Shown here: positions 1 to 47,788 of the stretch, one piece after another
Layout: the number at the start of each line of letters is the position of its first letter
Position numbering within the stretch: the first letter of the stretch is position 1
Assembly: GCA_001001555.1 (NCBI GenBank)
Contig: LCKS01000006.1
Location: forward strand, 1-47,788
Source of the DNA: Candidatus Amesbacteria bacterium GW2011_GWC2_45_19
GTDB taxonomy: Bacteria; Patescibacteriota; Microgenomatia; CAZETR01; Amesbacteraceae
Reading direction: 5' to 3'
Length of the DNA stretch: 47,788 nt
Program-made: the position numbers and the translations under genes
The notes under the pieces: model-generated
Seen by the model: only the letters and a program-made list of their open reading frames with translations
The model's database searches: none
Told to the model about the DNA's origin: nothing

Positions 1-548
<548 letters not shown>

Positions 549-598
549 TCCTACCACTTTTCAAAAGACAATTACGCATGTCAAAGTGCCCCCGTATT

Positions 599-1168
599 TT
601 ACACTTGCCCCAGCAGCTTGTAAAGCACAATTCCCGTAGACACCACCACATTCAAGCTTTTATTCACTCCCCACATGGGAATCTCCACAATCACATCGGC
701 TATATCCAGCACTTCTTGACTCACCCCCTCGGTCTCATGACCGACAACCAAAGCGATACTTCTCCCTCTTAGATTAAGAGGGAGATCAGAGAGGGTGATA
801 GATTTCTCGCTTTGCTCAACAGCAATTATCTTTACTCCTTCATCTCTTAGTCTCTTAATCTCTTCGTCAGCCTTCGGCACATATCTCCAGGGCACCCACT
901 CTTCCGTCCCCACCGCCGCTTTATGAATTCGGGAAGATGGCGGCCTCTCCGTCCCCCCGCACAAAATTATTTCTTTGGCCGCCACCGCGTCTGCCAGTCT
1001 AAAAATAGACCCGATGTTATATGTATCCAGCACGTTATCCAGTACTATATATATGGGTTTTCGCTCTATCCTTGCCAATTCCTCATCAGACGGTTTGGCC
1101 GCCCGCAGTTGTTTGGCGTTAAGTTTCACCCAGCCACCTCTCCGCGTCAAGAGCCGCTTCGCAGCCAT
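599..1168 (-). CDS. TrmH/SpoU family RNA 2'-O-methyltransferase
   Basis: VLDNVLDTYNIGSIFRLADA, VVGHETEGVS, IPMWGVNKSLNVVVSTGIVLYKLL motifs. Confidence 0.88.
   Translation of the reverse strand: MAAKRLLTRRGGWVKLNAKQLRAAKPSDEELARIERKPIYIVLDNVLDTYNIGSIFRLADAVAAKEIILCGGTERPPSSRIHKAAVGTEEWVPWRYVPKADEEIKRLRDEGVKIIAVEQSEKSITLSDLPLNLRGRSIALVVGHETEGVSQEVLDIADVIVEIPMWGVNKSLNVVVSTGIVLYKLLGQV
761..801. repeat. Palindromic element family 2, copy a (inside trmH-like gene)
   Basis: CTCCCTCTTAGATTAAGAGGGAGATCAGAGAGGGTGATAG; peptide LPLNLRGRS. Confidence 0.8.
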
Positions 1169-2030
1169 ATCCCGCCGCCGTTATCGCCTGCCGGTAGCGA
1201 TAATCATGCACATCCCCGGCCACAAACACTCCCTCCACATTAGACATCGTCAGATATTTTTGGCTTTGGCGCTTAATATAATCTTTTTCGTCCAAGTCAA
1301 TTTTCCCCTCAAAAATCTGACTGGCAGGTTTATGCCCAATGGCTATAAACACGCCGTCACAATCCAATACCTCACCTCCGAGGTATCGTACTCCTTTGAC
1401 TTTATCTTTCCCTATCACCTCAGTTATTTGTGTATTCCACATTATTTTGATTTTAGGATTACTCTTTACCCGTTCCTGCATAACCTGACTGGCTCTAAAC
1501 TCGCCCCGCCGGTGCACAATAGTCACTTCGCCCGCGAACTTCGTCAACACCAGCGCCTCCTCCATGGCCGCATCCCCTCCTCCCACCACAACCACTCTCT
1601 TGCCTTTAAAAAACGGCGCATCACATGGGGCGCAGCTGCTCACTCCCCGCCCGATCAGTTCCTGCTCTCCCGGCACATTCAACCACTGGGCAGCCGCCCC
1701 CGTCGCAATTATCATCGCCCTGCTTTTATATGTCCCATTTGTCGTATCTGTCCTATATGGCCTATTGGTGAAATCAACACGAGTAGTATCCTCATCCTTT
1801 ATCACTACCCCAAACCTCTCCGCCTGTTTGCGCATATTGGTCATCAAATCCGGCCCCTGTATTCCTTCGGCAAACCCCGGGTAGTTCTCCACTCCAGTGG
1901 TCAGCATCAGCTGTCCCCCCCATTTTGACCCCGCAATCATTAAAGTTTTCAAGTTCGCCCGGGACGTGTATATCCCCGCAGTCAATCCCGCCGGCCCCGA
2001 GCCAATTATTATTACATCATATGTTTCCAT
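1119..2030 (-). CDS. trxB: Thioredoxin reductase (start set at METYDVIIIGSG; longer ORF in track)
   Basis: DVIIIGSGPAGLTAGIYTSRA, SSCAPCDAPFFKGKRVVVVGGGDAAMEEA, GVFVAGDV. Confidence 0.93.
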   Translation of the reverse strand: METYDVIIIGSGPAGLTAGIYTSRANLKTLMIAGSKWGGQLMLTTGVENYPGFAEGIQGPDLMTNMRKQAERFGVVIKDEDTTRVDFTNRPYRTDTTNGTYKSRAMIIATGAAAQWLNVPGEQELIGRGVSSCAPCDAPFFKGKRVVVVGGGDAAMEEALVLTKFAGEVTIVHRRGEFRASQVMQERVKSNPKIKIMWNTQITEVIGKDKVKGVRYLGGEVLDCDGVFIAIGHKPASQIFEGKIDLDEKDYIKRQSQKYLTMSNVEGVFVAGDVHDYRYRQAITAAGYGCEAALDAERWLGET

Positions 2031-2037
2031 AAGTTTC

Positions 2038-2349
2038 CTACACTTTCTTAAGCAAATCAAGATATCCTTGCTTACCAGCGAATCCAACTTGTCGAGCGAG
2101 TTCGACGCCATCTTTAAACAAAATCACTGTGGGAATACTCATCACTCCGAATTTTTGGGCAATTTCCGGTTCCGCATCCACATCCACTTTTCCCACCAGC
2201 ATTTTTCCGGCATATTCATCAGATAGCTGGTCGATTACCGGCGCTGCCATCTTGCACGGCCCGCACCACTCTGCCCAGAAATCAACCATCACCACCCCGG
2301 TTTTAATCTTTTCGTCAAAATCTGCCTTACCTAAATGTGCTGCAGCCAT
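2038..2349 (-). CDS. trxA: Thioredoxin
   Basis: VDFWAEWCGPCKMAAPVIDQL, SIPTVILFKDG. Confidence 0.96.
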   Translation of the reverse strand: MAAAHLGKADFDEKIKTGVVMVDFWAEWCGPCKMAAPVIDQLSDEYAGKMLVGKVDVDAEPEIAQKFGVMSIPTVILFKDGVELARQVGFAGKQGYLDLLKKV

Positions 2350-3098
2350 CCTTTCAATACTAACACAATTATTATCCCCACCCCAAACACCGCCATCTGC
2401 GCCACCGTCTCTCTTTTCTTTTCTGTATGCCCATGATGTAACTCCGGAATCAAATCAGAACAGGCCAGATAAATAAACATGCCCCCGGAAAAAGACAGCA
2501 AGACCGGCAACATTCCCTCAATCCTACCGCCAAAAGAATACATCAAAACCGCTCCCACCAGCGACGCTCCTGCCGACGCCAAATTAACCAGTATCACCTT
2601 TTTTCTGGCCCAACCTTTAGAGAGTAGCACCCCAAAATCCGCCATTTCATGCGGGATCTCGTGTGCCGCCACCGCCAAAGCTGTCACGATCCCCGTGGCC
2701 GGCGCCACCATGAATGTCCCCGCTATCACTACTCCGTCAATAAAATTGTGCACCGTATCCCCCACGGTAATTAATATCGGTGTCCGTTGGCGTCCCTCAT
2801 GCTCCTCGTCGTGGTGGTGATACCACAAAAATTTCTCCAACAAAAACAAAAATATTATCCCTGCCAATACCCATCCCCATATTTGTCCTATCTGTCCTAA
2901 CTGACCTATTTGTCCTATCGCTTCCGGTAATAAATCAAAAAACGCTGTCGACAGCAATACTCCCGCCGCAAATGATATTAAAAGCAGCGACTGCTCGTGG
3001 GTAAACGCTTTCTTGCGCAGAGCCAGCAATATTCCCCCACCCAAACTGGCCACACTTCCTACCGTCGTCCAAATTAATATTTGACTTATTTGTCCCAT
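2331..3098 (-). CDS. ZIP family metal transporter
   Basis: Multi-TM; HNFIDGVVIAGTF, AAHEIPHEMADFGVLL motifs. Confidence 0.9.
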   Translation of the reverse strand: MGQISQILIWTTVGSVASLGGGILLALRKKAFTHEQSLLLISFAAGVLLSTAFFDLLPEAIGQIGQLGQIGQIWGWVLAGIIFLFLLEKFLWYHHHDEEHEGRQRTPILITVGDTVHNFIDGVVIAGTFMVAPATGIVTALAVAAHEIPHEMADFGVLLSKGWARKKVILVNLASAGASLVGAVLMYSFGGRIEGMLPVLLSFSGGMFIYLACSDLIPELHHGHTEKKRETVAQMAVFGVGIIIVLVLKGWLQHI

Positions 3099-3103
3099 AC
3101 GTC

Positions 3104-3616
3104 CTATCTGACCAATCCTATCAAAGAAATCGCCAGTAATATCCCCCAGACCCCCCCGATCACCCCGACTTCCCCGACACTAAATTCCCGGGCAAATACC
3201 CAGAACCACTTCTTCTTGTCTCCTGTCAAAAATTCCGTGAACAAGCGCACTCCCAGCCCCACTACCACTCCAGCCGCCAGCATGCTTCCCACACTACTCA
3301 CTATCCACAACCCTAACACCGTCACTACCAGCCCAGTCAAAATATTATGTACCGGCAGCCTCGTCCTCTCTCCACTCGTCGCCTTTATCAACTCCCACGC
3401 TTCTTTCCAACTCCTAATTTCCAACTTCTGCCTTATCCGTTGACACGATAGCTCCTGTGGATTGCACATGGCTACATAAAACAAATGATCCGCCTCCGCC
3501 AGCGCGTAGCCTATTACCCATCCCACCATCAACCACACACTACTTAGCCCTTGGCCCCTAGCACCTAGCACTGTGGCCAACACCACTATTTGTCCTATCA
3601 GTCCTATCCGGCTCAT
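3104..3616 (-). CDS. Hypothetical membrane protein
   Basis: Hydrophobic ORF in compact minus-strand gene run. Confidence 0.6.
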   Translation of the reverse strand: MSRIGLIGQIVVLATVLGARGQGLSSVWLMVGWVIGYALAEADHLFYVAMCNPQELSCQRIRQKLEIRSWKEAWELIKATSGERTRLPVHNILTGLVVTVLGLWIVSSVGSMLAAGVVVGLGVRLFTEFLTGDKKKWFWVFAREFSVGEVGVIGGVWGILLAISLIGLVR

Positions 3617-3629
3617 ATGTCCTATTGTA

Positions 3630-3881
3630 CTATTTTAGCTGTTTCAACTTCCACATAAACAAGGCCCCCATATTATCAGCCCTGCTGTCAATCACAAATC
3701 TTTTGCATTGTTCCAAAATTGACCTGTCTATAGTTTTAGCCAGCTTTATATATAGTGACTTGTGAGCAAGATCCCCCAGCTCGGCCGCCAGTCTATACCC
3801 ATAATCCTGCCACTCCCGCGAAACATATTTATTTTTGTCCCCAGCCTTTTTCTCCTCCAAAATCTGTTTTATTGATTTCAT
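3630..3881 (-). CDS. Hypothetical protein
   Basis: 83 aa ORF overlapping pth start by 4 nt. Confidence 0.6.
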   Translation of the reverse strand: MKSIKQILEEKKAGDKNKYVSREWQDYGYRLAAELGDLAHKSLYIKLAKTIDRSILEQCKRFVIDSRADNMGALFMWKLKQLK

Positions 3882-4375
3882 ATTAGTTCCCCCGCTATCT
3901 CACTCAAAACTTTATTTAATATTTCCTTTTCCTTCTCCGTGAATTTTTGCAATACATAAGTTTCACCATCAACCGGCGTTGTGCGATTATCAATGCCAAT
4001 TCTTATCCTCCAAAAATCTTTAGTCCCCAAGGCCCTCTCCACCGACTCCACTCCATTATGTTCTTTGGGTCCCTTCCCGAATTGAATCTTAAATTCTCCC
4101 AGTTTCAAATCCAAATCATCGTGCGCAACATATAAGTTACGTCCCTCTCCTAGTCCTTGCAATAACTTGCCGGATTCATTCATAAAAACATCTTTTGTCT
4201 TCACCAACACCAAATCCCCAGTTTTATATATTAACGCATCGTAATGCTTCCTCCACCCATAACTACTTAGCCCCTGGCACTTAGCACTTAGCACTTCGAC
4301 CAACATCACACCCGCATTATGTCTTGTCCCCGCATACTCTGCCCCCGGATTCCCAAGTCCAATAATCACTTTCAT
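3878..4375 (-). CDS. pth: Peptidyl-tRNA hydrolase
   Basis: IIGLGNPGAEYAGTRHNAG, VHDDLDL-like VAHDDLDLKLGEFKIQFGKGPKEHNGVES. Confidence 0.92.
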   Translation of the reverse strand: MKVIIGLGNPGAEYAGTRHNAGVMLVEVLSAKCQGLSSYGWRKHYDALIYKTGDLVLVKTKDVFMNESGKLLQGLGEGRNLYVAHDDLDLKLGEFKIQFGKGPKEHNGVESVERALGTKDFWRIRIGIDNRTTPVDGETYVLQKFTEKEKEILNKVLSEIAGELI

Positions 4376-4382
4376 ACCCCCA

Positions 4383-4913
4383 TTATACTAGCGGCACAAA
4401 AACAAACCTCCCATGCTTCTCAATCTTCAACATCTCCCCCCTAACCGGAATCACCATCCTCCCCCCTTCCGCCAATTGACTAACCAAAGCTGGCGGCACC
4501 TCATCTGCATCCGCCGCCACTATTATCCCGTCATATGGGGCATATCTTTTCCACCCTTTCTTCCCATCCCCAACCTTAATCTTCACATTTTTGAGCTTTA
4601 ACTTCTGGAGTCTAAATTTTGCCTCACGAGCTAATTGAGGAATAATTTCCACAGAATAAACTTTATCAAAAAGGCGGGCCAAAATAGCGGTTTGCCACCC
4701 GCTCCCCGTTCCCACTTCCAGCACCCTCCCTCCACTGCCCAACAACTCCAACATCCGGGCTACGGTATAAGGCTGGCTTACTGTTTGTCCATACCCAATC
4801 GGCAGCGGCCTATCCTCGCCCGCCGCCCACCTCCACTCCTCCGGCACAAAAGCCGCCCGGTCCACGGCCGCCATGGCCGCTCTCACCCTTTCTTTATTAT
4901 CTTGTCCGTCCAT
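4383..4913 (-). CDS. pcm: Protein-L-isoaspartate O-methyltransferase
   Basis: RAAFVPEEWRW, GYGQTVSQPYTVARMLELL, VLEVGTGSGWQTAIL. Confidence 0.93.
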   Translation of the reverse strand: MDGQDNKERVRAAMAAVDRAAFVPEEWRWAAGEDRPLPIGYGQTVSQPYTVARMLELLGSGGRVLEVGTGSGWQTAILARLFDKVYSVEIIPQLAREAKFRLQKLKLKNVKIKVGDGKKGWKRYAPYDGIIVAADADEVPPALVSQLAEGGRMVIPVRGEMLKIEKHGRFVFVPLV

Positions 4914-5233
4914 GCTCCCAGCACCGGAAGCCTGACTGTCTCCCCTTGATAAGACTTAACCGCCAGTACCAAAGAGATCACTAGCGCCGCCACATTCACC
5001 AGTGGAACCGCCAGCGCCAAAATCAAAGTCATGGCCAAAGCCGCATCCACTGCCACCACTGTCAAGCCCAGCAGTAACGACTGGACCGCATTCCACCGCA
5101 CCGTAGAATTTTTCTCTATGATCAGCAGCACCACGGCGGCTACAAATCCCACCACCGGCACATATACTGCGGCCGACGCCATATTTGGAGACAGGTTAAT
5201 AAAAGTTGTATTTTTAATTGCCATCATCATCAC
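4883..5233 (-). CDS. Small membrane protein (DUF4870-like)
   Basis: Hydrophobic; VRWNAVQSLLLGL motif. Confidence 0.55.
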   Translation of the reverse strand: MMMMAIKNTTFINLSPNMASAAVYVPVVGFVAAVVLLIIEKNSTVRWNAVQSLLLGLTVVAVDAALAMTLILALAVPLVNVAALVISLVLAVKSYQGETVRLPVLGAWTDKIIKKG

Positions 5234-6969
5234 CTTCTCTCTTGCTGTAATTTAACCATTTTTTTTATCTCTGCAACAGTAGTAGAATCTTCCGGCTTTT
5301 TCTCCCGGAAAGTTACCAGTCTGGGAAACCTCAAAGCATATCCCGATGAGTGCATCGGCGAGCGGGTTATCTCATCTGCCAGTATCTCCACCACTATTTT
5401 AGGGCTCACCCAGTGGTCGCACTCCATTTGTTTGCCCACTTTATAATTTTCCGGCTTATTTTGAGTTTTTGCACTTTGCAATTTGAGTTTTAATTCCCGC
5501 CACTCCGTGTCTGTTAGACCGGTACCAATCTTGGCCACTGTCACAAACCCATCTAAATCAGGTTGATACACCCCGATCAAAAAGTCCCCTATTCCAAACC
5601 CGGCCCGCTTGCCCTGCCCCGCGTCATACCCCATGACTACCGCGTCAATCGTGTCCGCCAGAGCCGACTGGGTATAGCTTTTTTTGTACTTTATCCAATT
5701 AAAGTCCCGCGCCCCCGCCTGATACGGCCCGTCCAGTTTTTTGGCAATAATCCCCTCCGTCCCCGCCGCCAGTGCCTGCTTAAAATATTTCTCTATCTCT
5801 ATCTCCGTCTCTATCTGGATCCTGGGCATCAGTTTTACCACCCTTCCCGGCCCCACCAGTTTCTCCAGCTCCTCCCATCTCTCCATATTTGTCCTATGTG
5901 TCATATCCGTCTTATTGAGAAGCAGCACGTCAAACAGGTAAATTTTCAGCGGCACTTTTTTGGCCATGGCGGCAATATCATATTTTCTTTTGCGTTGCAC
6001 CGTTTCCTGAAACGCCAGAAACCTCCCATTCTCCCCCACCGCAATCATTTCTCCCTCTACAATACAATTGTGTTTTATTTGTTTTTGTAATCCTTCACAA
6101 ATATCGGGGTACATGTGAGTCACGTCCTCTAATCCCCTTGAAAAAAGTTTGATATTTGAATTTTTTAATTTAGAATTTATTTGAGATCTGAGATTTGAGA
6201 TTTGAGATTTCATAATGTGCGCCTGAATTCTTAATCCGTCCAGTTTATATTCCACCGCACACCTGCCGTTCCTAGCCCAAATTTCCCCCGGATTTTTCGC
6301 TCTTTCCGCCCGGGCCATCAGCACCGGCGTCCCAATCTCCGGTTCCATCTTAATCTGCTTAATATTCTTAGTCTGCTTAATCTGCTTGGCAACTTCCCCC
6401 AGATCTGCTCTGACATTATATATTTTCTCTATCTCCCCTCTCTGGCTTTTATCTCCCGCCAGCATCCACGACAAACTATCTAACACCGTCATGTCCGAAA
6501 ATCCCGTCCGCAATTTTCCCAAAATTATTTTCACCGCGTATTTCGCGCTCACCGCGTCTAATTCGTCCAATAATTTTCTGATAAGTTCTTGTTTTCTCTC
6601 CTGGCTCCCCTGTCCCCCTGTCCCCGCAATCTCCAATAATTTTTGATGCACTTCTTTTATATCTAAATTTGTTTTGAGTTTTTGAAGTTTGGAGTTTTTG
6701 AGTTTTTCTACCACGAGCCCCAGATCACCTCTTTTTTTAAATAATTTTTCGGCCTCCGGTCCCAAAGCTTTTACCATCATCTTGTCTGCGACTCCCGTAT
6801 CCGGCGAAGCGTACGCCGGCCCCAACCGACCCTGCGACAAATACGCGATTAACCTGGCATCCTCCGGATTGGCCTGGCCAAAAAGCTGCGCCAAAATCAC
6901 CGTCATCTCATTCCTGCTCCTCGTCCCCTCCAGTTTCTGCAAATACCTGGCCAGCTCCGCAAACTTCAT
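5230..6969 (-). CDS. ATP-dependent DNA ligase (archaeal/eukaryotic-like)
   Basis: Adenylation motif AVEYKLDGLRIQAH; IVEGEMIAV; EGIIAKKLDGPYQAGARDFNWIKYKK; ALRFPRLVTFREKKPEDSTT. Confidence 0.93.
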   Translation of the reverse strand: MKFAELARYLQKLEGTRSRNEMTVILAQLFGQANPEDARLIAYLSQGRLGPAYASPDTGVADKMMVKALGPEAEKLFKKRGDLGLVVEKLKNSKLQKLKTNLDIKEVHQKLLEIAGTGGQGSQERKQELIRKLLDELDAVSAKYAVKIILGKLRTGFSDMTVLDSLSWMLAGDKSQRGEIEKIYNVRADLGEVAKQIKQTKNIKQIKMEPEIGTPVLMARAERAKNPGEIWARNGRCAVEYKLDGLRIQAHIMKSQISNLRSQINSKLKNSNIKLFSRGLEDVTHMYPDICEGLQKQIKHNCIVEGEMIAVGENGRFLAFQETVQRKRKYDIAAMAKKVPLKIYLFDVLLLNKTDMTHRTNMERWEELEKLVGPGRVVKLMPRIQIETEIEIEKYFKQALAAGTEGIIAKKLDGPYQAGARDFNWIKYKKSYTQSALADTIDAVVMGYDAGQGKRAGFGIGDFLIGVYQPDLDGFVTVAKIGTGLTDTEWRELKLKLQSAKTQNKPENYKVGKQMECDHWVSPKIVVEILADEITRSPMHSSGYALRFPRLVTFREKKPEDSTTVAEIKKMVKLQQERR

Positions 6970-6970
6970 G

Positions 6971-7159
6971 TTAGCTAATATACCCTCTTAGCAAGAAATA
7001 TCCAAATGCCACCACTGCTAGAAAAAGAATTCCCAGAATAATGCTCACCCATCCCGGCTCATAATGGGACATCTTATATACTCCTTCCCCCACCAGCGTC
7101 AGCCCAAACAAGGTGGGCAAAGCCAGCATCACATAAAACATTTGCGCGTCGGCGGCCAT
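6971..7159 (-). CDS. Hypothetical small membrane protein
   Basis: 62 aa, two hydrophobic segments. Confidence 0.5.
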   Translation of the reverse strand: MAADAQMFYVMLALPTLFGLTLVGEGVYKMSHYEPGWVSIILGILFLAVVAFGYFLLRGYIS

Positions 7160-8238
7160 TATTTTTTCAGCACGTACCTGGCGGATTTCGTGCTGCCTCT
7201 CTTTATAATAACCTCCTTGTCCATCAAATCTTTCAAGTCGCGGAGAATCGTATCTTCCGAAACCATCGCCAGTACCCCCTTAGCCTCGCGCATGCTCATT
7301 TCCCCGTTGCTGTGCAGATACTCCATCAGTTTTATCTGCCGCTCGCTCAAACTTACCTGCTCACCCCGCCTTTCTTTTATTTTAATATCCACCGACAGTT
7401 CCCGCACCTGTTCTTTAATTCTGGTCAGTTCCATGGCCAAAGCCTGGGTAAATACTTCCAGCCACGGCGTCAGATTCCGATCTTCTAACGTGGGTGATTG
7501 GTTAGATACTTGCATCAGACTGCCGAAATATTCCTCCGCGTGTTTATCAAAATATTCCTCCAGGGCGAAAAATCGCTTAATGTCATATCCTTCATTAAAC
7601 AGCACCAGGGTAGCCATCGCCCGGGCCGTCCGTCCGTTTCCTTCGATAAATGGGTGCACCGCCGCCAGCACATAGTGCGTCACCCCGGCCCGCAGCACCG
7701 GGTGTTCCTTGCGCCCGAATTCTCCATTCAACCAGCGCAGCAGCTCATCTACCAGAAAGGGCACGTCTACAGCCTGCGGCGGCCTAAACCCAATCTCCCC
7801 CGTCACCGAATTCTTTAGAACCACCTGGCTGGTCCGGTATTGCCCTGTCTGTTCTTTAGACACGATTTTCTCCACCACCAAGCCGTGCAGTTGCAGCAGC
7901 AAATCCTTGGTGTAATTAAACCCTGACTCCCCCGACTTCCCCGATAGGCCCTCTATAAAATCCAGCACATTCCGGTAGTTAATTACCTCCTGCACGTCCC
8001 GCTCCCTGGCCACCACCTCGCTCTCCCGCCCTTCCATGACTGCCCGAGCTTCGTTAAACGTCAGGTCGTTGCCTTCCAGGGCCGTCCCGTAATGGGCCGC
8101 TTTCAGTCTGGCCTCTCCCCTAAATTTAGCCTCCCAGGCCGGTACCAGCGGCGCATTCATAATCACTTCCCGGGCGGCCTCCACCAAGCCAACATTCTGC
8201 AAAACCGAGGTGCTTATGGTGTATTTAGGAATATACAT
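7159..8238 (-). CDS. Fic family protein
   Basis: HPFIEGNGRTARAMATLVL Fic motif plus C-terminal winged-helix-like region; start set at MYIPKYTIS. Confidence 0.92.
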   Translation of the reverse strand: MYIPKYTISTSVLQNVGLVEAAREVIMNAPLVPAWEAKFRGEARLKAAHYGTALEGNDLTFNEARAVMEGRESEVVARERDVQEVINYRNVLDFIEGLSGKSGESGFNYTKDLLLQLHGLVVEKIVSKEQTGQYRTSQVVLKNSVTGEIGFRPPQAVDVPFLVDELLRWLNGEFGRKEHPVLRAGVTHYVLAAVHPFIEGNGRTARAMATLVLFNEGYDIKRFFALEEYFDKHAEEYFGSLMQVSNQSPTLEDRNLTPWLEVFTQALAMELTRIKEQVRELSVDIKIKERRGEQVSLSERQIKLMEYLHSNGEMSMREAKGVLAMVSEDTILRDLKDLMDKEVIIKRGSTKSARYVLKK

Positions 8239-9215
8239 ATCCACTGCGGATATTTTACGGAAAATATGCGGGAATCGCAAGTCGTTATTACCACCTGCCC
8301 GGTGTAACCCTCTACTAACTTCATCACTTCTTCCCGATGCTGATGATCCAGCTCCGAAAATATGTCATCGAGTAAAAGCACGGGGCTTCCTCCCAAGTAA
8401 CTTATTTCTTTGCGCTTTAATCCCAATACCGCCATTCTTTGTTCACCCCTACTTCCATACTTCGATACATCTCTTGGAACTTCGGATTTAGAATTTAGAA
8501 TTTGGACGACAAAGTCGTCCCGGTGCGGCCCGACCAGTGTCGCCGCCGCCGCCACTTCCTCAATTTCATACTGTTTTAATCTGGCCTCGCTAATTACGCT
8601 TTTGTCATACTCTGCCAAATCTGTTAAGTATTCTGCCCGTTTAAGAGTAATATACTCCCCGTTTTTTATGAGCAGCCTGTCCCAAAAAAACAGTTGGCTT
8701 CTTTCTGCCAATCCTTCCCTAATCATGTCCAGCAGTTTATTTCTCTGCCGCAGGCCTTTCTCATAACTAATCAGGCAGCGCCGGTACTCCCGGTCCATTT
8801 GCGAAATCACAAAATCCAGATATCTTCTCCTCCCGCTAGGACTCCCCGTTACCAATTCCATATCCTGCGGCGAGAAACACACCGCCGGCATTCTCCCTAC
8901 AAAATCCACCATTCTCCTGGCCACGCCGTTTACCAAAAATCTCTTTCTGCCTTCAGTCATCGTTATTTCTATTTGTCCTATTTGTCCTATTTGACTTATT
9001 TGTCCTATTATCTGGAAAAAGTTCTCTCCATGCTTTACCATCTCCTCCTCGCGGTCCGCTCTAAAGCTCTTTCCGACAGCCAGCATATATATGGCTTCCA
9101 TTAAGTTGCTCTTCCCGCTCCCATTCTCCCCCACAATTACGGTTTTCTCCCCCAACTCAAACGTTCTCTTTTCATAACTTCTGAAATTCTGCAAACTTAT
9201 TTTCGTCAGCTGCAT
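8214..9215 (-). CDS. recF: DNA replication/repair protein RecF
   Basis: ISLQNFRSYEKRTFEL, GENGSGKSNLMEAIY, LLLDDIFSELD. Confidence 0.94.
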   Translation of the reverse strand: MQLTKISLQNFRSYEKRTFELGEKTVIVGENGSGKSNLMEAIYMLAVGKSFRADREEEMVKHGENFFQIIGQISQIGQIGQIEITMTEGRKRFLVNGVARRMVDFVGRMPAVCFSPQDMELVTGSPSGRRRYLDFVISQMDREYRRCLISYEKGLRQRNKLLDMIREGLAERSQLFFWDRLLIKNGEYITLKRAEYLTDLAEYDKSVISEARLKQYEIEEVAAAATLVGPHRDDFVVQILNSKSEVPRDVSKYGSRGEQRMAVLGLKRKEISYLGGSPVLLLDDIFSELDHQHREEVMKLVEGYTGQVVITTCDSRIFSVKYPQWICIFLNTP

Positions 9216-9235
9216 AGCAGTATAATACCAGAGCC

Positions 9236-10339
9236 ATGCGCATCTTGTTTGTCACCGCCACCTACGCTCCCTCTATTAATGGTGTGGCTTATCAGGTGCA
9301 AATCTTAAAAAGGGCCATTGAGAAACTGGGCCACCCAGTTATGGTGCTGGCTCCGTCGTTTCCGGGATACCTGGACGCCGAAAAGTCGGTCGTCCGCTAT
9401 CTGTCCTTTCCCAACCCGTTCGCCAAATCTCACCCCATTGGCATCCCCTTACTCAACCAAAAAACTGTAGCCAAGTTCTCCCCCCAAATCGTTCACACTC
9501 ACCACCCGTTAATTGTGGGCAAGTTGGCCACGTTATTGGCGGCAAAATACCACGCTCCTCTTTTCTTCACCGCCCACACCAATTATCAGCAGTACTTGTA
9601 TCATTATTTTCCCTACGGCTTAGAGTACACTTCAAAAATCTTGTCTACTGACATCAAGACACTGGTTCAAAAATGTCACACCATTATTTGCCCATCTCCC
9701 GAAACCCAAAAGAGATTTATCAAACTCGGCCTCCAAAACACTCAAGTCATCCCCAATTGCATTGAAGATGGAATATTTACTCCTGTTTCCCAAAAGAAAA
9801 CGTCTTACCCCACCCTAGTATTTACCGGCCGGATTGAAAAAGAAAAAAACCCTTTAATGCTGATTAAAATCAGCCGCCACTTAAAAACACTTATCCACAA
9901 CTTCAGGTTGTATATCGCCGGAACAGGAAATATGCTCCAACAAGTTTCATCGTTAATTAATAAATACCATTTGCAGGAAAACATTTTGGTTCTCGGCGAC
10001 ACCCCCAGACTTCTTCTTCCCCGCCTGTACCAAGACGCCAATTTATTTATCACCGCATCTACGTCAGAAGTCATGCCCCTGTCTGTTATCGAGGCCCTTA
10101 GCTGCGGGTTACCCGTGGTGGCCTTAAAAAATGCCAATCTCGAGTCCCTGGTCACCCACGACAGAAATGGCCTGATCCTGCCCGCCTCTCCCAAAATTAT
10201 TGCCACCCAAATATGGAACCTCTTACAAAACCCCCAAAAACTCTCAACCATGTCCAAAAACGCGGCCGCCGACTCAAAAAGATTCGTCGTCACCAAAGTC
10301 GCCGCCCAACTGATTTCCCTCTATTCATCCGCCATTTAA
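9236..10339 (+). CDS. Glycosyltransferase family 4/1
   Basis: RILFVTATYAPSINGVAYQ, VFTGRIEKEKNPLMLI, TSEVMPLSVIEALSCGLPVVA. Confidence 0.92.
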   Translation: MRILFVTATYAPSINGVAYQVQILKRAIEKLGHPVMVLAPSFPGYLDAEKSVVRYLSFPNPFAKSHPIGIPLLNQKTVAKFSPQIVHTHHPLIVGKLATLLAAKYHAPLFFTAHTNYQQYLYHYFPYGLEYTSKILSTDIKTLVQKCHTIICPSPETQKRFIKLGLQNTQVIPNCIEDGIFTPVSQKKTSYPTLVFTGRIEKEKNPLMLIKISRHLKTLIHNFRLYIAGTGNMLQQVSSLINKYHLQENILVLGDTPRLLLPRLYQDANLFITASTSEVMPLSVIEALSCGLPVVALKNANLESLVTHDRNGLILPASPKIIATQIWNLLQNPQKLSTMSKNAAADSKRFVVTKVAAQLISLYSSAI

Positions 10340-11184
10340 CGTTTCTGACACTTAGGGCAATAATAAGTTCCCCGGCCCCCTAAAACAAATTTCTTAATTA
10401 CACTTTTACACCTTTTACACTTTTCCCCCTCCCGGTCATATACCCGGAAATGGTCCTGATAATGTCCCCCTAATCCATGCAGGTTCACATATTTAGCATC
10501 CGCCGCCGTGGCCCCGCCGTACTTTATTCCTTCCCTGAGCACCCTGACCACCCCGGCGTACAAATCGTGGTATTGCTTGGCCGTTAAAGTATTGGCTGGC
10601 CGCCGCGGATTAATCTTCGCCTCCCACAGCGCATCATTGGCATAAATATTCCCCACCCCGGAAATAATTTCCTGATCCATGATGGCAATCTTGATAGGTT
10701 TTTTAAGTCCCTTAAGTAACTTAAGAAACTTAGGGGTGTTTAAACTAAAAGGCTCCGGCCCCAGCTTGTCTACAAACTTAGGATTCAGCATTACCCAGCC
10801 AAACATCCTCTGATCATTGAAATACAATGTTCCACCTGAGAGGTGGAACATTGCTCTAGTGTGTTTACTGGGCATCTTGTTCACAAAATCCTCTGTCGGA
10901 TGCCCACCCACAACCCTAGCACTTAGCACTTGGCCCTTAGCACTTGGCACATAAACAAGCTGTCCTGTCATTTTGAAGTGAAAGCCTAAATTCAATCCCG
11001 GCCCAAAATTAATCAGCAATACTTTACCTTTCCTCTCAATACTCACCACTTTTTTCCCGACTATTTTACTCAAATCTCCATGCACAGTTTTCAAATTTCG
11101 AATTTCAAATTTCAAATTCGTCTGCCCCACCAGCACTTTCTCCAGTTGCAGTCTCACTGTTTCTATTTCAGGTAGTTCCGGCAT
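10336..11184 (-). CDS. mutM: Formamidopyrimidine-DNA glycosylase
   Basis: MPELPEIETVRLQLE, GVGNIYANDALW, C-terminal zinc finger CKRCKSVIKKFVLGGRGTYYCPKCQK. Confidence 0.96.
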   Translation of the reverse strand: MPELPEIETVRLQLEKVLVGQTNLKFEIRNLKTVHGDLSKIVGKKVVSIERKGKVLLINFGPGLNLGFHFKMTGQLVYVPSAKGQVLSARVVGGHPTEDFVNKMPSKHTRAMFHLSGGTLYFNDQRMFGWVMLNPKFVDKLGPEPFSLNTPKFLKLLKGLKKPIKIAIMDQEIISGVGNIYANDALWEAKINPRRPANTLTAKQYHDLYAGVVRVLREGIKYGGATAADAKYVNLHGLGGHYQDHFRVYDREGEKCKRCKSVIKKFVLGGRGTYYCPKCQKR

Positions 11185-11632
11185 AGCCTAGTTTTTTTTG
11201 GAAAAACAGCTTAAACAACCGGTGCGCCATCAAAGTCCCGGTTTGGTAATCCCCCATGCCTTTCATCAAATGTGACCTGATCGGCTTAAACAAATTTAAG
11301 TTTATCCAACTCCAGTCGGTATGGGCAGTAATCACCCACTCCTTTTTGTCGACACTTAAAAAAAGCCTCAAATGTAATCTTTTCCTTCTAATCCCCATCA
11401 CCGCAACCAGATCCGCATGGTGTCTGTTTCCCACCACAATCCTAACATTAAATCCCATTTCGGCCAGCATCTTCTTTATTCGGGCCTTATCCAGTCCCTC
11501 TCCCCGCAAAACCAAAACTTTGTTTATCGGTTCCTTGCCTGACAATTCGTGTCTGCTTAATTTTCCATGAGACAAAAATTCGTTAACATTGGCAGTTGTT
11601 ATCTTAATTGTTGAGACGTCCGGAAACCGCAT
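11168..11632 (-). CDS. Hypothetical protein
   Basis: 154 aa ORF between mutM and GT gene with small overlaps. Confidence 0.55.
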   Translation of the reverse strand: MRFPDVSTIKITTANVNEFLSHGKLSRHELSGKEPINKVLVLRGEGLDKARIKKMLAEMGFNVRIVVGNRHHADLVAVMGIRRKRLHLRLFLSVDKKEWVITAHTDWSWINLNLFKPIRSHLMKGMGDYQTGTLMAHRLFKLFFQKKLGYAGTT

Positions 11633-12716
11633 TAGTCAATTCTATCATTTGTCTTTTGAAATTTTCCTTGGAAAACTTCCGCGCATGTCTTTTCAAATTT
11701 CTAATTTCTAATTTCAAATTTTCAAACCTCTTTATTGCCTCTCCCAACCCCTCCACGGAATAATCATCGAATAACACGCCAGTTTTGCTGTCAACCACAG
11801 ATTCCCTGTACCCTCCTCCGTTAAAGGCAATCACCGGCGTGCCGCACATTTGCGCCTCCACCGGTGTCATCCCAAAATCTTCATCTTTGGCCAATGCCAA
11901 AAATCCTTTGGCCCCTGTCATCAATCTTGCCTTTTCCTCTTCATTCACTCTCCCCAAGAAATTGAAAATTGGAAATTTATTGTATCCCGCAAACTCACCC
12001 GCTATCTTTAATTTAAATCCATATTTTTTCGCCGCCTCCACCGCCATTTCAATCCCCTTTCCTCCTACCAACCTACTCACTATTAAATAGTAGCCCATAT
12101 CACCCCCCTTCCCCCCTCTTAATTTAAGAGGGGGGACCGAGGAGGGTGATATAACCTCAACTGGCGGATACACCACCACACTTTTCCTCCTATAAAATTT
12201 CTCGATTCTCTCCGCCACATTTTTAGAATTTGCCGCAAAAATATCCACTTTCTGCGCTTGCCTAAAGTCATACATCCGCAAGAAATGCCCCACTACAGCC
12301 GCGTATACCCGCACCGGCCAATATTTTTGCAAATTTACCGACGTGGGATACCCATATAGCCAGCGCGGGGGGGTGTGGCAATAACAAATCTCTGCCACGT
12401 TAAATTTCTTACCCAAACCTTTAGTGATGTACCAGCTGGCCGAAGTAATAATCAGGTCAAAACCAGAAAAGTCAAAACTTCCCCAAATCCAAGGAATTAA
12501 AAACCGCAGTGGACTATATAATTTATTATAAAAGGGCAAACTCTGAAACCACGACGTGATAATTTTTTTACCCGCAAACGCTTTCACTGTCGTCGATCCC
12601 GGCACCGCAAAGGCGGTATAAATCGGTGCTTCCGGCCACATTTCCGCCAGGGCTTCCAGCACCCTCTCCGCCCCTCCATACTCATTCAAATAATCGTGGA
12701 CGAGAGCTATTTTCAT
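11604..12716 (-). CDS. Glycosyltransferase family 4
   Basis: KIALVHDYLNEYGGAERVLEAL, LIVSRLVGGKGIEMAVEAA, EDFGMTPVEAQMCGTPVIAFNGGGYRESV. Confidence 0.93.
   Translation of the reverse strand: MKIALVHDYLNEYGGAERVLEALAEMWPEAPIYTAFAVPGSTTVKAFAGKKIITSWFQSLPFYNKLYSPLRFLIPWIWGSFDFSGFDLIITSASWYITKGLGKKFNVAEICYCHTPPRWLYGYPTSVNLQKYWPVRVYAAVVGHFLRMYDFRQAQKVDIFAANSKNVAERIEKFYRRKSVVVYPPVEVISPSSVPPLKLRGGKGGDMGYYLIVSRLVGGKGIEMAVEAAKKYGFKLKIAGEFAGYNKFPIFNFLGRVNEEEKARLMTGAKGFLALAKDEDFGMTPVEAQMCGTPVIAFNGGGYRESVVDSKTGVLFDDYSVEGLGEAIKRFENLKLEIRNLKRHARKFSKENFKRQMIELTNAVSGRLNN
12097..12153. repeat. Palindromic element family 2, copy b (inside GT gene)
   Basis: TATCACCCCCCTTCCCCCCTCTTAATTTAAGAGGGGGGACCGAGGAGGGTGATATA; peptide VPPLKLRGGKGGD. 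Confidence 0.9.
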
Positions 12717-13608
12717 CCTGCTGACCTCCCATTCTCTTAACTAAACTTTTATATCCTAATTCTTGCAAAACTTCAGTTATTTTTTGTGGGCTGGGCGTTG
12801 AGCATTGAGCACTATTGTAAGTCACTGGAGCGTCAATTCTAATTGTTGCCAGTCTTTTTGATAATTCTCCCCCTTCATACCCGTCAACAAGTTTCCTTAT
12901 AGTTCCCTCTCCTAGATTAGGAGAGGGTAAGGGTGAGGTACTTATAAATCTATATATTTTTTCAAAACTTCCAAACTCTTCAATTAATTGAACCGCAGTT
13001 TTCGGACCAATGCCAACAACCCCCGGATAATTGTCGCTACTGTCTCCTACCAAAGCTTTGTAATCAACAATCTGATTCGGGCGCACCCCCATCCTCTCCA
13101 TCACTTTTTCCTCATCCACAATTATCGTGTCACTTAGTCCTTTAACCGGCATATATAACCTTATTTTCTTATCTACCAACTGCATCAAATCCCTATCTCC
13201 AGTAATTACAATTATTTCGAGTTTTTGAGTTTTTGAGTTTTTGAGTTTTTGGCATATCGTCCCAATCAGATCGTCAGCCTCGAACCCCGAAAGTTGAAAA
13301 ACAGGAACTCCCATTTTTTCCAAAACTATTTTTAATTTGTTAACTTGTCCCCAAATATCTTCACTTACTTGTCTCTCTTTTTCCCTATTTGTCTGATACC
13401 CCACGTACATGGTGTGTCTAAAGGTAGGATCCGGATGGTCAAACACCACTGCCAGATGCGTCGGTTTCAACTCCTCAACGGCCTTGAGCATCATACTTAA
13501 AAACCCATACACCCCCGCCGTCGCCTCCCCGCTCCTATTCCTCCAATCCGGCAGGGCATAATAGGCTCGATGCAGCACACTATTCCCGTCGAGTATCAAA
13601 AGCTTCAT
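12682..13608 (-). CDS. Stand-alone 5'-3' exonuclease (PolA N-terminal domain type)
   Basis: LLILDGNSVLHRAYYALP, GFEADDLIGTI, VITGDRDLMQLV, ALVGDSSDNYPGVVGIGPKTAVQLI. Confidence 0.93.
   Translation of the reverse strand: MKLLILDGNSVLHRAYYALPDWRNRSGEATAGVYGFLSMMLKAVEELKPTHLAVVFDHPDPTFRHTMYVGYQTNREKERQVSEDIWGQVNKLKIVLEKMGVPVFQLSGFEADDLIGTICQKLKNSKTQKLEIIVITGDRDLMQLVDKKIRLYMPVKGLSDTIIVDEEKVMERMGVRPNQIVDYKALVGDSSDNYPGVVGIGPKTAVQLIEEFGSFEKIYRFISTSPLPSPNLGEGTIRKLVDGYEGGELSKRLATIRIDAPVTYNSAQCSTPSPQKITEVLQELGYKSLVKRMGGQQDENSSRPRLFE
12903..12940. repeat. Palindromic element family 2, copy c (inside 5'-3' exonuclease gene)
   Basis: TTCCCTCTCCTAGATTAGGAGAGGGTAAGGGTGAGGTA; peptide SPLPSPNLGEGT. Confidence 0.85.
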
Positions 13609-15512
13609 GCCATCATTTTAGCGAATTCGTCCCCATCCATAGTCTCTATCTCCATTAATTTATTCACCACCTTATCCATTTTCTTGCGGTATTTTCTAAT
13701 AATCGCCAGGGCTTTTTTGTAGGCTTCATCAATTATTTTTCTCACTTCGCTATCAATCTTATTCTGCATTTCCGGAGAAATTTGAGTTTGTTCCATATAG
13801 GCCCTCCCCCAATCGATCACGTCCTGAGCCGGCCCGTAATTAATCGGCCCCAGATCACTCATCCCATATTCCATCACCATATCCCGGGCTACGCTGGACG
13901 CCTTATCAATATCGTTGCTGGCCCCGGTTGTAAATTCATGGAAAACCAGCTCTTCCGCCGCCCGCCCCCCCAGCATCATGGCAATTTGGGCCAGCAGCCG
14001 GGACTGGGTTTCATACACCCGGTCTGCCGCCGGCGGCACCAAAGTATGCCCCAGGCTCATGCCCCGGGAAACTATAGAAATCCGGTGCACCGGATCCAAT
14101 CCTGATTGGGCCCAGTTCACCACCGCGTGCCCCGTTTCATGATAGGCCGTCATTTTCCGGTCGTCTTCGGTCTGCAATCTTTTTTTCTGCGGCCCCAGCT
14201 TGACTTTAGTCGCCGCCTCTTCAATATTTTCCGTGGTTATTTCTTTTTTAGCTTCTCTGGCCGCCCCGATGGCCGCTTCGTTAAGCATATTCTCCAAATC
14301 CGCCCCGGAGAAACCCACCGTCCGCTTAGCTACCGCTTCCCAATTTACCGACTCTACAAATGGTTTGTTTCTGGCATAAATCGCCAAAATAGCTTTCCGC
14401 CCTTCTATATCCGGCATATCCACCATCACCCGCCGGTCAAACCTCCCCGGCCGCACCAGCGCCGGATCCAAAAGTTCCGGGCGGTTGGTGGCTGCCAGCA
14501 CTACCACGTTCTCATTCGCCGCAAATCCGTCCATTTCTACTAAAATCTGATTCAGGGTTTGTTCCCTCTCGTCGTGCCCCCCCATCAGCCCATGTCCTCT
14601 CTGCCGGCCAATGGCGTCAATTTCGTCGATAAAAATAATCGCCGGCGCGTTCTTTTTAGCCGTAGCAAACAGGTCCCGCACCCGGGCCGATCCCACCCCC
14701 ACCAGCATTTCCATAAACTCACTTCCTGCCATTGAATAAAAGGGCACGCCGGCTTCTCCGGCTATCGCCCGCGCCAAGAGCGTCTTACCAACTCCGCTTG
14801 GGCCAATTAGCAGCGCCCCTTTGGGAGTTCTGGCTCCCAGGGCTTTATACTTGCCCGGATTTTTCAAAAAGTCCACTACCTCTTCCACTTCTTTTTTGGC
14901 TTCATCCACCCCGGCCACGTCCGCAAATTTCACCGACTGCTTGCCTTTATCAAACAGTCTGGCCCGGCTCTGTCCAAAGGAAAAAATACTGTCCTGCTGC
15001 CCCCTGGCCTGGCGCATCATGTACAACAGCACCAACAGCACCAGCCCCGTCCCCACCACACTTGGCAGCACTGCCGCCATCACCTGCCCAAAAGTCTGAT
15101 CTTTAATCTCGTATTTCACCGCGTCCGGTTTAATTTGCGCCCGGTCCAAAATTTCCGTAAAGCTGACATTCCCTTCTTTGCGGGAAAACATTACCTCATC
15201 TTTTTTATCTTTATAAGTCAGGGCCAGCCGGTCAGCAAACACTTCCACTTTCTCCATCTTTCCCGTCCGGATATCCTCCAGCGCCTGGGATAGCTGCACT
15301 TCTTTTTGCACTTTGGATCCGGACGTCCACAATCCCGCCAGGGACGCAACCATCAACCCCACCACCGCCCACCAAGCCAGCCGCTGTAAATTAAACTGCA
15401 TCTGAATCATCACTCCCCGCGCCGGTTTACCCCGAGCGGAGTCGAGGGGTTTTTTTCCATTCGTCCTATTTGTCCCATTGGCCTTAGTTGTCTTATCGGA
15501 CTCCTTCTTCAT
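13605..15512 (-). CDS. ftsH: ATP-dependent zinc metalloprotease FtsH
   Basis: [50 protein letters not shown]. Confidence 0.97.
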
Positions 15513-15550
15513 AGCGCCCTATTTTACCTTACTCGGGCTCCCACTTCCAC

Positions 15551-16540
15551 CTATGGTTTTACAAATCCCACCCTATCGTACACTTCCAGAAGTTTTTTGT
15601 GGGACATTTCATAGGATCTTTCCGCTCCGTTTCTCAAGATCTCATCCAACTTCTCAGAGTCCGCAATTTCATAATATTTCTTTTGAAAGTTCGTTAAAAA
15701 CCTCTCTACTTCGTCAGCGACTGCAGTTTTAAACTGGCCATAGTTTAGACCAGCAAACCTTGTCTCCGATTCAGAGACAGAAACACCAGCCAACTGGCTA
15801 TAAATTTCCAGCAAATTAGAAATTCCCGGTTTCTTATCCCAGTCATACTTAACTTCTGATCCACTGTCAGTAACAGCTGCCATTATTTTCTTGCGGACCG
15901 AGCCCGGATCTTCCAGCAGACCCACCACCCCGTTAGAATTTGAGTCGCTTTTACTCATTTTTTTGCTGGGATCCGTCAAGCCCATCACCCGCCCCCCTAC
16001 CTTGGGAATCTTCAGCTCCGGCAGGACAAACGTTTCCCCGTATTTGGCATTAAATCTTTCGGCCACGTCCCGCGTCAACTCCACATGCTGCTTCTGATCC
16101 TCCCCCACCGGCACCTCTGTCGTGTCATAGAGCAAAATGTCCGCCGCCATCAAGGCCGGATAGTCAAACAGTCCCACACTTACAAATCCTTTCCCTTCGG
16201 ACTTTTCCTTGTACTGGATCATCCGGCCCATCTGGCCCATGGATAAATAGCAATTCAAGACCCAGCCCAAGTTTGCATGATCCGGGTTGTGCGACTGCAC
16301 AAACAACAAAGATTTTTCGGGATCAACTCCGGCGGCCAAAATAATGGCGGAGATTTCTTTGGTTTTTTGGGCTAGGGTTTTAGGGTCTTGCGGAATAGTA
16401 ATTGCGTGCATATCCACCACGCAGAAAATATTTAATCCGGCATCCTGGCCTTTCGCCCACTGCCTTACCGCCCCGATATAATTCCCAATATGCAAATCCC
16501 CCGATGGCTGGATTCCCGAAAACACAACTCTTTTATCCAT
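15551..16540 (-). CDS. trpS: Tryptophan--tRNA ligase
   Basis: VFSGIQPSGDLHIGNYIGA, PALMAADILLYDT, KKMSKSDSN. Confidence 0.96.
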   Translation of the reverse strand: MDKRVVFSGIQPSGDLHIGNYIGAVRQWAKGQDAGLNIFCVVDMHAITIPQDPKTLAQKTKEISAIILAAGVDPEKSLLFVQSHNPDHANLGWVLNCYLSMGQMGRMIQYKEKSEGKGFVSVGLFDYPALMAADILLYDTTEVPVGEDQKQHVELTRDVAERFNAKYGETFVLPELKIPKVGGRVMGLTDPSKKMSKSDSNSNGVVGLLEDPGSVRKKIMAAVTDSGSEVKYDWDKKPGISNLLEIYSQLAGVSVSESETRFAGLNYGQFKTAVADEVERFLTNFQKKYYEIADSEKLDEILRNGAERSYEMSHKKLLEVYDRVGFVKP

Positions 16541-16548
16541 ACCCCATT

Positions 16549-17127
16549 CTACCTCAATCTCCCCTCATATTTCAGCTCACCCCTAACTTTATATGTCTCC
16601 AGTTTCGCCAAGCCAGCCTTCATCATCTCTTCCTGCACCAGCTTGCCTTTTTTACACCCTTCGGGATTTTCTGTCAGCCCCGGCCGGGAGCGGTTAAAAG
16701 ACAGCCGCATGTAATCGCTTGGCAAAAATTTCGGCGTAAATTCACAATTTATCCACACCCAAGCCAGGACCCGGCCGTATTTATCATCTTGGTACCGATC
16801 GTACTCCAACCACACTTTCTTATCTTTCACCAAATCACTTAATCTCTTAACCGCTTCGCCTGCTTTTTCCTCTCCCCGCCCGGGAGCGTTTACGCCAACC
16901 GTCCTCACCCTCACTCCGTTTTGCAATTCAAAGGTATCCCCATCTGTGATTACTCTCACTATCCCGCTATCCGGAAACGCCTGTTTATTCCTATAAATAT
17001 CCGGCCCCAATTTCTGCCACCCCGTCCACCCCAAAACTCCCGCCAAAAGCAGTCCCGGTATCAACACCTCCTTCACCCCGATTTTCCTTAGCCACTTGGC
17101 AGTGAGGCGACTTTGTTTCTTAACCAC
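16549..17127 (-). CDS. Thermonuclease (SNase-like) family protein
   Basis: VRVITDGDTFELQNGVRVRTVGVNAPG, DKYGRVLAWVWINCEF. Confidence 0.88.
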   Translation of the reverse strand: MVKKQSRLTAKWLRKIGVKEVLIPGLLLAGVLGWTGWQKLGPDIYRNKQAFPDSGIVRVITDGDTFELQNGVRVRTVGVNAPGRGEEKAGEAVKRLSDLVKDKKVWLEYDRYQDDKYGRVLAWVWINCEFTPKFLPSDYMRLSFNRSRPGLTENPEGCKKGKLVQEEMMKAGLAKLETYKVRGELKYEGRLR

Positions 17128-17146
17128 ATCTCAAGTATCGCATATT

Positions 17147-17190
17147 TCCCTCTCCTGAAATAAGGAGAGGGACCAAGGGTGAGGTTTTGA
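17147..17190. repeat. Palindromic element family 2, copy d (intergenic)
   Basis: CCCTCTCCTGAAATAAGGAGAGGGACCAAGGGTGAGGTTTT. Confidence 0.85.
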
Positions 17191-17244
17191 AAGGCGTGGC
17201 CTTTTTGACCCAGTTTGATATATACATGGCCACCTGGCAAGAGA

Positions 17245-17253
17245 TGGTATAAT
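17245..17253 (+). promoter_or_regulatory. Extended -10 promoter candidate (TGgTATAAT)
   Basis: TGGTATAAT about 7 nt upstream of the start of the group I-like RNA; no clear -35. Confidence 0.4.
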
Positions 17254-17257
17254 ATAT

Positions 17258-17525
17258 CTGCCCTTTAAAAAGACATGCGGGGTAGTGTAAAGCCGCACGG
17301 AAGGCTAGTAGTATGGGCCCTTCCTGTAGTAATGCAGGACAGCAAATTTGGCTATATCGGTGGACACCCAGCACCAGTTGGTGCTGGACTATACCGAGGC
17401 AACCCTTCGACTTCGCTCATGGCAAGTCCCAGGAGAGTCCGTAGAGACTACACGCCAAATACCCTTCGGGGTAATGATATAGTCCGACACTCAAAGTAAT
17501 TTGAGATTACAGATCAAGCATAATC
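17258..17525 (+). ncRNA. Group I intron-like catalytic RNA; splice borders not resolved
   Basis: P1 CTGCCCU(17258-17264)/GGGGTAG(17279-17285) with terminal U.G; P2 GGAAGG/CCTTCC; P3 ATTTGGC(17346-17352)/GCCAAAT(17454-17460); P4 TCGGT/ACCGA; P5 CCAGCACC-AGTT-GGTGCTGG; P7 GACTA(17446-17450)/TAGTC(17480-17484); P8 TACCC-TTCG-GGGTA; P9 CTCAAA-GTAA-TTTGAG. Confidence 0.85.
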
Positions 17526-17596
17526 TTCCCCTTTGGTATGAGCTTTCTTTTTCTTATTGAAATTTAGAAACTTTTAGAGTAGTGTGTAATTAAAAT

Positions 17597-17962
17597 ATGC
17601 GAGATATTGAACAATTAATACATGATTGGGAGGTAGCGGCGGAAAGTGATGGAGCTCCGCCAGAAATAAGTGATGAGGAGAGACAAGCCTTGGCCGTAGC
17701 CTTTTTGAAAGCACAAACTGAACGAGGAAAAATTCATGGCTGGCCGATTTTGGGAATGTCATTCGAACAAGCACGGCGGGTCGATCAACTCGGTGAGAAG
17801 ATGAGGTCGATCCATGGTTTTGTCAGAGAGTCGTTACCAGTTATCTCGCCACGCATGATAGCGACCGACGAAGAGGCCCAAGCCTATATTAGGACAGTTG
17901 GAACACAGAGGTGGGGAGTAAATTTAAGAGGTGTGTTAGGTAAACTCACGGAGCGTTCATAA
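17597..17962 (+). CDS. Hypothetical protein downstream of the group I-like RNA
   Basis: 121 aa ORF followed by a hairpin terminator; no motif recognised, not LAGLIDADG/GIY-YIG/HNH. Confidence 0.55.
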   Translation: MRDIEQLIHDWEVAAESDGAPPEISDEERQALAVAFLKAQTERGKIHGWPILGMSFEQARRVDQLGEKMRSIHGFVRESLPVISPRMIATDEEAQAYIRTVGTQRWGVNLRGVLGKLTERS

Positions 17963-18011
17963 AACCAGGTTCTGATTTCATGGAGTCCCCGCAACAAGAA
18001 GCGCAGCTAAA

Positions 18012-18036
18012 TCCCACCTTCCGGGTGGGATTTTTG
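18012..18036 (+). terminator. Rho-independent terminator
   Basis: ATCCCACC-TTCC-GGGTGGGAT followed by TTTT. Confidence 0.8.
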
Positions 18037-18089
18037 GTTAAAGTAGGGTGAGTTATGGGGTGATACATGGTAAAATTAAGGCTAAATCT

Positions 18090-18161
18090 GGCTGCGTAGC
18101 TCAGCGGTAGAGCGGAGTCTTCATAAGGCTATGGTCACAGGTTCGAATCCTGTCGCAGCCA
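18090..18161 (+). tRNA. tRNA-Met (elongator type, anticodon CAT)
   Basis: Acceptor GGCTGCG/CGCAGCC, D arm GCTC..GAGC, anticodon loop TTCATAA, T arm ACAGG-TTCGAAT-CCTGT; no encoded CCA; close to E. coli elongator Met from memory. Confidence 0.95.
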
Positions 18162-18163
18162 CC

Positions 18164-18532
18164 CTAGTCGGCAATATACACCTTCCACCACCTCCGCCAA
18201 TTAGGCTGGCGCCCTTCCGAAGCTTTGGCGAAGGAGGGTTCCGATTCGATTTTAGGCAAAACAACGATCGTTTCCCCTTCTTTTCCTAGTCCCAATTTCT
18301 CCCTGGCTTCTTTTTCTATAAACTCCGGGCTTTGCACCTCCGCCAGTCTTTTCTTTAGCTCCTGATTTTCTAACTCCTGACTCCTGACTCCTGACTCCGC
18401 GTCCTTAATCCTATCCCCCGCTTTCCACAGTCTCCACACATTCGCAGACAATCTGACTGTAAACACTCCCATCACCAAAACCAGACCCCAATACAAAACT
18501 CTATTCTTTGTCTTCATATTGCCAATTATCAT
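18164..18532 (-). CDS. FtsB/DivIC-family septum formation initiator-like protein
   Basis: N-terminal TM, coiled coil, SPEFIEKEAREKLGLGKEGETIVVLP. Confidence 0.8.
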   Translation of the reverse strand: MIIGNMKTKNRVLYWGLVLVMGVFTVRLSANVWRLWKAGDRIKDAESGVRSQELENQELKKRLAEVQSPEFIEKEAREKLGLGKEGETIVVLPKIESEPSFAKASEGRQPNWRRWWKVYIAD

Positions 18533-18572
18533 TATATCCTGTAGAATCCCTTTGATTTAATTAACCTGTAGT

Positions 18573-19475
18573 ATGAATAATTTACCCACACCTATTAGCT
18601 TCGATATAGCCCTGGAGAAGTTTATCGCTCACCTGAAAAGTCAAAAGCGCTCCTCCGCCACTATCACCGCCTACGGCGGCGATTTAACCCAGCTCAAAAA
18701 TCATTTTGTTGGCAAACGCATCACCCAAGTCACTACCCTTACTCCCCAGCACCTGGCCGATTATCTGGCTTTCCTTTCCGCCAACAATTACACCGCCAAG
18801 TCCGTCAGCCGCAAGATCAACTCTCTCAAAACTTTCTTCAAATTTTTAAACCAAGGCCGTCTCACCCCCACCAACCCAGCCGAAGCCTTAGCCCACCCTA
18901 AATACACATCCTCTGCCCCCCGCATTCTTACCCCGGCCGAATACGCATCTCTGCGTGACGCGGTCCGCCTGGATATCAGAATGTCCGCCATTATCGAGCT
19001 GCTTCTGCAGACCGGGATGCGCATTTCCGAGCTGGCCAATCTGCACGTAGAAGACGTCCGGAAAAACGAAGTTTACATCCGTCCTTTGGAAAATAATGGC
19101 CCGCGTACAGTTCCCATTAACCGCTCCGTCTCCACCGCCGTCCAAAATTATCTCAACATCCGCTCCAGAGTTGCTGACCCCCACCTTTTTATCACCAAAA
19201 CCGGCCATCCCCTTTTAATCCGTAATATTCGCACCGCCATTGACAGATTTTTCAGAACCGCCGGAGTTAAAGGCGTCAAAGTCAATGATCTGCGCCACAC
19301 TTTCATGGCCCACCAACTCTCCGCCGGCTGCGACCCCCAATACCTGTCCCAAATCGCCGGCCACAAACGCCTGGCCTCTACCACCAAATATCTCGACTAC
19401 CTGCCTGCCGCCCGCCTGCCGGCAGGGCAGGGCAGGCAGGTGTCAAACCCCACCCCCCGCCTCACCGAACTTTAA
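18573..19475 (+). CDS. Tyrosine recombinase, XerC/XerD-like
   Basis: SAM-like N domain; LLQTGMRISELANL, LRHTFMAHQLSAGCDPQYLSQIAGHKRLASTTKYLDY. Confidence 0.92.
   Translation: MNNLPTPISFDIALEKFIAHLKSQKRSSATITAYGGDLTQLKNHFVGKRITQVTTLTPQHLADYLAFLSANNYTAKSVSRKINSLKTFFKFLNQGRLTPTNPAEALAHPKYTSSAPRILTPAEYASLRDAVRLDIRMSAIIELLLQTGMRISELANLHVEDVRKNEVYIRPLENNGPRTVPINRSVSTAVQNYLNIRSRVADPHLFITKTGHPLLIRNIRTAIDRFFRTAGVKGVKVNDLRHTFMAHQLSAGCDPQYLSQIAGHKRLASTTKYLDYLPAARLPAGQGRQVSNPTPRLTEL
19401..19440. repeat. GC-rich REP-like palindrome inside the recombinase 3' end
   Basis: CTGCCTGCCGCCCGCCTGCC/GGCAGGGCAGGGCAGGCAGG, near-perfect inverted repeat. Confidence 0.8.
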
Positions 19476-19480
19476 TAAAT

Positions 19481-19861
19481 ATGGAATACGATGGAATTTA
19501 CAAAATATTAGACCCCGAATGGAAACGCAAAACCTTCCAGTGGAATCTGGGCTTACTCGCCCTGGGGACTATTGCAGATATAGCTACAACCGTAGCATTT
19601 TTGTCCATAGGACTAAAAGAAGCGAATCCTCTTAGTGTCTGGCTATTAAACAACTTCGGAATTCCCGGATTCGTGGTGGCAAAAATCGGCCTTACCACAT
19701 ACGGCATCAACGGACTCAGAAATCTATATAACAACATTAGACCTGATGAAAATAGAGGGTTAAAAGAATACGCCTACATCCTTACAGCCAGAACCGTCAA
19801 CGTAGGGCTTGCTGCCGTAGCTGTGGGAAACCTACTTGGTTATTTTGGTGTAATAAAATAG
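19481..19861 (+). CDS. Hypothetical membrane protein (DUF5658-like)
   Basis: GLLALGTIADIATTVAFLSIGLKEANPLSVWLLN. Confidence 0.65.
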   Translation: MEYDGIYKILDPEWKRKTFQWNLGLLALGTIADIATTVAFLSIGLKEANPLSVWLLNNFGIPGFVVAKIGLTTYGINGLRNLYNNIRPDENRGLKEYAYILTARTVNVGLAAVAVGNLLGYFGVIK

Positions 19862-20077
19862 TGGACTCTTTACGAAAAAATACGGACTGAGTTTCAAAGG
19901 TAGCCCGCCAAAGGCGGGCAGGCGCGCGAGTGCCCCCACCCCGCCTGCAAACGCTTTGCGTAGCATTGCGGGCAGGCCACTCGCAGCGCCATCTTCACGC
20001 TCGCCTGCCCGCCTCTGGAGGGGCCTTCGGCCTCGCTTATGTTTCGCACGCGCGATTTTTGCTCGCTTCGCGAGCAA

Positions 20078-20650
20078 TTACCTTTTAACTTGAGTCATCG
20101 CCTTTCTATATGCTTCAACATTTTCTGTTATTAGTTTTTGTCTTTCTCTTTCGGGTAGTCTTGAAGACCACTTCTCAATGTATTCTAAATATCTATCTGC
20201 TTTCCCAATTTCAAAAGCATATCTATATTCTTCACAAGTAGCTAAGCCGTGTGCAACAGCAACGCGGTTTTTTGTACCAATACGCTCTGGGGGGGGTGAA
20301 AGTGACCAACCGTTTTTCGCGTAAGTCCACATTTCAAAAATTTCATGCCTGACTGTAACTGGAATAACATCTGTAAAATCTTCTCCGTTTACACGAAAGT
20401 CGTCTTCATTGACATAAATAGTGGCATCTTCAATAGCTTTTCCTTCGGGAACTTGGAAAACTACTCCCATAAAACGTCCCATTGCTGCCCCAGCACCTGC
20501 TAACCGAGCATACGAATTACTATCCAATCTTTGGACTCTTTGTTCCATTATTCCAAAAAAGGCATCTTTAGATTCTGCCGGCTGACCCCTGTTGATCAAG
20601 AGCTTATTGCCTTCTATTTTTACTGGTTCTGAAGCTGATACTTCTGACAT
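20078..20650 (-). CDS. Hypothetical protein
   Basis: 190 aa ORF with RHEIFEMW and CEEYRYAFEIGK segments. Confidence 0.7.
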   Translation of the reverse strand: MSEVSASEPVKIEGNKLLINRGQPAESKDAFFGIMEQRVQRLDSNSYARLAGAGAAMGRFMGVVFQVPEGKAIEDATIYVNEDDFRVNGEDFTDVIPVTVRHEIFEMWTYAKNGWSLSPPPERIGTKNRVAVAHGLATCEEYRYAFEIGKADRYLEYIEKWSSRLPERERQKLITENVEAYRKAMTQVKR

Positions 20651-20710
20651 ATTTTTATTGATTGCTACCGGCCGTTAACTTGCCTAAGTATACCAAAATT
20701 TTCGGAAATC

Positions 20711-20719
20711 TGGTATATT
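20711..20719 (+). promoter_or_regulatory. Extended -10 promoter candidate (TGgTATATT)
   Basis: TGGTATATT a few nt upstream of the pseudoknot. Confidence 0.35.
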
Positions 20720-20723
20720 GATT

Positions 20724-20812
20724 GTGGAACCAACTTTTAGGGAATCGCTTTTTTGATGGCGCAATCGGACAACTAGAAGCGATTCTTAGTTGGTTCCACC
20801 GGTTGCGCCATT
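20724..20812 (+). ncRNA. Candidate structured RNA with H-type pseudoknot
   Basis: GTGGAACCAACT(20724-20735)/AGTTGGTTCCAC(20788-20799), 12 bp; GAATCGCTT(20742-20750)/AAGCGATTC(20777-20785), 9 bp; loop ATGGCGCAATCGG(20756-20768) pairs with downstream CCGGTTGCGCCAT(20799-20811). Confidence 0.65.
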
Positions 20813-20899
20813 TAAGTTTTAGTTCTTTAAAATTTTTGCGTTTTTCTTTTCCTCTTTTATGTGCGGCGGCTTTTTTGCGTATATAAACAGGGCTTTGCA

Positions 20900-20931
20900 G
20901 CGCTCGCCGCGGGGGCGGGCGCGGCGAGCGC
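20900..20931. repeat. GC-rich perfect hairpin downstream of tRNA-Ile
   Basis: GCGCTCGCCGCG-GGGGCGGG-CGCGGCGAGCGC, 12-bp stem. Confidence 0.8.
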
Positions 20932-20962
20932 CATTCTCGACTCGCCGAACTCTCCATTTCTG

Positions 20963-21033
20963 TGGGCCCGGGAGGAGTCGGACCTCCGCTCTTACTTTAT
21001 AAGAGTAATGTCCTACCGTTAAACGACGGGCCC
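20963..21033 (-). tRNA. tRNA-Ile (anticodon TAT)
   Basis: GGGCCCG/CGGGCCC acceptor; anticodon stem TTACT-CTTATAA-AGTAA; T arm GGAGG-TCCGACT-CCTCC; no encoded CCA. Confidence 0.88.
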
Positions 21034-21075
21034 ATGGCCGTAATTTTACCACCAAAGTTTAATAACAGGGGTGAG

Positions 21076-23421
21076 TTATAGTCTGGCTCTCTCGTTAATC
21101 TCCGCTTCCACCAGCCGCACGTCCCGCCCGTACTTCAGCCGCGACAATTGCTTAATCGCCTCCGCCAATTTCGGGTTAGCTATCGCCCGTTCGGCCACAA
21201 TATCTTTGGTCACATCCATGCTAAACGACGGCACCGGTTCATTGTTCACAATTGTCTTGATATACACATTATATTTCTCCACATTCAGAATATCCGCCTC
21301 CGTAAACGTCGGTGCATACTCGTGCTGCAAATATCCCGCGTCAGACACGCCCGTGCGGAAAGCCATTAATGTCCCCACGTTGCCAAAAATGGCGTTCTTC
21401 ACTTCCTCTTCCATCTGCCCGATAAACTGGTTGGCCACCACCAGATTCAGCTTATATTTCCGGGCTTCAGATAAAATGGTGGCGAAATCCGGCGTGGCGA
21501 AATTTTGAAACTCGTCTACATATAGATAAAACGGCCGGCGTTGAGCTTCCGGCACGTCAAATCTAGACATGGCCGCCATCAGTATCCGCGGCACCAATAT
21601 CAGGCCCAAAAAGTTAGAATTTTCCTCCCCCATCTTGCCCTTAGACAAGTTCACAATCAGAATTTTGCCCTCGTCCATCACTTTTCGGAAATCAAACGCG
21701 CTCTGCGACTGGCCGATAATATTTCTGATCATCTTGTTAGTCACAAACCGCCCGAATTTGGACACGATGTAATCTAAGACCTCCGATTTATGAAAGTCGC
21801 TGGTTTGGGCAATTTGATCCGTCCAATACCGCCGCACAATCGGATCCGTCACTTTGGGCAGCATCTCCTGCACAAATTCCGCCCGCTGCAGCGCCTGCAC
21901 CACCTCTACAAACGTTCCTCCGGGAATAGCGTCCAACACCGTCAGCATGGCATTTCTGATAGCGTGTTCAAACCGGGGTCCGATAATTCCCGTTTTGTGC
22001 GGATCATACAATTTGTACATCAGGCCGATGATGGAACTGGCCACCAGATGCCGCTCCTGTTCCGTCCGGGCGTCAATCATATTCAGCCCCATCGGCCGCT
22101 CCGGGTCAGACGGGTCAAAGAAAATTACGTCCTCCGCCCGTTCCGGCGGGATGTACGCTAAGATATCTGTCGCCAAATCATGCGGATCTATCAGAGCCAC
22201 CCCTCTGCCCGCCCGGATATCCTGCAAGATCATGGTCTTCAGTAATTCCGTCTTCCCCGTTCCCGTCCGCCCGATGATATACATGTGCCGCTCCCGGTCC
22301 GCGTCAGAAATGAATACCGGCCGGGTTACTCCTCTATAAACGCTTTTGCCCAAATACAACCCGTGGTCCGGTATGCCCGCCGGAGCGGGCGCCCGTTTGG
22401 CATTCAGCCAAAAGATGTGCGGCGTCTCAATAGTTTTATTGGGAAAATGGTAAATGCCGGCCAGCTCCTCGGTATTCAATATCGTCTGCCCTCCCCAGAC
22501 CACCATCGGCTGGTACCGGTAAATAAAATCCGTCATGAAAGCCCCTTTTAGTCTTACTTTCTTACTTTTAAAGCCGTTTAAATCTCCGTTGAATTGTTCG
22601 AAAGCCGCCCGGATATTGGCCAAATGCGCCTTAGCCGAAGTTTTGTCGTTGGAGCACACCACAATTCTCACCGTCGTTTCAAATCCGCTTTTGCTCACCT
22701 TGTTGTCTACCGCCTCCATGACTTTAGGATCGACCTTATAGCTGGCTTTTTCCGGGTCACTTTCGGTTTTCTTAGTCTTGCCTATCCAGGCCCGCCCCTT
22801 GCCCTTCCACTTATTATCCGCCGGGGCAATCAGCACTTGGATATGGGCCCCCTCCCCCTCCCCCATCTTAGCCAGAGCCGACGACAGTCCCGCCAGCGGA
22901 TCTACCGTCAAGTTTTTATATACCTGGATTGGATTGTACGCGGAGTTGCGCATTACCAGCCAGCTAAATTCCACATTCCCGGTTTCGGTAAATATGTTCG
23001 GCTCCTCCACCACCTGGATATCCGCCCCCGGGTAACTGCCATGAATCTGCTTCTCCGTCAAATCCCGCAATTTCTCCGGCACCACGATATAAAACCGAAT
23101 ATCTTCTTTACGGGCCACCAGTTCAAAACTGATATGCGGCTGGGTTTGTAAAAAACTAAACCAGCCAAAAGGGCCGAGGCTGCCTTTTTTAATCGCATAC
23201 AAACTGGCATAAATCTGTTCCATGGCGTCGATTTTTATCTCGTTCTCCCGCGGCACTGCTACCTGCAGTGTGGTCATGGCCAGACTTTTTTCCTCCCGGT
23301 CTTTATGCCGGTACCACAAAATCAGCAAATACCCCGAGACCACTATCGTCAAAAACAACACTGCCGCTCCCAGCATTAATGTCATCAATTGATACACCAG
23401 CCCCGTCAAATCCGCCATCAT
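21076..23421 (-). CDS. TraG/VirD4/HerA-like type IV secretion-associated ATPase with N-terminal TM
   Basis: IIGRTGTGKTELLKTMILQDI, ALIDPHDLATDIL, PFYLYVDEFQNFATPDFATILSEARKYKLNLVVANQF. Confidence 0.88.
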   Translation of the reverse strand: MMADLTGLVYQLMTLMLGAAVLFLTIVVSGYLLILWYRHKDREEKSLAMTTLQVAVPRENEIKIDAMEQIYASLYAIKKGSLGPFGWFSFLQTQPHISFELVARKEDIRFYIVVPEKLRDLTEKQIHGSYPGADIQVVEEPNIFTETGNVEFSWLVMRNSAYNPIQVYKNLTVDPLAGLSSALAKMGEGEGAHIQVLIAPADNKWKGKGRAWIGKTKKTESDPEKASYKVDPKVMEAVDNKVSKSGFETTVRIVVCSNDKTSAKAHLANIRAAFEQFNGDLNGFKSKKVRLKGAFMTDFIYRYQPMVVWGGQTILNTEELAGIYHFPNKTIETPHIFWLNAKRAPAPAGIPDHGLYLGKSVYRGVTRPVFISDADRERHMYIIGRTGTGKTELLKTMILQDIRAGRGVALIDPHDLATDILAYIPPERAEDVIFFDPSDPERPMGLNMIDARTEQERHLVASSIIGLMYKLYDPHKTGIIGPRFEHAIRNAMLTVLDAIPGGTFVEVVQALQRAEFVQEMLPKVTDPIVRRYWTDQIAQTSDFHKSEVLDYIVSKFGRFVTNKMIRNIIGQSQSAFDFRKVMDEGKILIVNLSKGKMGEENSNFLGLILVPRILMAAMSRFDVPEAQRRPFYLYVDEFQNFATPDFATILSEARKYKLNLVVANQFIGQMEEEVKNAIFGNVGTLMAFRTGVSDAGYLQHEYAPTFTEADILNVEKYNVYIKTIVNNEPVPSFSMDVTKDIVAERAIANPKLAEAIKQLSRLKYGRDVRLVEAEINERARL

Positions 23422-23422
23422 T

Positions 23423-23812
23423 TCATCTTACCATCTTCAGTTGGCGCAGACACCATTCCGCTAGCCACCTAATCCCCTCCCATATTTTGTGATGCAGGCC
23501 TTTTTTAATCTGATCGTCAGTTAGCGGCAGCGTCACTTTCGGCTTTTGCGGTACTGCCGCCGCCACCAGCACCTGTTTGGTGTAATCATCCACCACCGGT
23601 TTACCTAGCTCCGCCTCCTTCTCGACTTTTTCGATATACCCCTCGGCCTCTTTCAGCTTTTCTTCTTCCACATTAGCCGGTACTTCCTCAACCCTGGTCG
23701 CCTCCGTTTCTCTTGATCCTCCGGAAAATCCCCCGGCTATCGCTTCCAGCTGTTCCTTAAACCTCCCCCCGGCGTTATAAGCTTTCTGTGGATCCTGGGC
23801 AGTATCATCCAT
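23423..23812 (-). CDS. Hypothetical protein
   Basis: 129 aa charged ORF just upstream of the ATPase gene. Confidence 0.6.
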   Translation of the reverse strand: MDDTAQDPQKAYNAGGRFKEQLEAIAGGFSGGSRETEATRVEEVPANVEEEKLKEAEGYIEKVEKEAELGKPVVDDYTKQVLVAAAVPQKPKVTLPLTDDQIKKGLHHKIWEGIRWLAEWCLRQLKMVR

Positions 23813-23876
23813 ATTCTCTTATCTTATCAACTTGACAACTCCAAAAACAGTAACAACCGTTCCCAAAAATTTATCC

Positions 23877-23893
23877 ATTTCATGCTATAGCGT
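23877..23893. repeat. ATTTCAtGCTATAGCGT intergenic motif, copy 1
   Basis: 16/17 identical to 33130-33146. Confidence 0.6.
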
Positions 23894-24040
23894 TTTTTTA
23901 ATAAACTTCACACTTCCTCTTCCAAAAATCCTGCCGAGGTGTGTGGGTTGGGGCTGTAAACACCACACCAACTTCCTATTGTGGCCCTTAGTACTCACCT
24001 AAAAAAGGCTTTCCCTCTCAGAATCCGTCGGCTAAGTAAA

Positions 24041-24577
24041 TTATAACTTACTTCTCCACACTTCTTCTTTTACCCCCATTTTAAAATTCACCCATCTTCC
24101 CATCGTAAACAGCGCATCGGACAGACGGTTTAGATATTTCAGAATATTTTTCTCTTTAATCTCCGCTTTCACTACTTCTCTTTCCGCCCTGCGGCACACC
24201 GCCCTGGCCACCTGCAAATATCCCATCGGGAAAATAAAGTTTGACAATTTTGGTAAGTCTTTCGTTAATTTATCAATCAATTTCTCTAATCTCTTAGTCT
24301 CTTCATCTCTTAATCTCTTCTCACTCCCGGCAAGTTGAGAGCCAATAATAAATAGATTATTTTGTACCCTTTTTAATTCATTATCTAAACTCACCTCTTT
24401 CGTTCCCCTCTCTTTGATAAAGAGAGGGGTTAGGGGTGAGTTATAACAAAGCCCCACCCAACTGTTCAGCTCGTCCACCGCCCCCAGCGCTTGCGCCAAC
24501 TGGTCATCCTTGGCCATCCTTCCACGAAACGTTCCCGTCGTCCCCCGATCTCCGGTTTTTGTGTATATTTTGTTCAT
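24041..24577 (-). CDS. Cob(I)yrinic acid a,c-diamide adenosyltransferase, PduO type
   Basis: MNKIYTKTGDRGTTGTFRGRMAKDDQLAQALGAVDELNSWVGL; FIFPMGYLQVARAVCRRAERE. Confidence 0.93.
   Translation of the reverse strand: MNKIYTKTGDRGTTGTFRGRMAKDDQLAQALGAVDELNSWVGLCYNSPLTPLFIKERGTKEVSLDNELKRVQNNLFIIGSQLAGSEKRLRDEETKRLEKLIDKLTKDLPKLSNFIFPMGYLQVARAVCRRAEREVVKAEIKEKNILKYLNRLSDALFTMGRWVNFKMGVKEEVWRSKL
24389..24446. repeat. Palindromic element family 2, copy e (inside cob(I)alamin adenosyltransferase gene)
   Basis: AACTCACCTCTTTCGTTCCCCTCTCTTTGATAAAGAGAGGGGTTAGGGGTGAGTTATA; peptide NSPLTPLFIKERGTKEVSL. Confidence 0.9.
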
Positions 24578-25548
24578 CTTATATTAAATATCACTTTACT
24601 TCCGTCCCTAGATAATCCCACCGGCATCTCTCTCAATCCATTCATGGCCTTTCTTACCATATCTCTCTTGCCTGTCGGCACGAACAGTGTCAGAAATCCT
24701 CCCCCGCCCGCCCCGGATATTTTTCCCCCAATCGCTCCGGCTTTTTTAGCCGCACTATAGATCTGATCAATTTCCGGGTCAGTGATCCGGCTGGCCAGCT
24801 GCCGTTTTAGTCTCCACCCCTCGTCCATTAGTCGCCCCAATTGGTCAATCTTTCCTCTCACCAACAGCTCTTTCGCTTGCCTGGCTTGCCCGGCCATTTT
24901 TTTCAAAATCTCATTTTTATTTTTTATATTTTCCTTCTGCTCCTGCAAAATACTCCCCGCTTGCCGGGTCCGTCCGGTATAAAAAACCATCAGATAACTT
25001 TTTAGGTCGTCCAAAATTTCCTCGGACAACCCCAGATCTTCTGCTACGATCTTGCCCGACTTCTTAAACTCAATAAATCTCACTCCCCCAAATGCAGCTA
25101 TATATTGGTCCTGCACCCCGATGGGTTTACCCAAAATTTTAATCTCTATTTCGCAGGCTTCTTGAGCTAGCCTTTGGGCGTCCGCCGCCCACCCGGTATA
25201 TTGATACAAGGCGTTCAACACCCCCACTGTCACCGTACTGGACGAGCCTAGCCCTGAGCCTGCTGAAGGGACGTCTGATTGAAACGAAATTTCTATCCCC
25301 TCTTTTATGCCCACTTTCTTCATGGCTTCCCGCACCAGTTCGTGTTTCAGCTCCCCTACCCGGTCCACAATTTCTTTAATTGAATAATTTACATAAATCT
25401 GCTTATCAAATCTCTCTTTGACAATGACGTACACATATTTATCAATCGCCGCCGTCACCACGCACCCGCCGTATTTCTTATAAAAATCCGGAAAATCCGT
25501 CCCTCCTCCCAAAAACGAAATCCTCAACGGCGTCCGCGTAATAATCAT
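24574..25548 (-). CDS. GHMP kinase (D-glycero-D-manno-heptose 7-phosphate kinase-like)
   Basis: MIITRTPLRISFLGGGTDFPDFYKKYGG; GSGLGSSSTVTVGVLNAL; GAIGGKISGAGGGGFL. Confidence 0.9.
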   Translation of the reverse strand: MIITRTPLRISFLGGGTDFPDFYKKYGGCVVTAAIDKYVYVIVKERFDKQIYVNYSIKEIVDRVGELKHELVREAMKKVGIKEGIEISFQSDVPSAGSGLGSSSTVTVGVLNALYQYTGWAADAQRLAQEACEIEIKILGKPIGVQDQYIAAFGGVRFIEFKKSGKIVAEDLGLSEEILDDLKSYLMVFYTGRTRQAGSILQEQKENIKNKNEILKKMAGQARQAKELLVRGKIDQLGRLMDEGWRLKRQLASRITDPEIDQIYSAAKKAGAIGGKISGAGGGGFLTLFVPTGKRDMVRKAMNGLREMPVGLSRDGSKVIFNIR

Positions 25549-25563
25549 GCGCTCATTCTACCA

Positions 25564-27966
25564 CTAGCACTCACTGTACCCGCATCCGTAGCATTTTTTG
25601 CACCCCTCCTCAAATACCAGTTCCGCGTTTCCGCAGCCCGGACACAAATCCGGTTTTTTGGCAAACAAGCTTGCTTGTGCTGCTTGCGGTGCCTGCTCTG
25701 CCTGATAGCCAATTAAACCAAAGTGCGTCCCAATGGCTTTGGCCACCGCGTCCGGTAAACTTCTTATCTTATTCGGCCCAAACCCCACAGCGGATCCTCC
25801 CCCAATCCCCCGCAGTTGATCCATTATCTCCCGGGCTCTTTCCTTAGCCGGCAAATGATTACCGAATCTTAAGGTAGTCGAAATCAATCTTCCGATCGCC
25901 TCCGCCATGGCCGCGACTTCCGATCCGGCTTTACCAATAGTCACAAACAGTTCAAATGGATTCCCGTCACTGTCGTGATTCACGGTAATAAAAGCGCTGC
26001 CCACCGGCGTCTCAATCTGATACGTAGCTCCTTCCACTTTCACCGGCCTGGGCTTAATCAACTGCGTCTGAGGGCTAGTTTTGATCCCTAAGTTCAACAC
26101 TTGCTCACCTTTACTCCCGTCCCGAAATACTGTAATTCCATTGCATCCTGTCTCCCAAGCCATCATATACGCTTTCTTTATGTCCTCCACTGTTGTATCG
26201 TGCCGCAAATTAATCGTTTTGGAAACCCCATTGTCTGTATATTTTTGGAACACCGCTTGGGTTTTTACATGCCACTGGGGATCTATCTCGTGTGCTGTCC
26301 CAAATACTGCTCGCACATCCTCCGGAATTTCAGATAGACTTCTAACCACTCCATGCTCCGCAATTTTGGCCATCAACTCTTCGCTGTGAAAACCCCGCTC
26401 TCTAGCGATTTTTTCCAGAGCCGGGTTTACAAATGTCAAAGTTCGGTTTTCGCTTTTGACAATATGCTGATAGGCTATGGCAAACAGCGGTTCTATCCCC
26501 CCGGATGCATTAGCCAAAATTCCAATAGACCCCGTCGGCGCAATTGTAGTTACGGTACTATTGCGGATTGGTTCATCTTTAGCATAAATACTTTTTTGCC
26601 ACATAGGAAACGCCCCCCGCTCGGCAGCCAATGCTTTAGACTGTGCGTGTCCCTCCTCGTTAATCAGTTTCATCACTTTCTCAGCCAAGTTCAGCGCTTC
26701 TTGGCTATCATAAGGAATGCCCAATTCTACCAACATATCCGCCCACCCGCCTACCCCCAACCCAATTCTTCTAATTTTCTTCACTGTTTCATCTATTTGC
26801 TGCAATGGGAATGGATTCATTTCGATTACATCATCCAACATTCTCACGGCCGTACGAGCCACCTCACGAAGTTTCTCCCAATCTACCTTTTTATCTTTCA
26901 CAAAATATCCCAGAAATATGCTTCCCAAGTTACACGCATCAAAGGGATACAGCGGCTGTTCACCACAAGGATTAGTGCTTTCCACTTCCCATCCATTGGC
27001 CCGAATGGGATTAGCTGTACTCTGATTAATTCTGTCAATAAACACTAACCCTGGATCCCCGGTCTTCCAAGCACTTTTAGCAATCTCGTCCCATACTTCG
27101 CGGGCCCTTAATCTTCCGGTTACTTCTCCGGTATGCGGGGCCACCAGGTCGTACTCCCCGTCCTCCTCCAAAGCTTTCATAAACTTATCCGTAATCGCCG
27201 CCGAAATATTAAAGTTAGTTATTCCCTTTCCATTATCCTTACAATGAATAAACTCCAAAATGTCCGGGTGATCCACTCGCAAAATTCCCATATTTGCCCC
27301 TCGCCTTTTTCCTCCCTGCTTAACCTGGTTGGTAGCCTCATCATAAATCCGCATGAAAGACACCGGACCGCTAGCTACTCCCACATTATCTCTCACCCGG
27401 GAGCCGGCTGGTCTCAGTCGACTAAACGAGAACCCAGTCCCCCCACCGCTTTGGTGAATTAATCCTTGCCACTTCACCCCATCAAAAATGCTGGTCAAAT
27501 CATCATCAACAGGAATCACAAAACAAGCACTATACTGTAAATTACTTTCCGTCCCCGCATTCATCAGGGTTGGTGAGTTGGGTAAAAACCATCTATTCAA
27601 CATTAATTTATAAAATTCTCTCGCCTCTATCTCTATCTCTTTCCTGGATTTTCCAAATTTTACCTCCGCTCTGGCCAATTCCCAGGCCACCCGCCAGCAC
27701 ATTTCTTCTACTGTCTCCACCACCTTCCCATCCTTATCCTTCAAAAAATACCTCTCATTCAATACCCTAATCGCCTGTTCACTCCATGGCTCACCTGTGA
27801 TATCCGCCGGCACTTCCGGCATCGGCCCTGCCATCTTCCCCACCATCGCCGCCATCTCTTTATATTCCAATCTCTCCCACGGAACTCTCTTCGCGTGCCC
27901 ATTGGTCTTGGCCCTTTTGTGGGCTGAGCGTTGAGCGTTGAGCGTTTGTAATTTTAATTCAGGCAT
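25564..27966 (-). CDS. nrdJ: Adenosylcobalamin-dependent (class II) ribonucleotide reductase
   Basis: Class II RNR motifs: NSPTLMNAGT, SGGGTGFSFSRLRP, NPCGEQPLYPFDACNLGSI, TIAPTGSIGILANASGGIEP; C-terminal CPGCGN...CYGCGYSEC. Confidence 0.95.
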   Translation of the reverse strand: MPELKLQTLNAQRSAHKRAKTNGHAKRVPWERLEYKEMAAMVGKMAGPMPEVPADITGEPWSEQAIRVLNERYFLKDKDGKVVETVEEMCWRVAWELARAEVKFGKSRKEIEIEAREFYKLMLNRWFLPNSPTLMNAGTESNLQYSACFVIPVDDDLTSIFDGVKWQGLIHQSGGGTGFSFSRLRPAGSRVRDNVGVASGPVSFMRIYDEATNQVKQGGKRRGANMGILRVDHPDILEFIHCKDNGKGITNFNISAAITDKFMKALEEDGEYDLVAPHTGEVTGRLRAREVWDEIAKSAWKTGDPGLVFIDRINQSTANPIRANGWEVESTNPCGEQPLYPFDACNLGSIFLGYFVKDKKVDWEKLREVARTAVRMLDDVIEMNPFPLQQIDETVKKIRRIGLGVGGWADMLVELGIPYDSQEALNLAEKVMKLINEEGHAQSKALAAERGAFPMWQKSIYAKDEPIRNSTVTTIAPTGSIGILANASGGIEPLFAIAYQHIVKSENRTLTFVNPALEKIARERGFHSEELMAKIAEHGVVRSLSEIPEDVRAVFGTAHEIDPQWHVKTQAVFQKYTDNGVSKTINLRHDTTVEDIKKAYMMAWETGCNGITVFRDGSKGEQVLNLGIKTSPQTQLIKPRPVKVEGATYQIETPVGSAFITVNHDSDGNPFELFVTIGKAGSEVAAMAEAIGRLISTTLRFGNHLPAKERAREIMDQLRGIGGGSAVGFGPNKIRSLPDAVAKAIGTHFGLIGYQAEQAPQAAQASLFAKKPDLCPGCGNAELVFEEGCKKCYGCGYSEC

Positions 27967-27988
27967 ATAATTTTTATCCCTTTCCTTC

Positions 27989-28031
27989 TTCCCTCTCCTG
28001 AATTAAGGAGAGGGATCGAGGGTGAGGTATT
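27989..28031. repeat. Palindromic element family 2, copy f (intergenic nrdJ/nrdR)
   Basis: CCCTCTCCTGAATTAAGGAGAGGGATCGAGGGTGAGGTAT. Confidence 0.9.
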
Positions 28032-28476
28032 ATGAGATTTTTTCTAGGAGTTTCTCGAACTCCGTCAGATCTGTCAGCTCCAAATATACGCTGGCAAACC
28101 TCATCCAGGCTACTTTGTCGATATTTTTCAGTCTCTTCAAAACCATCCGCCCGATTGTCTTGGAAGGAATTTCGGAAACTTCTTTTCTCCTCACTTCCCT
28201 TTCCACTTCATCAGCCAATTGGTTGATCAAATCTATGGACACCGGACGTTTGTCAAAAGATTTAATCGTCCCCCGGACAATTTTCTCCCTGTCAAACGCT
28301 TGCCGCCCGCCGTCCCTTTTTATGACAAAGATCGTCGGCCCCTCGACCCGTTCAAATGTAGTGAAACGCTTTTGGCATTTCTCACATTCGCGCCGTCTTC
28401 TAAGCGACTGTCCGTCTTCTGCTACTCTAGACTCCAACACCGAAGTTTCAGAGTTAGCGCAAAACGGACACTGCAT
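28030..28476 (-). CDS. nrdR: Transcriptional repressor NrdR
   Basis: MQCPFCANSETSVLESRVAEDGQSLRRRRECEKCQKRFTTFE. Confidence 0.97.
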   Translation of the reverse strand: MQCPFCANSETSVLESRVAEDGQSLRRRRECEKCQKRFTTFERVEGPTIFVIKRDGGRQAFDREKIVRGTIKSFDKRPVSIDLINQLADEVEREVRRKEVSEIPSKTIGRMVLKRLKNIDKVAWMRFASVYLELTDLTEFEKLLEKIS

Positions 28477-28555
28477 ATTTAGTGGCGGTCTTTAGACTAG
28501 AACACTACATCCAGCGCGTCAATCATCAACTTCTATATCAAATGACATCAACAAC

Positions 28556-29221
28556 TTACTTAGCTTCCAATACCGTCTGGGCCAAATTTTCTTGCAAACT
28601 CTTTACCCCCGCCAAAGTTCTCTGCAGCGCTTCTTTCTCCACTCCTCCGCTTTTAGCGCTTATTATCTCCAATACTTCCTGGTGTTTGGCCACGGCTTTT
28701 GTCAAAGTTAACAACAAACTCTTCACGTCTCTCCCCTCACCAGACAATTTTATAGTCCTATTCACCGCTGATTCCAAATACTTCTCCGCTTTAGTAGCTG
28801 TACTTACCCCCAAGCTTACTTTTCCACCTTCCACTAGCGCCGCCGCCGCCCCGATTCTTTTGTCCGCATACAGAAGTTCTTTCCTGGCCTTGCCCGCTTC
28901 ATCAAACGTCACCCACAGCTGCAACCTATCCCGCAAGGCTTTCACTTTATATAACGGACTATCCGGCAGCATTCCCGGATACGGCAAGTAATACTCTACC
29001 TTCACTGTCACCGGATCCACGGCCGCTCTTGGAGAACTCACCGAGAGGACTGACATCATAAGTACCGCCAACCCAAACAGCAGCGCCGCCGAGCAGCCGA
29101 TCAAAGCGTTACGCAAATTTCCCCACGCACTCTTCCAGAAAACCTCTGTTTCGGGTAAATTTTGTGTACCAGTACCCATATGGGTACTCTCTAGTATGCC
29201 ACACCTTGTCAAGTCTTTCAA
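28556..29221 (-). CDS. DUF5667-like secreted/membrane protein (start may be the ATG at 29181)
   Basis: TM helix then YYLPYPGMLPDSPLYKVKALRDRLQLW. Confidence 0.75.
   Translation of the reverse strand: MKDLTRCGILESTHMGTGTQNLPETEVFWKSAWGNLRNALIGCSAALLFGLAVLMMSVLSVSSPRAAVDPVTVKVEYYLPYPGMLPDSPLYKVKALRDRLQLWVTFDEAGKARKELLYADKRIGAAAALVEGGKVSLGVSTATKAEKYLESAVNRTIKLSGEGRDVKSLLLTLTKAVAKHQEVLEIISAKSGGVEKEALQRTLAGVKSLQENLAQTVLEAK
29172..29187. promoter_or_regulatory. Perfect 16-bp palindrome GTACCCATATGGGTAC overlapping a candidate start codon
   Basis: Self-complementary by inspection. Confidence 0.5.
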
Positions 29222-29259
29222 CCAACCCTATCACACAGTATCAAGGCTTTTTCCATAAT

Positions 29260-29661
29260 TTATACACCAATTCTTACTTCTTTTGGGTAAAATTCATCGA
29301 AAGTCAAAATTCCATCCAGCTTGTATTTCTCCATCACCGCTAAACTAGCGCAATCCACAAACGACGTTCCCTTTTTCTCCTGTTTCAAAAAAATTTTCCA
29401 CGAAGCTTTTTCTAACTCCTCGTCAATATAAATGCTTTCATCGGCTATGTCACCATAATCATTCATAAACTTTCTGGCTAACTTCATTCCCACTCTCATG
29501 CTCAACACTGTCGCTATCTCTTGTACGACCAGGTTTGTTAACACCAAGCCCCCGCCCAAATCTTTTACTTTCGAAAGCAATTGCACTGCTTTCTTATGTA
29601 AACTATCGTCTGGTCTATAAACAGCCACCAGTACGTTTGCGTCCATTAACGCCCTGCCCAT
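29260..29661 (-). CDS. PIN-domain protein, VapC-like toxin
   Basis: ALMDANVLVAVYRPDDSLH; TSFVDCASLAVMEKYKLDGILTFDEFY. Confidence 0.85.
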   Translation of the reverse strand: MGRALMDANVLVAVYRPDDSLHKKAVQLLSKVKDLGGGLVLTNLVVQEIATVLSMRVGMKLARKFMNDYGDIADESIYIDEELEKASWKIFLKQEKKGTSFVDCASLAVMEKYKLDGILTFDEFYPKEVRIGV

Positions 29662-29903
29662 TTGGGATTCCCCTCTCCGTACAGATAGTAATCAATTTTA
29701 GAAGACAAGTCCTTGGGTCCGCCCCTGCCTCCTGCTCCAATGAACTTTTTCCAGTCTCTCTTTTTTTGCGTCTTCGCTCTCTTCTTCTTCACCTCCTCCG
29801 CTCCTTCCCGGATCAATTGAGAAAAATTTAACCCGCTGGTCTTGGCCAACAGCATTAAATCTCTATGCAAGTCATCTGGAATATATACCTGCGTCCTTAT
29901 CAT
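29646..29903 (-). CDS. Ribbon-helix-helix antitoxin (VapB/CopG-like)
   Basis: MIRTQVYIPDDLHRDLMLLAKTSGLNFSQLIREGAEE, overlaps the PIN gene. Confidence 0.8.
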   Translation of the reverse strand: MIRTQVYIPDDLHRDLMLLAKTSGLNFSQLIREGAEEVKKKRAKTQKKRDWKKFIGAGGRGGPKDLSSKIDYYLYGEGNPKWAGR

Positions 29904-30020
29904 GCCCTAATTGTATGTCGTATGTCATATGTTGTCAAGATCAAGTTCCGCTTTTTACACCAACCACCACGATCGTTACTAACAATGTAAATCTACTTTT
30001 ACCCCCACAAACTAAATCCC

Positions 30021-30043
30021 TGTTCCACCTGAGAGGTGGAACA
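30021..30043. repeat. Palindrome TGTTCCACCTGAGAGGTGGAACA, copy 2
   Basis: Identical 23-mer at 10828-10850 inside mutM. Confidence 0.85.
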
Positions 30044-30049
30044 ATATCA

Positions 30050-30586
30050 CTACAATTTCGCCAAAACATTTTGCGCCAAAGAAGACGCGGCCTTCGATTT
30101 AACCGCCTCCTTAGCGGCACTTTCTCTTTCTTGTATTCTTTTAAGACTTCTACTTAGACTATCGAGTATTGTCCTACTAGTCAAATCAAGCATGACCCCC
30201 TCTTTTTTTCTCCCCCCTGCAATTTCGCCAGCGTCATTTACTACCGCTTCATCAGGTAACTCCCCGGCAAATACAACGCCATACTGAGTAAAATAATTAC
30301 TGTATTCAGAATCCTGTCTAAGCCTCAAAAACTCCCTCCCTTTGCTGTCTACAACAGCATCACAAGCGTCCGGATATTTTTCTTTCACTCCCGCCATTAT
30401 TGCCAAATTATTCCTTTCGTCGTCGGTCGAGCCCGTCTCCATCTGCCTTTTCAACTCTCCCTCCCTTGCCAACGCCGCATTTCTCCCTTTTGTCGCTTCC
30501 AAACCCGCCAGTTCCTGCGCCCGCCCCTGATCGTTCGTCACTCGCCCCTTATCAGGTCCTTCAGATACATGAAACTCATCCGCCAT
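30050..30586 (-). CDS. Hypothetical protein
   Basis: 178 aa charged ORF. Confidence 0.6.
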   Translation of the reverse strand: MADEFHVSEGPDKGRVTNDQGRAQELAGLEATKGRNAALAREGELKRQMETGSTDDERNNLAIMAGVKEKYPDACDAVVDSKGREFLRLRQDSEYSNYFTQYGVVFAGELPDEAVVNDAGEIAGGRKKEGVMLDLTSRTILDSLSRSLKRIQERESAAKEAVKSKAASSLAQNVLAKL

Positions 30587-30680
30587 ACCCCTATTAAACT
30601 CTCTCTCTCTACAAAAGTCAACCCCAAAAATTAATCCCTTTTTCTCACGACCGCGAACAAATGGTCTTAATTAGCAAAAT

Positions 30681-30878
30681 CTATCCCCACAAATTAAACA
30701 GGCCGCCGATGGACAGGAGAATCCCCAAAGCCAGCCAGCCCAGGACAAAGATTACCACCGCGTTTAGAATCCAATCCAGCGTTTTTTCTTCTTTCGCATC
30801 CAACTGCCCTTCCAGCAAATCATCCTTTTTCTTAACAGCCATTACCAATAATATAATCCCCCCTGCGTTATAATTCAA
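30681..30878 (-). CDS. Hypothetical small membrane protein
   Basis: 65 aa with C-terminal hydrophobic segment. Confidence 0.5.
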   Translation of the reverse strand: MNYNAGGIILLVMAVKKKDDLLEGQLDAKEEKTLDWILNAVVIFVLGWLALGILLSIGGLFNLWG

Positions 30879-30880
30879 GA

Positions 30881-33115
30881 GTGAGTAAAATTACTCCTCC
30901 TGAACTTCGTTCTTCCCCCCCTAATTTAGGGGGGGACCGAGTAGGGGGGGGCCGAGGGGGAGTGTTGAAAAACTGGAAATTATTATTATTTGGGATTTCG
31001 GGTTTAGGATTTAGTGTTTATATCTTATGGGGCCTGCCCAATCCCCTGCGCCTGACTACTAATCCCGCTCCCGCCTCCACTAAAATTCTGGACCGCAACG
31101 GTAGGCTTTTGTACGAAGTTTTCGTAGGGGAGCGGCGCACTCCCATCTCCCTTTCCTCCCTACCTAAATACGTGTGGCAGGCCACCCTGGCCGCCGAAGA
31201 CCGGGATTTCTACAAACACTCTGGATTTAGTATTAGAGGTATCACCCGGGCCTTTATTAGCACTTTCTTCAAGAAAAATCTCCAAGGCGGCTCTACCATT
31301 ACCCAGCAACTGGTCAAAAACGCTCTTTTGGAACCCGACCGCACTGTCAGGCGCAAAATCCGCGAATTCATTCTCTCAGCAGCCGTGGAAACCGCTTATA
31401 AAAAGGACCAAATTCTCGAGTTTTACCTCAACCAAGTGCCCTACGGCGGCACCGCCTACGGATTAGAATCCGCCGCCCAAACCTACTTTGGCAAAAAGGC
31501 GGCCGATCTGAATTTGGCCGAAGCCGCCTTACTGGCCGGCTTGCCCCAGGCCCCCAGTTTTTACTCGCCCCTCTCCCGCCCGGAACTGGCCAAAGCCCGC
31601 CAAGAATATGTTCTCAAGCAAATGCTCGACGCCGGATTTATTGACAACTCCCAATATCTAATTTCTAAGGACCAAGAACTGCAGTATATCCCCGCCCCTA
31701 CTCTCAACGCGCCCCATTTCTCCCTGTGGGTCAAAGACTTACTGCTCCAAAAATACGGCTTGGCCAAAGTCGAGCAGGACGGGCTGATTGTTACCACCAC
31801 CTTAGACCTCGGTCTGCAAAATTTTGCCCAAGCCGCCGTGGCCACCGAAGTCGGCCGGCTCAAAGCCGAAAAAGTCGGCAACGGAGCAGTCCTGGTCATC
31901 CGTCCCAAAACCGGCGAGATTTTAGCCATGGTTGGCTCCAAGGATTATTTTGACGTCAAATCTGACGGCAACGTCAATGTTACTTTGAGCAAGCGCCAGC
32001 CGGGGTCAGCTATCAAACCTATCAATTATGCCCTGGCACTGGAGCACCGCCTGCTCACCGCCAGCACGGTTCTGGCGGACAAACCCACCTGTTTTCTCAT
32101 TCCAGACCAAGAACCTTACTGCCCGGTGAATTACGACAACCAATGGCACGGCCCCACCCAAGTCCGTTTCGCTCTGGGCAACTCTTTCAATATCCCCGCC
32201 GTCAAAACCCTGGTTCTCAATGGATTAGAAAATTTTGTGGCCAGCTCTTCGGCTTTCGGCCTGACCACCTTCACCGACGCCAAAAACTTTGGGCCCTCTA
32301 TTACTTTAGGCGGAGGGGAAGTCACCATGCTGGATTTGGCCACTGCCTATGGCGTTCTGGCCAACACCGGCCAGCGGGTTAATTTAAATCCCATTCTCAA
32401 AATCACCGATCGTTCCGGCAAAATTCTGGAAGAGGCGCCCAAGCTACCGCCCAATACCCGGGTCATTTCTCCGGGGTCGGCGTATATTGTCTCTCATCTC
32501 TTGCTGGATAACGGGGCCCGGTCGGCCGCCTTTGGCTCCAGTTCGTACTTAGTGGTTAAAAACCATCCCGAAGTTTCTGTCAAAACCGGCACCACTAACG
32601 ACAAACGCGACAATTGGACCGTTGGTTACAACCCCGATATTTTGGTGGCCGTCTGGGTGGGCAATAACGACAACTCTCCTATGAGCGCTGTGGCCTCCGG
32701 TGTCACTGGCGCCTCCCCCATCTGGAACAAGGTTATCTCATTCGCTCTCAAAGACGCATCCCCCCGCTGGCCGGTCCAGCCTCCCGATGTCATCGGGGCT
32801 CTGGTGTGTTCCCTCTCTGGCCTCAAGGTTCCGGACAACCCTCCGGGAAACTGTTCCCCCCGCTATGAATACTTTCTCAAAGGCACCGTTCCCCCACCCC
32901 AAGATGGCGACCTGCGCCGGGACATTCCCATCTTCCGTCCTACCCAATCACCGGCAACTTCCAGACAAATCATCGAACAGCCGGATCAAATTGAATACCA
33001 AAATCACGCTGTGGTTTTTGACCCTCTGGGCGTTCAGCTCTGCCTAGACTGCGCCGGCGGCTACGGCGAAGCCGACTCCATCCGTCTCGACCGCCACGGC
33101 CGGGCTGTAAAATAA
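30881..33115 (+). CDS. Class A penicillin-binding protein (transglycosylase/transpeptidase)
   Basis: AAEDRDFYKHSGFSIRGITRA, QGGSTITQQLVKNALL, QPGSAIKPINYALAL, VKTGTTNDKRDNWTVGY. Confidence 0.95.
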   Translation: MSKITPPELRSSPPNLGGDRVGGGRGGVLKNWKLLLFGISGLGFSVYILWGLPNPLRLTTNPAPASTKILDRNGRLLYEVFVGERRTPISLSSLPKYVWQATLAAEDRDFYKHSGFSIRGITRAFISTFFKKNLQGGSTITQQLVKNALLEPDRTVRRKIREFILSAAVETAYKKDQILEFYLNQVPYGGTAYGLESAAQTYFGKKAADLNLAEAALLAGLPQAPSFYSPLSRPELAKARQEYVLKQMLDAGFIDNSQYLISKDQELQYIPAPTLNAPHFSLWVKDLLLQKYGLAKVEQDGLIVTTTLDLGLQNFAQAAVATEVGRLKAEKVGNGAVLVIRPKTGEILAMVGSKDYFDVKSDGNVNVTLSKRQPGSAIKPINYALALEHRLLTASTVLADKPTCFLIPDQEPYCPVNYDNQWHGPTQVRFALGNSFNIPAVKTLVLNGLENFVASSSAFGLTTFTDAKNFGPSITLGGGEVTMLDLATAYGVLANTGQRVNLNPILKITDRSGKILEEAPKLPPNTRVISPGSAYIVSHLLLDNGARSAAFGSSSYLVVKNHPEVSVKTGTTNDKRDNWTVGYNPDILVAVWVGNNDNSPMSAVASGVTGASPIWNKVISFALKDASPRWPVQPPDVIGALVCSLSGLKVPDNPPGNCSPRYEYFLKGTVPPPQDGDLRRDIPIFRPTQSPATSRQIIEQPDQIEYQNHAVVFDPLGVQLCLDCAGGYGEADSIRLDRHGRAVK
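30913..30960. repeat. Palindromic element family 2, diverged copy g (5' end of first PBP gene)
   Basis: CCCCCCCTAATTTAGGGGGGGACCGAGTAGGGGGGG. Confidence 0.6.
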
Positions 33116-33129
33116 GCGCTTTTTTACCA

Positions 33130-33146
33130 ATTTCAAGCTATAGCGT
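33130..33146. repeat. ATTTCAaGCTATAGCGT intergenic motif, copy 2
   Basis: 16/17 identical to 23877-23893. Confidence 0.6.
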
Positions 33147-33220
33147 CAATCTGGTAAATCTTTCACCCCATAGTCAATTTCAAATCTTGGCGATATAATT
33201 AGCCACCCTGCCTCCAGGCT

Positions 33221-35524
33221 ATGCGCAAGTTCCTTATTTCCATTGGTCACCCCCTATATATTCTTTTAAAATTCTTTATTTCCCCCCCGCTTACGTTGAA
33301 CAAAGTGAGACGCAAAAAATTGTTTAAATTTTTCGAATTAAGAGGGGGGGTCAGGGGGGGTGATACTCGAAAGAAGACCCGTAAAAAAGAAGTCGTCATT
33401 TATCACGCCAAAACCCCTTATCTCAAAAACTTCCTCAAAGCCATTTATCCCCTGACCCAAGTCCGTCTCCCCGTTTTGAAAATTCCCACATTGAAAATTC
33501 ACTGGAAATTACTGGCATTAGTATTTATTGGGAGTATTGGTATTTATTTTTATGTTTTTAAGGATTTACCCGCGCCGTCATCCCTTACCACCCAACCCGT
33601 TCCCCTGACTACCCATATCCGCGACCGCTATGGAGTCGAGCTGTACAAAATCTATGCTTCTCAAAACCGCACCCTGGTCAAATTATCAGACCTCCCTCTT
33701 ACTTTGCGCCAGGCCACTATCGCCATCGAAGACGCCGAATTTTATCAACATTCCGGTTTTTCCCTGCGCGGCATTTTCCGCGCTCTTATTAGTAATTCCT
33801 CACTCCTCTCTACTCGCAACTCATCCTCAATACAAGGCGGTTCCACTATTACCCAACAGCTAGTCAAAACCGCTCTCCTCTCCCCCGAGCGCACCTTACA
33901 ACGCAAAATCCGCGAACTGGTTTTGGCTGTTCTGGTCGAACTGCGTTATCCTAAAGATCAGATCTTGGAAATGTACCTCAACCGGGTTAGTTTCGGCGGG
34001 GCTGCCTATGGGATAGAAGAAGCCGCTCAAACTTACTTCGGCAAACCCGCTTCTGACCTGACCCTGCCTGAATCGGCTCTCTTAGCGGGTCTGCCCGCTT
34101 CCCCCACTACTTATTCTCCATTTGGAGCCCACCCGGACCTAGCCAAAGCCCGGCAAAAAGAGGTTCTGCGGCGCATGGTCTCCGAAGGCTTTATCACCTG
34201 GAACCAGGCCGACGCCGCCTCTGCCGCTGATCTGCAATTTGCCCCCCAAACCATAGACATCCAGGCTCCCCATTTCGTGATGTACGTCCGCGACTACCTG
34301 GCCAGAAAATACGGCACCGCCATCGTTGAACAAGGAGGATTGGAAGTCATCACTTCTTTAGATCTGTCCATCCAGCAAATTGCCCAAACCGCCGTCACTC
34401 AAGAAGTAGCCAAAGTCGCCTATCTGCGTATCGGCAATGGAGCCGCCGTAGTTACAAATCCCCAAACAGGAGAAATTTTAGCTATGGTCGGATCCAAAAA
34501 TTATTTCGATATCGCCAACGACGGCAACTTTAACGTCACTACCGCCTTGCGCCAACCCGGATCGTCTATCAAGCCCCTCAATTACGCGCTCGCCCTGACC
34601 CGCGGTTTCACCCCCGCTTCCACTATCGACGATTCGCCCATCGTTTACAAAACTCCGGGCCAACCTCCATACTCCCCTGTCAATTACGACGGGCGCTTCC
34701 ACGGCAAAGTTACTTTACGCACCGCCCTGGGCTCTTCCTACAATGTTCCGGCCGTTAAAATCCTGGCCGCCAATGGTGTATCCAATTTCATAGAATTTGC
34801 CCGTAAACTTGGTATTTCTTCCTGGACCGACCCGTCCCGCTACGGCCTGTCCTTAACTTTGGGCGGAGGAGAAGTCACCATGCAGGACATGGCTACCGCT
34901 TTCGGAGTGTTTGCCAACTCCGGTTCCCGCGTCGACCTTTATCCTATCCTTTCCGTCCGCGATTCCTCCGGCCGCCTGCTCGAACAATCCTCTCCTTCCA
35001 GCCAATCCGTTCTCGATCCCCGCGTCGCATATCTTATTTCCAATATTCTCTCCGACAACGCCGCCCGCACTCCGGCTTTCGGTCCCAATTCCGATCTGAA
35101 CGTCCCCAATGTAGCTGTCAAAACCGGTACCACCAACAATCTTAGAGACAACTGGACCATTGGTTACACACCCGACCGCCTGGTCGCCGTCTGGGTGGGC
35201 AACAACGACAATTCCCCCATGAGCTACGTGGCTTCCGGCGTCACCGGGGCCTCCCCCATCTGGCGCCGCATCATGACCGAAATCCTCAAAACCACTCCCT
35301 CCGCCGGCTTTGCCTCCCCGGCCAATCTTGTTAAAGTCAATATCTGCACCATTACCGGCCAGTTAGCCTGCGAGGGTTGTCCCGGCCGCAGCGAGTACTT
35401 TATCCCCGGCACCGAACCTCGACTCGCCTGCACCAAGGAAGCTATCGAAAAACTTTTGGAAGATAAAGCCAAAAAAGACCAAAAAGAGCGTGATAAACTT
35501 CTCCAAGGAATACATGAACCGTAA
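33221..35524 (+). CDS. Class A penicillin-binding protein, tandem paralogue
   Basis: AIEDAEFYQHSGFSLRGIFRA, QGGSTITQQLVKTALL, QPGSSIKPLNYALAL, VKTGTTNNLRDNWTIGY. Confidence 0.95.
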   Translation: MRKFLISIGHPLYILLKFFISPPLTLNKVRRKKLFKFFELRGGVRGGDTRKKTRKKEVVIYHAKTPYLKNFLKAIYPLTQVRLPVLKIPTLKIHWKLLALVFIGSIGIYFYVFKDLPAPSSLTTQPVPLTTHIRDRYGVELYKIYASQNRTLVKLSDLPLTLRQATIAIEDAEFYQHSGFSLRGIFRALISNSSLLSTRNSSSIQGGSTITQQLVKTALLSPERTLQRKIRELVLAVLVELRYPKDQILEMYLNRVSFGGAAYGIEEAAQTYFGKPASDLTLPESALLAGLPASPTTYSPFGAHPDLAKARQKEVLRRMVSEGFITWNQADAASAADLQFAPQTIDIQAPHFVMYVRDYLARKYGTAIVEQGGLEVITSLDLSIQQIAQTAVTQEVAKVAYLRIGNGAAVVTNPQTGEILAMVGSKNYFDIANDGNFNVTTALRQPGSSIKPLNYALALTRGFTPASTIDDSPIVYKTPGQPPYSPVNYDGRFHGKVTLRTALGSSYNVPAVKILAANGVSNFIEFARKLGISSWTDPSRYGLSLTLGGGEVTMQDMATAFGVFANSGSRVDLYPILSVRDSSGRLLEQSSPSSQSVLDPRVAYLISNILSDNAARTPAFGPNSDLNVPNVAVKTGTTNNLRDNWTIGYTPDRLVAVWVGNNDNSPMSYVASGVTGASPIWRRIMTEILKTTPSAGFASPANLVKVNICTITGQLACEGCPGRSEYFIPGTEPRLACTKEAIEKLLEDKAKKDQKERDKLLQGIHEP
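33332..33366. repeat. Palindromic element family 2, partial copy h (5' region of second PBP gene)
   Basis: GAATTAAGAGGGGGGGTCAGGGGGGGTGATA. Confidence 0.55.
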
Positions 35525-35546
35525 CTACAAAAACACTCTCATCCTC
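35491..35546 (+). repeat. Direct repeat copy A (end of PBP gene)
   Basis: TGATAAACTTCTCCAAGGAATACATGAACCGTAACTACAAAAACACTCTCATCCTC; about 3 mismatches to 36022-36077. Confidence 0.9.
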
Positions 35547-35751
35547 CCGACTTAGGACATTTCATTAAATAACCAATAAAACCGGGAAATCCCGAATTAG
35601 TAATCGTATTATTTGATTTTTGCCGTTTGGCGCGGCCGCGGTATATGACAAATAGAGGTGGCTGGGGTAAAACGGCAGATTAATGACACGGAGAGCGTGA
35701 TAAACTACTTCAGGGTACATCAACCCCATGAAAGTAGGTTAAACTAGGGTC

Positions 35752-36055
35752 ATGGTTTCCCCTGTTCCCCCAAGTCAATACTCACGCCTCCTACCTTTTT
35801 TCCCGGACATTCCGGAAAATGTGCATATCCGCTACTTTCTAACCAAAGAACAGGAACAAAGGCTACTCTACGTCAGCGGCAATTTTGGTAATTATGAATC
35901 TCCAGGCAAAAAACCTCATTCCTGTCTGGAGTACCGACAAAAACAACCTAGCATCACTAAAGGTTGCCCAAAAAATCGGGTTTACCCAAATATCTATAAA
36001 AACCTACATTTGCACACAAAATGATAAACTTCTCCAAGGGATACATGAACCATAA
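35752..36055 (+). pseudogene. Degenerate GNAT-like acetyltransferase fragment (frameshifted)
   Basis: Frame 1 MVSPVPPSQ...LTKEQEQRLLYVSGNFGN, then another frame AKNLIPVWSTDKNNLASLKVAQKIGFTQISI, resembling a GNAT C-terminal N..S..vA.K.GF motif. Confidence 0.45.
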
Positions 36056-36077
36056 CTACAAAAACACTCTTATCCTC
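36022..36077 (+). repeat. Direct repeat copy B
   Basis: TGATAAACTTCTCCAAGGGATACATGAACCATAACTACAAAAACACTCTTATCCTC. Confidence 0.9.
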
Positions 36078-36149
36078 ATCGCTGCCCTCTCCGCGGCTGT
36101 GGCGGTTATTGTGGTTTTGCGTTTCTTTCTGCTTCAAAGTCCCAGATAA
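36045..36149 (+). CDS. Possible 34-aa single-TM peptide
   Basis: MNHNYKNTLILIAALSAAVAVIVVLRFFLLQSPR*; below the ORF-track length cutoff. Confidence 0.4.
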   Translation: MNHNYKNTLILIAALSAAVAVIVVLRFFLLQSPR

Positions 36150-37011
36150 GTTTGGTCAGCTCCGGCACCAGTTTTTTGGCCCTATCTATGTCTACTCCCT
36201 CATTCATAATCACTAATATAAACGGTTTTTCGGCCATCACGATTCCCGCGTCTGACCAAATATCCAAATCCGTCCCCACTTTATGAATCACCCGCGTACC
36301 GTCCGGCACTCCGGCGGGAATCCTCTCCTCGTAAATACTGCCCTGCAGCAAATCCAGTGTCTGTTGATTTTTCTCTTCATATATTTTCTGCCACATCGCC
36401 GCCACGTCTTCTGCGGTCGTCGTATTTTCGCCAAAATCGGTATTTTTCATTCCCAACCTCTCTATCTCTATCTCCATTTCCCTTCTCCCCACCATATTTG
36501 CCAGGACATAGGCAGCCGTATTATCGGAGTTCTTAGCCATATACGTCACCAGCTGCTTTACCGTCAATTTTGCTCCAGCATTCATAAATTCAATCGGCCC
36601 CGAACCGCTCTGCTTATCTGCGTCTTTCAACGCGTAAGTATCTTCTAATTTCAAATCTCCAATTTCTAATTTCCGGAACACTGCCGCCAAAATCGGCACT
36701 TTCATGATCGACGCCGCCGGCAACACCTTACTATCCCCCACTCCGTATCCTTTTTTCTCATCCAACCTGTACACCGCCACCGCCCAATTGCCCTGGGCGG
36801 AATTTAACCGGCTGCGGATTTGCGCCACCGGTTCTCCCGCTATTTCTTTTCTCTCTATCTGATAACTGATTTTAAGAGGTTCCAACTCCGGTTTCTGCTC
36901 CCTCCACCATAGCCAGCCGCTAATAATTCCCGTCACCACAAACACCCAGCCGATCAATTTTCTGTTCACCGGCATCCGCTTCAAATTTACCTGCCGCACC
37001 AAATTGGCCAT
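36106..37011 (-). CDS. Serine hydrolase / class A beta-lactamase-like protein
   Basis: LPAASIMKVPILAAVFR (SxxK), MAKNSDNTAAYVLANMVG (SDN), VIHKVGTD. Confidence 0.88.
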   Translation of the reverse strand: MANLVRQVNLKRMPVNRKLIGWVFVVTGIISGWLWWREQKPELEPLKISYQIERKEIAGEPVAQIRSRLNSAQGNWAVAVYRLDEKKGYGVGDSKVLPAASIMKVPILAAVFRKLEIGDLKLEDTYALKDADKQSGSGPIEFMNAGAKLTVKQLVTYMAKNSDNTAAYVLANMVGRREMEIEIERLGMKNTDFGENTTTAEDVAAMWQKIYEEKNQQTLDLLQGSIYEERIPAGVPDGTRVIHKVGTDLDIWSDAGIVMAEKPFILVIMNEGVDIDRAKKLVPELTKLIWDFEAERNAKPQ

Positions 37012-37015
37012 TTTG

Positions 37016-37933
37016 CTACTTTACTAGATTGGGAGGTGTTCTTCCAGACAAACCTTCCACCAGATTTGCTACTGCCGCTGTTCCCATGGCCTTCCTGGCC
37101 TCAAATGTGGCCGAGGCAATATGTGGCGTCAAAATTACATTCTCCATTTCCAGAAGTTCCGGCCGGGGATTAGGTTCATTCTCCCACACGTCTAAAGCCG
37201 CTCCGGCGATTCTTCCGGTTTTTAAGGCGTACACCAGCGCCATTTCATCGACCACCGGCCCCCGGGCCGTGTTTACCAAATACGATCCCTGTTTCATTTG
37301 CATAAAAGTCTGCTCATTCATTAAATGTGTAGTTTCAGAAGTAAGTGGTACATGCAAGCTTATATAATCAGATTGCCCCAGCACCTCTTCCAATTTTGTC
37401 CCCGAGCTGCGGCTATGCGTCAGCACTTTCATCCCAAAAGCCTCGGCTCTTGCTGTCACCAAACTCCCAATTCTCCCCATCCCGATCACCCCCAAAGTTT
37501 TACCTTTCAGCAGTTGCCCCAAGAATACGTCCGGTTCCCAGCCTTTATATGCCGCGTTTTTAGCAAAATCCGCCGCCGGCAATAATTGATTAGACAAAGC
37601 CAGCATCAGTGTCCAGGTAAATTCCGCCACACTTTCATTTACCTCATCGCAAGGCGTATTTGTCACCAAAATATTTCGGGCCTTGCTGGCTTCAACATCC
37701 ACGTTATCAAATCCCACCGCGTAATTGGCAATTATTTTTAGCCTCTTGTTCTTATCCGCCGCCAGCACTTCTGCGTCAATCTTATCCGTCAACAAACATA
37801 ATAATCCGTCATACCCCTTCTCCAATTCCGGTTTCAAATCTCCCCCCACGGTCAATTCATATCCCGCCTCTAGAAGCGGCTTCTTAATCTCTTCCCAAAA
37901 GGGAATTTTTTTGGTTACGAATATCTTCGCCAT
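37016..37933 (-). CDS. D-isomer-specific 2-hydroxyacid dehydrogenase
   Basis: GKTLGVIGMGRIGSLVTARAEAFGMKVL; ARGPVVDEMALVYALKTGRIAGAALDVWENEP. Confidence 0.93.
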   Translation of the reverse strand: MAKIFVTKKIPFWEEIKKPLLEAGYELTVGGDLKPELEKGYDGLLCLLTDKIDAEVLAADKNKRLKIIANYAVGFDNVDVEASKARNILVTNTPCDEVNESVAEFTWTLMLALSNQLLPAADFAKNAAYKGWEPDVFLGQLLKGKTLGVIGMGRIGSLVTARAEAFGMKVLTHSRSSGTKLEEVLGQSDYISLHVPLTSETTHLMNEQTFMQMKQGSYLVNTARGPVVDEMALVYALKTGRIAGAALDVWENEPNPRPELLEMENVILTPHIASATFEARKAMGTAAVANLVEGLSGRTPPNLVK

Positions 37934-37985
37934 ACTCTCAATCTACCACAGTTGACAACGCATCAAAAGAGTCTAAAATCACTTC

Positions 37986-38195
37986 ATGAAAGAGTTATCT
38001 CCATTGGCTGAAAGAACAGCGTCGATTATCGATAAAGATCGGGATGACGAATTATATTCAGCCGAATCGGCTTTTTACAAAGGATCACCAAACAAGCTAC
38101 CGTTTAGACAGAGATTGAACGCGGCACAACGAAGGTTCGCCGCAACAAAAGCTCGTGAGGATAAATGGAGACGCCGAGCCATTATCATAGGCTAA
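37986..38195 (+). CDS. Small basic hypothetical protein
   Basis: 69 aa ORF in a gap between minus-strand genes. Confidence 0.35.
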   Translation: MKELSPLAERTASIIDKDRDDELYSAESAFYKGSPNKLPFRQRLNAAQRRFAATKAREDKWRRRAIIIG

Positions 38196-39172
38196 AACTC
38201 TCTTGGAATTACTCCTATACTCTTTTCCTGCCACTCCTGCATTTTGTCAGCAGTCAAAAGTCCGGCTTGCGGGCCGATGTAACCCAAGACCGAGGCCGAA
38301 TTGACCGTTCCCCATTTCAGACACTCGTCCAGGGGTTTGCCTTGCATATACGCCCCCAAAAAACCCGACCCAAAAGCGTCCCCCGCCCCCGTCCGCTCCA
38401 CCACCGGCGCCTCTACAATCGGCATATGCCAGAATTTACCACCGTCGTAGGCATACGTCCCCGCCGGCCCATCGGTAATCACCACCACCTTCGGCCCCAT
38501 TTTTTGCAATCCCACCAATAAGGCCTTTATATCGGTCACTTCCAGTCCCAAAAGTTTGGCGGCTTCCTCGCGGTTTACAAACAGCACTTGGGTATTCCGG
38601 TAAGCAAACATCAACTTTTCCACCCCCGCCTTTATCTGTCTGGATCCGGGATTAAAAGCGATCTTTGTTCCGTGACTGACTGCCCAATCCACCGCTTGCC
38701 GGTAAAATTGCTCAAAATCCTCTCCCGCCGTGGTCAGATACATCCAATCAGATCTCACGTCCTCCCCAACTTTAAACCCACCTGCCGCCACTGGATAATA
38801 TGACAAAATCGTCCGCTCTTCCTGATAATTAATGACTACCCCAAATCCGCTCTTTCCCGGCACAATATTTATAAACTGGGTGTCGATCCCCTCTTTTTGC
38901 AGTTCCTTAATCGCCCGCTCGTCCGTCCAGCTATCTCCCATGCTCCCCATCATGGCCACTCTATATCCCAAGCGGGTCAACCCCACCGCATTATTTCCGG
39001 TATTCCCGCCAATGGCAAACTCAATTCCCCTGACCCCGATTTTCTCTCCAAATCCCAGCTCAATCACGCACCGCTTGCGGTCAATACTGCACACTTCCTC
39101 CACATCCACATCCGGCAACTTCACAAACACATCCATCCTCGCCGGACCCAAACTCAACATATCATATTTCAT
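38192..39172 (-). CDS. PfkB-family carbohydrate kinase
   Basis: IAIGGNTGNNAVGLTRLGYRVAMMGSMGDSW-type N-term; ERTGAGDAFGSGFLGAYMQGK. Confidence 0.92.
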   Translation of the reverse strand: MKYDMLSLGPARMDVFVKLPDVDVEEVCSIDRKRCVIELGFGEKIGVRGIEFAIGGNTGNNAVGLTRLGYRVAMMGSMGDSWTDERAIKELQKEGIDTQFINIVPGKSGFGVVINYQEERTILSYYPVAAGGFKVGEDVRSDWMYLTTAGEDFEQFYRQAVDWAVSHGTKIAFNPGSRQIKAGVEKLMFAYRNTQVLFVNREEAAKLLGLEVTDIKALLVGLQKMGPKVVVITDGPAGTYAYDGGKFWHMPIVEAPVVERTGAGDAFGSGFLGAYMQGKPLDECLKWGTVNSASVLGYIGPQAGLLTADKMQEWQEKSIGVIPREF

Positions 39173-39207
39173 AATTTTAAAATTTGAATTTGATTAAAAA
39201 TTAAAAA

Positions 39208-39960
39208 TTAAAAATTAAAAATTTTCCGGGCAATTTTCTTAGACAATCCCACCGGGTCATCACTTTGCCAGATATTTCTCCCTATGGCCATCCCCGCCGC
39301 TCCGGCGCTCATTATCTGCTCAATCTCCTCAATTAACTTCATCTCTTCTATCTTGGTTCCCCCTTGGGCCACAACTTTCGTCTTCCCCGCGCTTTTGACT
39401 ACCCACTCAAAGCTCTCCGCATCTCCCGTATACGGCAGTTTTACCACATCCGCCCCCAGCTCCAATCCCAACCTGGCCGCATATGCCACCGTGTCCCGAT
39501 CCGTTTCCTTGCCTTCTACATGTTTACCCCGCGGGTACATCCAAGCCACCACCGGCAGATCTTTCGCGTGGGCTTCGCCCGCAATCTGCGCCAACTCCTT
39601 CATCATCTCTTCTTCATGTTCGCTCCCCACATACACCGTATACCCCACCGCGGCCGCTCCCAACTCAATGGCCCGCTCCACACTGGTCAGTTGTAAACTC
39701 ACCGGTTCCTCCCCCTTATGAAACCCCGTCTTGCCGTTTAATTTTAAAATCAACGGCGGCAAATCTGGCGTATAATACTTTTCAGCTATTCCCGCCCCAA
39801 AAACAATTCCCGTAAACACACTTGCTTCCCTGGCAATTTTGCAAATATACTCCGGATCCACATTTTCATCGTTAAAATCGGTTGGCCCATGTTCCATCCC
39901 CTGGTCATACGCCAGCAGCATTATTTTCCCGTCCCTGGAAATCTTGCCTATATCAACCAT
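39208..39960 (-). CDS. DhnA/LacD-type class I aldolase
   Basis: KIMLLAYDQGMEHGPTDF; GADVVKLPYTGD; VVAQGGTKI; GMAIGRNIWQ. Confidence 0.88.
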   Translation of the reverse strand: MVDIGKISRDGKIMLLAYDQGMEHGPTDFNDENVDPEYICKIAREASVFTGIVFGAGIAEKYYTPDLPPLILKLNGKTGFHKGEEPVSLQLTSVERAIELGAAAVGYTVYVGSEHEEEMMKELAQIAGEAHAKDLPVVAWMYPRGKHVEGKETDRDTVAYAARLGLELGADVVKLPYTGDAESFEWVVKSAGKTKVVAQGGTKIEEMKLIEEIEQIMSAGAAGMAIGRNIWQSDDPVGLSKKIARKIFNF

Positions 39961-40066
39961 GGTTCCAGTCTAACCTAATTTCGGTTTTCGGACAATCGGT
40001 TATCAGAAACCGGTTCGCCGGCAATCCGGTTAACCGGGATCCGACTTCCGACCTTCCGACAACCGA

Positions 40067-40267
40067 TCATTCGTTCCCCAACAGGAAATACAGAGCAGTC
40101 ACCACTGATAGCACCCCAACTGCCATCTGCACACTCACTCCATACAAGGACCATCCCAAAAGTGGAGCCATCTGCACCGGTAGCATGTGAGCCAATCCTC
40201 CTACCAACAACAGCCCCCATCCCGCCGTCACCCATTTACCTTCATTTGTAGTTTTCTTCACCGCCAT
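40067..40267 (-). CDS. Small hydrophobic hypothetical protein
   Basis: 66 aa, two TM-like segments; overlapping ORF 39975..40235 is the alternative frame. Confidence 0.55.
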   Translation of the reverse strand: MAVKKTTNEGKWVTAGWGLLLVGGLAHMLPVQMAPLLGWSLYGVSVQMAVGVLSVVTALYFLLGNE

Positions 40268-41269
40268 CTAAATCACCCTCTTTCGCGATATTACCTTTTT
40301 AACTGCTTCTTTTATTTTAACCACACTCATGCCATATTTTTCCAGTAGTTCTTCCGGCTGGCCGGATTCGCCGAAAGTATCCTGCATCCCAATCATTTCC
40401 ATAGGCACCGGGTAATTTTTAACCAGTATCTCCGCCACCGCCGATCCCATCCCCCCCATTACCTGATGTTCCTCCACTGTCACCACCGCCCTACAATCCC
40501 GGGCGACTCTCATGATCGTTGCCACATCCATGGGTTTAATGCTGTGGTTATTTACCACCGTCACCCCTATCTCCTCTTTTTCCAATTCTCTGGCCGCCAC
40601 CAGCGCCTGATAGACCAGCGGTCCGCATGCCACAATCGCCGCGCACAAGGTCTCTCCTTGTGCGTTTGCCTCCCACAGCACTTCCGCCCGGCCGATTTTA
40701 AACGGTGTTTCGGGAATGGTAATGACCGGTGTTTTCTCCCGGGTAAACCGGAAGTAAACCGGACCATTTGTTTCCGCCGCGGCCAACGTCGCCTTTTTCG
40801 TCTCCCAATAATCGCACGGTACTACTACTGTCATATTCGGCAGCACCCGGGTAATGGCAATATCCTCCAATGCCTGGTGCGTCGCTCCGTCCGGCCCCAC
40901 CGATACCCCGGTATGCGCTCCCGCTATCTTTACATTAAGGCCTGAATAAGCCACGGACACCCGTAATTGATCCCAATTTCTACCCGGAGAGAATACTGCA
41001 TACGACGACACAAAAGGAATCTTTCCGGCGGCCGCCAACCCCGCCGCGATGCCCATCATATTCTGCTCCGCCACTCCGCACTCAATAAATCTCTCGGGAA
41101 ACTTTTTAGCAAATTCTTCCACTCGCGTGCTCTCTTTCAAATCCCCTGTCAAAACCACTATCTCCTGACTCCCGGCTCCTAACTCCACCAACCCCTCCCC
41201 ATACCCATCCCTGGTCGGCACCATCTCCACGTCTTTATCAAATAATTTTGGGTTTAAAGATTTTGTCAT
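40268..41269 (-). CDS. Transketolase, C-terminal (pyrimidine-binding) subunit
   Basis: ERFIECGVAEQNMMGIAAGLAAAGKIPFVSSYAVF; GAHTGVSVGPDGATHQALEDIAITRVLPNMTVVVPCD. Confidence 0.94.
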   Translation of the reverse strand: MTKSLNPKLFDKDVEMVPTRDGYGEGLVELGAGSQEIVVLTGDLKESTRVEEFAKKFPERFIECGVAEQNMMGIAAGLAAAGKIPFVSSYAVFSPGRNWDQLRVSVAYSGLNVKIAGAHTGVSVGPDGATHQALEDIAITRVLPNMTVVVPCDYWETKKATLAAAETNGPVYFRFTREKTPVITIPETPFKIGRAEVLWEANAQGETLCAAIVACGPLVYQALVAARELEKEEIGVTVVNNHSIKPMDVATIMRVARDCRAVVTVEEHQVMGGMGSAVAEILVKNYPVPMEMIGMQDTFGESGQPEELLEKYGMSVVKIKEAVKKVISRKRVI

Positions 41270-41274
41270 ATTTT

Positions 41275-41334
41275 TATACCTCTCCCCTGCCCCTCTCCTA
41301 TAATAGGAGAGGGGAATTAAAGGGGTGAGGTATG
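41275..41334. repeat. Palindromic element family 2, copy i (between transketolase subunits)
   Basis: ATACCTCTCCCCTGCCCCTCTCCTATAATAGGAGAGGGGAATTAAAGGGGTGAGGTAT. Confidence 0.92.
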
Positions 41335-41340
41335 GGGGCG

Positions 41341-42177
41341 TTACTGGTGTTCTGATTGGATTTTTCCTCCCAAAGTTCTTAATTGATGTAACGCGTTTTT
41401 AGCCTCATCCGCTTTCGGCGGTTTGCCATGCCATTCCGGTTTCCATTGCATAAAGTCCACCCCTTTCCCGGGAATCGTATGGGCGATAATCACCGTCGGG
41501 TTTTCGAAAACAGTTTTAGCTTTTTCGATGGCCGCGATTATTTCGGCCATATTATGTCCGTTTATCTCAATCACCGACCAATTAAACGCCGTCCATTTAT
41601 CTACCAGGTTTTCCAGGGGCATCACGTCTTCTGTAAACCCGTCAATTTGGATATTGTTCCTGTCCACAATCGCCGTCAGGTTATGCAGGTTGTTCTTCCC
41701 GGCAAACATAATGGCCTCCCACGTCTGCCCTTCATCCAGCTCCCCGTCGCTCATCATAGCGTATACTCGCCAATCTTGGCCATCCATTTTGGCCGCCATG
41801 GCCTGGCCAATTGCCTGCGACAGTCCTTGTCCCAGCGGCCCCCCGGTGTTTTCCACTCCCGGCAGTTCTCTATAATGTGGATGTCCCTGCAGCCCACTCC
41901 CCAATTTTCTTAAGGTCAGAAGTAAGTCGTAAGGGAAAAATCCCGCGTGAGCCAAGGTCGCATACCACACCGGGCAAATATGGCCATTACTTAAAATCAC
42001 TCTGTCTCTATCTTTTTTCCAGGGATCCTTAGAATCATAATTTAACACTCCCCCGAAATACAAGGCCGTAAACACATCCGCCATCCCCAACGGCCCAGCA
42101 GAATGTCCCGATCCCGCCTCCAGCAGCATCTTAATAATATCCTGCCGGATCTCATTGGCTTTTAAATCTAGATTCAT
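41341..42177 (-). CDS. Transketolase, N-terminal (diphosphate-binding) subunit
   Basis: SGHSAGPLGMADVFTALYF; SDGELDEGQTWEAIMFAGKNNLHNLTAIVDRNNIQIDG. Confidence 0.94.
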   Translation of the reverse strand: MNLDLKANEIRQDIIKMLLEAGSGHSAGPLGMADVFTALYFGGVLNYDSKDPWKKDRDRVILSNGHICPVWYATLAHAGFFPYDLLLTLRKLGSGLQGHPHYRELPGVENTGGPLGQGLSQAIGQAMAAKMDGQDWRVYAMMSDGELDEGQTWEAIMFAGKNNLHNLTAIVDRNNIQIDGFTEDVMPLENLVDKWTAFNWSVIEINGHNMAEIIAAIEKAKTVFENPTVIIAHTIPGKGVDFMQWKPEWHGKPPKADEAKNALHQLRTLGGKIQSEHQ

Positions 42178-42803
42178 ACCTGGAAAGGCTTTTCTGCCGG
42201 ATCAAACACCCGTGGTTCATGCTCCAGCATATACTCAAATATCTCCAATGTTTTAATTACTTCTTCCGGCGTCTCCACCACCCGATATACCTGAAATTCC
42301 TCGGGCCGCATCCGCATGTTGGCCAAAAAGGTAGCCATGATATTTTCCCAAAATTTGCCATACAGAATCAGTGGTTTGTGATGCCCGAAATACAGCCGGG
42401 CCAACCCCCACGCCATGCCAAACTCCGAAATTGTCCCTGTTCCTCCTTTAAAAATTACATACGCCTGACTCACTTCCAGAAGTTTTAAAGTTCTTTCCAG
42501 ATAATTATTTGCCTTTATCTCTTCATCAATGGGGTTATTTTTATCCTTTCCTTCAAAATTGGCCACGTCTTTGGGATAAAAAGTCACTCCCACTACATGT
42601 CCCCCTCCGGCCTTCGCCCCCTCTGATGTGGCCCGCATTACACCCGGACCTCCCCCATTGGCCACTATATATCCGGCTTTCGCCAATGCCACCCCCACGT
42701 TATATGCTTCTTTAAACAGCGGATCTTCCGGACTGGCGTCCGCAAACCCCAGGCACGCCACCGTTTTTATTTTTTTCGTTGTTCCGTCGGGCATTAATTC
42801 CAT
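42174..42803 (-). CDS. LOG/TIGR00730-like Rossmann-fold protein
   Basis: VANGGGPGVMRATSEGAKAGGGHVVGVTFYP; FKGGTGTISEFGMAWGL. Confidence 0.85.
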   Translation of the reverse strand: MELMPDGTTKKIKTVACLGFADASPEDPLFKEAYNVGVALAKAGYIVANGGGPGVMRATSEGAKAGGGHVVGVTFYPKDVANFEGKDKNNPIDEEIKANNYLERTLKLLEVSQAYVIFKGGTGTISEFGMAWGLARLYFGHHKPLILYGKFWENIMATFLANMRMRPEEFQVYRVVETPEEVIKTLEIFEYMLEHEPRVFDPAEKPFQV

Positions 42804-43375
42804 TCTAACACCCGTCTTGCTCCCACCGCCACCTCATCTACTCCCAAATTTTGCAACATCGGCAAATGCTGTTTCTCGACTCCCCCATCCACACAAATTT
42901 TGAGCTTTAAATTTCTCAAATCTCTTAAGTTACTTAAGTGACTTATTTTTTGAAGGATCTTAAGATCCAGTTCTTGCCCTCCAAACCCCGGTTCAATTGA
43001 CATCAGGTTTACCAATTTGAGCTTTGGTAAATATGGCTTAATCGACTCAATTGGCGAATGAATGTCTAACGCCAGACAATCAAAATCTTCGGGTCTGGCT
43101 ACACTTTCCATTTGAACTATAATCCGGTCAAATTTGGCCAAACCTTTTAAATATTCTTGTAAGTTTTTCTCGACGACCATCAAATGCGCGTCAAACTTAA
43201 GCCCCTGCCCCCAACGTAGCTTCATGCGAAGTGGGGTTATACTCTTATTGGCCGCGTACTTCCCATCCACAAAATCAATCTGCACCCTCGTAAATTTCTT
43301 ACTCCGCTTAATCCGCTCAATCAGCTCAATCAGCTCACTCTGCTTATCCGTTAATATCGCCGGAATTATCTCCAT
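42794..43375 (-). CDS. Ribulose-phosphate 3-epimerase family protein
   Basis: VQIDFVDGKYAAN; DAHLMV; NLMSIEPGFGGQELDLKIL; KICVDGGVEKQHLPML. Confidence 0.85.
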   Translation of the reverse strand: MEIIPAILTDKQSELIELIERIKRSKKFTRVQIDFVDGKYAANKSITPLRMKLRWGQGLKFDAHLMVVEKNLQEYLKGLAKFDRIIVQMESVARPEDFDCLALDIHSPIESIKPYLPKLKLVNLMSIEPGFGGQELDLKILQKISHLSNLRDLRNLKLKICVDGGVEKQHLPMLQNLGVDEVAVGARRVLEWN

Positions 43376-43542
43376 AACTTTGCGAATTCTTCTAACGCCT
43401 TTTTTTGCACTTCTTCCACTTCATTAATAGCCGCCGACCCAATCAGCAACTGGTCCGGCCCATTGCACAAATCCGAACCAATATAAATATTCTCCGTTAT
43501 TTGGGAGTACTCCATTTCATGGCCGTCGTTTCTCCCCGCCAT
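43366..43542 (-). pseudogene. Possible truncated dual-specificity phosphatase-like ORF (58 aa)
   Basis: MAGRNDGHEMEYSQITENIYIGSDLCNGPDQLLIGSAAINEVEEVQKKALEEFAKLWR*; N-terminal DSP-like ITENIYIGS, no CxxxxxR. Confidence 0.3.
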
Positions 43543-43561
43543 ATTTATAGACTATACCATA

Positions 43562-43822
43562 CTATCTATATACCTCATCATGGGGCCCAACATCAATAAA
43601 CAATGCGATTTTTTTATCAACCCACATAAACTTCACTCTCTTTTTACGATTTATAGAAAAGGACAAAAAACTTTTCAGTTTTCCTGACAAAGCGTGGGTT
43701 TTTAGTCCTGGATCATTGGGGTTTTCACGAAACAGATCTGTGCGTACAGAGAGTTCTTTCTTCTCTTTGGCAGACAACCGCTTGGCCCGCTTGAGAAAAT
43801 GCGACGATAGATTAATTTCCAT
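43562..43822 (-). CDS. RelE/YafQ-like toxin
   Basis: HFLKRAKRLSAKEKKELSVRTDLFRENPNDPGLKTHALSGKLKSFLSFSINRKKRVKF. Confidence 0.82.
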   Translation of the reverse strand: MEINLSSHFLKRAKRLSAKEKKELSVRTDLFRENPNDPGLKTHALSGKLKSFLSFSINRKKRVKFMWVDKKIALFIDVGPHDEVYR

Positions 43823-43826
43823 ACTC

Positions 43827-44111
43827 TCACAACAAATCGGACAGCTTCTGGCCCTTTTTCAATCTTATTGTTTTACTCAATCTATACTCTTCCAATGCTT
43901 CCTCACCAATCTTCAACAAATATTTCTCTTCCATTTCCCTTATTCTTTCTACCCCACTATTATAAGTAGCCGCATCCATAACCACCACATCGGGTTCGCC
44001 ATTGTTTACCACGATCAAAGGCTCCCCAGTTTTCTTTATTCTGTCTACTAACACCCTATAACCTCTCTGTAAATCAGATACTGTGGCCATAAATGGGATC
44101 GTCGTCATCAT
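43827..44111 (-). CDS. Phd/YefM-type antitoxin
   Basis: ATVSDLQRGYRVLVDRIKKTGEPLIVVNNGEPDVVVMDAATYN. Confidence 0.85.
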   Translation of the reverse strand: MMTTIPFMATVSDLQRGYRVLVDRIKKTGEPLIVVNNGEPDVVVMDAATYNSGVERIREMEEKYLLKIGEEALEEYRLSKTIRLKKGQKLSDLL

Positions 44112-44145
44112 ATGAGCACAATACTACTATATATATAATTATATG

Positions 44146-45183
44146 TCAAGTTATCTGTCCAAATATAATCGTTTGCTCTACTAACCGGTTGGCATAGCCC
44201 CATTCATTGTCATACCAGGCCAGAACTTTGACCAAATCCCCATCGATCACTTGCGTAAACTCCGGATCGATAATGGCGCTATATGCACTGCCGATAATAT
44301 CCGAGCTTACTAAATGCTCCGGCACCCCCGACATCCCCGAGACCCCCAAGATCCCTGAATATTTCGGGCTTTGGCTCGCCTCCACAAATACCTGGTTTAC
44401 TTCCTCCCGTGTCACCGGTTTTTTGGTCACAAACACAAAGTCGGAAATTGATCCGGTCAACACCGGCACCCGCAAAGAAATCCCATCAAATAATCCCTTT
44501 AGTTCGGGAATAACTTCTGTGGTAGCAATGGCCGCTCCGGTGCTGGTAGGTACAATATTAGCCGCCGCTGCTCTACCTCGCCGCAAATCTTTATGCGATC
44601 CATCCTGCAATACCTGATCATCGGTATAAGCGTGCGCTGTAGTCATGACGGCTTTTTTAATTCCAAATTTAGCCTGCATCACGGCTGCCACCGGCGTCAC
44701 GCAATTTGTGGTACAGGAAGCATTCGAAATCACAGTCGGACTAGCTCCTGACTCCTGACTACTAACTCCTAGCACGTAAGTGCCCACATTCCCGCCTTTA
44801 GAAGGAGCCGAAATAATCACTTTTTTAGCCCCGGCTTTGGCGTGTTTCAAGGCTCCCAGCTCATCCGTAAACTTGCCCGTGCACTCCATGACCACATCCA
44901 CTCCATACTCAGTCCACGGCAGCAGCTCCGGGTCTTTCTGCGCCAGCACCGGAATCTTCAGTCCCATGCTTTCAACAATCAAATTATCTTGGTCACACGT
45001 TACGGGAATCTCGAACTTTCTATAAGTTGTGTCGTTCATCAACAAATGACACCAGCCGGCAGTATCCATGGAGCCACTGGTATTAATCGCCACCACCTCC
45101 ATCTCATTATGATGCTTAAGCAGCCAAATCCTAAACGCCAATCTCCCAATCCTACCAAATCCATTAATCGCCACTTTGACCAT
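44146..45183 (-). CDS. gap: Type I glyceraldehyde-3-phosphate dehydrogenase
   Basis: VKVAINGFGRIGRLAFRIW; SNASCTTNCVTPV; WYDNEWGYANRLVE. Confidence 0.97.
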   Translation of the reverse strand: MVKVAINGFGRIGRLAFRIWLLKHHNEMEVVAINTSGSMDTAGWCHLLMNDTTYRKFEIPVTCDQDNLIVESMGLKIPVLAQKDPELLPWTEYGVDVVMECTGKFTDELGALKHAKAGAKKVIISAPSKGGNVGTYVLGVSSQESGASPTVISNASCTTNCVTPVAAVMQAKFGIKKAVMTTAHAYTDDQVLQDGSHKDLRRGRAAAANIVPTSTGAAIATTEVIPELKGLFDGISLRVPVLTGSISDFVFVTKKPVTREEVNQVFVEASQSPKYSGILGVSGMSGVPEHLVSSDIIGSAYSAIIDPEFTQVIDGDLVKVLAWYDNEWGYANRLVEQTIIFGQIT

Positions 45184-45189
45184 ATATTC

Positions 45190-46038
45190 TTATGATATCA
45201 CCGCTTCTATCCCCACCAAAGTCCCGGTGGCCAGAAACTCCAGCATGGCGCCGCCACCCACACTTATCCAATCAAATTTCCCCAATAACCCAAATTTACC
45301 CAAGGCCGCTTCGGTATCCCCTCCCCCGGCGATTTTATACGCCTTGCTATTGGCAACTGCTGTAAAAACTTCTCTCGTGCCTTCTGGCGCTTCATCATAT
45401 TTGCCCATCGGCCCGGCCAACACAACTACTTCAGCTTTAGAAATTAGAAATTTGAAATTTGAAATCTCTTCATCACTTATATCCAATCCATCAGGCCGCA
45501 ATTTAGCTCCAGGTAATAACCCTCCCCGCAAAACGGTCCATCCCTTTTTCTCAAAATCATCAGCATATTTTTCTTTATCTCCTTTCGCCCCACCAATTAC
45601 GATAACTCTCCCCTGCATCCCCTCTCTTAAATTAAGAGAGGGGAACGAGAGGTGAGTTATTTCCTCTTCAAATCTTAACCCCACACCCACTTCCTTCCCC
45701 TGTGATTTCATAAACCGGGGCAGGGCGTCAATTGAACAGTGTTTGCGGTGGCTGGTCGCAAACGCCTCATTTACGTATACATCCCACCCCTCGGCTAATT
45801 CTTCCGCCAAACTCCCGTCATCAGCTTCCTCCCGCGGATCAGCCCGCAAATCAGGCTCAAATTTTCCCTTGTGTCCGATCAGTTTTACCTCCTCCGCCCC
45901 ATTTTTTTTCAAATATTCAACAATTTCTTTAGTCACTCTTTCCCGTTGCGAATCTTTTCCTGACCACTCCAAATCCGCCCGCACCAGCACTCTTTTCTTG
46001 ACCAGAAACGCATCCCCTATTCCGGGCAGGTTAATCAT
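45190..46038 (-). CDS. pgk: Divergent, short phosphoglycerate kinase (282 aa)
   Basis: VNEAFATSHRKHCSI; VIVIGGAKGDKEKYAD; VVLAGPMGKYDEAPEGTREV; IAGGGDTEAAL; SVGGGAMLEFLATGTLVGIEAV. Confidence 0.85.
   Translation of the reverse strand: MINLPGIGDAFLVKKRVLVRADLEWSGKDSQRERVTKEIVEYLKKNGAEEVKLIGHKGKFEPDLRADPREEADDGSLAEELAEGWDVYVNEAFATSHRKHCSIDALPRFMKSQGKEVGVGLRFEEEITHLSFPSLNLREGMQGRVIVIGGAKGDKEKYADDFEKKGWTVLRGGLLPGAKLRPDGLDISDEEISNFKFLISKAEVVVLAGPMGKYDEAPEGTREVFTAVANSKAYKIAGGGDTEAALGKFGLLGKFDWISVGGGAMLEFLATGTLVGIEAVIS
45601..45661. repeat. Palindromic element family 2, copy j (inside pgk)
   Basis: ATAACTCTCCCCTGCATCCCCTCTCTTAAATTAAGAGAGGGGAACGAGAGGTGAGTTAT; peptide FPSLNLREGMQG. Confidence 0.92.
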
Positions 46039-46057
46039 AACCTAATTTAATCACACC

Positions 46058-46267
46058 TCACTTATTTTTGCTGTTGGTCAGCATAGCATAGGCTCCCCAA
46101 ACACCGGCCGCTCCCACCAGGATATATATCCCTTTCTCGATTCCCGGCCAGCTGCCAAACACTATTGTAACCAAATTGTAGTTCAACAGGGCCACAAGTC
46201 CCCAATTGATTGCCCCTATTACCACCAGCCATTTGGATACTTTTTTCACTTCCTTCACTCTTCTCAC
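46058..46267 (-). CDS. DUF378 family small membrane protein
   Basis: KWLVVIGAINWGLVALLNYNLV...YILVGAAGVWGAYAML. Confidence 0.85.
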   Translation of the reverse strand: MRRVKEVKKVSKWLVVIGAINWGLVALLNYNLVTIVFGSWPGIEKGIYILVGAAGVWGAYAMLTNSKNK

Positions 46268-46725
46268 CTCCCTCCTTCGAATCTTCTGATTTTTTCTATC
46301 CTGCGCAAATACCTATCCGTCTGCACAAACTCCGTCTCCAGAAAAGTCTCTACTAATTTTAAAGCTTTTTCTTCCTCCATATTATCAGAGGCAATAGCCA
46401 ATACATTTATATTATCCTCTTTCCTGGCGGCGTGCACCTGGTCCGCCTCCCACCCCAGCCCGCACCTCACTCCGGCCACTTTATTGGCCGCCATATCCAC
46501 TCCCACCCCACTGCCGCAAATCACAATTCCTCTATTTTGAGCGTTGTGCGTTGAGCTTTGAGGGCTGACGCGCTGTCCCACCGCTATTGCATAATCCACA
46601 TAGTCATCACTCGGGTCGTGCTCATACGCCCCCACATCTTCAAATTCATACCCCCGTCCTGCCAGCCACTTGGCAATTTTAGCCTTTAATTCGAATCCCC
46701 GATGATCGGCTCCAATATAAATCAT
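46264..46725 (-). CDS. rpiB: Ribose 5-phosphate isomerase B
   Basis: IYIGADHRGFELKAKIAKWL; DYAIAVGQRV; GIVICGSGVGVDMAANKVAGVRCGL. Confidence 0.95.
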   Translation of the reverse strand: MIYIGADHRGFELKAKIAKWLAGRGYEFEDVGAYEHDPSDDYVDYAIAVGQRVSPQSSTHNAQNRGIVICGSGVGVDMAANKVAGVRCGLGWEADQVHAARKEDNINVLAIASDNMEEEKALKLVETFLETEFVQTDRYLRRIEKIRRFEGGR

Positions 46726-46755
46726 AATTAGTTAATGATAACAGATCCCCCTTTT

Positions 46756-47343
46756 TCAGCGAGAAACTGAGACAGCCATACTTCCCCAACCTATAAGATA
46801 ATTCAGACCAAAAATAGCTCTATCAAATACCGTCTTGGGAACAAGCGCCCTTTCTTTCCCCATCCATGGATCTGAATAGGCTACCCAACCCCCTTCGTCC
46901 TGGCTATCAGGGTTAATAACTACAGTATGAGCTATATGTATTCCTCCCTGTAAAATCCCCCTGTCTACCAAAACCGCACAAATTCCCAACTTACCAGTCT
47001 TTATTTCTTCACCTGATATTAACCCGAATTCTGGTCGCACTCTCTCGAATCCTTGGGGGATTAGCGCCCGAATTTCTTCCAAATAGTCTGGGTGTTCTAC
47101 ATAAACCGTAAGTGGAATATCAGGAAAGACTTCGCTTACACCAAAAATTCAAGCTAAGGGAATATTTTCTTTGCATTTACCAAACTTGGCTCTATTAATT
47201 CGTTCCTCAACGTCGGCCGGGATGGGAGTTTCTGGCCTAGCTAACTTGATAGCCCAAGTTACACCCGCACCGACACAAGATTCAGCGTCCTTCATTGAAG
47301 GCAATTCTTTCCAAAGGTTTCCCGTTTCTATTAACTCTGCCAT
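46756..47343 (-). pseudogene. Peptidase C39-like ORF interrupted by one in-frame TGA (47149-47151)
   Basis: ORFs 47149..47343 and 46756..47082 share a frame; the 22 intervening codons after TGA (IFGVSEVFPDIPLTVYVEHPDY) are open. Confidence 0.6.
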
Positions 47344-47358
47344 AATTCCACTAATAAA

Positions 47359-47637
47359 TCATATTTCTAAGCTTACCTTTAATTTACCACCCATAGCGTC
47401 CGCCAGTCTTTGTAAAAAAGATAAAGTAGGTTTGGTTTGGGCATTTTCCACCCGGGAAATTACCGATTGCTTCGTCCTCATCTTCCTCGCCAGTTGCGCT
47501 TGTGTCATCTTCTTCTCAATTCTGGCCTTAATCAACGCCCGGGCCACTTCATATTCTAACCTGGTTTTCTCCCAAGCTTTTCTAAACTCCGGGTCTTTCT
47601 CCCACCTCTTTTTATATTTGTCCCAAGTCGTGGCCAT
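47359..47637 (-). CDS. XRE-family HTH regulator/antitoxin
   Basis: KKMTQAQLARKMRTKQSVISRVENAQTKPTLSFLQRLADAMGGKLKV. Confidence 0.9.
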   Translation of the reverse strand: MATTWDKYKKRWEKDPEFRKAWEKTRLEYEVARALIKARIEKKMTQAQLARKMRTKQSVISRVENAQTKPTLSFLQRLADAMGGKLKVSLEI

Positions 47638-47788
47638 AACTCATTAATATCACAATTTTGCTATATTGTCAACCTCGAGTTGTATTCCCCGTAATCTGAC
47701 AACACATATGCGACAACAGGTTTAAACTGTTGTCATGAGAGTAAGACCAAAGCTAATAGTCAAATGTCTTCGGAAGAATAACTTTGAT

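What the first reader, a model, noticed from the sequence alone, without database searches (positions are those of the whole stretch)
20724..20812. Compact RNA pseudoknot candidate behind an extended -10 promoter
Order A-B-C-B'-A'-C': a 12-bp and a 9-bp perfect helix stack into one long hairpin whose loop (ATGGCGCAATCGG) is complementary over about 13 nt to the sequence just 3' of the hairpin (CCGGTTGCGCCAT). This defines an H-type pseudoknot. The non-Watson-Crick positions (20751/20776 and 20765/20802) are U.G on the plus-strand RNA and would be A.C on the other strand, so a plus-strand RNA is favoured. TGGTATATT lies about 5 nt upstream, so transcription would start at the first stem. I know of no matching family.
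Basis: partly seen in the sequence, partly recalled or inferred. Interest (0 to 1): 0.75.

Follow-up and report, generated by a model that had tools for sequence, protein, structure and literature searches.

The report
Pseudoknot RNA of tRNA-end mobile element
The sequence is one copy of a previously uncatalogued, strongly conserved folded RNA that rides, with its own promoter and usually beside one gene on its other side, on small mobile DNA elements that insert next to tRNA genes in ultra-small (CPR) bacteria, and whose exact job is still unknown.

Summary
The three helices are in the sequence, fold far better than shuffles (z = -5.1), and covary across 29 distinct homologues: 17 of 30 pairs have compensatory double changes, 0/500 shuffles match any measure, and slid registers collapse. 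The family is absent from Rfam 15. It occurs in 95 of 374 genomes of the class, with up to 7 copies each, and patchily.

The new part is the context. The RNA is a component of a mobile element that inserts at the 3' end of tRNA genes. The window's element spans about 19861-20960, abuts tRNA-Ile(TAT), and is missing from the same syntenic site in relatives. In 19 of 48 loci the RNA lies upstream of a large serine recombinase gene. The window copy is a derivative without recombinase. The gene on the other side of the RNA differs widely between elements.

The RNA is not universal: about a third of related recombinase loci have it. My best guess is an element-encoded regulatory RNA acting on recombinase expression. 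Function and transcription are inferred, not shown.

The parts
19861..19909 (-). Left (X) arm of the element, outer end; further X-like sequence runs to about 20045
   Evidence: nhmmer hit of the X-arm profile built from 14 recombinase-bearing copies, E = 0.0002
20046..20062 (.). Subterminal GC motif (GCACGCGCGATTTTTGC) that lies between the arm and the cargo gene in other copies
   Evidence: sequence shown; motif positions in other copies (the regex used there did not mark this copy)
20078..20650 (-). Cargo gene (190 aa), divergent from the RNA; no Pfam match
   Evidence: ORF; no Pfam family; a divergent ORF at the same place in most copies
20711..20719 (+). Extended -10 element TGGTATATT of the RNA promoter (no -35 at normal spacing in this copy)
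   Evidence: promoter conservation over 49 copies; strict scan negative
20724..20812 (+). Pseudoknot RNA core: A 20724-20735/20788-20799, B 20742-20750/20777-20785, C 20756-20768/20799-20811; conserved loops CTTTTTTRA and ACA
20813..20850 (+). Conserved A/T-rich tail (GTTCTTTAAAATTTTTGCGTTTTTCTTT); also an arm motif, kept in elements that lack the pseudoknot; complementary to recombinase leaders in related elements
20849..20956 (+). Right arm (RE), GC-rich hairpin
   Evidence: RE profile hit, E = 8e-21
20963..21033 (-). tRNA-Ile(TAT), the insertion target, whose 3' end faces the element
   Evidence: same tRNA between the same two genes without the element in relatives

Best explanation
It is a real structured RNA, about 90-125 nt, encoded by a family of small integrative elements of Microgenomates-type Patescibacteria that insert at the 3' ends of many different tRNA genes and are mobilised by a large serine recombinase. 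Shown computationally: the covarying fold, the promoter, the element arms, the tRNA junctions, the empty sites, and the place upstream of the recombinase gene. Inferred: the RNA starts at helix A, its stable pseudoknot protects the 5' end, and it regulates the element. In full elements it is the 5' part of the recombinase transcript. In recombinase-less copies such as the window it is a separate small RNA, whose tail could base-pair with the leader just upstream of the recombinase start codon and dampen recombinase synthesis, as antisense RNAs do for some transposases. Confidence by layer: structured RNA about 0.95; component of this mobile element about 0.9; regulator of recombinase expression about 0.35.
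For: Covariation: 90.8% of cells paired, 92 cells changed on both sides against 20.7 in shuffles, 0/500. Own against foreign partner pairing 0.98/0.99/0.90 against 0.60/0.47/0.75 for A/B/C. -35 and -10 conserved at fixed distance in 49 copies, with nothing conserved further upstream. Recombinase = Resolvase + Recombinase + Zn_ribbon_recom, downstream of the RNA in 19 of 48 loci. The right arm abuts a tRNA 3' end in 22 of 26 loci with an arm. 28 of 30 recombinase homologues have an opposite-strand tRNA just downstream. Synteny without the element in relatives. Tail/leader duplex stronger than shuffles in most of 17 elements, up to -35.0 against -11.9 kcal/mol. Helices and promoter are also kept in recombinase-less copies.
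Against: No transcript is shown. The tail is an arm motif also present in elements without the pseudoknot, so its complementarity to the leader may be a by-product of the inverted arms. Several elements show no or little excess complementarity (L085, L079, L072, L082). Most recombinase homologues (about 20 of 30) have no detectable pseudoknot upstream, so it is not essential to the element family. No intrinsic terminator marks its 3' end.
Confidence: 0.6

Rival explanations
1. Cis-only leader: the pseudoknot is a 5' UTR switch or attenuator of the recombinase gene, and copies without recombinase are decaying remnants.
For: In 19 of 48 loci promoter, pseudoknot and recombinase are in one direction; in L160, which lacks the pseudoknot, a similar promoter runs straight into the tail.
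Against: Recombinase-less copies, including the window and others in the same genome, keep promoter and compensatory pairing. About 300 nt of arm sequence separates the RNA from the gene.
Confidence: 0.25
2. RNA partner or guide of the recombinase, selecting targets or donor ends (bridge-RNA-like logic).
For: Structured RNA 5' of a recombinase gene; many different tRNAs are used as targets.
Against: Elements without the RNA insert at tRNA ends in the same way. The copies beside tRNA-Ile and tRNA-Glu (L051, L052) share the 5' strand of helix A and loop C, so these parts do not follow the target.
Confidence: 0.1
3. DNA-level site: the hairpin is a recombination or gene-capture site (integron attC-like) and the RNA is incidental.
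For: One variable cargo gene per element next to a constant folded site; mosaic copies with joints in the conserved loop.
Against: Conserved promoter; serine recombinases are not known to use folded single strands (own knowledge). The sample of mosaics is biased because selected for an intact loop; assembly error is possible.
Confidence: 0.12
4. RNA half of an addiction or cargo-control module with the divergent cargo gene.
For: A divergent gene starts within about 300 nt of the RNA core end in most loci.
Against: Cargo genes are unrelated to one another: dehydrogenase, transporter, acetyltransferase, BRO-N, hydrolase and others.
Confidence: 0.1
5. Chance inverted repeats or a plain terminator.
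For: None found.
Against: z = -5.1, covariation, no terminator match.
Confidence: 0.01

Closest known systems
Large serine recombinase elements (Resolvase + Recombinase + Zn_ribbon_recom)
   Same: Domain architecture, integration at specific sites, arms at both ends
   Different: Very small, one variable cargo gene, many tRNA targets, carries a conserved folded RNA
IS10 RNA-OUT and similar antisense RNAs of transposons
   Same: Element-encoded stable folded RNA that could pair with the recombinase leader
   Different: Pseudoknot, encoded outside the recombinase gene; pairing not shown; different enzyme class
IS110 bridge RNA
   Same: Structured noncoding RNA 5' of a recombinase gene
   Different: Serine not DEDD recombinase; RNA apparently dispensable for tRNA targeting; no guide loops found
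Integron cassettes with attC
   Same: One variable gene joined to a fold-conserved site
   Different: RNA has its own promoter, the element's recombinase is serine-type, no cassette array

Membership tests
Any Rfam 15 family | Score above the curated gathering threshold | tested here: not met
   No hit in the window feature or in six related loci apart from tRNAs
Large serine recombinase element | Resolvase N-domain, Recombinase and zinc ribbon domains | tested here: met
   Related element protein, all three above cut-off; the window copy itself lacks the gene
Large serine recombinase element | Precise insertion with an empty site in relatives | tested here: met
   Tyrosine-recombinase-like gene, tRNA-Ile and TraG-like gene syntenic without the element in relatives; the exact left junction base was not resolved
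Transposon antisense RNA (RNA-OUT type) | Complementarity to the translation start region of the recombinase | tested here: inconclusive
   Strong in about half of the elements tested, weak in others; the tail is also an arm motif
Transposon antisense RNA (RNA-OUT type) | Discrete stable transcript repressing in trans | not testable with these tools
   No expression data
IS110 bridge RNA | IS110 DEDD/Tnp_20 recombinase | tested here: not met
   Recombinase is a large serine recombinase
IS110 bridge RNA | RNA required for target choice | tested here: inconclusive
   RNA-less relatives sit at tRNA ends too, which argues against it
Integron attC | Integron tyrosine integrase and cassette array | tested here: not met
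   The element's recombinase is serine-type; single-gene elements

The most novel reading that the evidence does not exclude
The pseudoknot RNA binds the large serine recombinase and controls its choice or direction of recombination, which would make it the first RNA cofactor of a serine recombinase that I know of.
Probability: 0.1. Interest if true: 0.95.

Novelty: new variant of a known kind. Interest (0 to 1): 0.7.

Why it matters
It adds an RNA family with unusually strong covariation to a branch of life with few known regulatory RNAs, and ties it to what looks like an undescribed mobile element that moves single genes between CPR genomes through tRNA sites. Eight literature searches found no description of either, in open-access papers only. 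It makes a concrete question testable: do these elements control a serine recombinase with an RNA, and how?

Tried and rejected
Rfam at gathering and at E <= 5: only chance hits. Viral contigs: no exact match to the loop pattern. Pairing between tRNA T-arm and helix A looked suggestive by eye but fails for the window and L052. A small ORF at the loop ATG was rejected because frames and stops differ between copies. HDV-like ribozyme: helix order does not match (own knowledge). 'MITE left end' reading: dropped when the recombinase-less copies proved to be whole elements with cargo and two arms. Direct repeats of the target of 11 nt or more: none found by exact search, though CAGCCAGTA recurs at both ends of L065. 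Covariation in the CM-fitted alignment put helix C out of register in divergent copies, so I used an independent alignment.

Full report
Observation. Base 20799 is counted in both A' and C', and A' and C' have no linker, so a standard stacked H-type fold is sterically doubtful; a side-by-side packing or alternating pairing is possible. This is my reasoning from helix lengths, not a tool result.

Homologues. The stretch recurs 6 times in its own 813.8-kb genome by BLAST and 7 times by covariance model. In the class 95 of 374 genomes match, with up to 7 copies each. In a phylum-wide draw 23 of 380 match, some outside the class. In the window's own family only 4 of 14 genomes match, not including the same-genus genome, so the distribution is patchy. 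Named hosts in a pattern scan are nearly all Microgenomates groups such as Levy-, Woese-, Roizman-, Daviesbacteria and Amesbacteria, with a few others.

Structure test. On a MAFFT alignment of 29 distinct copies, made without the structure, 90.8% of pair cells are standard pairs; 17 of 30 pairs show changes on both sides; on all five measures none of 500 shuffles reaches the observed value; sliding the register by one drops paired cells to 39-45%. Helix C, the pseudoknot helix, has 6 pairs with compensatory changes. A conserved U.G wobble sits at alignment columns 44/82 (U.G in 23, U.A in 6). An alignment-free test gives the same result: each copy's C pairs better with its own 3' region (0.92) than with those of other C classes (0.72) or shuffled ones (0.58). 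The covariance model used to collect many of the copies held A and B but not C, so C is the more independent test. Copies in this test were also picked partly for good pairing (thresholds), which favours the structure somewhat. Plus-strand G.U exceeds A.C.

Promoter. Upstream of 49 distinct copies a TTGTTT-like -35 and a TRTATANT -10 are conserved, with no conservation above -36. The window copy has only the extended -10. Transcription is inferred.

Element. Profiles of the arms and a recombinase search gave a map of 48 loci. Full form: X arm, GC motif, cargo gene (leftward), promoter, pseudoknot, tail, X arm joined to RE arm, large serine recombinase, GC motif, RE arm, tRNA (opposite strand). 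Window form: X arm, cargo, promoter, pseudoknot, tail, RE arm, tRNA. Three loci show the inner part turned round relative to the arms (L065, L088, L097), which suggests inversion between the tail motif and the GC motif; this is inference. The RE arm abuts a tRNA 3' end in 22 of 26 loci that have one. Among 30 recombinase homologues chosen without regard to the RNA, 28 have an opposite-strand tRNA just downstream. In relatives the same tyrosine-recombinase-like gene (my reading of the sequence), tRNA-Ile(TAT) and TraG-like gene stand together without the element, for example in the same-genus genome, where the TraG-like protein is 93% identical.

Is the RNA essential to the element? No. About 9-10 of the 30 recombinase loci have it. 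Those without it keep the tail motif and the arms and have other genes in its place, for example small helix-turn-helix proteins read by eye from the sequence (not run against Pfam). So the tail is an arm motif and the pseudoknot is an optional module. Conversely, most pseudoknot loci show at least one arm or the recombinase nearby.

Cargo. Of ten cargo proteins scanned, eight have Pfam matches and these are to unrelated families: alginate lyase, GNAT acetyltransferase, BRO-N, endonuclease/exonuclease/phosphatase, hydrolase-like, EamA transporter, beta-propeller, short-chain dehydrogenase. The window's cargo has none.

Mechanism. I favour a regulatory RNA acting on recombinase expression because the RNA lies upstream of the recombinase in the same direction where the gene is present, is kept with its promoter where the gene is absent, and its tail is complementary to the recombinase leader in many elements. 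The complementarity is weak in several elements and is expected anyway if the arms are inverted repeats, so this layer is only about 0.35 likely. A guide role is disfavoured because RNA-less elements reach tRNA ends too.

Limits. No expression data. Many loci lie at contig ends. Some mosaic copies may be assembly errors. Literature was searched only in open-access full text.

Noticed in passing
window 17297-17506 (+): Group I intron match above Rfam's gathering score (E = 1.7e-11); its host gene was not worked out.
   Followed up: no
L106, L110, L116, L126; L004, L104, L107: Mosaic or truncated pseudoknot copies whose joint lies in the conserved loop. Those were selected for an intact loop, and assembly error is possible.
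   Followed up: partly
L068, L077, L098, L080, L095: Small GIY-YIG nuclease-like ORFs close to pseudoknot copies or to the target tRNA.
   Followed up: partly
L053, L073, L077, L086, L094, L097, L099: Cargo proteins share a short N-terminus (MENQINIGNQNTQQIGQNP-like) plus a hydrophobic segment, but differ afterwards.
   Followed up: no
L069, L083, L089, L092 and others: The recombinase reading frame runs through the right arm into the antisense strand of the tRNA gene, so its last residues are tRNA-encoded.
   Followed up: no
L065, L088, L097: Inner part of the element inverted relative to its arms; possible flip-flop inversion.
   Followed up: partly
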